From assembly GCF_002007485.1 (NCBI RefSeq), contig NZ_CP015820.1, positions 1,488,001 through 1,552,000 on the forward strand: a stretch of DNA of 64,000 bases, in the 5' to 3' direction. The stretch comes from Ditibartonella apihabitans (GTDB taxonomy: Bacteria; Pseudomonadota; Alphaproteobacteria; Rhizobiales; Rhizobiaceae). A program made the position numbers and the translations under genes. This document shows, piece by piece, positions 1 to 64,000 of the stretch. Position 1 is the first letter of the stretch; each line of letters opens with the position of its first letter. Under the pieces are notes generated by a model, which saw only the letters and a list, made by a program, of their open reading frames with translations, had not been told where the DNA came from and made no database searches.

Positions 1-212
1 CCTTTTTCGGTGAAAGCATGTTCTCGCGCGTCACTGATGCTTCCAAGATATGTCTTGTTGCGCTTGTAGACCATTTGAAAAGCCATAATTTCATTCTTCT
101 CGACACACAATTTACAACACCGCATCTTGAGCATTTTGGTGCGATAGAAATTACAAGACAAGACTATGAAACGCGCCTGAAAAAAGCCCTATCCGGCCAC
201 GCCGAGTTTTAA
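1..212 (+). CDS. aat: Leucyl/phenylalanyl-tRNA--protein transferase, C-terminal part
   Basis: This is the 3' end of a gene that enters from the left edge; the reading frame is open from base 3 to the TAA at 210-212. The enzyme moves Leu or Phe from aminoacyl-tRNA to the N terminus of proteins with N-terminal Arg or Lys, marking them for ClpAP degradation in the cytoplasm. The visible start [15 protein letters not shown] matches the highly conserved FGESMFS-x-x-DASK block of Aat, followed by the usual acyl-acceptor region ([15 protein letters not shown] and [10 protein letters not shown]). About 69 codons are present out of a usual 200 or so. The ATG at 18 lies inside the conserved motif and is not the start. 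Confidence 0.93.
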
Positions 213-349
213 AATCTTTATATTTTCTCACCAAATTGTCGGCTAAATTCCCACTTGTTTTTCAAAAATTTTTAGGATGCAAAAAAGATTGTTGTTTTGG
301 CAATTTTTCTGTTTGCCTTTGGCGAAGTTTATGCTAGTTGCAGTGCGGC

Positions 350-425
<76 letters not shown>

Positions 426-1123
426 CTTAAGTCTTTGATTTACAAGTCTAATTTCCGAAACACAAAAATTCACATATTAAAGTTTGACACTTTTTTGAAG
501 AGTTTGACAATTTATGTGCTCTTTTTGTTCATTCTTGCAACCGAGTCGCACAACGGCCACTTCGTTTTTTGCCTTGTTCCGGTAATCGTAAATAGTGCCT
601 TTCAATACATTAAACATATCATTATCGATATCACCAATCGGCATGTCAGAACTGAGGTGTGAATCAACGAGCTTGTTGTTCAACGTCGGCTCTTCATGTC
701 ATTGTTACAGCCTCTGATAATAAAGAATATCCGAGCTTTTTTTGCTTTCAACACCTAATTAGTCTTCTGTTGTCAGCATCTGGTGTTTTATCTTTTCCTT
801 CTTTTGTGGAGCAAAATCATTGCCAATTTTCCTATAATGGTCATTGCCATATCCGCCAGCAAAGTCGGTACCGACTAATATCCCGGTTCTGTCAGAATTG
901 TTTTCGTCAATTCCTGTGTCAGAGATTTGGTCAAATCATGGTCTTTAATACCCGAGATTATTGGCAAATCCGCCGATAATCCTATCAACCTTTCTATAAG
1001 CAAACTGTTACAATTACTGTGAATTCGATACAAAAACTTATTGTTGAAATTTATAAATTGCATTGTGGTGCTTTTCGTTCGATTGCATAGTAAATATCAT
1101 GCAGTAAATGGAGACCGGTTCAA
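426..1123. other. About 700 bp with no supportable gene, next to tRNA-Thr
   Basis: Only short overlapping open frames on both strands (for example 435-662 + and 875-1063 -), none with a convincing ribosome binding site or recognisable motif. The texture is that of decayed coding sequence, but I cannot name a parent gene. Confidence 0.6.
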
Positions 1124-1753
1124 GTGGATAAAGATAAATTAATTGATGTTAAGCAAAGGTTTTCTGTTTGGTGTGCATCAACCGCAGCCAGGGCTTCAAG
1201 GAATTGTCGATTTACGGGTGAACAAGGTGCAGAGATTGCTCTTAATAGCTCACTTTTGGACTATCAGACTTTAGACGATTTACCTGACCCGCTTGAATTT
1301 GATAATTTACATAAAAAATTACGGCAAAAAATTTGTCTAGCGGCCGAAAATACTATCAAAAACAAAACAATGCAGTTCACACACGGTGTAGCTGCAAAAT
1401 TTATAAATATTTATTTTAAAGCTATGTTCCTAAATGACGTTCCAGCAGAACACTCTGACTACGAGAACAAAATAAACGCTTTGCATCCGCCGATAGACCG
1501 CCTCTTATTGCAAAAATTAGCAGAAAAAAATGTTGGCGGCCTCAGAAATTTTTGGCAGTGGAATGTATTTATAGGGTGGTCCAATTTTTCTTCCGACGAT
1601 TATGAAGAGATTATAAAACATATCAAAGATGTAACCAAAGGTCATTTATGGGAAATTGAAGAGTTTTGGCCCGGTTTTAATAAAACTAAAAAAGTTACCA
1701 ATAATCCAACATTACCATTTTATGAAACAAAAACACAAAACAATGTTCCGTAA
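1124..1753 (+). CDS. Hypothetical protein, 209 aa
   Basis: I do not recognise this protein. The frame begins at a GTG (1124); a stop lies in frame at 1091 and there is no in-frame ATG between, so GTG is the likely start, although no strong Shine-Dalgarno sequence precedes it. The product is soluble-looking, rich in Lys, Asn and aromatic residues, with no signal peptide or membrane segment. Distinct blocks are KINALHPPIDRLLLQKLAEK (about residues 126-145) and a Trp-rich FWQWNVFIGWSNF segment. It stands alone between tRNA-Thr and a porin relic. Unbroken length over 209 codons in a region otherwise full of stops suggests that it is or was recently a real gene. A transferred accessory gene is the simplest reading. 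Confidence 0.55.
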   Translation: MDKDKLIDVKQRFSVWCASTAARASRNCRFTGEQGAEIALNSSLLDYQTLDDLPDPLEFDNLHKKLRQKICLAAENTIKNKTMQFTHGVAAKFINIYFKAMFLNDVPAEHSDYENKINALHPPIDRLLLQKLAEKNVGGLRNFWQWNVFIGWSNFSSDDYEEIIKHIKDVTKGHLWEIEEFWPGFNKTKKVTNNPTLPFYETKTQNNVP

Positions 1754-1873
1754 GCCTACAGCTCAATTGTGTTTAACTTTCGTACTCTGATGGCTTTGTT
1801 TTTTAACCTTGCTACAATACCGATAGAATAGCAGCCGCATCGAAATTATCATGGTTAAAAAGCCCTACCGGTC

Positions 1874-2313
1874 ATGAGGTTGTCGTCCGGTTTTTACACG
1901 AGAAATAGACTTGCTAGAGTCCGCATTGACATTGTCGTTATAGATATAAACGAAATAGTCTGAACAGCTTATGAAAAGCCGTTCATCAACAGCTAGTCGA
2001 AGTCCGCTTGACGGGATATCGCCATAACGCATATTCGTCGAAGAGAACTTTGAGCCATCATACTTTTCCGAACAAAGTTCTACATATGTTTTCAAACATT
2101 CCGGTTCGGTTTGCGAAGCGGGATGGAAGTGTAAAGTCGTACAAGAAAACCATTTCCATCTATCATTCCGCAAACCGGTTTTTCGGCGAGATAAACATTG
2201 TCGCCAGCAGTTACAACACTGCGGAGATAGCCGGAAATCCGAACGCAGCTATTCGTGCTGGATATGTTGGAATCATCATTGCCAAAAACATTACACAAAT
2301 GCCAACTATTTGA
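1874..2313 (-). pseudogene. Decayed Omp2-type porin gene fragment
   Basis: Two minus-strand frames together resemble the N-terminal half of the intact porin at 44060-45301. The upstream frame (about 2300 to 2092) has SCVRISGYLRSVVTAGDNVY, like porin CMRVGGYLRADIKGGDNVY. After a frameshift the second frame (2173 to 1865) has FHPASQTEPECLKTYVEL, like FQTASETELGTLRTLVEL, then LRLAVDERLF, like LRVGVDESIF. The signal peptide is lost, the C-terminal half is absent, and many residues have diverged, so the relic is old. A functional product is not possible from either frame. It shows that the lineage carried at least one additional porin copy. Confidence 0.75.
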
Positions 2314-2458
2314 TTTTATGCTATTTTTTCTTTCAAAATCAGTGACATGTGATGCTTTGGGCAACAACTTCAAAAGCGAATATATGAGATATTATTCATT
2401 CATTAATTTAGCCATTCGAATAGATTAGGACTGATTAAACGACGCTCCTTTCTAAACA

Positions 2459-3415
2459 TCATAAAAAATTTCGGCCTTCAACAAATTGATCAGTAGCTTT
2501 TATGAGACAATCAAGGATACCCGGCTCGGAGTAACTGTGCCCGGCTCCCTCGACAATATGAAGCTTGGAACCAGGCCAGGATTTATGTAACTTCCACGCA
2601 TAGGATAAACGACAGATAAGGTCATGTCGGCCATGTACGATCACACAGGGAAGATGCCGGATTTTATCAAGGTTATGAAAAAGCTGTTCCTCTTCAAGCC
2701 AGCAGTCATTAACAAAATAATGATTTTCAAGCCGCGCTATGTCCAAGGCTGCCTGATCGGATTGTGGTGTTCTCGGAGATGGCTTCGGCGGTATGATCGA
2801 TACATTTTTCGCTTCCCATTCACTCCACGATCGGGCAGCATTGATAGCGATATCTTCCTGCTCATGATTGAGAAGGCGGTGATATGCGCCGATCAGGTCA
2901 TTCCTTTCCTCAACCGGTACGGGCTTAATATAATTCTCCCAATAATCGGGCGATATTTCCGACGCTCCATATTGGTTCAACCAATTCATTTCATCCCTGC
3001 TTCCGGTAAAAATTCCGCGAAGGACCAAACCACTAACATGGTCCGGATGAGTCTCGGCATAGGCGAGAGCCAGCGTCGACCCCCAAGAGCCTCCAAAAAC
3101 CAACCATTTATCTATTCCCGCCATCTGACGAAGCTTTTCCATATCCTCAACCAGATGCCAAGTGGTGTTGGCGGTTATTGAAGCATGAGGCGTGGAACGA
3201 CCACAACCACGCTGATCGAACAGCAAAACATCATACCTATTCGGATCAAACAACCGACGATGATTCTCGGAAATGCCGCTGCCGGGCCCGCCATGCAAGA
3301 AAACTGCCGGCTCGGCTCTTTTGGTACCTACCCGTTCCCAATAAAGCTCATGGCCATCACCAACATCAAGCATATCATGCTCGAATGGTTCAATAGCCGG
3401 ATAAAGTTCTCTCAT
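2459..3415 (-). CDS. pip: Proline iminopeptidase
   Basis: A cytoplasmic alpha/beta-hydrolase that removes N-terminal proline from peptides. The 318-residue length is typical of family S33. Near the N terminus is the oxyanion-hole motif HGGPGSG, then DQRGCGRSTPHASITANTT, which is highly characteristic of Pip. The nucleophile elbow is GGSWGSTLALAYAETHP (Ser of GxSWG), and the C-terminal catalytic Asp and His are expected in VHGRHDLICR and EGAGHS. I chose the ATG at 3415; a TTG two codons earlier (3421) is less likely. It is a single gene with no operon partner, and one of few intact genes in the accessory region. Confidence 0.92.
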   Translation of the reverse strand: MRELYPAIEPFEHDMLDVGDGHELYWERVGTKRAEPAVFLHGGPGSGISENHRRLFDPNRYDVLLFDQRGCGRSTPHASITANTTWHLVEDMEKLRQMAGIDKWLVFGGSWGSTLALAYAETHPDHVSGLVLRGIFTGSRDEMNWLNQYGASEISPDYWENYIKPVPVEERNDLIGAYHRLLNHEQEDIAINAARSWSEWEAKNVSIIPPKPSPRTPQSDQAALDIARLENHYFVNDCWLEEEQLFHNLDKIRHLPCVIVHGRHDLICRLSYAWKLHKSWPGSKLHIVEGAGHSYSEPGILDCLIKATDQFVEGRNFL

Positions 3416-3434
3416 CAGCAAACCTGTCTTTCGT

Positions 3435-3710
3435 TTAACTCTGTTCTTGCATCAATCCTTGCCAAGCTTCGTAGGCCTCCAACACGGTCTCCATCTGCAT
3501 TTGGTGCCCAAGCTTAAAATCATCCCCATAAACAGTCTCGTCGGGATATTCTGTGACCAATTCTACCTCGAAAGTGGCATTGGGATAAAGCGCAAAAAAC
3601 AGGGAATGCCATTGATTGTTTCAAACCCCGGTTCACCGGCATTAATCTGCACACCGACACCGTTAATGTTGCAGTCGACGATCAAAAATGTAACAGATCA
3701 GACCTGTGCA
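3435..3710 (-). pseudogene. Frameshifted remnant of an unidentified small gene
   Basis: On the minus strand one frame reads VDCNINGVGVQINAGEPGFE (from about 3690). It continues, after a frameshift near 3610, into LFFALYPNATFEVELVTEYP and DETVYGDDFKLGHQMQ in another frame, ending at TAA (3435-3437). The protein-like composition on both sides of the shift indicates a former coding sequence of at least 85 codons. The 5' end is missing because a stop lies in frame just upstream. I cannot assign a family. It lies just upstream of pip on the same strand. Confidence 0.45.
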
Positions 3711-4583
3711 TAGCGCGAAATTCTCACGTCAAACACAAAATTATTCTAAAATAAGCTAATTTCTTATAATTTAATATTGCATTTTCTCCCGTCTGAATTT
3801 CCTCTTCAGGAAGTGTATATACAGTAATAAAATAACTCAAAATATATATAAATTATTTCTTAATATAAATTTGAAACTTTTTCCATATAAAAAAACAAAA
3901 TCGTTTAGAATATTTATCGAATATTCATAGTCTAACTGCATAACATTGCAATTCTATTTCATTATTTTGTTAAAATAATACTCTTTTATAACAATATTAT
4001 AAAATATAGTTATTGTATTACTCTATTTTTAACATTGTCGTTTTGTTGTTTTATTTTTTTAAATTCATTTATTTCCGATTGATAAAACTTAATAATCAAT
4101 CAGAACAATTTTTATTTAAAGCAAGTTGTTTCATAAACTTTTAAATCTGAATTATTTGATTGGATTCATAAAATATAAAAGATTATACTTAATGTCATTA
4201 ATCGCATAAGCGGCAGCGTCTGAACTACCTGCACCAACGAAGAAGGCCGAGGATGATGCTTGACGTATGAGTATCTGACATGCGTGTGGAATCTTCGTCT
4301 ATCAGGCCGGATTGTGTAGCAGCTTCTTTGATTATGCCGTTGGTATGCGGCGCAATCAGCGTGCTGACAGCTGTAGATTCGATACAGCGCAATCGCCAAT
4401 CACCAAATTCTTTGGTCATTATCTTTTCTTGTAGTGTCTCTAACTCTTTTTATTCTGATGAGTTTACAGCCCTACTAGAGTGATGAAGCTATCAGAGAAC
4501 CTACAAACCTATTTGATAGGTGTCATTTGATATCTTTCATCACAATGCTTTTCACGATTGTTGTGTTTTATAAAACAGTTTAA
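3711..4583. other. Very AT-rich gap without a supportable gene
   Basis: About 3720-4165 is strikingly AT-rich, with long runs of A and T and stops in all frames. A short minus-strand frame at 4225-4419 (64 codons) has somewhat protein-like composition but weak start signals and no family resemblance. The base composition is unlike the neighbouring core genes and fits transferred or relaxed DNA. Confidence 0.6.
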
Positions 4584-5333
4584 TTATATCTCGTAATAGC
4601 CTTTATAAAAATCTTTTGGCATTAAAGAGATTAATTCCGATGACCTTTCATGAAATTTATCAGGTTGGTTAACAATATCAAACATATCATTTGTAACAAA
4701 AATTGTTATATGATTTAGAGTTTCTTCTACTCTAAAACCGGCTTCTTTTATGATCGAAACGTCAATACTCTTATAGAGATCTTTTCTCAAAGACTGTGCC
4801 CAATAAGGAAAGGGAATATTAGGGTTATCCCACCGACCAAAAGAGGTTAATTCATATTTAGGACGTTTAATTTCTCCCAAAGAATTCATATGCAAACATG
4901 ATAACTCGACATCATAAAACCAGTTTAATAGCTCCATATAAAAGTCCTGCCAATTAAAACTATCCAGGTTTTTATTTGTCAGCGGAAAATCAATCCTCAG
5001 ACGACTACGCGGCATAGGATGTGTTGGGCTAAAATTTCCAATTGAGAAATGACCACTATATTTAAATTTTTTTCGTCTTCTGAAATAAAAACTATAAGAT
5101 TTAGATAGTTTTGTTATTTCGTCGAATACTTCTTGTCTATTTGTCTTGAGCTTGTCATAAGAAAACGGATGACGAATGCGTTCAGGATCATCCGAGATAA
5201 ATTCAACGACAAGCCTTTCATCATATTGGCATAGCCATTCAATGAATTTTTCAAAAAAAACTTCCCTTTGTTCAGGTATTGTTGTGTTGTAAAAACACAA
5301 CTTAATATGTGGTGGCTCTTCACCAAATTTCAT
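4584..5333 (-). CDS. Putative immunity protein of a polymorphic toxin system
   Basis: A 249-aa cytoplasmic-type protein. The start is set by a GGAGG six bases before the ATG at 5333; a TTG at 5354 is in frame but lacks this. The sequence is rich in aromatic and charged residues, with FGEEPPHIKLCFYNTTIPEQ at the N terminus and GRWDNPNIPFPYWAQSLRKD in the middle, a composition usual for Imm-type proteins. I suspect an Imm52-like family, but that is recall, not a search. The main support is position: it starts 23 bases after the stop of a decayed toxin C terminus (5357-5870), the standard toxin-immunity order. If so, the immunity gene has outlived its toxin, either by chance or because it protects against neighbours. 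Confidence 0.6.
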   Translation of the reverse strand: MKFGEEPPHIKLCFYNTTIPEQREVFFEKFIEWLCQYDERLVVEFISDDPERIRHPFSYDKLKTNRQEVFDEITKLSKSYSFYFRRRKKFKYSGHFSIGNFSPTHPMPRSRLRIDFPLTNKNLDSFNWQDFYMELLNWFYDVELSCLHMNSLGEIKRPKYELTSFGRWDNPNIPFPYWAQSLRKDLYKSIDVSIIKEAGFRVEETLNHITIFVTNDMFDIVNQPDKFHERSSELISLMPKDFYKGYYEI

Positions 5334-5356
5334 AATGCCTCCAAATATATTCAAGA

Positions 5357-5870
5357 TTAAGGTAAGGGTATCTCTATCAGGCTCGGAGCTCTACTATTGA
5401 AGATTCCGCCTTTTCCTCGATCATAAGCATATACCTTACCACCTATTCGCTGTATTTCTTTTATAAGTTTACTGCTTAATCTGTTCAGGGGATCCGTTCC
5501 GCGTTCTGCATCAATAATAAATTTATATTGAATGCCTTGATCTTAAGCAAGTTGGATTTTTGCTTAGAATTGCTTTTTATTTCTGAGGTAGCGAACATTT
5601 TTTAGTTCGGGAATGACAATATTCACAGTAAAATCAGTTATTGTCCTGGCTGAGCCACCATCTTCCCATAAAGCCTATCTTCTGGCGTCTTAACCTCCTT
5701 CGCGATCTTGTTGGATACATATTTGATGCCCTTGGCCGTATTCTCGGCAGCCTGCGCACCGATATCAGAAACCTTGCTACCTTTCATGTTTAATGTCGTT
5801 CACAACATGAATATCTTAACCGGCGACCGCAATATGCTCACCAGCATCAAGGTTGATACTGGTTATTTCA
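5357..5870 (-). pseudogene. Decayed CdiA/FhaB-like toxin, C-terminal remnant
   Basis: Reading the minus strand from about 5870, one frame gives INLDAGEHIAVAG, a stop, then DIHVVNDIKHER, resembling haemagglutinin repeats of two-partner-secreted exoproteins. A second frame gives SDIGAQAAENTAKGIKYVS and KTPEDRLYGKM. A third gives DFTVNIVIPELKNVRYLR, then two in-frame stops, then FIIDAERGTDPLNRLSSKLI and ends LIEIPLP at TAA 5357-5359. The VIPELKNVRYLR block followed by a LIVD-like strand resembles restriction-endonuclease-fold toxin tips (ExK core), for example Tox-REase families. At least two frameshifts and three stops make it non-functional. The large N-terminal secretion and filament part is absent from the window. 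Family naming is inference from pattern. Confidence 0.6.
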
Positions 5871-6083
5871 ATGCGAGCTTAATAGTTCAATACCCCTGCC
5901 TCCTATATGAGCGAATGACTTTCCGCCCGAAGGGGCTACCTGAAATAGCTATAAGGTGACGGCTCGATATGCGTCTCGCTATTGCGGGGACTAAAATTGC
6001 GCAAATAATCTATTATAACATATGGCAGTTTTCGCCCCCTCCTTGATGAAGGAAGACACAAAGGCTTAGCTCTTTTAAATTTT

Positions 6084-6563
6084 TTATTTTTCAGTCAATT
6101 TCCACGGCGCAGCTTCGTTATGTTGCCAAACACCGCTCTTGTTTGATTGTGCCTGTTTTTCTGAAACGCCGTAAAAACCATTGGAATATTTCGGCCAATC
6201 AATAGCATAGCCGTTGCGAACCATCCAGCCTGCTATGTCATCCCCAGTTGAGGTATAGCAAATTGCAATCGTATTGCCTGAATTATCATTGCCACGCGGT
6301 TCGCAGCGCACAGGTTGCAATTCTTTCAGCCATTGCGAAAGTGCAGATGCGGCTTCTTTTCCGCAATCATAGCCGGCATCCTGACCATCTTTACATGTCT
6401 GGTTAAGTTCCGGAGCATCTACTCCCCACAATTTTATGCGTTGATTTTGAATTTCGAGTGTTTCCCCATCAATAACTTGGATAGCTCCGATTATTGCAGT
6501 ACGGCTTTCAGCAAAGGCCGGCAATGTCATCACACAAAGCAAAATTGAAATGAGAAAGCGCAT
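6084..6563 (-). CDS. Secreted thermonuclease-family (SNase-like) protein
   Basis: A 159-aa protein with an N-terminal signal peptide (MRFLISILLCVMTLPAFAES, cleavage probably after AFA), so periplasmic or secreted. GGAG about ten bases before the ATG at 6563 favours this start over the one at 6575. The SNase fold is seen in VIDGETLEIQNQRIKLWGVD followed by APEL, and in the Cys pair of TCKDG and DCGKEA found in alphaproteobacterial homologues. Compared with staphylococcal nuclease, the DGDT motif is DGET, and the usual YGR (catalytic Arg87) reads SGN in GNDNSGNTIAICY. The Asp and Glu of VDAPE and the Arg of QRIKLWG are kept. Catalysis by the textbook mechanism is therefore doubtful. It is a single gene. 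Confidence 0.85.
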   Translation of the reverse strand: MRFLISILLCVMTLPAFAESRTAIIGAIQVIDGETLEIQNQRIKLWGVDAPELNQTCKDGQDAGYDCGKEAASALSQWLKELQPVRCEPRGNDNSGNTIAICYTSTGDDIAGWMVRNGYAIDWPKYSNGFYGVSEKQAQSNKSGVWQHNEAAPWKLTEK

Positions 6564-6575
6564 TATACACTCCAT

Positions 6576-6922
6576 ACCATCTTTCTAGACTTGAAACAGT
6601 CTAAGCGCATCCATTGTTAATTTAAATAATAAAATAAGGCCGAAAAAAGTTCCAATACCGTCTTTTATTCGACAATTACGGATTGCCGAGTTGTCACGTT
6701 AAGGTGCATCAATCAGAATAACGAACACACCACCCGCTTACAGACTTATTTCCGCTTTTGTTGATTATTTTCAAGCCTCTGTCGGCAGATAAAAACAACT
6801 TTTATACAGTTTTAAAAAAAAGATTTTTGAATGATATACGGAAATACAATATTATAAAATTCCTGATAGTTAGTCCATATTGCGAAAAATAAAAGTAAAG
6901 CTATAAAAATAAACATATAAAA
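6576..6922. other. Intergenic, no gene seen
   Basis: AT-rich sequence between the nuclease-like gene and the terminator of the next minus-strand gene. No open frame, repeat or RNA signature is apparent. It must hold the promoter of the nuclease gene near 6600-6700, but I cannot place it with confidence. Confidence 0.5.
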
Positions 6923-6955
6923 AACGGTTCAATATACATTTTATATTGAACCGTT
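6923..6955 (-). terminator. Rho-independent terminator of the 214-aa gene
   Basis: A perfect 14-bp inverted repeat (6923-6936 with 6942-6955, sequence AACGGTTCAATATA) around a 5-base loop. On the minus strand it is followed by a run of T. It lies 25 bases after the stop of the gene at 6980-7624. Confidence 0.85.
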
Positions 6956-6979
6956 ATACAAATAAATAATATATTTTAG

Positions 6980-7624
6980 TTAATAGACAACAGCAAAATG
7001 AATTGATCCGATAGCGCCTGCAAAAATTTGCTTGCCATCCTGTGCAACTTGTTGCACTGCCTTTTGGTCAATTGCATTGCGATCCCACATTGTTCCGCCA
7101 ATGCTCCCCTGCTTCCAGTCAACCGGTTTACCAAGAAGATTTTCGGCATCCTTCTGGTTATAGATCTTTGCAGTGTCATTTTGCAGGGCTTTGAACAAAG
7201 CATCATCACCTTTTGTAAGGCCACCAAGCTGGGCGGTCGATTTAACAAGGTCTTTCAGCTTATCGTCACTGATTTGAGGAGGTGTAAACACCTGAAAATT
7301 GCCCGTTGGAACACCTTCGAACCCGGCATATTTAGCCGCATCGGCATCCCTCAAAGTGCCGGTAAAATATTGCGGATTTGTCATGTTCAAATTGACTTGC
7401 TGATTGATAATGCCGGATGCATTAATACCTTTTTCAACAAGTTCCTGAATACGCGATAACGCGTCGGAAATACGTGGCGACATCACATTACGATCATCGA
7501 CACGCACGGTCTGTGTCGCATTCTTTTCCTGAACAATTTCCTGAATATTCTGGGCAGCCCGCAACCCCGGAACATCAAAACCATGATTGACCAAGTTCAA
7601 GTCGGTTGATGTGATTGATACCAT
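6980..7624 (-). CDS. Hypothetical protein, 214 aa, unknown family
   Basis: Not recognised. Expression signals are good: GGAGG six bases before the ATG at 7624 and a strong terminator directly downstream. No signal peptide, lipobox or membrane helix is visible. The N terminus (VSITSTDLNLVNHGFDVPGL) is followed by a probable amphipathic helix (RISDALSRIQELVEKGINAS), then a Gln/Asn/Thr-rich middle and a C terminus with WKQGSIGGTMWDRNAIDQK and AGAIGSIHFAVVY. The lack of Cys, the polar composition and the short hydrophobic end recall exported structural or effector proteins of Gram-negative bacteria, but I can give no specific function. It is a monocistronic gene in the accessory region. Confidence 0.75.
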   Translation of the reverse strand: MVSITSTDLNLVNHGFDVPGLRAAQNIQEIVQEKNATQTVRVDDRNVMSPRISDALSRIQELVEKGINASGIINQQVNLNMTNPQYFTGTLRDADAAKYAGFEGVPTGNFQVFTPPQISDDKLKDLVKSTAQLGGLTKGDDALFKALQNDTAKIYNQKDAENLLGKPVDWKQGSIGGTMWDRNAIDQKAVQQVAQDGKQIFAGAIGSIHFAVVY

Positions 7625-8247
7625 TTTCGCCTCCGGTATAATGCCAATTCAGTCCAGCATTATTCTTTGCTAATAATATAGTTCAATTAACTGAAATATG
7701 CAAATAAACCGACAAAAGCTATGAACCCGGATTAATTGCAAAGATAACAGGCCTATCAAAAAAATGTTTTATTGGTCGAGGCAATTCCAACTGAACGAAG
7801 TTAGACAAAAACAACAGTTTAGAGAGGCGGTCTCGTAACGCACAGTTTTAAACAGATCGGTTAAAACTAAGGAATTTCTACCCAATACATTCTTTGTATG
7901 AAATCCACGTCTTATAGTTTTCTATAAACGGATCATAGTAAGCTCACCATGTTTGCCATTTTTGAAAACAAGGATTTCCTGCTATCCTAAACCATTGACG
8001 CGATTGGCGAACGACCAGCCCTGATAATAGTCGGCTCTGATTGTTGCATTGACGAGAGTATTAAATTGACCGGAGTATTACATTAATGCGAAATCAGGCG
8101 CGTTATCCCTAAATCAAATCGCTCCTCTTCAATTTTACTTTTCTTTCCTAATCGGTCGTTTTGAGCTAAGGTTGGAGAAGATAACTTCAGTCCCGCAATG
8201 CTGCCCATATCACTGAGCGAACTCCTAGAGATGTAAGGAATTATTCG
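7625..8247. other. Intergenic with possible coding relic
   Basis: No supportable gene. On the minus strand around 7960-8045 a short stretch reads ADYYQGWSFANRVNGLG before a stop, which looks protein-like but is too short to assign. The 3' part contains the upstream region of grxB. The stretch is probably eroded coding DNA at the end of the accessory region. Confidence 0.5.
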
Positions 8248-8898
8248 ATGAAACTTTATTATTACGACCATTGCCCATTCTGTGTCCGTGCCAAGATGGT
8301 GGCCGGATATAAACAGGTTCCTGTTGAATATATCGTTTTACTGAATGATGATTCTGAAACATGTATGCGGCTTGTTCATAAAAAACAGGTGCCAATTCTG
8401 GAATTCGACGATGGTTCGGCCATGGTTGAAAGCTTGGACATTGCGCATAAATTTGATGAAATTGGCGAAAAAAGTCGGGTTGTTTCTCCGGCAACAGACA
8501 TACAAAAAAAAGTCACTGACGAGCTTTCCGAGGTCTCTTCGGATATTAATGCATTGCTTTTCCCGCGAAATGTAAAAGCGTCTCTTCCGGAATTTGCTAC
8601 AAAATCAGCCATTGAATATTTTCAAGGCAAAAAAGAAAAAAACCTTGGCAAATCATTCGATCAAGCGATGGCTGAAACAGCTGAACATAAAAAGAAGGTC
8701 GAAGACAAACTCGCAACTTTGTCTTTTCATCCGGATAATACCAATGAAAACTTGAGCTGGGATGATGTCATGATCTTTCCCACATTACGCAATCTGACGA
8801 TTGTGAAAGATATCAAAATGCCGCAGCGACTTCAGGATTATGTCAAACATATTTCTGCTCTGACCGGCATACAGCTTTATTACGATCGCGCTTTATAA
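8248..8898 (+). CDS. grxB: Glutaredoxin 2
   Basis: A 216-aa Grx2-type glutaredoxin, a GST-fold protein that reduces disulfides with glutathione in the cytoplasm. The N-terminal thioredoxin-like domain carries the CPFC active site at residues 9-12 (YYYDHCPFCVRAKM), the cis-Pro segment KKQVPILEFDDG and AMVESLDIAHKFDE. The all-helical C-terminal domain ends LTGIQLYYDRAL. Length and architecture match E. coli Grx2 (215 aa) and not the roughly 85-aa Grx1/3 type. AAGGA lies about seven bases before the ATG. The next gene follows after 20 bases and may be cotranscribed. Confidence 0.93.
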   Translation: MKLYYYDHCPFCVRAKMVAGYKQVPVEYIVLLNDDSETCMRLVHKKQVPILEFDDGSAMVESLDIAHKFDEIGEKSRVVSPATDIQKKVTDELSEVSSDINALLFPRNVKASLPEFATKSAIEYFQGKKEKNLGKSFDQAMAETAEHKKKVEDKLATLSFHPDNTNENLSWDDVMIFPTLRNLTIVKDIKMPQRLQDYVKHISALTGIQLYYDRAL

Positions 8899-8918
8899 AC
8901 TTTTTAAATCTACGACAA

Positions 8919-9269
8919 ATGCAAATTTTACCCTTTATCGCGCCTATCGGCTTGTTGTTGTTATCAAATGTTTTCATGACCTTTGCCTGGTATGGGCATT
9001 TGAAATTCACCAACAAGCCGCTAATGATCGTCGTTATTGCAAGTTGGGGAATTGCATTTTTCGAATATTGCCTTGCCGTTCCCGCAAACCGGTTGGGACA
9101 CACTGTATATAGCGCGGCCCAACTCAAAACGATTCAGGAAGTGATCACGCTTCTGATATTTTCCGGTTTTTCCATTCTTTATCTTGGTGAAAAACTGACG
9201 ATAAACCATTTTGTCGGCTTTGCGCTTATTGTAAGCGGAGCCTACTTCATCTTCAAAGGTCCGTTATAA
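8919..9269 (+). CDS. DUF486 (DMT-like) small membrane protein
   Basis: A 116-aa protein with four hydrophobic segments: residues about 5-25, 35-53, 70-92 and 97-113. The conserved FMTFAWYGHLKF, SWGIAFFEYCLAVPANRLGH and QLKTIQEVITLLIF blocks mark the DUF486 family, related to the small drug/metabolite transporter group. The substrate is unknown. No clear ribosome binding site precedes the ATG, which suggests coupling to grxB 20 bases upstream. It lies in the inner membrane. Confidence 0.85.
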   Translation: MQILPFIAPIGLLLLSNVFMTFAWYGHLKFTNKPLMIVVIASWGIAFFEYCLAVPANRLGHTVYSAAQLKTIQEVITLLIFSGFSILYLGEKLTINHFVGFALIVSGAYFIFKGPL

Positions 9270-9349
9270 TCTCGGTTTAGGGCTTTCCAGTTTGTGTTTG
9301 CGAATGTTATAACGGCAAAAATACCAAAATTATGGAAGAGGATTATCAT

Positions 9350-10561
9350 ATGGCAAAGATCAAGGTCGCAAATCCCGTCGTCGAACTCGACGGCGATGAG
9401 ATGACACGCATTATTTGGCAATATATCAAGGAAAAATTGATCCATCCCTATCTCGATGTAGATCTGAAATATTATGATCTTTCGATAGAAAATCGTGATG
9501 CGACCAACGATCAGGTAACAACCGACGCCGCAAACGCAATCAAGAAATATGGTGTTGGCGTTAAATGTGCGACAATCACACCCGACGAAGCGCGCGTTAA
9601 AGAGTTCAACCTGAAAAAAATGTGGAAGTCGCCGAATGGTACAATCCGTAACATTCTTGGCGGCGTTATTTTCCGTGAGCCAATTATTTGCAAAAACGTT
9701 CCGCGACTCGTTCCGCACTGGACAAAGCCGATCATTATCGGCCGTCATGCTTTTGGTGACCAATATAAAGCAACAGATTTCAAATTCCCCGGCAAAGGCA
9801 AGCTGACAATCAAATTTGTCGGTGAAGACGGAACCGTTATTGAACATGACGTTTATGATGCACCGGGGGCCGGTGTTGCATTGGCCATGTATAACCTTGA
9901 TGCATCAATCCGCGATTTTGCCCGTGCATCGTTCAATTATGGTTTGCAACGCAAAGTTCCGGTCTATCTTTCCACAAAGAATACCATTTTGAAGGCTTAT
10001 GATGGCCGTTTCAAAGATATCTTTCAGGAAGTTTTCGATAAAGAATTCAAGTCTGAATTTGACAAATACCATCTCACTTACGAGCACCGTCTGATTGATG
10101 ACATGGTGGCCTCGTCACTTAAATGGTCCGGTGGTTATGTCTGGGCATGTAAGAACTATGATGGTGATGTCCAATCCGATACAGTGGCTCAGGGTTTCGG
10201 CTCTTTGGGGCTCATGACCTCCGTTCTTATGACGCCGGATGGCAAAACAGTTGAAGCCGAAGCTGCACATGGAACAGTAACCCGCCACTATCGCCAATAT
10301 CAGCGCGGCGAAGAAACATCGACCAACTCGATTGCTTCAATCTTTGCCTGGACTCGCGGTTTGGCGCACCGTGCAAAGCTCGACAACAATGACCAGTTGA
10401 AACACTTTGCCGATACACTTGAAAAAGTATGTGTCGACACGGTTGAATCCGGTTTCATGACAAAGGATCTTGCCCTGCTTATCGGACCGAACCAGAAATG
10501 GCTTTCAACAACAGGTTTTCTTGACAAAATTGCGGAAAATCTTGCCAAAGCACTTGCTTGA
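9350..10561 (+). CDS. icd: Isocitrate dehydrogenase, NADP-dependent
   Basis: A 403-aa TCA-cycle enzyme that converts isocitrate to 2-oxoglutarate with NADPH formation. It belongs to the eukaryote-like homodimeric class: [20 protein letters not shown] at the N terminus, [12 protein letters not shown] (substrate serine loop), then [16 protein letters not shown] and [13 protein letters not shown] (cofactor and active-site segments). The ATG at 9350 gives the family length; an in-frame ATG at 9332 adds six unconserved residues, and GAGG lies about nine bases before 9350. A strong terminator follows. Confidence 0.97.
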
Positions 10562-10581
10562 ACGTTTCAAATTTGAAAAGC

Positions 10582-10609
10582 AAAAGCCCCGTTTCACACG
10601 GGGCTTTTT
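10582..10609 (+). terminator. Rho-independent terminator after icd
   Basis: An 11-bp stem, AAAAGCCCCGT (10582-10592) with ACGGGGCTTTT (10598-10608), and a 5-base loop followed by T residues, 20 bases after the icd stop. Confidence 0.92.
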
Positions 10610-10718
10610 GTTTTGACCGGAACAAAAATTGCTGATCAAAGTTTCGTTTCTTGGCTCCACGGTCTTATGACGTTATTTAGAAGACCGACACTGATTCTAA
10701 AAATACATAGGGATAACG

Positions 10719-12176
10719 ATGAATGATCAAGGCTGGTCAACACTTCTTTCAGGTAGAAACGGTGTCCGCTCTGTAACACTTGCAGGCGGGGTTGCTCTGC
10801 ATGCGGTCAATGTCTATATTGTTGTCACTATTCTCCCTTCCCTTGTTGCCGATATTCACGGTGAACAATATTATTCGTGGGCAGCAACAATTTTTGTGAC
10901 AGCATCGCTTATCGGTGCGTCGCTCGCAGCAAAATTGCTAGCCCGTTTCGGGCCTAAAACAGCTTACGTTCTTTCGGCACTCCTGTTTGCAGTTGGCACC
11001 CTTATCTGTAGTGTCGCTCCGACTATGGCAGCGTTCCTGTTTGGTCGGCTCATTCAAGGTTTCGGTGGCGGCTTTTTGTTGTCACTGTCCTATTCCATGG
11101 TCAGAATTGTATTCGACCCTGCCTTATGGCCACGTGCCATGGGGCTCATTTCCGGCATGTGGGGCATTTCAACATTACTTGGCCCCGCTATTGGCGGCAT
11201 TTTTGCCGAATACAGCACTTGGCGTGCTTCATTCTGGACGGTTGGTATTCTGGCACTTTTATTTTCTGGCGTTGCACTTAAAGTTTTGCCTGCCTCGGCA
11301 AAACTTAAGAATGCTTCGGAACGGCTTCCTGTTATCCAACTTGCTGTTTTGACCGTTATGGTTCTTGTCATTTCCGCAAGCAGTGCGGTTGCCGACAACA
11401 ACATTAAAATTGCCGGTATTATTATCGGTGCTATCCTGCTTTTAGTTCTTGGGATTATCGACAATCATTCTGAAAACAAAATGCTTCCCGAAGGTTCATT
11501 TTCTATTCAATCGATATTCCTGCCGCTTTACGGGCTGATGGTTATTATTTCGGTCGCTGTAAACGGTGCGGAGCTTTATCTTCCCCTGTTTCTTCAGGAA
11601 CTTCACGGGCGTGGACCACTTGTTGCAGGCTATATTGCCGCGCTTATGAGCATCGGCTGGACTTGTGGTTCATTGCCAAGTGCCGGAGCCGCTCCAAAAA
11701 TTGTGCGCAAAATCATCATTCTCGCGCCCGTGATTGATATGCTCGGAATGGCAACATTGTTTTATTTCATCCCCTCCGAAATGCAATCATCGGGATTTCT
11801 TATTTCGATTTGTATTGCCCTTTTTCTGATCGGTGTCGGGGCTGGAACATCGTGGCCGCATTTGCTTACCCGCGTTTTACAATGCGCTTCCGATAAAGAC
11901 GCCACGCGTGCCAGTGCATCTCTCACAACAATCCAATTGTTTTCAACGGCTTTAAGCGCAGCACTTGCCGGAAGCATTACCAATCTTGCCGGATTATTTG
12001 ATCCGGGTGGTGTCAGCGGTATGATTGCGGCTTCCAAAGTACTGTTTATCTTTCTGATTATTATATTGCTACTTGCTGTACCGCTCGCCTTTATTATTTC
12101 GCGCGATATGCTCAACCGTCCCGATGGAAAACATTCAAACAACCAAAGCGATCAGAAACAGCACCAGAATAATTAA
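10719..12176 (+). CDS. MFS drug:H+ antiporter (DHA2-like), 485 aa
   Basis: An inner-membrane major facilitator with about 12-14 hydrophobic helices. The N-terminal helix is followed by NVYIVVTILPSLVADIHGEQ, resembling the LDxTIVNVALP motif of DHA2 exporters with its key acidic residue replaced. GRLIQGFGGGFLLSLSYSMV (helix 4) and GPAIGGIFAEYSTWRASFW (antiporter motif C, G-P-x-x-G-G) are clear. Export of a toxic compound is likely but the substrate is unknown. AGGG lies upstream of the ATG. The last 42 bases overlap the convergent cbiB, which is unusually tight. Confidence 0.85.
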   Translation: MNDQGWSTLLSGRNGVRSVTLAGGVALHAVNVYIVVTILPSLVADIHGEQYYSWAATIFVTASLIGASLAAKLLARFGPKTAYVLSALLFAVGTLICSVAPTMAAFLFGRLIQGFGGGFLLSLSYSMVRIVFDPALWPRAMGLISGMWGISTLLGPAIGGIFAEYSTWRASFWTVGILALLFSGVALKVLPASAKLKNASERLPVIQLAVLTVMVLVISASSAVADNNIKIAGIIIGAILLLVLGIIDNHSENKMLPEGSFSIQSIFLPLYGLMVIISVAVNGAELYLPLFLQELHGRGPLVAGYIAALMSIGWTCGSLPSAGAAPKIVRKIIILAPVIDMLGMATLFYFIPSEMQSSGFLISICIALFLIGVGAGTSWPHLLTRVLQCASDKDATRASASLTTIQLFSTALSAALAGSITNLAGLFDPGGVSGMIAASKVLFIFLIIILLLAVPLAFIISRDMLNRPDGKHSNNQSDQKQHQNN

Positions 12177-13121
12177 AAATAACACATCCATCGAACGCTT
12201 GAAGAGCCGGATAGCACGATAAATATCGGCGGGACCGGCCATTTTCCCGCTATCATTCTGGAAAGGTTCATCAACGGCTTTGCCTGAATAGATTCTCGGT
12301 CCCAAAAGCTTGACATCAAGGGCGCCTGCAAAGGCGCATTCGGGAAAACCGGCATTGGGCGAATGATGGTGCCTCGCATCTTTTTTCACCACTTCGAGTG
12401 CTTTTGCTGCAGCTTTCCAATTGATAAAAAGTCCGGATGTCAGGATAACGATAAACGCTGTCAATCTTGCCGGTATAAAATTGACAACATCGTCAAGTCG
12501 TGCCGAAGCCCAGCCGAAATCCTTGAAGCGCTCATTCTTATAGCCGATCATCGAGTCGGCAGTGTTCACCAATTTATAACAAAAAAGGCCGGGAAGACCG
12601 AGAACAAGATACCAGAATACAGGTGCCACAACGCCATCAGAGCTATTTTCGGCGAGGCTTTCGATAGCTGCACGGCAAACCGCACTTTCATCGAGATTTT
12701 TTGTTTCCCGCCCGACGATGAGCGAAACAGCATCTCTCGCTTCAACAAGCGAACCTTGTTTGAACGCTTTTTCCACTTTACCAACGTGATCAACCAGGCT
12801 TTTTTGAGCAATAAATATGGAGGCAACCAGCGCCTCAATGACTATCCCTGCGAACCCCAATCCGAACAAAAACTTATGAATAAAAAGGCCAACAAAAAAG
12901 CTTGCGGTTAACAAGACGAGAAGAGCATCGAGGCCACACCATTTCCTGAGACGGGGCGACATCGACTTTCTGTTATATCTTGTTTCAAACCACTTTATCC
13001 CTGCCCCGAAAGCCGCTACCGGATGAGGGAGCTTGCGCCATATCCAGTCGGGGTCGCCGATTGAACGATCAATCAGGAGCGCCAATAAAAGGATAAAACA
13101 GAGACGCTCCACCGGTGTCAC
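12135..13121 (-). CDS. cbiB: Adenosylcobinamide-phosphate synthase
   Basis: A 328-aa integral membrane protein (named CobD in the aerobic nomenclature) that attaches the aminopropanol arm to adenosylcobyric acid. Conserved blocks are LLIDRSIGDPDWIWRKLPHP at the N terminus, SLIVGRETKNLDES, CRAAIESLAENSSDGVVAP and NTADSMIGYKNERFKDFGWA, then ARLDDVVNFIPARLTA. The start is GTG (13119-13121), overlapping the TGA of the upstream MFS gene by four bases, so translation is probably coupled. The 3' end runs 42 bases into the convergent exporter gene. Confidence 0.95.
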   Translation of the reverse strand: MTPVERLCFILLLALLIDRSIGDPDWIWRKLPHPVAAFGAGIKWFETRYNRKSMSPRLRKWCGLDALLVLLTASFFVGLFIHKFLFGLGFAGIVIEALVASIFIAQKSLVDHVGKVEKAFKQGSLVEARDAVSLIVGRETKNLDESAVCRAAIESLAENSSDGVVAPVFWYLVLGLPGLFCYKLVNTADSMIGYKNERFKDFGWASARLDDVVNFIPARLTAFIVILTSGLFINWKAAAKALEVVKKDARHHHSPNAGFPECAFAGALDVKLLGPRIYSGKAVDEPFQNDSGKMAGPADIYRAIRLFKRSMDVLFLIILVLFLIALVV

Positions 13122-14341
13122 ACCTGTTTTTGTGCTTTGGCCTGATCACGCTTATCGACGTACCACGATGCTGCAAAGATCAACACACCGCAAAATGTAA
13201 GACACCCGCCCAAAATCGCCGTATCCTGATAACCAAAGCCTAGGCGCAAAATTTCTGCACCCGATTCAGCACCCAAAGCATTGGCAACATTGTAGGCCGA
13301 TTGCATCAGTGCTCCGGCGAGTGTCTGGGCGTTGGCTGCAACATCCATCACGCGCGCCTGAACTGACGGCATACTGGCAAAAGATGTACCAATCAAAAAA
13401 CAACCGATCGCAGCCGTAATGCCGGAGTGACAGAGGAAGAAAAACAGAAAGAATGTAATTGTACTCCAAAGCATTGCATAAAATATCATCTTCATCGGAC
13501 CAATTTTCACCGCTATTTTTGGTCCGAAGATGTTTCCTGTTACCATGCCAAGGCCGATAAGCGGCATGATAAACGGTACCCAGGCAATTGAAACACCGGA
13601 AACGACAGTCAAAGTCGATTTGATGTAGCTGAATACAGTAAAGAGACCTGCTGTGCCAATGGCTACCATTGCCAGCATGAACCAGACCTGCTTTTCTTTT
13701 AAAGCGCTAAGTTCGGTAAGTGGACTTGTACCCAATGCCGTTGGCAAACTGGGCAAAAACAAAAATACCAAAATAGCACAAAAAGCACCGATGCTGCCGA
13801 CCAGCACAAAAGCCATTTGCCAACCAAGTTGCTGACCGAGCCAGGTTGCAAAAGGTGCGCCAACAACAGTCGCAATTGTAAGCCCCAGCATCACCGCACC
13901 GATCGCCTTGGGACGATTTTTCATCTCCACCATGGAAGAAGCGGCAATAGAGGCAACACCGAAATAGATGCCGTGCGGCAAACCGCTCATGAATCGTAAG
14001 CCAACCAGCGCGTGAAAGCTCGTCACACAGGCACTCGCAATATTGGCAAAAGCATAAAACAGCATCAGAGCAATCAGAACATATTTCCGCGGAAATTTTG
14101 CAGTTGCTACAGCCAGAACCGGTGCACCAACAACAACCCCCATTGCATAGGCCGAAATATATTGGCCGGCGGTCGGTATATCGACTCCCGAACTTTTGGC
14201 CATTTCCGGTTGCAGCCCCATTGAAACAAATTCTGATGTACCGATTGCGAAGGCGCCGACAGCAAGAGCAAGTATGCTGATACGGCGTGTTCTTGCGTTA
14301 ACCGCGGAAGCAACATTGAGCTTATCAATTTCATATTTCAT
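13118..14341 (-). CDS. MFS transporter (AraJ/arabinose-efflux-like)
   Basis: About 407 aa with twelve predicted helices; an inner-membrane exporter. The N-terminal region RRISILALAVGAFAIGTSEF followed by MGLQPEMA is typical of the AraJ/YdhP/NepI branch of DHA1 exporters. GLRFMSGLPHGIYFGVASI forms helix 4, and an antiporter motif C-like segment lies in helix 5. I prefer the ATG at 14341; a GTG at 14401 is in frame and adds 20 residues, and neither has a clear ribosome binding site. The gene overlaps cbiB by four bases and lies between cobB and cbiB, so it may be cotranscribed with cobalamin genes, but nothing in the sequence shows a corrinoid substrate. Confidence 0.83.
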   Translation of the reverse strand: MKYEIDKLNVASAVNARTRRISILALAVGAFAIGTSEFVSMGLQPEMAKSSGVDIPTAGQYISAYAMGVVVGAPVLAVATAKFPRKYVLIALMLFYAFANIASACVTSFHALVGLRFMSGLPHGIYFGVASIAASSMVEMKNRPKAIGAVMLGLTIATVVGAPFATWLGQQLGWQMAFVLVGSIGAFCAILVFLFLPSLPTALGTSPLTELSALKEKQVWFMLAMVAIGTAGLFTVFSYIKSTLTVVSGVSIAWVPFIMPLIGLGMVTGNIFGPKIAVKIGPMKMIFYAMLWSTITFFLFFFLCHSGITAAIGCFLIGTSFASMPSVQARVMDVAANAQTLAGALMQSAYNVANALGAESGAEILRLGFGYQDTAILGGCLTFCGVLIFAASWYVDKRDQAKAQKQV

Positions 14342-14533
14342 AATTAACGGACGAATCCCTGAATGCGGTAGTTTTTCAATTATCCGGTTTTGCCATTTCA
14401 CATCATATTAGTGCAAGAAAATATCTTCCAATTTCAATATGTTCACGGCAGTTTGTATTGAAGTCTTTTGCCTTAACTGCTCTTCCGATAGAAAACTGAA
14501 TGGCTAACCTTTTAGCGAAATTGCAATAAATGC

Positions 14534-14551
14534 ATGTAGTTTTAACTACAT
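14534..14551. promoter_or_regulatory. Perfect palindrome, possible operator
   Basis: ATGTAGTT-TT-AACTACAT, an 18-base dyad in the 160-230-base gap between the cobB stop and the MFS start. It is too A/T-rich, and lacks the T tract, for a good terminator of cobB. The outer ATGT/ACAT arms are like those bound by PadR-type repressors, but no regulator gene is adjacent. It could equally be a weak hairpin. Confidence 0.4.
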
Positions 14552-14570
14552 CCACAATTTCCGATTTTTT

Positions 14571-15869
14571 TCAACCTTCAATATCTATCAAATGAATAAA
14601 CGAGCCGGCAACATTGTTTATTCTCATTCCCCTTGTACCTAAAGAATTGTCGAGCGCATCATAGGCTTTAAAAAGCGGTATATCGACCTTTTCATCTACA
14701 ATGGAGGCATAATGGAATTCGTGCCCTCGAAAGCGGTTTTTTCCAAAAAACGCCCCTTCCGGAACCAGACGGCGATAGCCTAAATGCAGTTTCTTCTGTT
14801 TGAAGCTGGTATTCAATGGCAAAAGACCAAGCATCAGGTGTTTAACCCCTTCGCTATCTTCCAATGTTTCCCCCAAGGTCATATAACCACCGCATTCGCC
14901 ATAAATGGTTTTTCCGGCTGTTGCCATATCAACCATGGCTTTTTTGAATTTATCCGCTGCCGCCAGTTTTCCGGCAAAAAGTTCCGGATAACCACCACAT
15001 AAATAAATGCTGTCACAATCTTTATCCGGCACCTCATTCGCCAAAGGCGAAAAGAATGTGATTTCGGCACCGGCTTTTCTCCAACCATCAAGCAGGTGTG
15101 GATAAGAAAAGCGGAAAGCATCATCACGGCTCACCGCAATACGCTGTCCAAGTGGCGGAATATGATCAATCGTAGCACTAGTAACTTTCACCCGATTTGA
15201 AGTCGATAATGTGATCATCGCCTCGAGATCAACGCTTGCCTTAATGATTTCTGCTGCTTTTCCGATAAAGTGATAAAGATCGGTTCTTTCCGAAGCTTGA
15301 ACCAAACCCAAATGACGTGAGGGGAGTGTCAGCGCTTCATTCCTGTAGACCGCACCAACCACCGGTATATCAAGCGGTTGCAAGGCCGCCCGAAGCATAG
15401 CTTCATGTCGGGGACTTCCAATTTTATTCAGAATAATTCCGGCAAAGCGCAATTCCGGCATAAACTCGGCAAAGCCTTTGACAAGTGCCGCAACCGAATG
15501 TGATTGGCTTGTCACATCGACAACAAAAAATACCGGCAAATCCAACAATCGGGCAAGTTCGGCAGACGACCCCTTGCCGTTAATGGCGCCATCATAAAGC
15601 CCCATCATACCTTCGACCACAAAAAACTTCTGCTCCGAAGTGTCGGTAAAATTGATATTTCTTATGAGCGCGTCGCGCATTGCCCAACAATCGAGATTGT
15701 AACTATCCTCGCCTGTTGCCGCTTTATGAAATGCCGGATCAATAAAGTCCGGCCCCGCTTTTCGGGGAGCAACGGCTAACCCCACTTCTTTCAAAGCGCG
15801 CATCAATGCCAGAGTGATAACAGTTTTACCGGCTCCCGAATTGGCAGCGCTCACCATAAAGCCATTCAT
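14571..15869 (-). CDS. cobB: Hydrogenobyrinate a,c-diamide synthase
   Basis: A 432-aa cytoplasmic amidotransferase that uses glutamine and ATP to amidate the a and c side chains of hydrogenobyrinic acid. The N-terminal dethiobiotin-synthetase-like domain has the P-loop AANSGAGKTVITLALMRAL and GPDFIDPAFH; GMMGLYDG follows. The C-terminal class I glutaminase-like domain (about residues 240-432) has the nucleophile in YGECGGYMTLGE and the conserved HEFHYAS. The ATG overlaps the cobA stop by four bases (ATGA), so the two are coupled. Confidence 0.95.
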   Translation of the reverse strand: MNGFMVSAANSGAGKTVITLALMRALKEVGLAVAPRKAGPDFIDPAFHKAATGEDSYNLDCWAMRDALIRNINFTDTSEQKFFVVEGMMGLYDGAINGKGSSAELARLLDLPVFFVVDVTSQSHSVAALVKGFAEFMPELRFAGIILNKIGSPRHEAMLRAALQPLDIPVVGAVYRNEALTLPSRHLGLVQASERTDLYHFIGKAAEIIKASVDLEAMITLSTSNRVKVTSATIDHIPPLGQRIAVSRDDAFRFSYPHLLDGWRKAGAEITFFSPLANEVPDKDCDSIYLCGGYPELFAGKLAAADKFKKAMVDMATAGKTIYGECGGYMTLGETLEDSEGVKHLMLGLLPLNTSFKQKKLHLGYRRLVPEGAFFGKNRFRGHEFHYASIVDEKVDIPLFKAYDALDNSLGTRGMRINNVAGSFIHLIDIEG

Positions 15870-16675
15870 AATGATCTGTTATCCAATTCGTCTCTAACAA
15901 TTTCCGGCGAGAGTTTATCAGCAAGCGAAACAACTTTACCCACGACAACAATCGTCGGTGGTTCGATATTATGCTCTTTGATTATTTGTTTTATATGGCC
16001 GAGTTCGGTTTTATAAATCCGCTGATTGGAGGTGGTCGCATGCGTGATAAACATAACCGGCTCGTCACTTTTGCGCCCGCCTTTCATAAGGTCATCGGCA
16101 ATTTCATCAATATGTTTCATCGCCATATAAAACACAAGAACCGGTGCAGCGCGCGAAATTGCTTTCCAGTCAAAAGATTTGGGAACTGTTCCGTCAGCAT
16201 CATGACCGGTTAAAAACAATACACTATGATTGACCGAACGATGCGTTACCGGAACACCTGCATAGGCAGGCCCTGCTATTCCTGCTGTTATTCCGGGAAA
16301 AACGCGAAAGGGAATATGCGCCTCTATCAAGGCAAGCGCTTCTTCACCACCACGCCCGAAAACAAAAGGATCGCCGCCTTTCAAACGCAAAACCCGTTTT
16401 CCTTCTCTGGCAAGGCAAATCATGCGGTCGGTAATTTCTTGCTGTTTAAGCGAGGGTTTGCCACCGCGTTTTCCGGCAAATTCTAAAATTGCGCCTTGTT
16501 TTGCAAGCTTGAGGCACGAATGATCGACCAGCGCATCATAAAGGATGTGGTCTGCCTGTTTGAGTGCATTGACACAATGGAGCGTAAGAAGTCCGGGATC
16601 ACCTGGCCCCGCGCCCACCAACCACACATGCCCCGCAATGAACTGTGGCAATTTGAATGGCAAATCTGCCGTCAT
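15866..16675 (-). CDS. cobA: Uroporphyrinogen-III C-methyltransferase (SUMT)
   Basis: A 269-aa SAM-dependent enzyme that makes precorrin-2, the entry step to siroheme and B12. The N-terminal VWLVGAGPGDPGLLTL, the YDALVD strand, the RLKGGDPFVFGRGGEE motif and GVPVTHR are diagnostic of SUMT. There is no CysG-like dehydrogenase/ferrochelatase domain, so this is the single-function form used for cobalamin. AAAGGA lies six bases before the ATG at 16675. It is divergent from cbiD across 117 bases that must hold both promoters. Confidence 0.96.
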   Translation of the reverse strand: MTADLPFKLPQFIAGHVWLVGAGPGDPGLLTLHCVNALKQADHILYDALVDHSCLKLAKQGAILEFAGKRGGKPSLKQQEITDRMICLAREGKRVLRLKGGDPFVFGRGGEEALALIEAHIPFRVFPGITAGIAGPAYAGVPVTHRSVNHSVLFLTGHDADGTVPKSFDWKAISRAAPVLVFYMAMKHIDEIADDLMKGGRKSDEPVMFITHATTSNQRIYKTELGHIKQIIKEHNIEPPTIVVVGKVVSLADKLSPEIVRDELDNRSL

Positions 16676-16792
16676 TTCGGGTCCTTTTGATGGTAAAATC
16701 TATAGAAATCAAGAATCAATGCATTATATGTGTTATCTATTGTGCAGTTTCCAACCACTGTAAACGTTTAATTTTCAAGAAATATTGTCAAA

Positions 16793-17896
16793 ATGGCAGA
16801 TCTGCAAAGCACATTGAAACGCAAACCGGAAGGTCCCCTTCGCTTGGGCTGGACAACAGGCGCCTGCGCTACCGCTGCAACCAAGGCAGCGCTCACTGCT
16901 CTCATAACCGGTGCTTTTCCCGATCCCGTGGAGATAAGATTGCCAAGGGGGCAAATGCCGCAATTTGCGCTATCTGTCAAAACTCTTGGAGAAAATCAGG
17001 CAACAGCAGGAATTATCAAAGATGCAGGTGATGATCCCGATGTAACAGACAAGGCGACCATTATTGCAACTGTCACTCCTGCCCGTCCAAACAGTGGAAT
17101 TATATTCAAAGCAGGAAAAGGTGTTGGAACTGTTACAAGACCGGGTTTGCCGCTTGATGTCGGGGAAGCGGCCATCAACCCCGTTCCGCGCCGGATGATG
17201 AGCGAGGTTTGCAAGGAAATTTGTGACAAATATTCTTTTCCGCAAGACCTGGTCATTACAATTTCAGTGCCGGATGGCGAAAATATCGCGCTCAAAACAT
17301 GGAATCCGCGCCTTGGCATTTTGGGCGGCATTTCCATTCTCGGCACTACCGGTATTGTTCATCCGTTCTCATGCTCGGCATGGATTCATTCTATTCATAG
17401 CGGTATTGATGTTGCACGTGCGGAAGGGGCAAGCCATGTTCTTGGTGCAACCGGCGCAACTTCGGAAGATGCCGCACAGGCAATCTACCATCTTCCCGAC
17501 TATGCTATATTGGATATGGGAGACTTTGTCGGTGCCGTGTTAAAATATTTGCGTCACCACCCGATTGATAAACTGACAATTGCAGGTGGTTTTGCAAAAC
17601 TCACAAAACTCGCGCAAGGCGAAATGGACCTTCATTCTTCCCGCTCCCAAGTCGACAAGACATTTTTGTGGACTATTGCAAAGAATGCCGGCTTAAACCA
17701 ATCTTTCAAGCACTTCATCGAAAATGCGAACACTGCAAAAGAAGTGCTTGATATTGCTACAAAAGAAGGAATTGATATTGCTACCCCTATTGCGCTTCAG
17801 GCAAAACATGTTGCTGAAGAAACATTAAGGAGTGCGCTGGTTACTGTCGAAATCATTGTGACCGACAGGAAGGGAAATATTCTTGCGAGAAAGTAG
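16793..17896 (+). CDS. cbiD: Cobalt-precorrin-5B (C1)-methyltransferase CbiD
   Basis: A 367-aa SAM-dependent enzyme of corrin-ring synthesis. The N-terminal LRLGWTTGACATAATKAAL motif and DAGDDPDVTDKATI are hallmarks of CbiD, and SCSAWIHSIHSGIDVARAEG follows in the second half. CbiD is best known from the anaerobic route, but Brucella-type alphaproteobacteria are known to carry it with otherwise aerobic Cob proteins, in place of CobF. The first gene of a two-gene plus-strand unit with cobK. Confidence 0.95.
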   Translation: MADLQSTLKRKPEGPLRLGWTTGACATAATKAALTALITGAFPDPVEIRLPRGQMPQFALSVKTLGENQATAGIIKDAGDDPDVTDKATIIATVTPARPNSGIIFKAGKGVGTVTRPGLPLDVGEAAINPVPRRMMSEVCKEICDKYSFPQDLVITISVPDGENIALKTWNPRLGILGGISILGTTGIVHPFSCSAWIHSIHSGIDVARAEGASHVLGATGATSEDAAQAIYHLPDYAILDMGDFVGAVLKYLRHHPIDKLTIAGGFAKLTKLAQGEMDLHSSRSQVDKTFLWTIAKNAGLNQSFKHFIENANTAKEVLDIATKEGIDIATPIALQAKHVAEETLRSALVTVEIIVTDRKGNILARK

Positions 17897-18662
17897 GACA
17901 GTTTTATTATTGGGTGGCACCAGCGAAGCCTATGCTCTCGCAGAAAAATTTGCCGAAAAGGACTATCCTGTTCTTTCGTCTCTCGCTGGCCGCACATCGC
18001 ATCCGAAAATTCCCGCGGGGCGATACCGCATTGGCGGGTTTGGCGGCATTGACGGGCTTATCAATACAATCAAAAAGGAAAATATAGGGCTTATCGTTGA
18101 CGCAACCCATCCTTTCGCTGAAACTATGACCGATCATGCTTGGCGGGCAGCGCGCGCAGAAAAAATCGATTATATCCGGTTCGAGCGTCCGCTCTGGCAA
18201 GCGGGTAAAGAAGACAAGTGGCTGACGGTGAATAATATTGAGGAAGCCGTCGCTGCTGTTCCTGCAAATAGCCGCTGCTTTCTTGCCATCGGGCGCCAAC
18301 ACGTCAATGAATTTCTTGTGCGCAAAGATGTTTCATTTGTCGCGCGTATGGTCGAGCAACCGGAAAATTTTGTTCCCGAAGCCAATATAGAAATTGTGCT
18401 TGGTAAACCGGAAAATGAAAAAGAAGAATATGACTTTCTCGTCAACCATCATTTTGATTGTCTCGTGTGCAGAAATTCCGGAGGTTCAGCATCTTTTCCA
18501 AAGTTGGAGGCTGCTCGCAAACTCGGCCTTCCGGTGATTATGATCACCAGAAAGCCCCTGCCCGATGTCGTCATATTAAGTGCGGAAAAAGATGTTATCG
18601 ACGTGGTGCGGACGTTTTGCCAAGCGGACCGTGCGGAAAAGCATAAAGAGACGAACGGCTAA
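17883..18662 (+). CDS. cobK: Precorrin-6A reductase
   Basis: A 259-aa NADPH-dependent reductase acting on precorrin-6A. The Rossmann start is TVLLLGGTSEAYALAEKFAE; also visible are SSLAGRTSHP, GGFGGIDGL, the strongly conserved DATHPFAETMTDHAWRAARA, and YIRFERPLW. The start must be the TTG at 17883: the frame is closed by a TGA at 17859 and an AGGAAGGG sequence lies about eight bases upstream. It overlaps cbiD by 14 bases, and its 3' end overlaps the convergent cobM by 68 bases, which is a lot for two core enzymes. Confidence 0.94.
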   Translation: MRESRTVLLLGGTSEAYALAEKFAEKDYPVLSSLAGRTSHPKIPAGRYRIGGFGGIDGLINTIKKENIGLIVDATHPFAETMTDHAWRAARAEKIDYIRFERPLWQAGKEDKWLTVNNIEEAVAAVPANSRCFLAIGRQHVNEFLVRKDVSFVARMVEQPENFVPEANIEIVLGKPENEKEEYDFLVNHHFDCLVCRNSGGSASFPKLEAARKLGLPVIMITRKPLPDVVILSAEKDVIDVVRTFCQADRAEKHKETNG

Positions 18663-19362
18663 GCTTTTCCGGCCGCAGCGCTTTCCCGACAAAGATGATT
18701 GCGGTTTTTTCTATTTTTTCTTGCGCTATCTTTTCATGAATATCGGCCAATGTGCCTGAAATGATTTTTTCGTCCGGCCAGCTTACGTGATAGGCAACAA
18801 TGACGGGGCAATCGGACCCGTAAATCGGCAATAATTCTTTCCGGATGGCAGCAATATTTTTTGCCGAAAGATGGATTGCCATTGTCGCTTTTGCTTGTCC
18901 GAGATTTGACAATGTCTCAAGTTCCGGCATGGGTGACGAATTGACTGATGTCCGTGTCAAAATGACCGATTGGTTTAGCTTTGGAAGTGTCAATTCCTGC
19001 TTCATGGCTGCCGCTGCCGCCGCATAGGAAGCAACCCCCGGCACCACCTCGTAATTGACTGCAAGCTTGTCGAGCGCTGCCATCTGTTCGGCAATTGCGC
19101 TATAGATCGAAGGGTCGCCGGAATGAAGCCTTGCAACATCCTTTCCTTCTTTTTCCGCTTTGACAAACTCTTCGACAATGGCATCAAGATCAAGATGACC
19201 GGTATTGACGCGTCGCGCTTCCTGAGGAATTTCGGCAATCAATTCTTCCGAAAGAAGCGAGCCGGCATAAAGGCAGACCGGACAACGTTTTATGAGATTA
19301 AGCCCACGCACTGTAATGAGATCATATGCTCCCGGACCTGCGCCGATAAAATATACTGTCAT
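18595..19362 (-). CDS. cobM: Precorrin-4 C11-methyltransferase
   Basis: A 255-aa SAM-dependent methyltransferase of the precorrin methylase fold. The N-terminal TVYFIGAGPGAYDLITVRG, VCLYAGSL, VARLHSGDPSIYSAIAEQM and VTPGVAS-like VVPGVASYAAAAA are all characteristic of CobM/CbiF. AAGGAAG lies just before the ATG. It is preceded by cobE on the same strand with 8 bases between. The last 22 or so codons lie over the end of cobK and carry a polar tail that is probably not conserved. Confidence 0.95.
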   Translation of the reverse strand: MTVYFIGAGPGAYDLITVRGLNLIKRCPVCLYAGSLLSEELIAEIPQEARRVNTGHLDLDAIVEEFVKAEKEGKDVARLHSGDPSIYSAIAEQMAALDKLAVNYEVVPGVASYAAAAAAMKQELTLPKLNQSVILTRTSVNSSPMPELETLSNLGQAKATMAIHLSAKNIAAIRKELLPIYGSDCPVIVAYHVSWPDEKIISGTLADIHEKIAQEKIEKTAIIFVGKALRPEKLSRSSLYAFPHGPLGKTSAPRR

Positions 19363-19370
19363 TCTTCCTT

Positions 19371-19763
19371 CTATCCTGCAACAGCAATGGTGAGCCCACC
19401 AATTTTTGTCTTTTCAACGAGCAAGATACCACCTTTACCTGAAGCCGCCAAAGCCGCCGCTTCCGCAACGCCATGGCAGCCCTTATGTTGAAAAACAATA
19501 TCGGAAGGGTTCTTCAGAAAGCAAGTCATTGTCTCCAACTCTTCTGATGAAAATGTAACGAGAGGAACAGCAAGGCGTTGCAAAGCAAGTAAAATAAGGC
19601 TGTTGGATTCTTTACCTTCAAGCGTTGAAAAAACCGCAATATTCCACTTTTCCAGAAATTCGAGCGCCTTTTCCATGTCGCCCGTTGTGGCAGATGACGA
19701 AATGCCTATGCCAACAAAAACCGGCATAGAGCTTGATATGACCATATCCGTTTTTGCCTTCAA
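19371..19763 (-). CDS. cobE: Cobalamin biosynthesis protein CobE (CbiG C-terminal-like)
   Basis: A 130-aa protein equivalent to the C-terminal domain of CbiG. In the aerobic pathway CobE is a small protein thought to bind or hand over corrin intermediates. The conserved start VFVGIGISSSAT, the SFSSEELE segment and HKGCHGVAEAAALAASGKGG are visible. The start is TTG at 19763, overlapping the TGA of the TerB-like gene (TTGA), so translation is probably coupled; the next ATG (19745) would shorten the N terminus before the conserved block. Confidence 0.88.
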   Translation of the reverse strand: MKAKTDMVISSSMPVFVGIGISSSATTGDMEKALEFLEKWNIAVFSTLEGKESNSLILLALQRLAVPLVTFSSEELETMTCFLKNPSDIVFQHKGCHGVAEAAALAASGKGGILLVEKTKIGGLTIAVAG

Positions 19764-20197
19764 GCGCGTCCTTTGACGGTGTTATAAATCCGCTCCACCT
19801 CTTGCGAGGGAACACCGAGAATGGCTGCTATCCGATGGATGAGTGCAACTTCATCCGCATCGACATGATTATCGGCAGCCGCAATCGTCATCAAATTTTC
19901 GATAAGTGCAATACGCCGATCCGGCGCCAATTCGCCAAAGAGAGCTGCAGCCTGACCGGTTGTTGTTTCATAGCCATAATCATAAAGATATTGGATGACA
20001 TCCGGCAAAGCATCGGGAGATACACCGAATTGTTGTTCGGCAATTTTTGAAAAAGCGGCAGTTTCGCTTGGGGTATGTTTACCATCGGCAAAACCCAAAT
20101 GGATGAGCAAGAGAAGCTCGGCCGCTGTTGCCGGATTTTCGGCCACTTTACGAACCGAATTATGACGGGAAAAATAATTTGCTATGCTGTCAAACAT
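19760..20197 (-). CDS. TerB-like protein
   Basis: A 145-aa soluble helical protein of the tellurite-resistance TerB superfamily. The repeat-like helical pairs contain LLLLIHLGFADGKHTPSETA and MTIAAADNHVDADEVALIHR, with the acidic ADG.H and ADN.VD positions that in this superfamily sit at metal-binding turns. I chose the ATG at 20197, which has GGAG six bases upstream, over the frame start at 20287. The first gene of the TerB-cobE-cobM unit; its role there is unknown. Confidence 0.8.
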   Translation of the reverse strand: MFDSIANYFSRHNSVRKVAENPATAAELLLLIHLGFADGKHTPSETAAFSKIAEQQFGVSPDALPDVIQYLYDYGYETTTGQAAALFGELAPDRRIALIENLMTIAAADNHVDADEVALIHRIAAILGVPSQEVERIYNTVKGRA

Positions 20198-20356
20198 GCG
20201 AAACTCCGCTTCTTGCCACGTTAGGAGAGCTGAACTAAAAGCAGAGCTTGCCAATATTGCACAAAAAACACAAGTGCATGAATGCAACGTTTGACGTTTC
20301 TTTATCGAAATTATTCTATTATTCCTTATTCTATTCTGTTCAGGTAATATTCGCCA

Positions 20357-21145
20357 ATGCTGGAATTCCTTTTTGACCCGACTGTCCTGATTTTGATTTT
20401 TGCCGGTTTGCTTGCCGGTTTTATAGATTCGATTGCCGGTGGCGGTGGCCTTATCACCATCCCTGCCCTGATGCTTTCAGGCCTTCCGCCAGTCGAAACA
20501 TTGGGTACAAACAAGTTGCAGGGTCTTTTCGGTTCATTTTCTGCAATGGTGGCCTATGCCCGTGGTGGACAAGTCAATATAAGGAAACAAATCCTCCAAG
20601 CCACTATGGCCTTTATCGGAAGTGTTATCGGCGCATTGGTTGCGACCCTCATTCCTGTCAAATTATTTCAGGCGTTCCTGCCCGTTCTGCTCATTATTGT
20701 CGCCTGTTATTTCGCATTCAAGCCGAACCTCAACGACATTGATAAACAGGAGCGGATGCGGCCAATCATCTTTTCGCTGACTATGGCGCCACTTGTCGGC
20801 TTTTACGACGGCATATTCGGTCCGGGTGCCGGCTCTTTTTATATGCTGGCCTTTGTTTCTTTGTCAGGGTTTGGAATTCTCAAAGCGACAGCCCATACGA
20901 AACTGTTGAACTTTTCATCCAATCTCGGCGGTTTTTTAACCTTTGCTGTCATGGGCTCGATCAATGTAAAAATCGGCATTGCTATGGGAATCGCACAATT
21001 TATCGGAGCACAATTGGGTGCGCGCGTCGCCATGAAAACCGGTGCCAAGCTCATAAAACCGCTATTGGTCATTGTATGCGTTATTCTTGCCTATAAACTC
21101 TTGGAAGCTCATGACAATCCGCTACGGCAATGGCTGAACTTCTGA
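20357..21145 (+). CDS. TSUP (TauE/SafE) family permease
   Basis: A 262-aa inner-membrane protein with about eight helices in two repeated halves. The first half has GLLAGFIDSIAGGGGLITIP and TNKLQGLFGSFSA; the second has GFYDGIFGPGAGSFYMLAFV and TKLLNFSSNLGG, the two signature motifs of the 4-toluene sulfonate uptake permease family. Substrates in this family are mostly organosulfur compounds and sulfite. Position among cobalamin genes hints at, but does not show, cobalt or other transport for the pathway. Monocistronic and divergent from the TerB unit. Confidence 0.87.
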   Translation: MLEFLFDPTVLILIFAGLLAGFIDSIAGGGGLITIPALMLSGLPPVETLGTNKLQGLFGSFSAMVAYARGGQVNIRKQILQATMAFIGSVIGALVATLIPVKLFQAFLPVLLIIVACYFAFKPNLNDIDKQERMRPIIFSLTMAPLVGFYDGIFGPGAGSFYMLAFVSLSGFGILKATAHTKLLNFSSNLGGFLTFAVMGSINVKIGIAMGIAQFIGAQLGARVAMKTGAKLIKPLLVIVCVILAYKLLEAHDNPLRQWLNF

Positions 21146-21247
21146 GAGTTAAAGCCTCTCCATCAGAATATCATCATGGAGCTTAAAAAAACCGGTTTGC
21201 ACAAAGTTACCGAACCGTTTTCTTAAGGCAGAAGAATTTATGCTCTT

Positions 21248-21676
21248 CTAAAATTTTAATGCCAGCAAAATAACGCCTGCCCCGATCAGCACGACGCCGG
21301 TCCAGTTGATGGCTGTCAGTTTTTCACCAAGAAAAGTAACGCCAAAAATGGCAACAAAGATGACTGATAATTTGTCTATCGGAGCGACATGGGAAGCATC
21401 TCCCAATTGCAGAGCGCGAAAATAGGCAAGCCATGAAGCACCCGTGGCAAGTCCTGATAAAACAAGGAAAACCCATGATTTTGCCGGAATAGCTCCCGGA
21501 CGTTGCCATTGTCCGGTAATGCTTAAAAACAGACACAATGCGGCGATGATAACGATTGTTCTTATCAAAGTGGCAAAATCGGAATTGATACCGCTTATAC
21601 CTACTTTTGCAAAAATCGCTGTTAAAGCCGCAAAAATTGCAGAAAGAAATGCCCAGAACTGCCAGGTTGCGGTCAT
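21248..21676 (-). CDS. Small EamA-family transporter
   Basis: A 142-aa inner-membrane protein with five helices, corresponding to a single EamA (DMT) repeat; such half-size members act as dimers. Visible are WAFLSAIFAALTAIFAKVGI at the N terminus, LSGLATGASWLAYFRALQLG, APIDKLSVIFVAIFGVTFLG and EKLTAINWTGVVLIGAGVIL. The ATG overlaps the cobO stop (TGATG), so the two are translationally coupled and share the cobW-cobN-cobO transcript. The substrate is unknown. Confidence 0.87.
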   Translation of the reverse strand: MTATWQFWAFLSAIFAALTAIFAKVGISGINSDFATLIRTIVIIAALCLFLSITGQWQRPGAIPAKSWVFLVLSGLATGASWLAYFRALQLGDASHVAPIDKLSVIFVAIFGVTFLGEKLTAINWTGVVLIGAGVILLALKF

Positions 21677-22302
21677 CAGAATTCAATCCCCTTCTGTCCT
21701 TTTATGCCGGAACGGAACGGGTGTTTGACCAATTCCATTTCTGTCACCAGATCGGCAGCCTCAATCAATTCATTTCTTGCATTGCGACCGGTAATGATAA
21801 CATGCTTCATGAAAGGTCGCTTCGATAATACATCAAGCACTTCTTCCAAAGGTAAATAATCATAGCGCAACACGATATTCAACTCGTCACAAAGCACCAT
21901 ATCCGTGGTGTCGTCGAGGATCATATCTTTGGCAATGTTCCATGCTTTTCGCGCTTCGGCAATGTCTTTTTCACGATCCTGCGTTTCCCATGTAAAGCCT
22001 TCACCATGGGCATAGACGCGCACCTGATCGCCAAATTTTTCAAGTGCAGTACGCTCGCCGGTTTGCCGTAATCCCTTGACAAACTGCACAACGCCAACCC
22101 TCATATTCTGGCCGAGAGCACGAAAAACCATACCGAAAGCGGCCGTTGTCTTGCCTTTGCCCTTGCCCGTATGAACAATGAGAAGGCCTTTTTCTTTGGT
22201 TTTACCGGCTTCTATTTTTTTGCGCGCGGCCTCTTTCTTTTTCATTTTTTCGGCATGACGGGCATTCAATTCCGCTTCCGTCAGCTTTTCCTTGGCGTCC
22301 AT
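21676..22302 (-). CDS. cobO: Cob(I)yrinic acid a,c-diamide adenosyltransferase
   Basis: A 208-aa CobO/BtuR-type enzyme that adds the upper adenosyl ligand from ATP to the Co(I) corrinoid. The P-loop is LLIVHTGKGKGKTTAAFGM, preceded by the Lys-rich N-terminal helix typical of CobO; VRVYAHGEGFTWETQDREKD and LCDELNIVLRYDYL follow, ending at the VTEMELVKHPFRSGIKGQKG block. It overlaps the end of cobN by 22 bases and is followed by the EamA gene. Confidence 0.96.
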   Translation of the reverse strand: MDAKEKLTEAELNARHAEKMKKKEAARKKIEAGKTKEKGLLIVHTGKGKGKTTAAFGMVFRALGQNMRVGVVQFVKGLRQTGERTALEKFGDQVRVYAHGEGFTWETQDREKDIAEARKAWNIAKDMILDDTTDMVLCDELNIVLRYDYLPLEEVLDVLSKRPFMKHVIITGRNARNELIEAADLVTEMELVKHPFRSGIKGQKGIEF

Positions 22303-25300
22303 CTTATCGAGCCTTTCTGTAGTTCTTCCAGTTCAAACAAAGCAGAATTGGAGCGTGGTTTCCACAACTCTCTCCGGATCGCCTGTTCAAGTTTATGTGC
22401 CATTTCTCTTAAAGCGGCAGGGTTGTTCCCGATTAGAAAATTCCGCACCGTCTCGTCGTCGATATAGGCATTATAAATCGCCTCGAATTGTTCGTTGGAT
22501 ACGGCATTTGTTGTTGCCGAAAAAGCAAAGAGATAGTCGACAGTTGCAGCCATTTCGACCGCACCTTTAAAGCCGTGGCGCATAACCCCTTTTATCCATT
22601 TCGGATTAACGGCACGCCCGCGGAGTGTCCGCCCGATTTCTTCCTGCAAGGTTTTTATCATTGGCCGTTCGGGGCGCGACATATCATTGTGATAGACTTT
22701 CGGAAAAGCCCCCTGCTTATCAGCAACCGCCGAAGCCATGCCCCCTTCAAAGGCATAATATTCACCGGAATCGAGAAGATCATGTTCGCGATTATCTTGA
22801 TTTTGGACAACGGCATTGATATGATGAAGCCGGCTTTCAAGCATATTTTGTGCAGCCACCCCGTCTTCCTTACCATAAGCAAAAGAAGAATGGGCAATCC
22901 ACGCTTTGCCAAGGTCGTTACGGTCATTCCATTCGCCCTTGTCGAGAAGCTCCTGAACGCCGGTTCCATAAACACCCGGACGAGCGCCGAAAACACGAAA
23001 ACCGGCTTCTCTTTCCGCCTCTTTTGTGCTCTTTCCGTTTTCTGTGAGCGTTTTTACATCTTTCAAATAATGCGCATGAAGCGGATTATCTTCTTCCTCT
23101 TCGTCAAGCGAGGCAACGAGACGCACCGCCTGATCGAACAAGGCGATCTGTTCGGGAAATGCATCGCGGAAGAAGCCGGAAATCCTTAACGTCACATCGA
23201 CACGTGGCCGCCCGAGAACTGCTATCGGAATAACTTCAACACCGGTTACACGGCGGGATGCCGCATCCCACAAAGGCTTGACGCCGATAAGCGCCAGAGC
23301 CTGCGCAATATCATCGCCACCGGTGCGCATATTGGCGGTTCCCCAAGCGGTAAGGCCAAAAGCCTTCGGCCAATCACCGTGATCCTGCACATAGCGGATA
23401 ATGAGAAGCTCGGCCGATTTTTTACCCAATTGCCAAGCCGACTGTGTGGGCACTGCCCTTGTATCAACTGAAAAAAAGTTGCGCCCTGTCGGAAATACAT
23501 CGGGCCGTCCGCGTGTCGGGGCGCCGGATGGCCCCGGCTCGACAAAATGCCCGTCAAGAGCCGTTAAAAGCCCGTCAATTTCTGCCTTGCCGCAACTTAA
23601 AATCAAGGGCCGCAATGTTTCTTCAATATTTTTAAGAATTGGCGCTGTTTTCATGAAGTTTTGCGGAAGAGTGATCTTTCCCGACACCAGCGCCAGCGCC
23701 AGAAGTTCAATCCGTTCAACCGTGTCACCATTTGTGCGCCATAGGCTGTCGGTCATGCCCTTCAATATTTCAGGCTTTTCACCTTGCCATTTTTCTGAAA
23801 AAACACAATCAAGCGGGTCGAAAGCAAGTCCGAGATCATCGGCGATAGCGCGGTGTAAACTGCCATTTTCTCCCTCGCCACGGGGAACACGTGCCGTTGC
23901 AACAAGGAGATTTTCCAATTGTTCGCCAGAAGGCGCTTTGCCAAAAATATGCAGCCCGTCCCTGATTTGCAATTCTTTAAGATCACACAAAAAGGCATCA
24001 AGTTTCTCAAGTGCCAGATCATCGCTATCATGGTCTTCAATTCCGGCATCATGATTGAGACCGGTGAGCCGCACCAGATCAAGTATTTCGCCTTTGAGCT
24101 TTACGAGACGGCGCGGGTCAACGCCTGAGGCCTCATAATATTCATCAACAAGCCCTTCCAGATCTTTTAACGGGCCATAACTTTCCGCGCGTGTCAAAGG
24201 CGGGGTCAGATGGTCGATGATAACGGCTGAAGAGCGTCGTTTTGCCTGTGTTCCTTCACCGGGGTCGTTAACAATAAACGGATAGATATGCGGCATCGGT
24301 CCAAGAGCAACTTCAGGATAGCAATGGTTCGAGAGTGCTAAAGCTTTTCCCGGAAGCCATTCAAGATTGCCATGCTTACCCATATGAATAATAGCATCGG
24401 CTTTATAAACAAAACGGAGCCAGAAATAGAATGCGAGATAATGATGGGTGGGAACAATGTCGGGTGCGTGGTAGACTTGCTTTGCATCCATTCCGAATGC
24501 GCGTTCCGGCTGTAATCCGACAACCGTTTCCCCCAACATTAAAACCGGCAAAGCCAATCCATTTTGAACCACATAGGCATCATCTTCCGGCGCACCCCAG
24601 CGTGCAGTCACTTCATCTTGAATCTTTTTATCAAGCGATTGAAAGAACTTCTTGTAAAGACTCAAAGAAAGTGCTGTCCGGATTATCCGTCCCTTCACCC
24701 CTTCATTAGTTGGACCTTCAATCATCAACCGCATGAGCTCATTGCCATTTTCCGGAATATTTTCTATTTCGTAGCCTTGGCTTTTCATGGCGTTAAGCGT
24801 CACAATCATGGCTGCCGGTGTATCAAGCCCGACACCATGCCCCAAGCGGCCATCGCCACCGGGATAATTGGCCATGACAATGGCAACATGGCGCTCATGG
24901 GGCTTCTTGTTGCGCAGTCTTACCCAGTTTTTTGTAAGCTCTGCAACAAAGTCGACCCGATCTTTCAAAGGTTTATGGACGACAACATTACATTCTGTCT
25001 CGTCATCATATTCCACTGCCGATTTGAAAGACACAGCGCGGGTGAATACGCGTCCATCAACTTCCGGAAGCGCAACATTCATGGCAAGATCACGGGCAGT
25101 CAAGCCACGTCCATCTTTTTCCCATTGCTCTTTGCTGCTTCCGGCAAAAACCACCTGCAAAACCATTGCGCCGCGCTTTTCAAGGACAGTGGGTTTTCGT
25201 CCCGTATGCCCGTTTGAAACCGCAAAGCCGGTCGCATTCAATACAATATCGGGCGAAAGCCGGTCAAAAATTGAATCGACAATTGCAACGCTCAATTCAT

Positions 25301-26030
25301 CTTTGAGACTTGAAACAAAAATTGGCAGCGCGATTAAGCCGCCTTTTTGAAGAGCGTCGATAAGTGCTTCCACGCTCGCTGTTTGCCCGCTCTGCACCAA
25401 TGCACGATAAAAACAGATAGCCACAACCGGTTTATGGGTGGCATTGTGACGTTTTACGAGATCATCAACAGTTAACGGCGGGTCATCCGGTGACCAGAGA
25501 CCTGCCTTCATCAAGGGGACCGCCTCGACAGGCTTTTCGTGGCGGCCTAGCAAATAATCGCAATATTCAAGAAAGGAGCGCATATTTTGCGCACTCGCTT
25601 CAATAAGATAGTGCCAAAGATTGCGGCAATCCTCTTCGGCAACAGTAGAAAATTTTTGCAAATTTTCGTCTACTTTATCGTCACCAGGCAAAACCACCAA
25701 TTTGATATTTTTTTCCAGTGCCAGCGAGTGGAGAACTTGCAGGCCATAAGGCCAATAACTTTCACCACCTATCACGCGCAACACAATCAATTTCGCATAT
25801 GACGCGGTTTTTTCGACATAGGTGTCAACCGACATGGGATGTGAAAGCGAAAGCAAATTGACAAGCCTCAACGAAGACGTTGTTTTCTTCAACGCGGCTT
25901 TTGCAACCGAAAGGCTTGCCAATTCCGTATCAGCTGCCGAAAGAAAAATAACGTCCGCAGGCGATTGTCCAAGATCAATCGCCTTGTCCTGTTCGGCTAT
26001 GGTTCCCTTCTGGGCAAGAAGCAAATGCAT
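22281..26030 (-). CDS. cobN: Cobaltochelatase subunit CobN
   Basis: A 1249-aa large subunit of the aerobic, ATP-dependent cobalt chelatase (CobNST), homologous to the ChlH/BchH magnesium chelatase subunit. It inserts Co(II) into hydrogenobyrinate diamide. Family landmarks include GVGLDTPAAMIVTLNAMKSQ, IHMGKHGNLEWLPGKA, RDFLIGN-like RNFLIGNNPAALREMAHKL near the C terminus and RTNGDTVERIE. The length is close to the usual 1270 or so. The ATG overlaps the cobW stop (TGATG). The partner genes cobS and cobT are not in this window. Confidence 0.97.
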   Translation of the reverse strand: MHLLLAQKGTIAEQDKAIDLGQSPADVIFLSAADTELASLSVAKAALKKTTSSLRLVNLLSLSHPMSVDTYVEKTASYAKLIVLRVIGGESYWPYGLQVLHSLALEKNIKLVVLPGDDKVDENLQKFSTVAEEDCRNLWHYLIEASAQNMRSFLEYCDYLLGRHEKPVEAVPLMKAGLWSPDDPPLTVDDLVKRHNATHKPVVAICFYRALVQSGQTASVEALIDALQKGGLIALPIFVSSLKDELSVAIVDSIFDRLSPDIVLNATGFAVSNGHTGRKPTVLEKRGAMVLQVVFAGSSKEQWEKDGRGLTARDLAMNVALPEVDGRVFTRAVSFKSAVEYDDETECNVVVHKPLKDRVDFVAELTKNWVRLRNKKPHERHVAIVMANYPGGDGRLGHGVGLDTPAAMIVTLNAMKSQGYEIENIPENGNELMRLMIEGPTNEGVKGRIIRTALSLSLYKKFFQSLDKKIQDEVTARWGAPEDDAYVVQNGLALPVLMLGETVVGLQPERAFGMDAKQVYHAPDIVPTHHYLAFYFWLRFVYKADAIIHMGKHGNLEWLPGKALALSNHCYPEVALGPMPHIYPFIVNDPGEGTQAKRRSSAVIIDHLTPPLTRAESYGPLKDLEGLVDEYYEASGVDPRRLVKLKGEILDLVRLTGLNHDAGIEDHDSDDLALEKLDAFLCDLKELQIRDGLHIFGKAPSGEQLENLLVATARVPRGEGENGSLHRAIADDLGLAFDPLDCVFSEKWQGEKPEILKGMTDSLWRTNGDTVERIELLALALVSGKITLPQNFMKTAPILKNIEETLRPLILSCGKAEIDGLLTALDGHFVEPGPSGAPTRGRPDVFPTGRNFFSVDTRAVPTQSAWQLGKKSAELLIIRYVQDHGDWPKAFGLTAWGTANMRTGGDDIAQALALIGVKPLWDAASRRVTGVEVIPIAVLGRPRVDVTLRISGFFRDAFPEQIALFDQAVRLVASLDEEEEDNPLHAHYLKDVKTLTENGKSTKEAEREAGFRVFGARPGVYGTGVQELLDKGEWNDRNDLGKAWIAHSSFAYGKEDGVAAQNMLESRLHHINAVVQNQDNREHDLLDSGEYYAFEGGMASAVADKQGAFPKVYHNDMSRPERPMIKTLQEEIGRTLRGRAVNPKWIKGVMRHGFKGAVEMAATVDYLFAFSATTNAVSNEQFEAIYNAYIDDETVRNFLIGNNPAALREMAHKLEQAIRRELWKPRSNSALFELEELQKGSIRWTPRKS

Positions 26031-27097
26031 CAGACATCAAGCGCTTCAATAGTTTTGCGCACCTTCTCCTCGTCGATTTCGTGAAGACCGATAACAACAA
26101 GGTGGCTTTTATGCTCTTCGTTTTTTTGCCAGGGGCGATCAAAATAGGAATCAATCCGCTGACCTACGGCTTGAACAACAAGACGCATCGGTTTTCCAAC
26201 CACATTGACAAAACCTTTGAGCCTCAAAATATCATTTTCTTCGATGATCGTTTTCAACCGTTCGATTAATGCCTTGGGATCATGGATGGATGGTGCGTTA
26301 ACGACAAAGCTTTTGAATTCGTCGTGGTTATGTGGAACGCCTTTCGCATGGTTCATTTCATGGTGGGATTTGCGGTTTTCAATATCGCTCTCGGTACCGA
26401 CGCCAAGCCCCAATATAAGATCGGTTCCGATACTGCCGAAACTCGATGTGACCATTTGGGGAACTCTGTCGCTATGGCTCGAAATGATATTGCGCACATT
26501 ATCAAGCGTGTCCTCGTCGATAAGATCAACCTTGTTGAGGACGATGAGATCAGCCGCATGAATTTGGTCTTCAAACAATTCTTCGAGCGGGCTTTCATGG
26601 GTGATCGAATTATCTTGGGCACGTTCGGCATTGATTTTGTCAATATCATCGGCAAACCGGCCTTCGGCCACCGCCGGAGCGTCAATCACGGTGATCACTC
26701 CGTCAACGGTCACCTGCGTTTTGATTTCAGGCCAATTGAAGGCTGCAACAAGCGGCTGGGGAAGTGCCAAACCTGATGTTTCGATCACAATATGATCAGG
26801 TCTATCCTCGCGCTCGAGAAGTTTGGTCATAGTCGGAATAAATTCTTCGGCAACCGTGCAACAGATGCAACCGTTATTAAGTTCAATGAGATCATCATCG
26901 TGGCAATTATCAAGACCACAGCCTTTGAGCAAACCGCCATCCACACCAAGTTCGCCGAATTCGTTAATGATGAGAGCAATGCGTTTTCCTTGCGCATTTT
27001 CCAATAAATGCCTGATCATTGTGGTTTTTCCGGAACCCAAAAATCCGGTTATGACGGTGGTTGGGATTTTGCTCTGTAAAAATTTTTGTTCCGACAT
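26030..27097 (-). CDS. cobW: CobW GTPase, cobalt chaperone
   Basis: A 355-aa COG0523 GTPase thought to deliver cobalt to CobN. Walker A is GFLGSGKTTMIRHLLEN, the metal-binding CxCC motif is in LNNGCICCTVAEEF, and the guanine-specificity motif is LNKVDL. The middle has a short His-rich stretch (SHHEMNHAKGVPHNHDE), plausible for metal handling. The C-terminal CobW_C domain includes LRLKGFVNV and RIDSYFDRPWQ. I chose the ATG at 27097 with AAAGG upstream. It lies between cobP and cobN with almost no spacing. Confidence 0.96.
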   Translation of the reverse strand: MSEQKFLQSKIPTTVITGFLGSGKTTMIRHLLENAQGKRIALIINEFGELGVDGGLLKGCGLDNCHDDDLIELNNGCICCTVAEEFIPTMTKLLEREDRPDHIVIETSGLALPQPLVAAFNWPEIKTQVTVDGVITVIDAPAVAEGRFADDIDKINAERAQDNSITHESPLEELFEDQIHAADLIVLNKVDLIDEDTLDNVRNIISSHSDRVPQMVTSSFGSIGTDLILGLGVGTESDIENRKSHHEMNHAKGVPHNHDEFKSFVVNAPSIHDPKALIERLKTIIEENDILRLKGFVNVVGKPMRLVVQAVGQRIDSYFDRPWQKNEEHKSHLVVIGLHEIDEEKVRKTIEALDV

Positions 27098-27102
27098 CAA
27101 AC

Positions 27103-27615
27103 TTAGCCTTTCAATTTAAGCGGCAGACCAGCCGCAACAAAAAACACCGTTTCTGCTATATTCGCAATTTTCTGGTTCATGAGACCGGCATAATCGCTGA
27201 ATTCTCGCGCAAGCTTGTTGTCCGGCACAATCCCGAGTCCTACCTCGCTCGAAACAAAAACCGTTTCTACTTCAAGCTTTGCAAGACCATCAACAAGCTT
27301 TGCTATTTCTGTTTCAACGTTCCGGTGATGCTCCAATAAATTACCAAGCCAAACGCTGAGACAATCAATAAGGATGATCTTTTGTTCACTATTATGTTTT
27401 GCGATCTCGCCCATAATATCAATCGGTTCTTCAACATTGATCCAGCCGGACTTACGGCGTGAGCGATGCATATCGACCCGTTTTCCCATCTCTTCATTGA
27501 AAATTTCTGCCGTTGCGAGATAGACCGGTACTTTATTGGCAGACAACACATAATTTTCGGCAAAAACCGACTTTCCCGAACGCGTACCGCCAAGAATCAA
27601 TGTTATCTTTGCCAA
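27103..27615 (-). CDS. cobP: Adenosylcobinamide kinase / guanylyltransferase
   Basis: A 170-aa bifunctional enzyme (CobP/CobU) that phosphorylates adenosylcobinamide and transfers GMP to it during nucleotide-loop assembly. The P-loop is LILGGTRSGKSVFAENYVL, followed by VDMHRSRRKSGWINVEEP with the guanylylated His region, DCLSVWLGNLL, and VSSEVGLGIVPDNKLAREFS plus DYAGLMNQ. The start is TTG at 27615, supported by a GGAGGAG sequence just upstream. Five bases separate it from cobW. Confidence 0.95.
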   Translation of the reverse strand: MAKITLILGGTRSGKSVFAENYVLSANKVPVYLATAEIFNEEMGKRVDMHRSRRKSGWINVEEPIDIMGEIAKHNSEQKIILIDCLSVWLGNLLEHHRNVETEIAKLVDGLAKLEVETVFVSSEVGLGIVPDNKLAREFSDYAGLMNQKIANIAETVFFVAAGLPLKLKG

Positions 27616-27879
27616 AAAACTCCTCCATTTACGGAATAGACATTCATCACTTTACAAAGAAAGCTGAAAACCGGCTTCATGCCTTTGATGCAGAATCAGA
27701 GTTCTTGAATGATGAGAACACAAACCGGAACCGGATTTCTAGCCCATTCTTAAATACAATAATTTGACTGACCGGCTTGAATGAAATGCCCGAATTGGGT
27801 CCACTTCCTGAAAGTCCAGTTTATTTTTCGCAACTTCTTTTGCAAAAAACCGGCTTTCTTAGAGATAGCTGCTTAAACT

Positions 27880-29334
27880 TTATCGTGCAAGCCGAAAAAG
27901 CGCGTTTATGTCGACAGCCTTTTCCAGTTCATCGGCAATCTTATCGAGCGCATTATCAATTTTTTCAAAATGTCCGGACGCATCCGGCTTTGCACCAAAA
28001 TTTCCGATAAAATAGTGACGGAAAGCATCTGCCGAAAACAAACCATGGAGATAGGTTCCCCAAATCTTTCCATCGGGCGAGGCCGCACCGTCTTTGACAT
28101 TGTTTATTTTTAAAGGGGCATGGCGACAATCGGGACCAAAGCTTTTGCCCATATGGATTTCATAGCCTGTGAGCGGAAGGCCACTTGCAAGATGAATAGC
28201 GTTGCTATTGCGCGTGAGTTTTCGTTCTCCGATCTCGGTTACCATATCAAGAAGGCCAAGCGCGTCTATTTCGATAACATTTCCTTCCAGAGAATCGGGA
28301 TCCAAAATTTTCCTGCCCAGAATCTGAAAGCCGCCGCAAATACCGATCACCATACCGCCTTTTTTGGCGTGTGCGATAATCTCCCCATCCCACTTATTTT
28401 CACGAAGAGCAATCATATCCGCTATGGTCGATTTGGAACCGGGAAGGATAATAACATCGCTATCGGCTGGAAAACACTCACCCTTCCGGACAAAGACAAT
28501 TTCAACATCACTTTCGTGAGCCAACGGGTCGAGATCATCAAAATTGGCAATATGGGGTAAAACCGGTACAGCTATTTTTACTTTGCCATGTTTTTTTGGC
28601 TCTCTATGTTCGAGTGCCATCGAATCTTCAGGAGGCAACAGGCTTGCCCCTTCAAGCCACGGGATTACGCCGAGGCAAGGCCAGCCGGTGAAATTCCGGA
28701 TTGCTTTGATTCCATCATCAAAAAGGCTCACATCCCCGCGAAATTTATTGATGAGATAACCGCAGACCATTGCGCGGTCGTTGCGATCAAGAATTGTTGC
28801 TGTACCGACAAGTGAAGCGATCACACCACCGCGGTCAATATCGCCAATCAATACGACCGGCACATCGGCACTTCGCGCAAACCCCATATTGGCAATGTCA
28901 CCATGGCGCAAATTGATTTCTGCCGGTGAACCGGCCCCCTCCACCAGCACCAAATCGGCTCTCTCCTTCAATCGGGCAAAAGATTCCATGACCCGATCGA
29001 GAAGTTCACCCTTCATTTTTTGATAATCGGCACCTTTTTTAAAACCGGAAAGCTTACCCTGTACAATGATTTGGGAACCGGTCGAACTTTGCGGTTTCAA
29101 TAAAACCGGATTCATATGAACGGACGGTTTTTCATTTGCTGCAAAAGCTTGCAGCCATTGACCGCGCCCGATCTCGCCGCCATCATCGGCAACCGCAGCA
29201 TTGTTCGACATATTTTGCGGTTTGAACGGCATTACCTTGATGCCCTTGCGGGAAGCCAAACGGCAAAAGCCGGCAACAAGAACTGTTTTTCCGACGTCGG
29301 AACCTGTTCCTTGAAACATCAATGCACGTGCCAA
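27880..29334 (-). CDS. cobQ: Cobyric acid synthase
   Basis: A 484-aa glutamine amidotransferase that amidates the b, d, e and g side chains of adenosylcobyrinic diamide. The N-terminal ALMFQGTGSDVGKTVLVAGF P-loop, FKPQNMSNNA, LVEGAGSPAEINLR and GDIDRGGVIASLVGT are diagnostic. The glutaminase domain has the nucleophile in GICGGFQILGRKI and the catalytic His in GTYLHGLF. The likely start is the TTG at 29334, which gives the family N terminus (M)ARALM and has AAAGG at good spacing; a GTG at 29343 is also in frame. It lies 264 bases upstream of cobP, so it may have a separate transcript. Confidence 0.95.
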   Translation of the reverse strand: MARALMFQGTGSDVGKTVLVAGFCRLASRKGIKVMPFKPQNMSNNAAVADDGGEIGRGQWLQAFAANEKPSVHMNPVLLKPQSSTGSQIIVQGKLSGFKKGADYQKMKGELLDRVMESFARLKERADLVLVEGAGSPAEINLRHGDIANMGFARSADVPVVLIGDIDRGGVIASLVGTATILDRNDRAMVCGYLINKFRGDVSLFDDGIKAIRNFTGWPCLGVIPWLEGASLLPPEDSMALEHREPKKHGKVKIAVPVLPHIANFDDLDPLAHESDVEIVFVRKGECFPADSDVIILPGSKSTIADMIALRENKWDGEIIAHAKKGGMVIGICGGFQILGRKILDPDSLEGNVIEIDALGLLDMVTEIGERKLTRNSNAIHLASGLPLTGYEIHMGKSFGPDCRHAPLKINNVKDGAASPDGKIWGTYLHGLFSADAFRHYFIGNFGAKPDASGHFEKIDNALDKIADELEKAVDINALFRLAR

Positions 29335-29805
29335 ATCAATCACCCTTTACCGATAAAAAATCGCAATTTTTTTTCAAAAAAATAGCGATTTTCATACTTC
29401 ATTAAGTGTTCGCTAACCCGTGATTAACATTGTTGATCTACAAAGGCTCCAGAAACAAAAACACTTTGTTTCTCTCTGGATCAGGTAGTGCGTACCAGAG
29501 GTGTAATTCCGGACACGTGTATGAGTATCGTCCGGAAAATGCGTAAGATAAAACTGCGTAAACGGGCCACCGCTTGCGCAGTTTTACGCATTTCTAGCCT
29601 GCTTTACGGGTTGAGAAAAGATGACTTTCCGGTTCTTCCACATCTTTTCAGAAAACGGCGCATAGATAGCTCTGTAAGACAGCTTCAACCCAAATAAAAA
29701 CGCCGGCTGTGCATTTTGGAAATAAATGATTTTAACCCCACAAATCCACGACCATTAGCGCTCGGTTATTGAGGGCTCTACCGCTTGCTCATAGAGTAGT
29801 TAAAA
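29335..29805. other. Intergenic, with two inverted repeats, no gene
   Basis: This gap lies between the cobQ start and the monooxygenase stop, both on the minus strand. I looked for a cobalamin riboswitch here, upstream of cobQ, and found no B12-box-like sequence. Two dyads at 29535-29594 and 29726-29809 are listed separately. A 69-codon frame at 29488-29697 crosses the first dyad and is probably not real. Confidence 0.6.
29535..29594. repeat. Long imperfect inverted repeat
   Basis: AAAACTGCG (29550-29558) pairs with CGCAGTTTT (29577-29585). The outer arms GAAAATGCGT and ACGCATTTC extend the stem across a bulge of five bases on the left side. The loop is 18 bases. The structure could act in RNA or be an intergenic palindromic element. 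It has no T tract and is about 200 bases upstream of cobQ. Confidence 0.6.
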
Positions 29806-29809
29806 TCAT
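29726..29809. repeat. Inverted repeat enclosing 62 bases at the end of the monooxygenase gene
   Basis: ATGATTTTAAC (29726-29736) is the exact reverse complement of GTTAAAATCAT (29799-29809). The right arm reaches into the stop region of the gene at 29806. The enclosed bases contain further short complementary stretches, so a folded 3' UTR is possible on the minus-strand transcript. Confidence 0.55.
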
Positions 29810-30792
29810 AAATCTTTAATGATTCGAGCAAGAAGCGTGAATGAATCCATGCGTTTTTTATTATCCCAAATCGGGCTCGTAACAATCAACTCGTCGGCAT
29901 TCGTATCGGCTATCAGTTTTTTCAGTCCTTGCTCGACTGTTTCAGATGAGCCAACGACAGAGCAGGACAAAGATTGCTCAAGCACCAAGCGGTGATTGAA
30001 AGGCAGATTGTCAACATAATTCATGACCGGTTTTGGTAATGGACCGGCACGCCCTGTCCGTAAATTGACAAAGGATTGTTGTTGGGAAGAAAATAGAAAC
30101 TTTGCTTCGTCATCCGTTTCAGCAACCACAACATTTGCCGCAACCATTGCAACGGGCTTATCCAGATATTCCGACGGTTGGAAATTATCGCGGTAAACTT
30201 TGAGCGCGCGATAAAGCTCGGCCGGTGCAAAATGCGAGGCAAACGAATAAGGCAAACCCAGAACTGCCGCAAGCTGCGCCCCATAAAGGCTCGACCCCAA
30301 AATCCAGACCGGTACGTGCAAACCCGCTCCCGGAACTGCCCGCAATTGTTGCTGAGGCTCGGCATCTTTAAAATAATCAAGCAATTCGACAACATCGCGG
30401 GGATAATCATTCGGGTTGCTATCAAGCGAACGCCTCAAGGCTCTGGCTGTCATCTGGTCTGTGCCCGGAGCACGACCTAATCCGAGTTCAACCCTGTTCG
30501 GATAGAGTGCTTCAAGAGTGCCGAATTGTTCGGCAATAACGAGCGGAGAATGGTTGGGAAGCATAACGCCGCCCGCACCAACAACGATTTTATTGGTCGA
30601 GGCAAGAATCTGCCCCATTACAACCGCCGTTGCAGCGCTTGCAATGCCGGTCATATTGTGATGTTCGGCATACCAGATACGAGGAAACCCTAGCTCATCC
30701 ACATGTTTGGCAAGAGCTATTGAATTTTTTAACGCCTGGGCAACCGAACTTCCCTCAGGCACGGGGCATAGATCAAGGACAGATATTTTCAT
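29806..30792 (-). CDS. Luciferase-like flavin monooxygenase (LLM class)
   Basis: A 328-aa cytoplasmic flavin-dependent oxidoreductase of the bacterial luciferase superfamily, MsnO8/YhbW-like branch. The N-terminal [59 protein letters not shown] and [20 protein letters not shown] are the standard family blocks. The substrate cannot be inferred. A family ATG start is present. It stands on the same strand as queA-tgt but 68 bases downstream, so cotranscription is possible. Confidence 0.9.
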
Positions 30793-30860
30793 TTTTTAAA
30801 TATAGGAACTCTGAAAATGAATACAACGAGAGAAATTCAATTGAGTAGAGCTTTTTTAAA

Positions 30861-31988
30861 TCAATCTGCTCTATCGCCCCTATTCCACTCTTCTGTGACT
30901 TCGGCTACGAAATCGGCATAACGATGTGCTTCGATTGCATCTCTGATACCTTGCATCAATTGCTGGTAAAAAGCGAGATTGTTCCACGTAATCACCATTC
31001 CGGCCAATGGTTCACCCGCTTTTACGAGATGATGAAGATAAGCACGGCTATAATCCCGTGCTGCCGGACAGGAAGATTGAGGATCTAGCGGGCGCGGGTC
31101 TTCGGCATGTTTTGCATTTCTCAAATTAATTTTACCAAATCTGGTGAAAGCCAAACCATGTCGGCCTGCCCTTGTCGGCATGACACAATCGAACATATCA
31201 ACGCCATGGGCCACACTTTTCAAAATATCATCAGGTGTACCAACCCCCATCAGATAACGCGGTTTATCTTGCGGCAAAATCGAGCAGGTCACATCAAGCA
31301 TATCCATCATCACATTTTGCGGCTCACCTACCGCCAGGCCACCAATGGAATAGCCTTTCAAATCAAGATCCTTCAAAGCATGAGCCGACCGTTCCCGCAA
31401 ACTTGCATTATCCCCACCCTGAACGATGCCGAACATTGCTTTTCCCGGCTGATCTCCAAAAGCCGTTTTGCAACGTTCTGCCCAGCGTAAAGACAATTCC
31501 ATTGCCTTTTCCATTTCTTTGAATGATGCAGGTAAGGCAACGCATTGGTCGAGTTGCATCTGGATGTCGGAATCAAGAAGGCACTGTATTTCGATCGACC
31601 GTTCCGGTGTCAGCTCATAACGCGCACCATCAATATGCGATTGGAAGGTCACGCCCTTTTCGGTCAATTTCCTAAGCCCTGCAAGCGACATAACCTGAAA
31701 CCCGCCGGAGTCAGTCAAAATGGGCTTTGGCCAACGTGCAAAAACATGAAGGCCGCCAAGCCTTGCAATACGTTCTGCACCGGGGCGCAACATCAGGTGA
31801 TAAGTATTGCCGAGTATAATATCCGCACCAAGTTCTTCAACCTGCTCCATATACATTGCCTTCACCGAACCGGCGGTTCCTACCGGCATAAAAGCAGGTG
31901 TGCGGACTTTGCCGCGCGGCATTGTAATTTCGCCACGCCGCGCGTGACCATCTTCAGTAATTTTTTTGAAGGTGAAGGTTTCGCTCAT
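30861..31988 (-). CDS. tgt: tRNA-guanine transglycosylase, zinc site altered
   Basis: A 375-aa TIM-barrel enzyme that exchanges guanine 34 for preQ1 in tRNAs with GUN anticodons (queuosine pathway). Catalytic segments are intact: [10 protein letters not shown] (Asp general base), [23 protein letters not shown] and the nucleophile Asp in [13 protein letters not shown]. The C-terminal zinc motif is not: the usual C-x-C-x2-C reads S-x-C-x2-A ([20 protein letters not shown]), and the His ligand of the TIHNL-type segment is Asn (ITWNNLAF). So three of four ligands are missing. This may be a lineage feature. queA ends five bases upstream, forming a queA-tgt unit. Confidence 0.95.
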
Positions 31989-31993
31989 TGTTC

Positions 31994-33070
31994 CTAATCT
32001 TTTCGTTCCAGAAAACTTGTATCGCCATAAGAATAAAAACGATAGCCTGTTTCTATAGCATGTTGGTAGGCGTGTTTCATTTCATCAAGCCCGCTAAAAG
32101 CCGATACAAGCATGAATAATGTCGAGCGCGGCAAATGGAAATTGGTCATCAGGCAATCGACAAAACGGAAATGATAACCCGGTGTTATGAAAATATCGGT
32201 CGAACCGGCCCATGCATCAAGTTGCCCGTTTTCATCCGCAGCACTTTCCAGAAGTCGCATTGCCGTTGTGCCAACAGCTATCACTCTGTTGCCACGTTTT
32301 TTGACAGCCATTAATGCATCTGCCGTTTGTTGATCTATATGGCCAATTTCGGAATGCATTTTATGGTCTTTTGTATCATCAACTTTGACAGGTAAAAATG
32401 TGCCTGCCCCGACATGGAGCGTTACAAAGTATTCTTCAACACCCCGATCTTTGATTTGCTGCATCAAATCCTTTGTAAAGTGAAGACCGGCAGTTGGCGC
32501 GGCAACCGCACCTTCTTCGCGGGCATAAACTGTCTGGTAATCGGTTTCGTCGCGCTTATCCTCGCCCCGTTTCAAAGCAATATAGGGTGGCAAAGGCATG
32601 TGGCCGATGAGAGCGATTTCACGATCAAGCTCTGCTCCCGATTTATCAAATTCCAACAGCATCTCGCCGTTTTCGCCTTTTTCGCGAACTGTGGCAACAA
32701 GCTTGTTGTCATCGCCAAGGCTTCTATCCTGCTTGTTGAACACAATTGTTTCGCCAATTTTTAAACGTTTGGCCGGACGAACAAAAGCAAGCCACTCATT
32801 GGGGCTTACGCGTTTATGAAGTGTTGCGCCAATGTGGGCAATAGCGGCACCGCGACGCCGTTCTCCCTGTAGTTGGGCCTTTATAACCTTGGTGTCATTG
32901 AAAACCAGCGCATCACCTTTTTTGAGAAGTGAGGGTAAATCACGCACATGCAAATCTTCAAGACACCCCCCTTTTCCGACATGTAAAAGACGGGCACTTT
33001 CTCGCGGCACAGCAGGTCGCAAAGCAATTTGTTTTTCAGGTAACTCGAAATCAAAAAGATCAACTTGCAT
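31994..33070 (-). CDS. queA: tRNA preQ1(34) S-adenosylmethionine ribosyltransferase-isomerase
   Basis: A 358-aa enzyme converting preQ1 to epoxyqueuosine in tRNA with the ribosyl moiety of SAM. The N-terminal [20 protein letters not shown] is the canonical QueA start, which fixes the ATG at 33070 even though the frame is open to 33145. [52 protein letters not shown] and [11 protein letters not shown] follow in order. It directly precedes tgt. The upstream region holds the tandem repeat array. Confidence 0.96.
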
Positions 33071-33190
33071 TAGAGCGCACGCACATTCAAAAATCGGACA
33101 AGCGGATAAGGCTTGTCGCACTGTTATATCTGATAAAAAGACCAACCTCTATGGAGGCCTTGCCAAGGATACTTGGTAATAGTTTTTTAC

Positions 33191-33392
33191 TAAAGCATTT
33201 TCCGAAAAGTGTGAAGCGGTTTTCGGAATCAAAAATGCGTTGCTAAAAACGCATTTTCCGAAAAGTGTGAAGCGGTTTTCGGAATCAAAAATGCGTTGCT
33301 AAAAACGCATTTTCCGAAAAGTGTGAAGCGGTTTTCGGGATTAAAATGCGCTGCTAAAACCAATTTTTTCGAAAAGTGTGAAGCGGTTTTGT
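33191..33392. repeat. 56-bp tandem palindromic repeat, about 3.6 copies (RIME-like)
   Basis: Units begin at 33195, 33251 and 33307, with a diverged fourth near 33362; the period is 56, 56 and 55 bases. Each unit contains CCGAAAAGTGTGAAGCGG followed by TTTTCGGAATC, so arms CCGAAAA/TTTTCGG and GCATTTT/AAAATGC can form a hairpin. The first two units are identical or nearly so, the later ones diverge. The core resembles the short palindromic intergenic elements scattered in Rhizobiales genomes (RIME type), usually found singly. It lies between the queA start and a long noncoding gap. Confidence 0.85.
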
Positions 33393-33939
33393 AGGGCTAG
33401 TCATTTGTCACAGAGTGTCTTCAAAAAAGGAATGCGGATATAACGCGATTTTTCGGGCTAAAAATCGTGTTTTTATCAAGTGTTTCTGTCAAAACACTAA
33501 AAGGGCATTTCAACTTCCACAGGTAAGTTAGCGTCAAGTTCGGATTAAAATGAAAAATGGCGGAGGCTTTCGGAAAACATCAGGAAATGCATTGAAGCCG
33601 GATATATTCTAGTCAGGTTATTCGGGAGCTTTCCCTGCAATAAACCGAATGAATATCAGCATATTTTACATAAGAAAAATAATGAAAATCCGGTTTTTTG
33701 CGCCGCGCAAAATCACTTTTACATTTAAGCTTTTTAGTGCCAATTAGCCGTTCGTTCCCGATGCCAAACATCTTATAAAGGGGTGATCTGAACGATATAA
33801 AAAAATATCGACAAAAACTTTTTACATTAAATTCAAATCGTTAAATGCCAAACATGAATCATTTTGTGAAGATTATATCGCTGCTGTTTCTATAGAGATA
33901 CAAACTTCTATCTGCCGGAATTTCACGTTTTAAAAAAAC
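33393..33939. other. Intergenic gap with one hairpin, no gene
   Basis: No open frame of note. A stem ACGCGATTTTT (33443-33453) with AAAAATCGTGT (33460-33470) and a 6-base loop is followed by four T on the plus strand. No plus-strand gene ends nearby, so it is not an obvious terminator. The gap must contain the promoter of queA-tgt, which I cannot place. Confidence 0.5.
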
Positions 33940-33975
33940 AAAAGGTGTCCCGAATTTTATCAGAACACCTTTTTT
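33940..33975 (-). terminator. Terminator after the ppi pair
   Basis: AAAAGGTGT (33940-33948) pairs with ACACCTTTT (33965-33973) with a 16-base loop. It is flanked by A runs on the left and T runs on the right, so it can work on both strands. It lies 50 bases after the ppiB stop. Confidence 0.75.
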
Positions 33976-34024
33976 GAAGTTTCATAAATCAAAGCTTCCG
34001 AACAACTGTGTCGAGCCTTGAAAA

Positions 34025-34537
34025 TTATTTTTTATCCGCAGCGATTGTTGCTTTAACAATGCTGTCAGGATCGCTAACAGGCTCGCCTTTTTTGAGCTTG
34101 TCGACATTTTCCATGCCTTCAATGACCTGTCCCCAAACCGTATATTGCCGATTGAGCCACGGAGCATCCTCGAAACAGATAAAGAACTGGGAATTTGCCG
34201 AATTCGGATTTTGACTGCGTGCCATAGAGGCAGTACCGCGCTTATGTGGCACATTGGAAAACTCGGCTTTAAGATCGGGCTTGTCGGATCCGCCCATACC
34301 TGCTCGCGCTGCATTGAATTTCTTGCCACCCTTTTTGCCAAATTCGACATCGCCGGTCTGTGCCATAAAGCCGTCTATCACGCGGTGAAAAACCACGTTG
34401 TCATAAGCACCTTCACGGGTTAATTCTTTAATTCTCTTGACATGTTCGGGTGCAACATCAGGCAATAATTCTATAACCACATCGCCCTTTGTCGTTTCCA
34501 ATATCAGAGTATTTTCCGGATCTTTAATCTCAGCCAT
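34025..34537 (-). CDS. ppiB: Cytoplasmic peptidyl-prolyl isomerase (cyclophilin)
   Basis: A 170-aa cyclophilin that speeds cis-trans isomerisation of prolyl bonds. The catalytic core is plain: NVVFHRVIDGFMAQTGDVEF (Arg and Phe of the active site), ARSQNPNSANSQFFICFED and WGQVIEGMENVDKL. There is no signal peptide, in contrast to the tandem copy upstream at 34548-35129, so the pair serves two compartments. AAAGGA lies six bases before the ATG. Ten bases separate it from ppiA. Confidence 0.95.
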   Translation of the reverse strand: MAEIKDPENTLILETTKGDVVIELLPDVAPEHVKRIKELTREGAYDNVVFHRVIDGFMAQTGDVEFGKKGGKKFNAARAGMGGSDKPDLKAEFSNVPHKRGTASMARSQNPNSANSQFFICFEDAPWLNRQYTVWGQVIEGMENVDKLKKGEPVSDPDSIVKATIAADKK

Positions 34538-34547
34538 TTCTTTTCCT

Positions 34548-35129
34548 TTATTTTGTAGCCTCTATACGTGCTTTTATAATGACGTCGGGATCAGCAACCG
34601 AACCGTTATTATCTGCCCGCCCTTTTTTGATTTTATCAACGACATCCATGCCTTTTACCACTTCACCAACAACCGTGTATTGGCCATTGAGGAAAGACGC
34701 ATCATCAAAACAGATGAAGAACTGGGAATTGGCCGAATTCGGGTCTTGCGAACGTGCCATTCCGACTGTGCCGCGTTTGAAGGGGACTTTGGAAAATTCT
34801 GCTGCAAGGTCGGGATATTGTGACCCACCCATGCCGGCGCGGCGAATATTGAATTCAGAGCTGCCTTTTTTGCCGAATTTTACATCGCCGGTCTGCGCCA
34901 TAAAGCCCGGAATAACCCGATGGAAGACAACATTATCATAAGCACCTTCTTTGGTGAGCTTTTCAATTTGCGCAACATGTTTGGGAGCAAGATCAGGCCG
35001 CAACCGGATTGTTACATCACCATCTTTCAGTGTTAATACCAGATTTTCTCCACCTGCAGCAAAAGCCACGGGAGCAAGCGAAAAAAGTGCAAACAGAACG
35101 GCCATAATGCCCAAAAGTTTACGAACCAA
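34548..35129 (-). CDS. ppiA: Periplasmic peptidyl-prolyl isomerase (cyclophilin)
   Basis: A 193-aa cyclophilin with an N-terminal signal peptide (about residues 1-24, ending PVAFAAG), hence periplasmic. The catalytic motifs NVVFHRVIPGFMAQTGDVKF, MARSQDPNSANSQFFICFDD and GEVVKGMDVVDKI match its cytoplasmic neighbour closely, indicating tandem duplication. The start is TTG at 35129, preceded by GGAG at seven bases. Fourteen bases separate it from coaD upstream. Confidence 0.94.
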   Translation of the reverse strand: MVRKLLGIMAVLFALFSLAPVAFAAGGENLVLTLKDGDVTIRLRPDLAPKHVAQIEKLTKEGAYDNVVFHRVIPGFMAQTGDVKFGKKGSSEFNIRRAGMGGSQYPDLAAEFSKVPFKRGTVGMARSQDPNSANSQFFICFDDASFLNGQYTVVGEVVKGMDVVDKIKKGRADNNGSVADPDVIIKARIEATK

Positions 35130-35142
35130 GATCTTTCTCCAT

Positions 35143-35637
35143 TTATGATTTGAATTTTTTTGTTAACGCCAATGCAACATTCTCAGGAACAAAGGGCGAA
35201 ACATCCCCCCTCATCAATGCAATTTGACGAACAAGAGTAGCAGAAATTGAACGAACCGCATCGGCTGCCGGCAAGAACAATGTCTGTATTTCAGGTGCCA
35301 ACGCCCTGTTCATGCCGGCAAGTTGCATTTCATAGTTAAAATCCGTGCAATCACGCAAACCGCGTATAATAAAATTTGCGCCGATCTCGCGTGCTTTATC
35401 AACCAGCAGATTGTCGAAGGAAATAACTTCCAAACGCTTTTCTGTGTCTCTCAGAACAGTCTTCACGACCGCTTCGATAAGCTTTTTACGTTCTTCGAAC
35501 GTAAAAAGCGGAGCTTTGCTCGGGTGGATGCCGATAGCAACAACAACCTTGTCCGCCACTGAAAATGCACCGCGCAAAACGTCAAGATGGCCATTGGTAA
35601 TCGGGTCGAACGAACCAGCAAAAATTGCTACATTCAT
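35143..35637 (-). CDS. coaD: Phosphopantetheine adenylyltransferase
   Basis: A 164-aa enzyme of coenzyme A synthesis (4'-phosphopantetheine plus ATP gives dephospho-CoA). The nucleotidyltransferase motif is [20 protein letters not shown] with the T/HxGH signature; [20 protein letters not shown] and the C-terminal [20 protein letters not shown] are also typical. GGAGG six bases before the ATG sets the start. It lies 40 bases downstream of gyrA and upstream of the ppi pair, a conserved Rhizobiales arrangement. Confidence 0.96.
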
Positions 35638-35677
35638 GTTTCACCTCCCGTCAGCCATCCTGATATGACCTGATTAT

Positions 35678-38467
35678 TCAATCATCCGTTTGCGTATCAG
35701 CATTGCCTGACGAACCGTTGTCATCATTCGCCACAGTTTCGTCAACGTCACTGTCATCTTCCGATTCAGAGATACGTTCAACCGAAACAACTTTTTCGTT
35801 TTCGGCTGTATCGAAAATCGTGACACCTTTTGTCGAACGTCCTGCAATGCGAATTCCTGCCACCGGAACGCGGATGAGTTTTCCTCCATCCGAAACAAGC
35901 ATGATCTGATCACTTTCCTCAACAGGGAAAGCCGCAACCAGCTTGCCGATTTCGGCCGTCTTTGAAGGATCTGTCGCTCTTATTCCTTTGCCACCACGAC
36001 CGGAAATTCTGAATTCGTAGGATGAAGAACGTTTGCCATAACCGAACTCGCTTACAGTCAACAACATCTGTTCATGTTGAGAAAGTTCATTATAACGTGC
36101 TTCGCTAAGCTCGGCATCGCCTGTTGCTTCTTCCTCGTCACTGATTGTCACATCATCGCTATCGTTACCGGCTGCACGGCGTTCGGCAACGGCACGTTTG
36201 AGATAGGCCGAGCGTTCGGCTGGCGTTGCTTCGACATGCTCCAGAATAGCCATTGAAATGACTTTATCACCTTCACCGAGATTGATACCGCGCACGCCAA
36301 TGGAATTTCTACCGGCAAAGACACGAACATCGGAAACGGCAAAACGGATACATTGACCGTCAGCAGTGGTCAAAACCACATCGTCATTTTCTGTGCAGGT
36401 ATCGACCGATAGAATTTCATCTTCATCATCGTCGAATTTCATTGCAATTTTACCATTGCGGTTAACTTGTACAAAGTCGGAAAGCTTGTTTCGACGCACA
36501 GTGCCACGTGTTGTCGCAAACATGACATCAAGTTCGCTCCAGCTTTCCTCGTCCTCCGGCAATGGCATGATTGTGGTGATGCGTTCACCCTGCTGCAACG
36601 GCAGAAGATTGATGAGCGCTTTGCCACGCGATTGAGGCGTACCAACCGGCAAACGCCATACTTTTTCTTTGTAAACAATGCCACGTGAAGAGAAGAACAG
36701 AACCGGCGCATGCGTATTGGCAACAAACAGACGGGTTACAAAATCCTCGTCCTTTGTTGTCATGCCGGAGCGGCCTTTACCACCGCGATGTTGCGCCCGA
36801 TAAGTATTGAGCGGAACGCGCTTGATATAGCCGCTATGACTTACAGTGACGACCATTTCCTCACGCGCAATGAGGTCTTCGTCATCCATTTCGGCGCCAC
36901 CGGAGCCGAATGATGTAAGACGAGGTGTGGCAAATTCATTGCGAACGGCCATCAATTCGTCTTTGACAATCGTCAAGACGCGCAAACGAGACCCAAGAAT
37001 ATCAAGATAATCGGTAATTTCCGCGCCAATTTTATTGAGTTCATCGGCAATCTCGTCGCGCCCCAAAGCTGTCAGGCGTTGCAGCCGCAAGTCAAGAATG
37101 GCACGTGCCTGTTCTTCCGAAAGATTATAGGTATTATCTTCATGAATAATGTGACGAGGGTCATCAATCAATTCGATAAGATGGCGAACTTCTGTAGCCG
37201 GCCAGCGGCGTGTCATCAACTGGTCACGCGCGGTTTGCGGGTCCGTTGCATTACGGATAAGCTGGATGACTTCGTCAATATTGGCAACAGCAATTGCCAG
37301 ACCAACCAAAACATGGGCACGTTCACGTGCTTTGCGCAGTAAAAACTTGGTACGCCGTGTAACAACTTCTTCACGGAACAGAACAAAGGCCTTGAGCATA
37401 TCAAGGAGAGTCATCTGTTCAGGCTTACCGCCATTCAATGCCACCATATTGCAGCCGAAAGAGGTTTGCAAAGGCGTGTAGCGATAAAGCTGGTTCAAAA
37501 CGACATCGGCAACGGCATCACGCTTCAGCTCGATCACAACGCGATAGCCTTCACGATCGGATTCATCACGTAAGTCCGAAATGCCTTCAATCCGTTTTTC
37601 GCGTACAAGCTCGGCAATTTTTTCAACCATTGTCGCTTTATTCACCTGATAGGGAATTTCAGTAACAACGATGGCCTGCCGGTCATTGCGGATTTCTTCA
37701 ATATCGACTTTGGCGCGCATAATGAGCGAACCACGTCCGGTTTCATAAGCCGAACGAATGCCTGCTCGACCGAGAATAATCCCGCCAGTCGGAAAATCCG
37801 GCCCCGGTATGATCTTGAGCATTTCGTCAAGTGTTATGGCCGGATTATCAATGAGAGCGACACAACCATCGACAATTTCGCCAAGATTGTGCGGCGGAAT
37901 ATTGGTGGCCATACCGACCGCAATACCACCCGAACCATTCACCAGAAGATTTGGAAAACGAGCCGGAAGAACAATCGGTTCCTGCTCGCGGCCATCATAG
38001 TTATCCTGAAAATCGACAGTCTCTTTGTCAATGTCATAAAGCAGACTATCGGAAACTTTTTCCAACCGACATTCGGTGTAACGCATAGCTGCCGGCGGAT
38101 CACCGTCAATCGACCCGAAGTTCCCCTGCCCGTCAATAAGCGGAACGCGCAGCGAAAAATTCTGCGCCATGCGCACCAGCGCATCATAGATAGATGAATC
38201 GCCATGCGGGTGGAATTTACCCATCACCTCGCCGACAACACCGGCAGATTTACGATAAGGCTTGTTATAAGAAAGCCCCATCTGGTTCATTGCATAGAGA
38301 ATGCGTCGATGAACCGGCTTCATACCGTCGCGAACATCAGGCAGCGCACGCGATACGATGACGCTCATCGCATAATCGAGGTAAGAGCGCTCCATTTCCT
38401 CTACAATATTGACCGGTTCAATACCGTTCGGATTTCCTGAATCTGGTGGTACAATTTGATCGTTCAC
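35678..38467 (-). CDS. gyrA: DNA gyrase subunit A
   Basis: A 929-aa type II topoisomerase subunit that cuts and rejoins DNA to add negative supercoils. The N terminus [20 protein letters not shown] and [17 protein letters not shown] (quinolone-determining region with Ser and Asp at the usual resistance positions 83 and 87) lead to the catalytic Tyr in [12 protein letters not shown]. The GyrA-box QxxxGGKG is in [13 protein letters not shown]. The C-terminal beta-pinwheel contains an acidic insertion around residues 735-790 ([20 protein letters not shown]), common in alphaproteobacteria. The C-terminal tail is acidic. The start is GTG at 38467 with AGGAAG upstream. Confidence 0.97.
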
Positions 38468-38709
38468 GGTTATATAACTTCCTTAATAGAATCAGCCCTT
38501 CCTTTATAACGAAAAATGCCCCGAAAAGCCAATTTCTCTTGCCCTTCCATGCATGGATTTGGCTATTATTTTCAGTGTGTTAGTTAGCCACAAGAAAAAT
38601 CGGTGGATGACTTTATGGTGAATTTGTGCCATGAGAGCTGAAATGAATGTTTTCAACAGCCCCTGATTTTGGCACATACCGAATGATGGCGCACCAAGGA
38701 GTAACAATC

Positions 38710-39342
38710 ATGTTTGACGCAGGTTTGTTGCTAAATGCGTTTATCACATTACTGGTTACAATTGACCCTGTAGGTCTCGTGCCGATTTTCTTAGGCCTCA
38801 CGCGTGACATGACGCATATGGAACGCAAGTCCACAGCCATTGCCGCGTCTGTCATTTCTTACGTTATTCTGCTCGCTTTCGCACTTATCGGCGGCGCAAT
38901 ATTGGAAGGTTTGGGTATTTCGCTCGGTGCATTCCAGATTGCCGGCGGTATTTTATTGTTTGCGATTGCTTTCGAGATGATTTTTGAAAAACGTTCGGCA
39001 AGAAAACAGAAATCTGTCAAAACCGCCGTCACCAAAGATCATATTCACAATATTGCAGCCTTCCCGCTTGCTATACCGATGATCGCTGGACCCGGCGCGA
39101 TCTCGGCCACCATTCTGATGGCGAGCAAAAACCCCGGATTCGTCGGCACTCTGGTTTCCTGTTTTGTTATTCTGATTTCGGTGATTGTCTGTTATGGCTT
39201 CATGCTTCTTGCCCACCCGATTGACCGACTTTTAGGTGAAACGGGCAGAACAATACTAACCCGCCTCTTCGGTGTCATCCTTGCGGCATTGGCGGTTCAA
39301 TTCGTTGCCAACGGAATTTTGGCTCTCTTCCATATTGTGTGA
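38710..39342 (+). CDS. MarC-family membrane protein
   Basis: A 210-aa inner-membrane protein with six hydrophobic segments; the function of the MarC family is not settled and a link to multiple antibiotic resistance has been withdrawn. LLVTIDPVGLVPIFLGLTRD, IAFEMIFEKR and AFPLAIPMIAGPGAISATIL are family hallmarks. The start is set by AAGGAG eight bases before the ATG at 38710; the frame is open from 38647 but those residues are not conserved. Divergent from gyrA. Confidence 0.9.
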   Translation: MFDAGLLLNAFITLLVTIDPVGLVPIFLGLTRDMTHMERKSTAIAASVISYVILLAFALIGGAILEGLGISLGAFQIAGGILLFAIAFEMIFEKRSARKQKSVKTAVTKDHIHNIAAFPLAIPMIAGPGAISATILMASKNPGFVGTLVSCFVILISVIVCYGFMLLAHPIDRLLGETGRTILTRLFGVILAALAVQFVANGILALFHIV

Positions 39343-39767
39343 AACCGCATCGCCACCAAACGCCTTTTCGCGCATCATTTCAGGATTGTTGCGCATGTGG
39401 CTGGTTGCCGCTCCAATTTTCATGAAAAACTGCCGGACACGCCCGAAACAAAGACATGTTCAAAACACTTTGGAAAACACGAGTGACAATCCGGCAAGAC
39501 AGCTCCGGAATAGGCTATACATCCAGCCAATCTTACATATTGGAATATCGGCTTTATTTTCTATGGCAAGACGTCTTACGAATAAAAGTTGCAGCCTGAT
39601 AAAAACTCCCTGCTTCACTTATTCCCAAAAGCTGCGATTCGCTTGAAAACAATGAAAACGGGGAGCTTTTTCAATTTTTTGAGTTAGGCAAATGAGGTTC
39701 AAGGAACATCACGACAATGCATTAAATGGCAATCGCAACTCAAGATGACCGTTCAAAAACCAGAGCC
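39343..39767. other. Intergenic between marC-like gene and ssb, no gene
   Basis: The two genes converge here. A 124-codon frame at 39272-39646 overlaps the end of the MarC gene out of frame and has a Arg/Ser/Lys-rich composition with no start signal, so I treat it as chance. No clear terminator hairpin was found. Confidence 0.55.
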
Positions 39768-40265
39768 TCAAAACGGAACATCGTCATCAAGCTGACGCGA
39801 AAAATTGCTTCCTGACTGATTGTTTCCGCCCTGATCGGAATTGCCGTAGCCGCCGCCAAAGCCGCCCGAACCGGATTGATCGCTCACCTGCTGACGGCTG
39901 CCGCCAGCCTCGCCGCGGCTATCAAGCATTTGCAATTCACCGCGATATTTTTGCAAAACAATCTCGGTTGTGTAACGGTCGTTACCGTTCTGATCCTGCC
40001 ATTTGCGGGTTTGCAACTGCCCCTCGATATAAACCTTCGCTCCTTTTTTAAGATATTGCTCGACAACCTTGACCAGATTTTCGTTAAAAATGACAACGCT
40101 GTGCCATTCTGTCCGCTCGCGACGCTCGCCTGTATTACGGTCACGCCACGTATCCGACGTTGCAATGCGCAAACTTGCCACTTGATCGCCAGAATTCATC
40201 CTGCGAATTTCCGGATCTGCACCGAGATTACCAATCAGAATGACCTTGTTAACACTGCCTGCCAT
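39768..40265 (-). CDS. ssb: Single-stranded DNA-binding protein
   Basis: A 165-aa SSB with an N-terminal OB-fold (about residues 1-112: [57 protein letters not shown]), a Gly/Asn/Gln-rich linker and the acidic protein-interaction tip DDDVPF. It protects single strands in replication and repair and works as a tetramer. GGAG lies eight bases before the ATG. It is divergent from uvrA, and the LexA box at 40467-40481 could act on both, though it is 200 bases from the ssb start. Confidence 0.96.
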
Positions 40266-40466
40266 TATAAAAACTCCAAACCACGCGGCAAAAAGCCGAA
40301 ATTGAATGCTAAAGCTTAATTTGCCACCATATAATCTATTTTCACGCTTGGGGCAAAAAAGCCTGTTTTATTCGTCCGATTTCCACAGAACTTCTTTTTC
40401 TGTTATTTGGTTAGGCCAAATCTTACCATTGCAATTTTCGACCATCTCACCTATTTGAAAGCGAGT

Positions 40467-40481
40467 GTTCCATTTTTGTTC
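40467..40481 (+). promoter_or_regulatory. LexA (SOS) box of uvrA
   Basis: GTTCCATTTTTGTTC, an exact GTTC-N7-GTTC direct repeat, which is the SOS operator form known for alphaproteobacteria. It lies 20 bases before the uvrA ATG, in a position to block transcription, and in the ssb-uvrA divergent region. Confidence 0.85.
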
Positions 40482-40500
40482 TTTCCCCGCAAGGCCAAAT

Positions 40501-43416
40501 ATGTCCGATCAGAAATATATTTCAATACGTGGTGCCCGCCAACATAATCTAAAGAACATTGATCTTGATTTGCCGCGAGACAAATTGATTGTCATGACAG
40601 GTCTTTCGGGATCGGGTAAATCCTCGCTTGCTTTCGATACGATCTATGCCGAAGGGCAAAGGCGATATGTTGAAAGCCTTTCAGCCTATGCCAGACAATT
40701 TCTGGAAATGATGCAAAAACCGGATGTTGACCAGATTGACGGTCTCTCTCCGGCGATTTCCATTGAACAAAAGACCACGAGTCGAAACCCGCGTTCAACT
40801 GTCGGCACGGTGACAGAAATTCACGATTATATGCGCTTGTTGTTTGCGCGGGTCGGTGTGCCCTATTCACCGGTGACAGGATTGCCGATTGAAAGCCAGA
40901 CCGTAAGCCAGATGGTTGATCGAGTTCTGGCGCTTCCTGAAGGAACACGACTTTATATTCTGGCTCCGCTCGTACGCGGACGCAAAGGTGAATATAAAAA
41001 GGAAATGGCTGATCTCCTTAAAAAAGGTTTTCAGCGTGTCAAAATTGACGGCGTTTTTTACGAGATTGCCGATGTTCCGGAACTCGATAAAAAATACAAA
41101 CACGATATTGATGTTGTCGTAGACCGCCTTGTCGTAAAACCCGACATTTCTGCCCGTCTTGCTGATAGTCTTGAAACCTGTCTTCATCTCGCTGACGGAT
41201 TGGCCGTTGCCGAACTTGCCGATAAACCGCTTCCGAAAGAACAGACAGCCGGTGGTTCGGCCAATAAATCGAAAAATGATACGCATGAACGTCTACTATT
41301 TTCCGAAAAGTTTGCCTGTCCCGTTTCGGGCTTTACCATTCCGGAAATAGAGCCACGGCTTTTTTCTTTTAACAATCCGTTCGGTGCTTGCCCGACCTGT
41401 GATGGTTTGGGGTCGCTACAGGCAATTGATCCGGCAATGGTGGTTCCTGACGAAAATTTGTCTTTGAAAGCAGGTGCTATTGCTCCTTGGTCAAAATCCT
41501 CTTCGCCCTACTATAATCAGACACTTGAAGCGCTTGGGAAAGCATATCATTTCAAGCTTACAGACAAATGGAAAGACCTTTCCCAGGAAGCCCGTCATGC
41601 TATCCTTTATGGCACCGGCAAGAAAGAAGTGACATTTACTTATCACGACGGTATGCGCTCCTATTCTGCGACAAAAAGTTTTGAAGGTGTCATCCCGAAT
41701 ATGGAACGGCGCTGGAAAGAAACCGATTCTGCCTGGTCACGCGAGGAAATTGAACGTTATATGTCATCTTCCCCTTGTCCGGCATGTAAAGGCTATCGGT
41801 TGAAGCCGGAAGCTCTGGCTGTAAAAATCAATAAACTTCATATTGGTGAAGTGTCCGAAATGTCGATTTCCAAAGCCGATAAATGGTTTCAGGAAGTTGA
41901 CAAAACCTTCAATGAAAAACAAAAGAATATTGCTTCACGCATTTTGAAAGAAATTCGCGACCGTTTGAAATTTCTGAACGATGTCGGGCTTGAATATCTT
42001 ACTCTGGCGCGCGCCTCCGGCACGTTATCCGGCGGTGAAAGCCAGCGCATCCGGCTTGCTTCTCAAATCGGCTCAGGGCTAACCGGTGTTCTTTATGTTC
42101 TCGATGAACCGTCTATTGGATTGCACCAGCGCGATAACGCACGTCTTCTTGAAACGCTTAAACATTTACGTGATCTCGGCAATACAGTTATTGTTGTCGA
42201 ACATGATGAAGATGCCATTCTGACTGCTGATTATGTTGTCGATATCGGTCCGGCTGCCGGTGTTAATGGCGGTAAAGTCGTCGCGCAAGGAACGCCAAAA
42301 GATATTATGGACGATCCGGCCTCACTCACTGGCCAATATCTTTCAGGAAAAATGTTCGTTCCCGTACCTGCAGAGCGCCGCAAAATTTCCAAGACAAAGA
42401 AATTGCGTGTTGTGGGGGCGAGAGGCAACAATTTAAAGAATATTACAGCCGATATTCCATTGGGAACATTTACCTGTGTCACTGGTGTTTCGGGCGGTGG
42501 CAAATCGACATTCCTCATCGAGACGCTTTTTAAGGCAGCCTCGCGGCGCATCATGGGAAGCCGTGAACATCCGGCCGAACATGATCGAATTGAGGGGCTC
42601 GAATATCTCGACAAGGTTATTGATATTGACCAATCCCCGATCGGGCGCACTCCGCGTTCGAATCCGGCAACTTATACCGGTGCTTTCACGCCAATACGTG
42701 ATTGGTTTGCCGGTTTGCCGGAAGCAAAAGCCCGCGGTTATCAGGCAGGACGTTTTTCATTCAATGTCAAGGGCGGGCGCTGTGAAGCCTGTCAGGGCGA
42801 CGGCGTCATAAAAATCGAAATGCACTTTTTGCCGGATGTCTATGTGACCTGCGATGTCTGTCACGGCAAACGCTATAATCGCGAAACGCTGGAAGTTACC
42901 TATAAAGGCAAATCCATTGCCGATGTCCTTGATATGACCGTCGATGAAGCGGCAGAGTTTTTTCAGGCAGTTCCTGCCATTCGCGACAAGATGGATACTT
43001 TGGTCAAGGTCGGGCTTGGCTATGTCAAGGTCGGGCAACAGGCGACCACCCTTTCCGGTGGTGAAGCGCAACGCGTAAAACTCGCCAAGGAACTGGCACG
43101 CAAGGCAACCGGCCGGACACTTTATATTCTGGATGAACCGACGACGGGCCTTCACTTCCATGATGTCGCAAAACTTCTTGAAGTGCTGCATGAACTTGTC
43201 GATCAGGGAAATACTGTCGCTGTTATCGAGCACAATCTTGAAGTGATCAAGACCGCCGACTGGATCATCGATCTTGGACCGGAAGGTGGCGATGGCGGCG
43301 GCGAAATCGTTGCTGTCGGCCGTCCTGAAGATATTGTGAAAGTCGAGCGCTCTTACACCGGACAGTTCCTGAAAGAACTTCTGGAACGCAGGCCAACGAA
43401 AAAAGCAATGTCGTAA
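40501..43416 (+). CDS. uvrA: Excinuclease ABC subunit A
   Basis: A 971-aa damage-recognition ATPase of nucleotide excision repair. There are two ABC modules. The first has Walker [13 protein letters not shown], a zinc site starting CPVSGF and closing CPTC, and signature [14 protein letters not shown]. The second has Walker [14 protein letters not shown], the zinc finger CEACQGDG with [10 protein letters not shown], and [16 protein letters not shown]. The frame opens at 40465, but the ATG at 40501 with AAGG upstream begins the conserved N terminus ([20 protein letters not shown]). A LexA box precedes it and a terminator follows. Confidence 0.97.
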
Positions 43417-43453
43417 CGGCTTAGTCAAACAAAACGCATTCGGGAAAAATTAT

Positions 43454-43487
43454 AAAAAGGCGGGGCTTTCAAAGTTTCGCCTTTTTT
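43454..43487 (+). terminator. Terminator after uvrA
   Basis: AAAAAGGCG (43454-43462) pairs with CGCCTTTTT (43478-43486), with a small inner stem CTTT/AAAG in the loop and a T run, 38 bases after the uvrA stop. Confidence 0.82.
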
Positions 43488-44010
43488 GAAATTTTTGAGG
43501 GCAATAAATTTGAAAATTTTTGTCGTAGACAAATGACTGAACTTAAAGAACGGTAGCCAATACAAAAACTCAAATACAAAACGATGTCGCGGTATAGGCA
43601 AGTCGCATGTTTCTTGGTGTTTGCCCCGCCTTATAAAACGCACAAGATAGCTATCGGCATTATATTTTTTCATACGACTATTATGATAGACCGTCATATC
43701 GAGATCTAATAATGGGATTTTAGAGCTGATAATGAGATCGCTTTAAAACACATTTCATTCAGGAATGTGTTGAATACGTTATAAGGGACGAGCCACATCA
43801 ATTCCCGATAAGCGATTCTAACTTCCTAAAAATGTTTCTCGCCTTCGCTCGCAACCAATATCTTTAGCCTGAAATCCGGAATAGTTGGTTTCTTTGTTCT
43901 TGCTCAATGTCCCATCATATCGCGCATTCGCTATCTCTTTGTTATGGCCGTGCAATCAATCTTATAAATTCAAAAGTCAGACGGAAATCAGAAGCCATCT
44001 GGAATTCGTC
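43488..44010. other. Intergenic between uvrA and porin terminators, no gene
   Basis: Only short frames without start signals on both strands. No repeat or RNA signature recognised. Confidence 0.55.
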
Positions 44011-44038
44011 AAAAAAATGGCGGCCAAAGCCGCCATTT
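44011..44038 (-). terminator. Terminator of the porin gene
   Basis: A 10-bp stem AAATGGCGGC (44015-44024) with GCCGCCATTT (44029-44038), loop CAAA, followed on the minus strand by seven T. It lies about 20 bases after the porin stop. Confidence 0.93.
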
Positions 44039-44059
44039 GAAACATCAATGGATATGATT

Positions 44060-45301
44060 TTAGAAATTGCGCTGCATACGCAACATTCCCTGAACGGCAT
44101 TATCACCGTGGAATGTAACGCGTGAACCATCATCCCACTTCTTGTCGTTACCGAAGTTCAGGTAAGAAACTTCAGGTGTAACAACGAGACCCGGAACAAG
44201 CTCATAAGCCATATTGACCGATGCACTGAAAACATCTGTATCGTCATAGGTCAACTGGGAATTGAAGGAAGCCTTCTTGGTAGCTTTGTAGGTTGTACCA
44301 CCCCAAACGGCCCAATCGCCACCCCAATCACCATATTGACTGGTATGCATGCGATAATAATAATCATGCTTTCTGTTGGGGCGATCATTATTATAAACAT
44401 CGTCATAGGCGTAATAGTCGTCATTGCTCTTGTAACCGCCCATAACCCAAACCGACAATTGATCGGTTACGTTCAAATTGACACGAAGTTTGGCAGCCCA
44501 TTCTTCCCATTGTGCATCATAAGCACCAATAGCAGCAATAGACCCCCAGCCCTGTACAAATTTCGCACCGAGAAGAACATTCGGTGTGTAATCATCAATG
44601 CTGCTACCACTATAGAAATGGCGCGCATTCGGGTCATCGCGGTTGGCTTTTCCGGCACCGGTTGCAACCCGTTTACCCATGCCCTTTAGATAATAGTTGT
44701 CGCCAGCATTATCGCTGCCGTTATCAGTACCTTGTTCAACACCGATAATTGCCGAAAAGCCGTTATCTGCGGAGAATGTATAGCTTAAAACATTGGTACG
44801 CTGGAACATGCCGGGATCAACGACATCATCGTTCAGGACTTTACCGAGATAGCCCGTCCAATGCCAGAAAATCGATTCGTCAACACCAACACGCAAACCG
44901 CCCAATTCGATGTAAGCAAAGTGGGCCTGACCGCTCAAAGTATCATTGCCATCGTCCCACTGGTTACGTAGTTCGACCAAGGTGCGCAAAGTACCAAGTT
45001 CGGTTTCGCTTGCTGTCTGGAAGCGCAATTCACCACGGGCACGCCATGCATAGGTGTCACGATCTTTTTTGCCCTTATATGCGTAAACATTATCGCCGCC
45101 TTTAATATCGGCACGCAAATAACCGCCAACGCGCATACATGTGTCGGTTCCGGGGATATAGAAATACCCTTGTCCATAAGCGTCGCAAACACGTACATAT
45201 TCGACGGGTTCCGGCTCGGCTACAACAACATCGGCAGCGTAAGATGCACTCGATATAACCATGGCAGCAGCAGAACCTGCCAACAGTGCTTTAATTTTCA
45301 T
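44060..45301 (-). CDS. Omp2-type porin
   Basis: A 413-aa outer-membrane beta-barrel of the alphaproteobacterial Porin_2 family (like Brucella Omp2b and Rhizobium RopA). The signal peptide spans about residues 1-22 and ends SASYA. The mature start ADVVVAEPEPVEYVRVCDAY and the Cys pair within VCDAYGQGYFYIPGTDTCMR are typical, as is VGGYLRADIKGGDNVYAYKG. The C terminus ends in Phe (QGMLRMQRNF), the usual barrel-assembly signal. It provides general diffusion across the outer membrane. GGGAG lies before the ATG. A decayed relative is at 1874-2313. Confidence 0.94.
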   Translation of the reverse strand: MKIKALLAGSAAAMVISSASYAADVVVAEPEPVEYVRVCDAYGQGYFYIPGTDTCMRVGGYLRADIKGGDNVYAYKGKKDRDTYAWRARGELRFQTASETELGTLRTLVELRNQWDDGNDTLSGQAHFAYIELGGLRVGVDESIFWHWTGYLGKVLNDDVVDPGMFQRTNVLSYTFSADNGFSAIIGVEQGTDNGSDNAGDNYYLKGMGKRVATGAGKANRDDPNARHFYSGSSIDDYTPNVLLGAKFVQGWGSIAAIGAYDAQWEEWAAKLRVNLNVTDQLSVWVMGGYKSNDDYYAYDDVYNNDRPNRKHDYYYRMHTSQYGDWGGDWAVWGGTTYKATKKASFNSQLTYDDTDVFSASVNMAYELVPGLVVTPEVSYLNFGNDKKWDDGSRVTFHGDNAVQGMLRMQRNF

Positions 45302-45431
45302 ACGGATTTCTCCCTGTGCCCGTTAGGCTATACTGAATAGAAATTTGTAATGATGTTATGAGACAGTACCCCTCAATGAAAAGCCAAAATTGGAAAAAAG
45401 TGCTATCTATAGTTAAGTAGTGATAAATTAG

Positions 45432-46973
45432 TCACATAATTGTCTCGGAAAGAACCAAGGGGATTGCTGAAACAATATCTTCTGCAATCATACCGTGTCC
45501 AAAATGTTCAGCACACTGTGCGTGGAGAAAGACTCCGGCGCAAGCTGCTTCGAAAATCGGCATTTGTTGTGCACTCAAACCACCTATAATTCCCGAAAGC
45601 ACGTCACCGGAACCTGCTGTCGCAAGAAACGGTGTCCCGTTTACGTTCACTGCAAGGCGGCTGTCGGGAGATGCTATGATTGTATCCGCACCTTTATAGA
45701 CGACCACCGCACCACTTTCGCTCGCAGCTTTTCGGGCTTTTTCAATACGTGACAAATCCTTGCTTTCCGAAATAGAGTAAAAAACGCGTTGGAACTCCCC
45801 TTCATGTGGCGTCATAATAACATTGACCGGTGATTGTTTGATCAGCGCAAATATTTTCTGACTTTCCTTTGCAATAGCGGTGAGCGCATCGGCATCAAGC
45901 ACAAGTGTAAAAATTTTACTCTTCGAAAGAATTGCTTCAACAATCGAAAAAGCACGCTCCAATGAACCGAATGCGGGCCCCAGAACGACCGAACGCACTT
46001 TCCGACTTTCCAGAAAGTCGAGAATTTCCGCGTCACTCCCCATTTCTTTAAGCATGATACTGGTGAGATGCATTTCATGAACGAGAAGTGCGTCTTCCGG
46101 AGCAATTATTGTAACAAGCCCTGCTCCGCTTCTTGCGGCAGCGTGGGCCGCAAGTCGTGCAGCACCGGTTGATGATTGAGGGCCGGAAAATACCACCGCA
46201 TGTCCGCGACGATATTTATGTGTATCATAATCGAGTTCCGGCCAATTGTTGAGCCAGAGCGAAGGAAAATTGATAAAGCGCTCCGGTTTGATAATTTCCA
46301 GCACTTTTTCCGGAATACCGATATCGGCAAGTCTGATCTCGCCACATTGTAATCTGCCGGGGTAACATACATGTCCGGGCTTTAACCTGAAAAATGTGAC
46401 TGTCTTTGCCGCCTTGACAGCCTCTCCTTTTATTATCCCGCTTTCTCCGAACACACCCGAAGGCAAGTCGACGGCAATAACCGGAACACCACTTTCATTC
46501 AATCTTTTCAATTTTCCCTGAAGCGTTTGTTCCAAGGGGCGATCAAGCCCTGCTCCATATAAGGCATCAATAACGACATCAAAATCCTGTGGCGAAGAAA
46601 ATTCATCAAAAGGCAAGTACTTTGCACCCCAAAAAGCAGCTGCTTTTTCGGCATCGCTTCCCGATCTTGGTTTCCCTAACGCAAATATAGTCGGTTCGAA
46701 ACCATGGCTTTTAAGAATATGGGCCGCCATATAACCATCGCCGCCATTATTTCCCGGCCCGCATAAAACAGCGATTTTTCGGCAACACCGATAATCATTC
46801 AAAATAATATCGACGATAGCCTCACCGGCGCGTTCCATAAGTTTGAAACTGTCATGCCCGTTTAACGTGGCAGCCAGCCGATCGGCTTTCCCCATTTCTT
46901 TCGGTGTCAGAAGTTCAACAGGAAAATGTCTACTTAACTTTGATGTTGCATATTTTTTCATCACGCCGCCCAT
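45432..46973 (-). CDS. nnr: Bifunctional NAD(P)H-hydrate epimerase / ADP-dependent dehydratase
   Basis: A 513-aa metabolite-repair enzyme that restores hydrated NADH and NADPH. The N-terminal epimerase domain (about residues 1-225) has RAGEAIVDIIL, LCGPGNNGGDGYMAAHILKS and AVDLPSGVFGESG. The C-terminal ribokinase-like dehydratase domain has RRGHAVVFSGPQSSTGAARL, ARSGAGLVTI, LDADALTAIA, MTPHEGEF and GSGDVLSGIIGGLSAQQMPI. The frame starts with ATG at 46973; a second ATG at 46961 is equally plausible because neither has a strong ribosome binding site. In Rhizobiales this gene often precedes glnB, as here, but in the opposite direction. Confidence 0.93.
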   Translation of the reverse strand: MGGVMKKYATSKLSRHFPVELLTPKEMGKADRLAATLNGHDSFKLMERAGEAIVDIILNDYRCCRKIAVLCGPGNNGGDGYMAAHILKSHGFEPTIFALGKPRSGSDAEKAAAFWGAKYLPFDEFSSPQDFDVVIDALYGAGLDRPLEQTLQGKLKRLNESGVPVIAVDLPSGVFGESGIIKGEAVKAAKTVTFFRLKPGHVCYPGRLQCGEIRLADIGIPEKVLEIIKPERFINFPSLWLNNWPELDYDTHKYRRGHAVVFSGPQSSTGAARLAAHAAARSGAGLVTIIAPEDALLVHEMHLTSIMLKEMGSDAEILDFLESRKVRSVVLGPAFGSLERAFSIVEAILSKSKIFTLVLDADALTAIAKESQKIFALIKQSPVNVIMTPHEGEFQRVFYSISESKDLSRIEKARKAASESGAVVVYKGADTIIASPDSRLAVNVNGTPFLATAGSGDVLSGIIGGLSAQQMPIFEAACAGVFLHAQCAEHFGHGMIAEDIVSAIPLVLSETIM

Positions 46974-47080
46974 TTTTTATTCATCCACGACACAAATTGT
47001 TAAGTCCAATATAATTGTTTGGTCAAAATTCGCTATGGTTAACAATCTATAAATTGCGCATTCCTGCAAAATATTGTTGA

Positions 47081-47536
<456 letters not shown>

Positions 47537-47614
47537 GCCAAAAGTTAACTCATGCCCCATATTTGCGGGGCATGTCCGATCAACCTTTTATTACTCTTAA
47601 ACAAGGAATGTAAT

Positions 47615-49024
47615 ATGACGACTGCATCTGATATCCTTAAGCAGATTAAGGATAATGACGTTCGCTTCGTAGATTTGCGTTTTAGTGACCCTAAAGGCAA
47701 ATTACAGCATGTAACCATGGATATCGCTGAAATCAGTGAAGACACATTTGCTGATGGTGTCATGTTCGATGGATCTTCCATCAGCGGATGGAAAGCAATC
47801 AATGAGTCGGATATGGTCTTGATGCCGGATCCAACGACCGCCCATATGGATCCGTTTTTCGCCCAATCCACAATGGTTATCCTGTGCGACGTACTCGACC
47901 CGATCTCAGGTGAATCCTATAACCGCGATCCGCGCTCGACCGCCAAAAAAGCCGAGGCTTATCTCAAATCATTGGGTATTGGTGACACAGTCAATGTCGG
48001 CCCTGAAGCTGAATTTTTCCTCTTTGATGATGTGCGCTTTAAAAATGACCCTTATAATACCGGTTTCAAGCTCGACTCCAACGAGTTCCCCTCGAATGAT
48101 GACACCGAATACGAGATGGGCAATCTCGGGCACCGTCCGCGCGTAAAAGGCGGCTATTTTCCGGTTCCTCCGATTGATTCCTGTCAGGACATCCGTTCGG
48201 AAATGTTAACCGCTCTGACCGATATGGGCGTTCGCGTTGAAAAGCACCACCACGAAGTTGCAGCCGCCCAGCACGAGTTGGGTATCCGCTTTGACACATT
48301 GGTGCGCGAAGCCGACAAAATGCAGATATTCAAATATGTCGTGCATCAGGTAGCCAATACTTATGGCAAATCGGCAACCTTCATGCCGAAGCCGATTTTT
48401 GGCGATAATGGTTCGGGTATGCACGTCCATATGTCGATCTGGAAAGACGGCAAACCGACTTTTGCCGGCAATGAATATGCCGGTCTTTCGGAAACCTGCC
48501 TGTTCTTCATCGGTGGTATTATCAAACACGCAAAAGCTATCAACGCTTTTACCAACCCGTCGACCAACTCCTATAAGCGTCTTGTTCCGGGTTATGAAGC
48601 TCCGGTTCTGCTTGCCTATTCGGCACGTAACCGTTCAGCCTCCTGCCGTATTCCGTTCGGTTCGTCGCCAAATGCAAAACGTGTAGAAATCCGTTTCCCT
48701 GACGCGACAGCCAATCCTTATCTGGCTTTCTCGGCAATTTTGATGGCCGGTCTTGATGGCATCAAGAACAAGCTCCATCCCGGACAGGCAATGGATAAAG
48801 ATCTTTATGATCTGCCTCCAAAAGAATTGAAAAAAATCCCGACTGTTTCCGGCAGCTTGCGTGAAGCATTGCAATGTCTTGATAAAGACCGTGCCTTCCT
48901 TAAAGCCGGTGACGTATTTGACGATGACCAGATTGATTCGTTCCTCGAATTGAAGATGGAAGAGGTTCTGCGTTTCGAGATGACACCTCATCCGATCGAA
49001 TTCGACATGTATTATTCGGTCTGA
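47615..49024 (+). CDS. glnA: Glutamine synthetase, type I
   Basis: A 469-aa dodecameric enzyme that makes glutamine from glutamate, ammonia and ATP. The ATG at 47615 with AAGGA upstream gives the family N terminus ([20 protein letters not shown]); the frame is open further upstream but not conserved. [60 protein letters not shown] and [19 protein letters not shown] are typical of GSI-beta. The adenylylation Tyr is in [10 protein letters not shown]. It lies 78 bases after glnB in the same transcript. Confidence 0.97.
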
Positions 49025-49045
49025 TTTTCGTTAACCAAGATCATT

Positions 49046-49073
49046 AAAAACGGGGGCTTCGGCCTCCGTTTTT
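49046..49073 (+). terminator. Terminator after glnA
   Basis: A 7-bp GC-rich stem (49051-49057 with 49062-49068) closed by a TTCG tetraloop, flanked by five A and five T, 22 bases after the glnA stop. Confidence 0.93.
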
Positions 49074-49166
49074 GTAACATTTCCTGCCTTTTTCCTGTCA
49101 CGCTTTGCCTTTAGACTCCGGATTCACTATAACAGACATATGAGTGAACAGTATCAAGGGTAAGTT

Positions 49167-49715
49167 ATGCGACGCATCTCCAAAATCATCGTTGGTTTAT
49201 CAATTGCTTTTTGTGGACTAAACTCGGCCAGTGCACGATCGGCGACGGACGCAGAAGTCAAGATGCTGAGCGATGCGACAAATAATTACGCAACTGCGCT
49301 CCAAACTTCCAATTTCGATGCTGTTTTGAATGCAATACCACCGCGTATCATCCAGACACTAGCTGCTCAATCGAAAGTTGATCAGGAGCAATTCCGCCAG
49401 ATTATGGTGAACCAGATGAAACAATTGGCTCAAACCTATAAGGTTGACAAAATAACCATAAGCCAATCGAAAAAAAGTGCGGGAGAATTCAAGGATGGAA
49501 CGCCTTACTATATTATTCCCACCGATTTTGTAATCACAACAATCAACGGCAATAACAAAAATCAGATCAAAGGTGAACTTGTCGCCATTCTTGATAATAA
49601 TCAGTGGTATTTTGTCCGTGGTGACGACGCAACAACAATTTCTACAATGAGCGAAGCATTTCCGGGATTTGAAGAAATAAAGCTCAGCGCGCCGGAAATC
49701 AAACCGATCAAATAG
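49167..49715 (+). CDS. Exported hypothetical protein, 182 aa
   Basis: The N-terminal 23 residues (basic MRRISK, hydrophobic core, ending ASA) form a signal peptide, so the protein is periplasmic or secreted. The mature part is polar and mixed alpha/beta, with TNNYATALQTSNFDAVLNAI, an Asn/Lys-rich ITTINGNNKNQIKGELVAIL and DNNQWYFVRGDDATTISTM, a layout like NTF2-fold or DUF4864-type small periplasmic proteins. No catalytic motif is visible. AAGGG precedes the ATG. It is a single gene. Confidence 0.8.
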   Translation: MRRISKIIVGLSIAFCGLNSASARSATDAEVKMLSDATNNYATALQTSNFDAVLNAIPPRIIQTLAAQSKVDQEQFRQIMVNQMKQLAQTYKVDKITISQSKKSAGEFKDGTPYYIIPTDFVITTINGNNKNQIKGELVAILDNNQWYFVRGDDATTISTMSEAFPGFEEIKLSAPEIKPIK

Positions 49716-50358
49716 CGTTTGTGATCTAACTCTTCATTTGTTTGATTTCATAAAATCCAGATTTCTCTTTTCATAAATCCACGTGCGGTTCTGGAAAATT
49801 TCCAACCTATTTTCGACCTGAACCGCGCCTTTTCAAACCGGTTTCCAACAATTTTTAGATGCTGTTCCGCAAAGTCGGTGGCTGACCGCTTGTTTTTGCG
49901 GCTCAAAACAGAATAACAATCTTCAAAATTTGAAATTTTGTCGCTTGCGATGAATTTCAATGCTGATATATCGCGACGGGAGAGTTAGAAATTGCACGAC
50001 TGACCAAGTGATCTCGAACAGAAATTTTAGCTGGTAATGCGGCTTTACCATGCCGAACACGAAAAAACAGCCCCTTTATCAAAGCCATAACAAATTCGAT
50101 TTTGAAGATAGGCTGACGGCCATTGCGTGGTGACCGAGCACTTGAAAATCGGGATGTGCGATCTTTCAGACTTATCTGTCTCTGCAAGTGCTCATTCGAG
50201 TTATCGACGATAGCCATGAAAATAAAAATCACTGCAGCATCAAACCGGTTTGACCGAATTTTGCGCCTAAGCCGAGAGAAAGCTTTTTATTTCAGAAAAA
50301 ACTCTCCCTATCACTTCATAAGCATTAGATACCGCAGTGTTTTTTTGATTTTCTGTTA
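49716..50358. other. Intergenic with possible coding relics on the minus strand
   Basis: Two adjoining minus-strand frames (49748-49960 and 49957-50232) have basic, somewhat transposase-like composition, for example SPRNGRQPIFKIEFVMALIK, but no catalytic motif, terminal inverted repeats or start signals were found. I leave the parent gene open. Confidence 0.45.
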
Positions 50359-50787
50359 TCAGATAACTTTAATCTGCACGCTGATATTGTTGCGCGTCGC
50401 ATGGGAATAAGGGCAAATTTCGTTATGCGCGGTGTGGGCGGCCATTTCAGCCTGTTGTTTGTCGAGCCCTTCCAGATGCACTGTCAAAACGACTGTAAGT
50501 TCAAAACCACCGCTTTTGCGTGGTCCAATTCCGACTTCGGCTTTTACATAACTTCCGTCCTGAACTTTAAATCCTGCTTTTTGTGCTGCAAAACGTGTTG
50601 CCGATTCAAAACATGCGGCATAACCGGCGGCAAAAAGCGTTTCAGGATTGGCACCGATAGTACCGTTACCGCCCATCTCTTTAGGTTTTACCAAGTCGAT
50701 GTCGAGTGCACCATCTTCCGAGTGCACATGACCTTCCCGCCCGCCTTCGGCAATCGCTGTCGTTCTATAAATTATGTTCGATAACAT
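50359..50787 (-). CDS. ohr: Organic hydroperoxide resistance protein (Ohr)
   Basis: A 142-aa OsmC/Ohr-fold thiol peroxidase that detoxifies organic hydroperoxides in the cytoplasm with lipoyl proteins as reductant. The two reactive cysteines are Cys59 in GYAACFESATRF and Cys125 in NEICPYSHATR, the Ohr pattern. Also typical is TAIAEGGREGHVHSEDGALD. AAGGAG lies nine bases before the ATG. No ohrR regulator gene is adjacent in this window. Confidence 0.96.
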   Translation of the reverse strand: MLSNIIYRTTAIAEGGREGHVHSEDGALDIDLVKPKEMGGNGTIGANPETLFAAGYAACFESATRFAAQKAGFKVQDGSYVKAEVGIGPRKSGGFELTVVLTVHLEGLDKQQAEMAAHTAHNEICPYSHATRNNISVQIKVI

Positions 50788-50878
50788 TGAGCTTCACTCC
50801 TTGGTGATAAAAACTTGCTTCTTTAACCTAGCGTGTTTTTCCGGAGAAGCAATAAACCACTGGTCAAACTTTTGAAAT

Positions 50879-51667
50879 TTACAGGTTTTCAATAGCAGCG
50901 ATAACAGCGGCCGCCGCTTCATATTCAGCCTGATGATAGGCGCGCTTTTCCTTGGCTTCGGCATCTTCTCCCCAATGTTCGACTGTCCAGTCTTCGTCAA
51001 GATGGGCGATTTGCCAAGCCTCTGTCAGACTTATTTTGCCTTTCCAGACTGCAAGTGCAATGAGCGCCGAACCACAAAGAGTGGTGATCGAATGCAATGC
51101 CGCCAACACATAAGGAGACTCGATTGTTTGAAGAGCATCGCGTATAGCTGAAATTGAACCCTCGGGCTGTGTTACAAACATCACCCCTTCTGTCAGCATA
51201 AAACGCGCACCATAATTGTTGCGAATCCACTCAAGGATCGGGTCCCAATGGTGGTGTTGTCTTTCAACCAACTCTTTTGGAGAATCCGCCCGATAAAACA
51301 ACATATCATTGCCGACAAATTCCAGAATATCGTGCCGCACAACATCCTCATTATCGATGACACCATCAATGATCGAGTTGACGAGGCGGGTTATCGGCAT
51401 TTTCGCCGGATCAATTGTCTTTTGTTGCGAATTGAATTCGTGTGCGACCATCTCGGCCAACGCTCTATTGGGCAAAACAAGTTTATGGCGTGCCGGCGTT
51501 TTGACTGTTTTGTCATCAAGAACAACAGCAAATTCCCCGTCTTCTTCCTTAACGGAAGCTTCTTTGTAAAACCGCTTTGGTAATTCACGTTTCGAGAGAA
51601 TCTGAGCCTGTTTCACCGGATCAGCTTTTTCAACTTCGTCGTTCAGCTCTTGCAGCAATTCACGCAT
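50879..51667 (-). CDS. ATP12 family F1-ATPase assembly chaperone
   Basis: A 262-aa protein of the ATP12 family, which in mitochondria and alphaproteobacteria helps the F1 alpha subunit to assemble. RFYKEASVKEEDGEFAVVLD, DDKTVKTPARHKLVLPNRAL, AHEFNSQQKTIDPAKMPITR and DPILEWIRNNYG lead to the C-terminal LIALAVWKGKISLTEAWQIA and DEDWTVEHWGEDAEA, all family hallmarks. I chose the ATG at 51667, which overlaps the HAD gene by eight bases; a TTG at 51682 is in frame. The third gene of an rluC-like/HAD/ATP12 operon. Confidence 0.93.
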   Translation of the reverse strand: MRELLQELNDEVEKADPVKQAQILSKRELPKRFYKEASVKEEDGEFAVVLDDKTVKTPARHKLVLPNRALAEMVAHEFNSQQKTIDPAKMPITRLVNSIIDGVIDNEDVVRHDILEFVGNDMLFYRADSPKELVERQHHHWDPILEWIRNNYGARFMLTEGVMFVTQPEGSISAIRDALQTIESPYVLAALHSITTLCGSALIALAVWKGKISLTEAWQIAHLDEDWTVEHWGEDAEAKEKRAYHQAEYEAAAAVIAAIENL

Positions 51668-52337
51668 TGTTATCACTTTCAAAAATCGGAATTATGTCTT
51701 TTGGCTCTCTTACCAGTTTATCGGCACCTGCTTCTTTCAAAGCTTCCGGCGTATTATAGCCCCAGAAAACGCCAATTGCTTTGGCATGAGCAAGCTTCGC
51801 CATTTGCATATCGAAAATTGAATCCCCGATCACATAAGTATTTTCGGGAAACACGCCGGTTTGTTTACAACTTTCGATAACCATTGTGGGATCAGGCTTT
51901 GACGGGCATTCGTCTGCTGTTTTGATTGTAATAAAACAATGGAGCTTGTAGGCTTCGAGTATTTTGTCAATTCCGAGCCTCGACTTGCCGGTGACGATGC
52001 CCAAAAGAACATCATCTTTATTTTCGAGTGTTGTCAACATTTCCGGAATTCCCGGAAAGAGCGGTTCGGTGAAAGAAATATCGCCTCTGTTTTTTGCGAA
52101 AATCTGTTTATAAGCTGTCACCATTTTAAGAATTTCATCATCAACTGGACGATCTAAAAGACGGGCAATTGCACGATCAAGCGATAGGCCGATGACCAAT
52201 TTTGTCTCGTCAAGATCGGGTTCTTTATAAGAAAATTTTTCAAATACCTGAACCATTGCCCGCTGAATAGCAAAGACACTATCAACCAGCGTTCCATCAC
52301 AATCAAAAAGTGCGAGGCGAAGCGGCTTGTCGGTCAA
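51660..52337 (-). CDS. HAD-superfamily phosphatase (phosphoglycolate phosphatase-like)
   Basis: A 225-aa cytoplasmic hydrolase. Motif I is LALFDCDGTLVDSVFAIQRA, motif II the Thr of GIVTGKSRLGID, motif III the Lys of CPSKPDPTMV and motif IV GDSIFDMQMAKLA. The cap domain has the Gph-like arrangement, but the true substrate may differ. The start overlaps the pseudouridine synthase stop by four bases (ATGA), and the end overlaps the ATP12 gene, so all three are coupled. Confidence 0.9.
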   Translation of the reverse strand: MTDKPLRLALFDCDGTLVDSVFAIQRAMVQVFEKFSYKEPDLDETKLVIGLSLDRAIARLLDRPVDDEILKMVTAYKQIFAKNRGDISFTEPLFPGIPEMLTTLENKDDVLLGIVTGKSRLGIDKILEAYKLHCFITIKTADECPSKPDPTMVIESCKQTGVFPENTYVIGDSIFDMQMAKLAHAKAIGVFWGYNTPEALKEAGADKLVREPKDIIPIFESDNNA

Positions 52338-53317
52338 TCTTGATCTCCGTCACTTTCATCGAATGCAAGAAGGTTGAAAGTTTGCACCATATGCGGCGGA
52401 AGAGGAGCTGTCACATCCAATATTCCTCCGGAAGGATTGGGGATTCTTATCCGGCGGGCATGGAGATGAAGTCGATTCTGGATACCACCTGGCAGTTCCC
52501 AATTCTGATCTGCATAAAAATATTTGGGGTCGCCAATAATCGGATGACCAATATAGGCTGCATGAACACGCAATTGATGCGTGCGTCCTGTATAGGGTTC
52601 CATTTCAAGCCACGACAAAATCTGCCCGCGCGTGTCGATAACACGGTAGTGCGAAACAGCATGATCGGAATCCGGCTCACCATGCGGGCATACACGCATT
52701 TTATCGCCGTCAGGGGTCGATTCCTTAACAAGCCATGTCGAAATCTTGTCTTCGCGTTTTTTGGGAACACCTCTCACAATAGCCCAATAAGTCTTTTTGG
52801 TTTCACGGGCACGAAATGCTGCTGCCAAAGCCTGCGCTGCGGAGCGTGTTTTTGCAACAACCAGTACGCCTGACGTATCGCGATCAAGCCGATGGACAAG
52901 GCGTGGCTTTTCGCCTTTTTGATTACGCCAGGCTTCAAGCATGCCGTCGACATGGCGGGTAACACCCGAACCACCCTGAACAGCAAGACCGGCGGGCTTG
53001 TTAAACACATAAAGCTTCTTATCTTCGTAAAGAAGCATTTGCTTTAAAACGTCACCGTCATCCTGCCCGCGAATAGTTTTGCCTGTAAGCGGCACGGCAC
53101 CTTTTTCATCAACAGGGAGAGGCGGCACGCGCACCGATTGCCCGATTTGCAGCCTCGTATCAGACTTTACCCTGCCCCCTTCAACACGAATTTGCCCCGA
53201 ACGCAAAAGTTTTTGCAGGTAGCCGAATCCCAAGCCCGGATAATGAGCTTTGAACCAACGGTCAACGCGCATACCGTTTTCATCTTCATCAACTTTTTTT
53301 ATTTCAACACCGGCCAT
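52334..53317 (-). CDS. RluA-family 23S rRNA pseudouridine synthase (RluC-like)
   Basis: A 327-aa enzyme with an N-terminal S4 RNA-binding domain (RVDRWFKAHYPGLGFGYLQK, LLRSGQIRVEGGRVKS) and the RluA catalytic domain with the active Asp in LVHRLDRDTSGVLVVAKT. The C terminus has PYTGRTHQLRVHAAYIGHPI and GDPKYF. The S4 domain and size fit RluC, which modifies 23S rRNA. The start is the ATG at 53317, with AAGGAG six bases upstream. The first gene of the operon with the HAD and ATP12 genes. Confidence 0.92.
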   Translation of the reverse strand: MAGVEIKKVDEDENGMRVDRWFKAHYPGLGFGYLQKLLRSGQIRVEGGRVKSDTRLQIGQSVRVPPLPVDEKGAVPLTGKTIRGQDDGDVLKQMLLYEDKKLYVFNKPAGLAVQGGSGVTRHVDGMLEAWRNQKGEKPRLVHRLDRDTSGVLVVAKTRSAAQALAAAFRARETKKTYWAIVRGVPKKREDKISTWLVKESTPDGDKMRVCPHGEPDSDHAVSHYRVIDTRGQILSWLEMEPYTGRTHQLRVHAAYIGHPIIGDPKYFYADQNWELPGGIQNRLHLHARRIRIPNPSGGILDVTAPLPPHMVQTFNLLAFDESDGDQD

Positions 53318-53527
53318 CGTCATCTCCTTGGTGTTTTCTCTAGCATCATCGAACGACAATAGCGACATGATTTATCATTACGATCACACTCGGTTACATC
53401 CTGTTGTTAAAAGTGGTTTTGCTGATCGTAAATTGAACGGTAGCGCACCTTAAATAAACATTATAAACAGTTGAACTGTTTTTCAAACGGACAACCACGG
53501 GGACAAGGTGTCATTGGAGGTATAAGC

Positions 53528-55357
53528 TTGTCGCTTTTTAAAACTTATACGCGCGCAGTCAGCTATTTGATGACGGAAAAGAAAACGGTCATCATCATTT
53601 GTGCAGCCAACATTGCCATGGCGGCAGTGCAGGTTTTTATACCGAAAATTTTCGGCTGGATTATTGATGAACTGTCTTTGACCGCGCAAGCAGTATCAAG
53701 CGGCACTGCCTTTTCGGCTGGCGATACATTCACAGCCGTTATTCCTTATCTCGCATTGTGGACAGCTCTCGGTATGTTTTCCATTGTGGCAACTGTAATG
53801 GTCGATCGCGGTGCCGATCGTCTCGCACATCGTAGACGCCTTGGCGTATTGGCTGAATCCTACCAACGCATTATCAATATGCCGCTCGCATGGCACCAGA
53901 AAATCGGTACCTCCAACGCACTTCATACAATGCTGCGGGCTTGCGAATCCATGTTCACGATGTGGCTTGAATTCATGCGTCAGCATCTCGCTTCAATGAT
54001 TCAGCTTATAATTCTGTTAAGCGTCGCAATCTGGACAGACTATCGGCTATCCATCGTTCTGGTTTCGCTTGGCGTAATTTATATTATGATTGCCCGCCTC
54101 GTCATGACCAAAACCAAGACCGGACAGGAATCGGTTGAAAAATATCATCTTGCTTTATTCGAACATGTGACAGATTCAATCTCCAACGTTTCCGTCGTTC
54201 AAAGCTATAACAGAGCAGACGAGGAAAGCGCGCGCGTTAAACAGAATGCACAAAATGTTCTGAAAGCCCAATATCCGGTTTTGAACTGGTGGGCTTTGGC
54301 TGCCGGCCTTAACCGCATGGCATCAACAATCACAGTCATCGTCGTCATTGTTCTTGGTGCTTATCTCGTTTCCAAAGGTATACTCAATATTGGTGATGTT
54401 GTTGCCTTCGTTTTCTTTTCGCAAATGATGATCGGGCAACTTGACCAGATCAGCAATTTCATCAATCTCATTGGTTCCAACCGTGCGAAACTCGACGCTT
54501 TTTATGACATGATGGATTCGACAATTGCTGCCGCCGAACCGGCTGGCCTTCCTTCATTGACGAACGTCAAAGGCGATATCCGTTTTGATCATGTCACGCA
54601 CGAATTTTCAAACACTCTACAGGGTGTCTATGACATTTCTTTTGAAATCAAACCAGGCCAGACCGCAGCAATCGTCGGGCCTACCGGTGCGGGTAAAACA
54701 ACACTGATCAATCTGTTACAACGTATCTACGATCCGGAAAGCGGCGTTATAACGATTGATGGTGTGGATACAAGAACAGTCAACCGTGCGTCTCTTCGTC
54801 ATGCCATGGCTACCGTGTTTCAGGATTCGGGTCTCTTTAACCGCACAATCAAAGAAAATATCAGCATTGGTCGTCCCGATGCCACTGATGAAGAGGTTTT
54901 CGAGGCTGCCAAGATTGCTGCAGCCAATGATTTCATTCGTGCAAAAACCAATGGCTATGACACAAGGGTGGGCGAACGCGGGTCATTGCTTTCCGGTGGT
55001 GAACGGCAGAGGCTTGCAATCGCCAGAGCAGTACTCAAAAACTCGCCTATTTTTGTGCTTGATGAAGCAACAAGTGCACTGGATGTCGAAACAGAAGCAC
55101 GTGTCAAAGAAGCAATTGACACAGTGAGCCGTAATCGGACGACGATCATCATCGCCCACCGGCTCTCGACAGTGCGCAACGCGGATCTGGTATTGTTTAT
55201 GGATCGTGGGCATATTGTCGAACAAGGAAGTTTCGATGAACTTGCCGAAAAAGGCGGTCGTTTCACAGCCCTCCTGAAAGCGGGTGGTTTGACAATAGAC
55301 CATTCACCCCATGCGCTTAATCGTGACAATGCTGTTCAGGCTCAACAACCATCTTAA
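53528..55357 (+). CDS. ndvA: Cyclic beta-1,2-glucan ABC exporter (ChvA/NdvA type)
   Basis: A 609-aa half-transporter: an N-terminal six-helix ABC membrane domain (about residues 1-310) and a C-terminal ATPase. Walker A is VGPTGAGKTTLINLLQRIYD, the signature LLSGGERQRLAIARAVLKNS, Walker B IFVLDEATSALD. The N terminus SLFKTYTRAVSYL and the overall pattern match the glucan exporters ChvA/NdvA, which move cyclic beta-1,2-glucan to the periplasm for osmoadaptation and host contact. The start is TTG at 53528, with GGAGG seven bases before it; the open frame back to 53471 is not conserved. The glucan synthase gene (ndvB/chvB) is not in the window. Confidence 0.9.
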   Translation: MSLFKTYTRAVSYLMTEKKTVIIICAANIAMAAVQVFIPKIFGWIIDELSLTAQAVSSGTAFSAGDTFTAVIPYLALWTALGMFSIVATVMVDRGADRLAHRRRLGVLAESYQRIINMPLAWHQKIGTSNALHTMLRACESMFTMWLEFMRQHLASMIQLIILLSVAIWTDYRLSIVLVSLGVIYIMIARLVMTKTKTGQESVEKYHLALFEHVTDSISNVSVVQSYNRADEESARVKQNAQNVLKAQYPVLNWWALAAGLNRMASTITVIVVIVLGAYLVSKGILNIGDVVAFVFFSQMMIGQLDQISNFINLIGSNRAKLDAFYDMMDSTIAAAEPAGLPSLTNVKGDIRFDHVTHEFSNTLQGVYDISFEIKPGQTAAIVGPTGAGKTTLINLLQRIYDPESGVITIDGVDTRTVNRASLRHAMATVFQDSGLFNRTIKENISIGRPDATDEEVFEAAKIAAANDFIRAKTNGYDTRVGERGSLLSGGERQRLAIARAVLKNSPIFVLDEATSALDVETEARVKEAIDTVSRNRTTIIIAHRLSTVRNADLVLFMDRGHIVEQGSFDELAEKGGRFTALLKAGGLTIDHSPHALNRDNAVQAQQPS

Positions 55358-55367
55358 CCCGACCGAT

Positions 55368-55910
55368 TTAATGAACCAGAGCATCGACTATAAAATCATT
55401 GCCGATGGTAAAGCTCAATGTTATCAGATTGGCCGGTTTCATTGTAAGATCGGGTAAATAAGCTCCATATTGGCAACTTGCGGGGCAAGAAAACCACTCG
55501 GCGTTTTCGAATAAAAAAATGTGTTGAACCGGAATAGAACGAACGCATGAGCGAAAAAGGCAACTTTCTACAATAAATTTAATCCTGTTCCATTCACGAG
55601 AAGCCGCAATAGCCAACTCAACGTAACGGTGACGCCCAAAATACACATTTTCCGTTCTTGCACTTTGTAACCCGCTTTCCATTTTTCAAGCGGCATTAAC
55701 CGGCAATAAATAACTGAAAGCCCGATTTCACTCTGTAAAGGCAGCAATATCCCGCCCATCAAAGGCCAGTAAGACACCTCGCTGTTCAATTAGCGATACA
55801 TTCATCCACTGTGGGAAGAGCCCTCTATCGGAAATAATCACCGGTGCATGAAAAATGGGGCTATTCAATCCCGCTATACGAACGGCACCAATGACTATTC
55901 CAAATCTTCC
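55368..55910 (-). pseudogene. Relic of an unidentified gene with in-frame stops
   Basis: One minus-strand frame reads protein-like for about 175 codons, from FGIVIGAVRIAGLNSPIFHA (about 55890) through APVIISDRGLFPQWMNVSLI and EQRGVLLAFDGRDIAAF to the stop at 55368, broken only by two TGA codons (near 55740 and 55685). Both could arise from a single base change. A further frame upstream (LLDHRYQMEDL) suggests that it continued 5' with a frameshift. I do not recognise the family. Downstream of ndvA, convergent with it. Confidence 0.4.
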
Positions 55911-56347
55911 ATTTGATAGCGATGATCAAGCAAGATAAGTATGGACCTATTATCACTCATTGATCAAAGCCCGTCATGACCATTCGTTGCATTTCTCAAC
56001 TTTGCAGATCACTTCTCACGAACGATCACCATCAGCCGGCAAAGTTTTAACTTTTGAAAATCCTGTTTAATTGTTCGCCAAAAACGAATTTATAAGTCTT
56101 GCCGCACTTAAACTATTCCCTTGAATAGGCCTAAAACCTCCCGTAGCGCCCTGCTCTCGAAAAACACGTGGCATTTCAAGATCGGCGCGCTATTACCTTA
56201 CAAAGCGAGCTTCCCGCACTCTCGCAATTTTACTAAAATGATATGAAGCCAAAAACCGGAAGCGGCGTCAAACGTCTCTAAGGCCTCGATGGAATGACTG
56301 CAGAGAAGGACGGTAGAAACAATAAAATCATAAGCCTATAAGACAAT
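55911..56347. other. Intergenic, no gene seen
   Basis: The rest of the 1-kb gap between ndvA and alaS. No open frame or structured element apart from the alaS terminator at its right edge. Confidence 0.5.
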
Positions 56348-56374
56348 AAAAAAGCGGGCCAAACCCGCTTTTTT
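56348..56374 (-). terminator. Terminator of alaS
   Basis: An 11-bp stem AAAAAAGCGGG (56348-56358) with CCCGCTTTTTT (56364-56374) and loop CCAAA, seven bases beyond the alaS stop. Symmetric A and T runs allow action on both strands. Confidence 0.93.
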
Positions 56375-56380
56375 AAATAT

Positions 56381-59047
56381 TCATTTCTGTAATTTTTGCC
56401 TCAAGGCTTTCATGGCATCATCTGCTTTGTTGCCATCCGGTCCTCCGGCTTGGGCCATATCAGGACGGCCGCCACCGCCTTTGCCGCCCAGAACTTCGGA
56501 CAATGCTTTGACGAGTTCGACAGCATTGAACCGTTTTGTCAAATCGTCGGTAACACCGACGACGGCACTCGCCTTGCCATCTTCCGAAACACCGATAAAG
56601 GCAACAACACCGCTACCGATCTTGTTTTTACCGGCATCGGCAAGTGGCTTCAAATCCTTTGGCGCGATACCATGAACTACACGTCCCATAAAGGCTAGTC
56701 CGTCTATCTGTTCGATATCGGCTTCGCCGTGATCATTTGCACCACCGGACAAGGCCAATTGCTTTCTCGCTTCATTCAACTCTTTTTCGAGCTTGCGACG
56801 TTCTTCAACAAGCACATGGACACGTTCCAATGCTTCCTGAGGCGTTGTCTTCAATGCATTGGCAATTTCGTGAACACGTTGATCTTGTCCGTCAAGATAG
56901 TGGCGGGCGGCATCCCCTGTCAGCGCTTCGATACGGCGAACACCGGCAGCAACTGCGCTTTCGGAGACAATCCGGATTAGCCCGATATCACCTGTCCGTT
57001 TAACGTGGGTACCACCGCAAAGTTCAAGTGACCAGGCGCGGTTTCCAACTTTTGTCGGGTCAACCCGTTGCCCCATAGAAACAACACGAACTTCATCACC
57101 ATATTTTTCGCCGAACAAGGCCATTGCACCTTCGGCAATAGCATCGTCAACGCTCATAAGACGGGTTGTAACAGGGCTGTTTTGCAAAACAATTTCATTT
57201 GCCAAATCTTCAACCTGTTTGATTTCTTCCGCTGTCATCGGTTTCGGATGCGAGAAGTCAAAACGCAGGCGTTCCGGTGTTACCAACGACCCTTTCTGGG
57301 CAACATGGGTACCCAATGTTTCGCGTAAAGCCTCGTGTAAAAGGTGCGTTGCCGAATGGTTGGCACGGATTTTACGACGCCTCTTTGCGTCGACATCAAG
57401 CTCGACAACATCGCCGGTCTTGATCGAACCGTTTTTGGCAACACCGATATGGACAAAAACACCATTTGCCTTTTTCTGTGTGTCGGTGACGTTAAAGGAG
57501 AACTTTTCGCCGGCAATTACGCCGGTATCGCCCACCTGACCACCGGATTCACCGTAAAAAGGTGTCTGATTGACGATCAACGCGCCTTGTTCACCTTCCT
57601 TCAGACCATCGACAATTTTGCCATCTTTCACAATTGCAGTAATCACTGCTTCGGCTTTTTCTGTCTCATAGCCAAGAAATTCGGTTGAGCCGACGCGATC
57701 GCGAACGGCAAACCAGACGGTTTCGGTTGCCTCTTCTCCGGAACCCGCCCAATTGGCACGGGCTTCGGCTTTCTGGCGTTCCATTGCCTTGTCAAAAGCT
57801 TCGACATCAACCGTTATATTGCGGCGACGAAGCGCATCCTGAGTAAGATCAAGCGGGAAACCATAGGTATCATAAAGTTTGAACGCTGTTTCACCATCAA
57901 GATGATCGCCCGATTTCAGATTGTGGCTTGCCTCGTTCAAAAGGGTAAGACCGCGTTCCAAAGTCTTGCGGAAGCGTGTTTCTTCCAGACGCAAGGTTTC
58001 CGAAATCAGCGCTTCTGCGCGGATAAGCTCGGGATAGGCTTGTCCCATTTCGCGTATCAAAGTCGGCAACAGGCGCCACATCAATGGTTCCTTGGCTCCA
58101 AGCAGCTCGGCATGACGCATGGCGCGACGCATAATGCGGCGCAATACATAACCACGCCCTTCATTGGAAGGCAAAACGCCATCGGCAATCAAAAAGGCAG
58201 ATGAACGAAGGTGATCGGCTATCACACGGTGACTTGCAACAAATTCTCCCTCGGCCTTGACGCCGGTTGCCTCTTCGGAAGCGCGGATCAATGTCTTGAA
58301 GAGGTCGATGTCGTAATTATCATGAACACCTTGCAAAACAGCGGCAATACGTTCAAGCCCCATGCCCGTGTCAATAGATGGGCGCGGGAGATCATTACGC
58401 TGGTCCTTTGTAACCTGATCATATTGCATGAAAACAAGGTTCCAGATTTCAATGTAACGATCGCCATCTTCCTCGGCGCTTCCCGGCACGCCGCCCCAGA
58501 TTTTATCACCATGATCATAGAAAATTTCCGAACATGGCCCGCAAGGACCGGTGTCGCCCATCGCCCAGAAATTGTCGCTGGTTGAAATCCGGATAATGTT
58601 ATCGTCAGTGAGGCCAGCTATCTTCTTCCATAGCTCGGCTGCGGCATCATCCTCATGATAGACGGTGACAAGCAGCTTTTCTTTCGGCAGACCGAATTCT
58701 TTGGTCAGTAAATTCCAGGCAAAATAAATGGCCTGTTCTTTGAAATAATCACCAAAAGAGAAGTTGCCAAGCATCTCGAAAAACGTGTGGTGGCGCGCTG
58801 TGTAGCCTACATTGTCAAGATCGTTATGTTTACCGCCGGCGCGAACGCATTTTTGTGCTGTGGTTGCCCTTTTATAGGGGCGTTGTTCAAGGCCGGTAAA
58901 CACATTCTTGAACTGTACCATTCCCGCATTGGTAAACATCAAGGTTGGGTCATTTCTCGGAACCAGAGGACTGGACGGGACAATTTCATGCCCGTTTCTA
59001 TGGAAATAATCCAGAAATGTTGACCGGATCTCGTTAACACTATTCAT
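56381..59047 (-). CDS. alaS: Alanyl-tRNA synthetase
   Basis: An 888-aa class IIc synthetase charging tRNA-Ala. The N-terminal catalytic domain has [40 protein letters not shown] and [18 protein letters not shown]. The editing domain has the zinc ligands [13 protein letters not shown] and [14 protein letters not shown]. The C-Ala domain includes [15 protein letters not shown] chose the ATG at 59047; GTG codons at 59050 and 59056 are in frame and cannot be excluded. It lies downstream of recA on the same strand, the usual order in Rhizobiales. Confidence 0.97.
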
Positions 59048-60356
59048 CACTGACACCTGTATTCGCCGCAGAGCTTATTCTCGCCCGCCCGATTTTAAAA
59101 AATATATTGACTGCCTTTTAGAGCATATTCTCTAATCTGAAAACCACTTTTTCACGCCAATCCCGCATTGTGAATTCTATATCCGGTGCTTTTTGGTTCG
59201 AGCAAAGTAGATCAAATGAAAACACTTGATACATATGTCGCGAGCTTAAAAAAATTGCGCTTATTCAAACATTATCACGAAGACTTTAATGGGCGATAGC
59301 GAAAGCAACCTCTTACCAACACATTTTACCCGCCAAAATTCAATTGTTATCCATTCTCCGGTTTTCTATTGCCGCCGCTTTATCGCACAAATCCCTATCG
59401 GAATAACCCATCCTAAACATTTTCGATGAATTGCATTAGGCGAAATTTCTTTGAATTACTGGGATATTTTGTGGTGTTAAACCGGTTTTCCTTCAATTTG
59501 CCAGCAGCAAATCCGATCTTGTTCCTCCCAATTATTCAATCCCGAAATCACAGTAAACCGCATTCGATAAACTCCAATCTGCAATTTATTGAATTACCTC
59601 CAGCAATCGGTCAAATGCCTAATTCGGAGAATGACAATTCACAAAATTGGAACATGGCTCATTATTCCGCAATAATTGCATGAGATACCAAGGCCACAAC
59701 AATTTTTAGCAATAATGAATAATAAAGTTCATTAGACCGAACTTTTATCCGTTCAATTTGTTTTCCAGAAGCGCCTGATCAAAACGCTGTTAAAAAGCGA
59801 ACACCTCGCGCTAATAACGACAAAACTCCGCACACTTCGTTCATGTGAAAGTACAATGCGCTCTACATAGAGCTATACATAGAATTTTGGAAATTTTACG
59901 GAATTTTAGAAACGCTTTTCGAACGCCGTGGGAAGAATCGTCATGAACAACTGTGTTGTCACGCACAAGCATCGTAAAGCGAATATGATTTCGACAGAAC
60001 AAAGCCGTTTCACTCCGACATAGACACATATCCTGCTAGCATTTTCCCGGAGGTTTTATTCCTGCCGTTTTTTCCCAGTAGGTTTTTCCTGTCGCTTTTC
60101 TGCTGCCTTTATTAGTTAGCCCTCACAATTCAAATTCTATCGAACGACGTTTATATTCAATGCCGTTGGAATTATTCATAATCGCTATCATAATTATCTA
60201 AAATAAAAGGGCGGAAGCCCTGCGGCTAACGCCCCTTATTCAATCATGAACCGGATTTCGAAATCGTAATTCCTTAAACGTTTTCACGTTGGTATGGACA
60301 AAATTTCGAGCCGGAAATCTTCCTAACCTATCTTAGCCGGTTTCGATGAAACCGGA
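59048..60356. other. 1.3-kb gap between recA and alaS without a gene
   Basis: Short frames on both strands (for example 59426-59683 +) lack start signals and recognisable sequence. A degenerate copy of the palindromic repeat lies near its right-hand end relative to alaS (59123-59168). The promoter of alaS must be near 59050-59150. I see no RNA gene, though a small RNA cannot be ruled out by eye. Confidence 0.55.
59123..59168. repeat. Degenerate single copy of the RIME-like palindrome
   Basis: Contains CTGAAAACCACTTTTTCAC, which lines up with the reverse complement of the repeat core at 33191-33392 (CCGAAAACCGCTTCACAC), preceded by a GCAT-type arm. The match is partial and the right arm is poor. 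Confidence 0.4.
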
Positions 60357-61439
60357 TCACCCCGCTGCACTTTCATCATCGGCTTCCGGGCCACCGTTTT
60401 CCAGTAGTTCCGTTGCGATTAAACCTGCATTCTGGCGCAAGGCAGCCTCGATCTCTTCGGCAACTTCCTTATTGTCACGCAAAAACTGTTTGGCATTTTC
60501 GCGCCCCTGCCCCAAGCGCTGGGAATTATAAGAAAACCATGCGCCGGATTTTTCAACAATGCCGACTTTTACACCAAGATCAATAAGTTCTCCTAACTTG
60601 GAAATTCCCTCGCCATACATAATATCAAATTCTACCTGCTTGAACGGAGGGGCAAGCTTGTTTTTGACGACTTTGACACGAGTCTGGTTTCCTACAACTT
60701 CATCACGATCTTTGATCGAACCGATACGACGAATGTCAAGACGAACCGAAGCATAAAACTTCAAAGCATTACCGCCAGTCGTCGTTTCCGGAGAACCAAA
60801 CATGACGCCAATTTTCATCCGGATCTGGTTGATAAAGATAACCATGCAATTCGAACGGGAGATTGAAGCTGTTAATTTGCGAAGAGCCTGACTCATCAAA
60901 CGAGCTTGCAGACCGGGAAGTGAATCTCCCATCTCGCCTTCGATTTCAGCACGCGGCGTAAGAGCTGCAACAGAGTCAACAACCAGAACGTCAACAGCAC
61001 CCGAGCGGACCAATGTGTCGGTAATTTCCAAAGCTTGTTCGCCTGTATCAGGCTGCGAAATGAGAAGATTTTCAACATCGACACCAAGTTTGCGGGCATA
61101 AACCGGATCAAGAGCATGTTCGGCGTCAATAAACGCACAAATACCACCGCGCTTTTGCGCTTCGGCAATTGTATGAAGCGCCAAAGTTGTTTTACCGGAA
61201 CTTTCAGGCCCATAAATTTCTACGATACGCCCTTTGGGAAGGCCACCTACACCAAGCGCGATATCCAGCGATAAAGAACCTGTCGGAATTGTTTCGATCT
61301 CGACAATGTGCTTATTATCGCCAAGGCGCATAATAGAGCCTTTGCCAAATGAACGTTCAATCTGGGATAGTGCGGCATCCAGAGCTTTCGATTTATCCAC
61401 TGTTTTGTCCTCAACGAGTCGCAATGTATTCTGTGACAT
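60357..61439 (-). CDS. recA: Recombinase A
   Basis: A 360-aa strand-exchange protein and LexA co-protease. Visible are the N-terminal [20 protein letters not shown], Walker [40 protein letters not shown], the L1/L2 DNA-binding loops around [20 protein letters not shown] and [20 protein letters not shown], and Walker [16 protein letters not shown]. The C-terminal tail is acidic ([12 protein letters not shown]). AAAGG lies nine bases before the ATG. Two LexA-like boxes lie 60-140 bases upstream. Confidence 0.97.
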
Positions 61440-61498
61440 CTTACACTAACCTTTTCTAATATATGAAGCCAGAGCATGCACTTAATTATAATGTTTTT

Positions 61499-61513
61499 GT
61501 ACACTATTTGTTC
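61499..61513 (-). promoter_or_regulatory. LexA-like box, proximal, recA
   Basis: GTACACTATTTGTTC on the plus strand is GTTC-N7-GTTC with one mismatch (GTAC). It lies 60 bases upstream of the recA ATG. Confidence 0.65.
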
Positions 61514-61563
61514 TCATTTGGCAAGTAGCTTAATATATTGTTTTTATTGAATTAACTATTTTT

Positions 61564-61578
61564 GTTCTAATAATGTTC
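61564..61578 (-). promoter_or_regulatory. LexA box, distal, recA
   Basis: GTTCTAATAATGTTC is an exact GTTC-N7-GTTC direct repeat on the plus strand, 65 bases upstream of the proximal box (about six DNA turns). It lies between recA and the terminator of the lipoprotein gene. Confidence 0.75.
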
Positions 61579-61607
61579 TCTTACAGAAAATAAACTGGGT
61601 AAAAAGA

Positions 61608-61631
61608 AAACCGCCGTTTGTGCGGCGGTTT
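61608..61631 (-). terminator. Terminator of the OmpA-like lipoprotein gene
   Basis: A 9-bp stem AAACCGCCG (61608-61616) with CGGCGGTTT (61623-61631) and a 6-base loop, followed on the minus strand by a T-rich stretch, 25 bases after the stop. Confidence 0.9.
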
Positions 61632-61655
61632 CAAAAAGTTAGCTGATCGGGAAAA

Positions 61656-62327
61656 TCAATAACCGTCCTGACGCAAAGGAGCAATCTGGATTTCTACACG
61701 ACGGTTTTGCGAGCGCCCTTCGACTGTATCATTTGAAGCAATCGGATTGGAAGGTCCGTATCCCTGAACAGCCAGACGCCGCCCATCAATACCTTGACTA
61801 TTAAGATAATTTGCAACCGAAAGTGCGCGTCGTTGCGACAAGTCCTGATTGTGCTGGAGGCTGCCGGTCGAATCTGTAAAACCAAAAACATCAACCAGAG
61901 ATTTGTTATATTTTTTCAATACAATGGCAACAGAATTCAAAACCGGATAAAACTGCCCTTTGACTGAATCCTGATCGGTATTGAAAGTGATATTGCCCGG
62001 CATATTGAGCCTGATCTGATCACCAACACGGGTAACAGATACGCCGGTGCCCTGCAATTGTTGACGAAGTTCGGCTTCCTGCCGGTCCATGTAATTTCCT
62101 ATAAGTCCACCGCCAAGTGCACCAACGCCCGCACCAATCAGAACAGCATTTCTTTGCGCATGGCTTGATCCGCCGACCATCAAACCACCAAGAGCACCAG
62201 CGACAGCACCAATTGTTGCGCCGGTTGCCGTTTTAGATACCTGACTTTCGCCGGTATAGGGATTTGTCGTTTCACATGCGGTCAAAAAACTGGCAGATAG
62301 AAAAAGAATGCCCAACTTTTTCAACAT
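61656..62327 (-). CDS. OmpA-family outer-membrane lipoprotein
   Basis: A 223-aa lipoprotein: the signal peptide ends with the lipobox LTAC (Cys18), predicting lipid attachment. Residues 30-80 form a glycine-zipper segment (ATGATIGAVAGALGGLMVGG and VLIGAGVGALGGGLIGNYMD). The C-terminal OmpA domain (about 110-215) binds peptidoglycan, with VFGFTDSTGS, NQDLSQRRALSVANYL and the Asp/Arg motif in NRRVEIQI. The layout is that of YiaD-type proteins linking outer membrane and cell wall. Upstream of recA, same strand, with its own terminator. Confidence 0.92.
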   Translation of the reverse strand: MLKKLGILFLSASFLTACETTNPYTGESQVSKTATGATIGAVAGALGGLMVGGSSHAQRNAVLIGAGVGALGGGLIGNYMDRQEAELRQQLQGTGVSVTRVGDQIRLNMPGNITFNTDQDSVKGQFYPVLNSVAIVLKKYNKSLVDVFGFTDSTGSLQHNQDLSQRRALSVANYLNSQGIDGRRLAVQGYGPSNPIASNDTVEGRSQNRRVEIQIAPLRQDGY

Positions 62328-62439
62328 AGTTTGTAATCTCCGTTTTGAGTAGATTCGCGTAAATCTCCTGTCGGAGATTATAGGGGTGGCTTAGCGGATT
62401 TCACTAGATGAATTCAATTTTTATCCGTTAATACCAAAT

Positions 62440-63756
62440 TTAATTTTCTTTGTTCCGTTCTTTACGTAGTCTTTCCCACCATTCCAGGCGCTTTTTTATT
62501 TCACGCTCGAACCCCCGTTCCGGTGGGTCATAATAATGTTGACGCCCCATTTTTTCAGGAAAATATTCCTGACCTGAAAAGGCATCCGGCTCGTCATGAT
62601 CATAACGATAGCCTTCACTATAACCTTCCTGCTTCATTAATTTTGTAGGAGCATTAAGGATATATTTTGGCGGCATTAAGGAGCCGTTTTCGCGAGCCGA
62701 CCGCATTGCCTTCTTAAAAGCGGTATAGCCGGCATTGGATTTCGGCGCCGTTGCAAGATAAATACAGGCTTGAGCAAACGCAAGTTCGCCTTCAGGAGAT
62801 CCCAGGTAGTCATAGGCATCTTTGCAGCATTGGCGATGACCAATGCCTGCGGATCAGCAAGTCCGATATCTTCAATTGCCATCCGCACAAGCCGCCTGCC
62901 AATATAATGCGGATTTCTCCTGCATCCAGCATACGCGAAAGATAATAAAGCGCCGCATCGGGATCGGAACCTCGAACCGATTTATGAAGAGCCGAAATCA
63001 GATTATAATGTCCGTCTTGGCCTTTGTCGTATATAGCAGCTCTTTGCTGGACGATATTTTGCAGTTTTTTCTCGTCAAAAACTTCATTCGACCGCGCTGC
63101 ACGCCACAATTCTTCTGCCATGGTCAACACGGCACGCCCATCGCCATCTGCCATATGCACCAGCATTTCCCGTGCGCGCTCGTCAACGGGTAATGTTTTA
63201 CCCTCGATTTTTTCGGCTCTTTTAAGAATTGTTGCCAGACTTTCTTCATCAAGCGGATGAAAAGTAAGAACGCGTGCACGCGAAAGCAAAGCAGCATTGA
63301 GTTCGAATGATGGATTTTCAGTCGTTGCACCGACAAGTATGACTGTCCCGTCTTCCATAACCGGCAAAAAACTGTCTTGTTGAGCACGATTGAAGCGATG
63401 GATTTCATCAACAAAAAGTAATGTTTGCCTGCCAGACATACGTCTTGCACGGGCACTCTCGAACACTTTTTTAAGTTCGCCAACGCCTGAAAAAATAGCC
63501 GAAATCTGTTCAAAAGCCAATTTTGTCTCGTTTGCGAGAAGACGTGCCACGGTTGTTTTTCCAGTCCCTGGAGGCCCCAGAAAATCATTGACCCCATTGA
63601 ACCCGATGCGATCATTCTGGTTAACACACCTTCCGGCCCTGTGAGATGGTCCTGACCAATAACTTCCGATAGGTGTTGCGGCCGCATTCTTTCCGCAAGC
63701 GGCCTGGTTTTATCCATGTCGGAATCAGTAGAGGATGTAAAAAGGTCGTTAGTCAC
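62440..63756 (-). pseudogene. rarA: Replication-associated recombination protein A, three frameshifts
   Basis: RarA/MgsA is a AAA+ ATPase acting at stalled forks. Joined across frames the sequence is a complete RarA, but three one-base deletions break it. The first, near 63573-63578, hits Walker A: FWGLQGLEKQ replaces the expected FWGPPGTGKT. The second, near 62914, turns the expected AGEDP[11 protein letters not shown] into [15 protein letters not shown]. The third, near 62821, interrupts [20 protein letters not shown]. Everything else is well conserved (LLFVDEIHRFNRAQQDSFLP, GATTENPSFELN, PPKYILNAPTKLMK). The start is GTG at 63756 with GAGG six bases upstream. Either a very young pseudogene or assembly errors. 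Confidence 0.88.
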
Positions 63757-63764
63757 CTGTCACC

Positions 63765-64000
63765 TCAACGCACAAATTGACGAACCAACATGCCATTGCG
63801 CTCGAATTCGAGTTGCCAGATACGCGGATTACCTTTTGAGAGGACCTTCTTCAGATTGTCAACTGTCTTGATGTCCTTGCCATTGAGACCATGGATTATG
63901 TCACCACGCTGAAAGATACCTGCCGCATTGCTATTGTCGTCGACATTATTGATTACAACGCCTACTGTGTCTGGCGCTACATGAAACCGGCGTGCATTCA
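63765..64000 (-). CDS. DegP/DegQ-type serine protease, C-terminal PDZ part
   Basis: The 3' end of a gene that runs off the right edge; 78 codons are visible, ending at TGA 63765-63767. FQRGDIIHGLNGKDIKTVDN followed by LKKVLSKGNP and a final WQLEFERNGMLVRQFVR is the second PDZ domain of an HtrA-family periplasmic protease, as in DegP/DegQ of Rhizobiales. The catalytic domain is outside the window. The rarA start follows eight bases downstream, so they are probably cotranscribed. Confidence 0.85.
   Translation of the reverse strand, partial: NARRFHVAPDTVGVVINNVDDNSNAAGIFQRGDIIHGLNGKDIKTVDNLKKVLSKGNPRIWQLEFERNGMLVRQFVR

What the first reader, a model, noticed from the sequence alone, without database searches (positions are those of the whole stretch)
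5357..5870. Decayed contact-dependent toxin tip next to an intact immunity gene
The minus strand holds haemagglutinin-repeat-like and nuclease-fold-like fragments in several frames with stops, ending 23 bases before the start of an intact 249-aa gene with a perfect ribosome binding site. Keeping immunity after toxin loss is expected when neighbours still carry the toxin, so this may be an orphan immunity gene against kin or gut competitors.
Basis: partly seen in the sequence, partly recalled or inferred. Interest (0 to 1): 0.6.

Follow-up and report, generated by a model that had tools for sequence, protein, structure and literature searches.

The report
Orphan immunity gene beside dead toxin
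A Bartonella chromosome related to bee-gut strains keeps an intact gene that looks like an antidote to a contact-delivered nuclease toxin of bacteria, although the toxin beside it is long dead and its delivery protein was not found in the genome; whether the antidote still protects the cell is untested.

Summary
The 249-aa gene (window 4584-5333, minus) belongs to an immunity family that no Pfam model detects. In three related loci a full-length homologue directly follows or overlaps an intact Tox-REase-7-type nuclease tip. Predicted models of it and of one homologue match best to TsiT (Imm52), PA0821 and BPSL2088. The upstream remnant is two thirds of the same nuclease domain: 31.6 bits against at most 3.9 in shuffles.

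Additions. (1) Toxin piece plus immunity gene form a ~1.28 kb cassette inside the pretoxin region of a cdiA pseudogene; sister genome G824 has that region uninterrupted. (2) Three species share the truncation and first stop, yet silent divergence of the gene is 2.5 to 6 times below that of neighbouring genes: the cassette probably moved between species with its toxin already dead. (3) Substitutions in the gene look neutral; selection is not shown. (4) In 71 Bartonella genomes the only Tox-REase-7 matches are the three dead copies here. A new example of CDI orphan immunity.

The parts
4584..5333 (-). Intact 249-aa immunity gene (CdiI-like, Imm52-like predicted fold), ATG 5333, stop 4584-4586
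5338..5342 (-). GGAGG ribosome binding site, four bases before the ATG
   Evidence: sequence
5357..5662 (-). Remnant of the Tox-REase-7-type nuclease tip: profile positions 40-121 of 126 (HMM match 5408-5653), front part missing, two stops in the window copy, the first of them shared with both relatives; terminal TAA 5357-5359
5650..5880 (-). Remnant of the cdiA haemagglutinin-repeat end and pretoxin start (...LWEDGGSAR), with frame changes and stops
   Evidence: tblastn matches in the G824 and M0177 copies; the window copy gave no hit and is assigned by DNA alignment with them
4243..4371 (-). Second half of the cdiA pretoxin region, downstream of the immunity gene (...STLIAPHTNGIIKEAATQSGL...)
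   Evidence: tblastn with the G708 exoprotein 29.3 bits in the window, 30.8 in G007, 37.7 in M0177; best of 300 mononucleotide shuffles of window 3560-4460 (222 scored) 26.9; uninterrupted in G824 at 62.0 and 63.5 bits
4155..4298 (-). Possible further pretoxin piece (AAAYAINDIKYNLL) in the neighbouring frame; weak
   Evidence: 26.9 bits for the G007 copy only, no better than the best shuffle
4370..5645 (.). Cassette segment (toxin piece + immunity gene) of the three carriers, in place of about 81-84 bp of pretoxin sequence in sister genome G824

Best explanation
The 249-aa gene is an orphan CDI immunity gene. Its product is predicted to fold like Imm52 immunity proteins and would bind the Tox-REase-7 (restriction-endonuclease-fold) tip of a CdiA exoprotein once a neighbouring cell has delivered it, blocking its nucleic-acid-binding or active face. 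The resident cell cannot attack with its own copy: the toxin piece lacks the front of the nuclease domain, carries stops, and sits in a cdiA pseudogene in a genome where no TPS exoprotein was found. The cassette (dead toxin piece + immunity gene) lies inside the pretoxin region of that pseudogene and was most likely exchanged between related Bartonella species by recombination in the flanks after the toxin had died. Shown by computation: cognate neighbours in relatives, predicted fold, shared lesions, low silent divergence, no TPS match. Inferred: expression, binding, protection, and the transfer.
For: Intact cognate pairs: in L009, L015 and L017 the REase tip (219.7, 229.5, 210.9 bits) directly precedes or overlaps a full-length homologue (401.1, 402.9, 351.7 bits) (these tips and homologues are rows of the profiles used). 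Independently, the L009 tip is PF15649 at E 3.4e-17. L017 is a 3295-aa exoprotein, and G708 has a TPS domain at E 1.8e-53 at that place. Fold: the six best rows for the window protein are PA0821, four TsiT/Imm52 entries and BPSL2088 (Z 8.7-10.8), the seventh is a CdiI complex (Z 7.9), the next row 6.2; for the G316 homologue the same six entries lead at Z 9.1-10.7, the next row 4.9. Remnant. Uninterrupted pretoxin in G824 against split pretoxin in the carriers. Silent differences per site in the gene 0.070, 0.070, 0.042 against 0.243, 0.178, 0.243 in five neighbouring genes pooled, Fisher P 6e-7, 6e-4, 2e-9. Flanks group M0177 with G824, which lacks the cassette. TPS domain: no match in G000, G007, G823; found in both positive genomes G708 and G316.
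Against: Substitutions in the gene are compatible with no selection, so it may be an unexpressed passenger. Both models are of low confidence (mean pLDDT 62.2 and 50.3), and no sequence profile links the protein to Imm52. The cognate pairing is inferred from gene order of homologues only 16-25% identical; specificity may have changed. Low-divergence patches also occur elsewhere nearby (window-G007 0.040 at 6576-6979; 214-aa gene dS 0.097 for window-M0177), so the block is not unique. In the 150-230 bp also present in G824 the AU test does not reject the flank topology, so the transfer rests on divergence depth and patchy presence. Promoter- and terminator-like sites were no more than in shuffles.
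Confidence: 0.82

Rival explanations
1. Neutral relic: the immunity gene is no longer expressed or useful and is simply not yet hit by a disabling mutation; the low divergence reflects ordinary recombination in this region.
For: 32 replacement and 13 silent changes against 34.0 replacement or stop expected under neutrality, P = 0.29; variable sites by codon position 15/14/15; probability of no stop by chance 0.143. Sister genome G824 lacks it. No TPS domain found.
Against: Only 1 of 46 residues shared with at least three of four outgroups varies, against 26 of 203 others, P = 0.036. The gene differs less than the remnant in all three pairs (0.032/0.056, 0.049/0.072, 0.037/0.052), significant in one of three (P = 0.049, 0.12, 0.24). 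The 23-bp spacer with the RBS is identical in all three.
Confidence: 0.35
2. Ancestral tandem array: a cdiA with toxin and immunity gene was followed by an orphan module that starts with a second pretoxin copy. G824 lost the cassette by recombination between the pretoxin copies; the carriers lost most of the first pretoxin copy by a separate deletion.
For: [quoted passage not shown] pretoxin-related sequence lies on both sides of the cassette.
Against: Needs two independent deletions. Each flank of the G824 stretch aligns once in each carrier, and the window's two break regions share no exact repeat of 8 bp or more.
Confidence: 0.25
3. The 249-aa protein is not an immunity protein but an unrelated gene that happens to lie next to cdiA remnants.
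For: No Pfam, NCBIfam, PADLOC or PHROG match.
Against: Three intact pairs with the same toxin type and the same order and the fold comparison.
Confidence: 0.03

Closest known systems
Orphan cdiA-CT/cdiI modules of CDI loci (Poole 2011, PMC3150448; passages read)
   Same: A toxin fragment without its own start signals, next to an immunity gene with start codon and Shine-Dalgarno; there the orphan immunity protein was shown to be made and to protect.
   Different: Here no TPS exoprotein was found in the genome (a CdiB search was not run), the toxin piece is truncated and stopped, and the module sits inside the pretoxin region of a pseudogene.
Imm52 immunity proteins (TsiT/PA3908) and the structurally close PA0821 and BPSL2088 (a hypothetical protein by its PDB title)
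   Same: Predicted fold over almost the whole length; TsiT and PA0821 are immunity proteins, and TsiV3, whose best DALI match is PA0821, blocks a PD-(D/E)xK nuclease effector (PMC9635880, passages read).
   Different: No sequence-profile match; the neighbour is Tox-REase-7, whereas the 2012 survey (PMC3482391, passages read) lists Imm52 with Tox-REase-5, and Tox-REase-7 with ImmHEAT, Imm23 and Imm54.
[quoted passage not shown]
   Same: Immunity genes apart from a toxin; replacement changes accumulate.
   Different: There arrays with a recombinase and shown protection; here a single gene, protection not tested.
Orphan Rhs toxin domains with linked immunity genes in bee-gut bacteria (PMC8125069, passages read)
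   Same: Bee-gut setting; defensive use proposed for Gilliamella apicola.
   Different: Those are Rhs toxins tied to the T6SS in other genera; this is a CdiA-type remnant in Bartonella.

Membership tests
CDI (CdiI-type) immunity gene | Lies immediately downstream of a CdiA-CT toxin tip | tested here: met
   23 bp after the remnant; intact pairs in L009, L015, L017
CDI (CdiI-type) immunity gene | Specifically neutralises the cognate toxin | not testable with these tools
   needs a co-expression or binding assay
Orphan immunity | No functional cognate toxin in the genome | tested here: met
   one Tox-REase-7 match in G000, truncated, with two TAA, at this locus; no TPS domain match
Orphan immunity | Maintained by selection | tested here: inconclusive
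   neutral-like substitutions, weak signals the other way
Tox-REase-7 (PF15649) for the remnant | Profile match over the curated cut-off | tested here: not met
   24.1 bits against cut-off 25 when stops are read through; the intact homologue in L009 meets it at 62.9 bits
Tox-REase-7 (PF15649) for the remnant | GxxxE, IxD, ExK and Q (motifs as listed in PMC3482391) | tested here: inconclusive
   ITD and ELK present in all three copies; Q in window and G007 but K in M0177; the front part with GxxxE missing
Imm52 | Match to a curated Imm52 sequence model | tested here: not met
   0 Pfam families at E up to 10 for 7 of 7 members of A3; no positive control for the Imm52 model was run
Imm52 | Imm52 fold | tested here: met
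   on low-confidence predicted models: four of the six top rows are TsiT/Imm52 entries, the top six at Z 8.7-10.8 and 9.1-10.7, above the rows that follow (7.9 CdiI then 6.2; 4.9)
Functional two-partner-secretion CDI system | TPS exoprotein present | tested here: not met
   no match in 3 of 3 carriers; both positive genomes ring

The most novel reading that the evidence does not exclude
A so far unnamed immunity family with the Imm52 fold, cognate to Tox-REase-7, is spreading between bee-gut Bartonella species as a purely defensive cassette that carries its dead toxin as baggage. It protects species in which no CDI weapon of their own was found against CDI-armed neighbours.
Probability: 0.3. 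Interest if true: 0.6.

Novelty: new member of a known kind. Interest (0 to 1): 0.4.

Why it matters
Orphan immunity is often assumed to be kept because neighbours still carry the weapon. This locus gives a natural test: the same gene, with the same dead toxin, in three species, a sister species that lacks it, and intact cognate toxins in related bacteria. It also points to an unmodelled immunity family that would help annotate Tox-REase-7 systems, and to a CDI relic in Bartonella. Three literature searches that named Bartonella listed no paper whose title or shown start of abstract describes such a relic; most of the listed papers were not opened.

Tried and rejected
Own-genome search with PF13332 rang nowhere, controls included, so it shows nothing. 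No relative in viral contigs (51 pattern matches, none confirmed). No plasmid match for the 61-aa toxin frame. Profile search of PDB sequences gave three chance-level CheW rows. The AU test for a changed tree in the stretch shared with G824 was inconclusive. Clustering of variable residues in the immunity protein was not significant (11 in 50 residues, P = 0.17). Promoter- and terminator-like sites (3 and 0) did not exceed shuffles (means 5.9 and 1.2). Considered and rejected: an unrelated neighbour gene; a phage-defence gene (no match); a phage gene (no match for this protein). Not run: a search for CdiB-type transporters.

Full report
Setting. The window is part of a single-contig 2.60 Mb genome. 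Its only named match in the genome collection is Bartonella sp. M0177; that M0177 is a honey-bee gut strain is recalled and comes from no call.

The observation. The minus strand carries an intact 249-codon gene (ATG 5333, stop 4584-4586) with GGAGG four bases upstream. The last toxin frame ends at 5357, 23 bases before the ATG. A profile of three intact toxin tips scores 31.6 bits on 5408-5653, against at most 3.9 in 500 dinucleotide shuffles, of which 345 gave a score; the G007 and M0177 copies score 26.9 and 23.7, and G824 has none. The match covers profile positions 40-121 of 126 in one frame with two stops. Pfam's Tox-REase-7 model reaches E 8.7e-5 with 24.1 bits, just below its cut-off of 25. 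On the short open piece alone the match was only E 0.078.

What the gene is. No Pfam, NCBIfam, PADLOC or PHROG model matches. Weak plasmid matches in Rhizobium (3 records, best E 3e-3) led to the cognate context. In R. anhuiense T24 a 252-aa homologue (32% identity over 72 residues) starts 9 bases after an ORF with Tox-REase-7 at E 3.4e-17, in a locus with haemagglutinin repeats. In G316 it starts 8 bases after a haemagglutinin-type ORF ending in the same nuclease domain. In G708 it overlaps the end of a 3295-aa exoprotein, where a TPS domain was also found. Of eight homologue loci outside Bartonella, the REase tip stands directly upstream in four: L009, L015 and L017 intact, L016 partial. None was found in the stretches held of L008, L010 and L057, and L018 is cut by a contig end. 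L010, L016 and L057 hold only fragments of the immunity gene.

Fold. A model of the window protein (mean pLDDT 62.2) has PA0821 as best Foldseek match (E 2.4e-5). On re-alignment the top six rows are PA0821, four TsiT/Imm52 entries and BPSL2088 (Z 8.7-10.8), the seventh is a CdiI complex (Z 7.9), and the next row falls to 6.2. A model of the G316 homologue (pLDDT 50.3) has PA0821 first in Foldseek (E 5.1e-4) and the same six entries at Z 9.1-10.7, with the next row at 4.9. The models are of low confidence and share alignment rows, but the agreement is specific. The 2012 survey lists Imm52 with Tox-REase-5, and ImmHEAT, Imm23 and Imm54 with Tox-REase-7 (PMC3482391, passages). The pairing seen here may thus be unrecorded; seven papers in the library hold the term Tox-REase-7 together with 'immunity', and passages of three of them were read.

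Distribution. The immunity profile hits 3 of 71 Bartonella genomes (G000, G007, G823; profile A3), 3 of 397 sampled in the order (A2), 4 of 394 in the family (A2) and 3 of 398 in the phylum (A3); these sets overlap and include G000. Tox-REase-7 hits the same 3 of 71 Bartonella genomes at E up to 0.01, all at this locus with TAA inside and none over the cut-off. The TPS domain had no match in the three carriers and was found in both positive genomes; a CdiB search was not run.

Architecture. In sister genome G824, which has no immunity match, the cdiA pretoxin region is uninterrupted and matches the G708 and G316 exoproteins at 62.0 and 63.5 bits, with one stop. In the three carriers its second half lies downstream of the immunity gene: 29.3, 30.8 and 37.7 bits in the window, G007 and M0177, against 26.9 for the best of 300 mononucleotide shuffles (222 scored) of the window stretch. 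The window segment 4370-5645 stands in place of about 81-84 bp of G824. The toxin piece joins the pretoxin start in frame (...DGGSAR/TITDF...), so the front of the nuclease domain is missing in all three carriers, and all three share the first stop. In the window copy there is a second stop.

Age and movement. Silent differences per site in the immunity gene are 0.070, 0.070 and 0.042 for the three pairs. In five neighbouring genes pooled they are 0.243, 0.178 and 0.243 (Fisher P 6e-7, 6e-4 and 2e-9). The remnant 5357-5800 is about as diverged as these silent sites (0.05-0.07). Outside the block, non-coding DNA is at 0.17-0.29 (5881-6083) and 0.19-0.23 (3750-4250), about 0.10 at 4251-4459, but only 0.040 for window-G007 at 6576-6979, so other low patches exist. 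The flanks group M0177 with G824 (alternatives rejected), although M0177 has the cassette and G824 does not. Together this suggests that the cassette, toxin already dead, moved between species. The tree test in the 150-230 bp that G824 shares is inconclusive.

Selection. Of 45 changes from the majority sequence 32 are replacements and 13 silent; 34.0 replacements or stops are expected without selection (P = 0.29), and the chance of meeting no stop is 0.143. Only 1 of 46 residues shared with the outgroups varies, against 26 of 203 others (P = 0.036). The gene is less diverged than the remnant in all three pairs, significantly in one. So maintenance by selection is neither shown nor excluded; replacement changes at the interface together with protection are reported for orphan immunity in gut Bacteroidales (PMC12247911, abstract).

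Mechanism. TsiV3 is modelled to block the substrate site of a PD-(D/E)xK nuclease, and TsiT is reported to act on TseT's oligomerisation (PMC9635880, passages). By analogy the 249-aa protein would bind and block an incoming Tox-REase-7 tip. An orphan CdiI can be expressed and protective without its toxin being made (PMC3150448, passages). Expression, binding and protection here are inferred.

Verdict. A real orphan CDI immunity gene beside a dead, truncated toxin tip: a new example of a known kind, with an unmodelled immunity family and a probable history of transfer between species as the points of interest.

Noticed in passing
window 1124-1753 (+): 209-aa ORF without any credible family match, shared with M0177 (202 aa) but absent from G007, where about window 1006-1825 does not align.
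   Followed up: partly
window 6980-7624 (-): 214-aa conserved ORF of unknown function, no credible family match, strongly conserved in three species (dN/dS 0.05-0.06).
   Followed up: partly
window 6923-6957: Inverted repeat just 3' of the 214-aa gene (the stretch also aligns to G007 in the opposite orientation); looks like a hairpin terminator.
   Followed up: no
   Followed up: partly
L008 1778-6765 (R. leguminosarum plasmid pRlBT01c): Full-length immunity homologue with no toxin tip in the stretch, at the end of a run of short hypothetical genes that may be an array of orphan immunity genes.
   Followed up: partly
   Followed up: no
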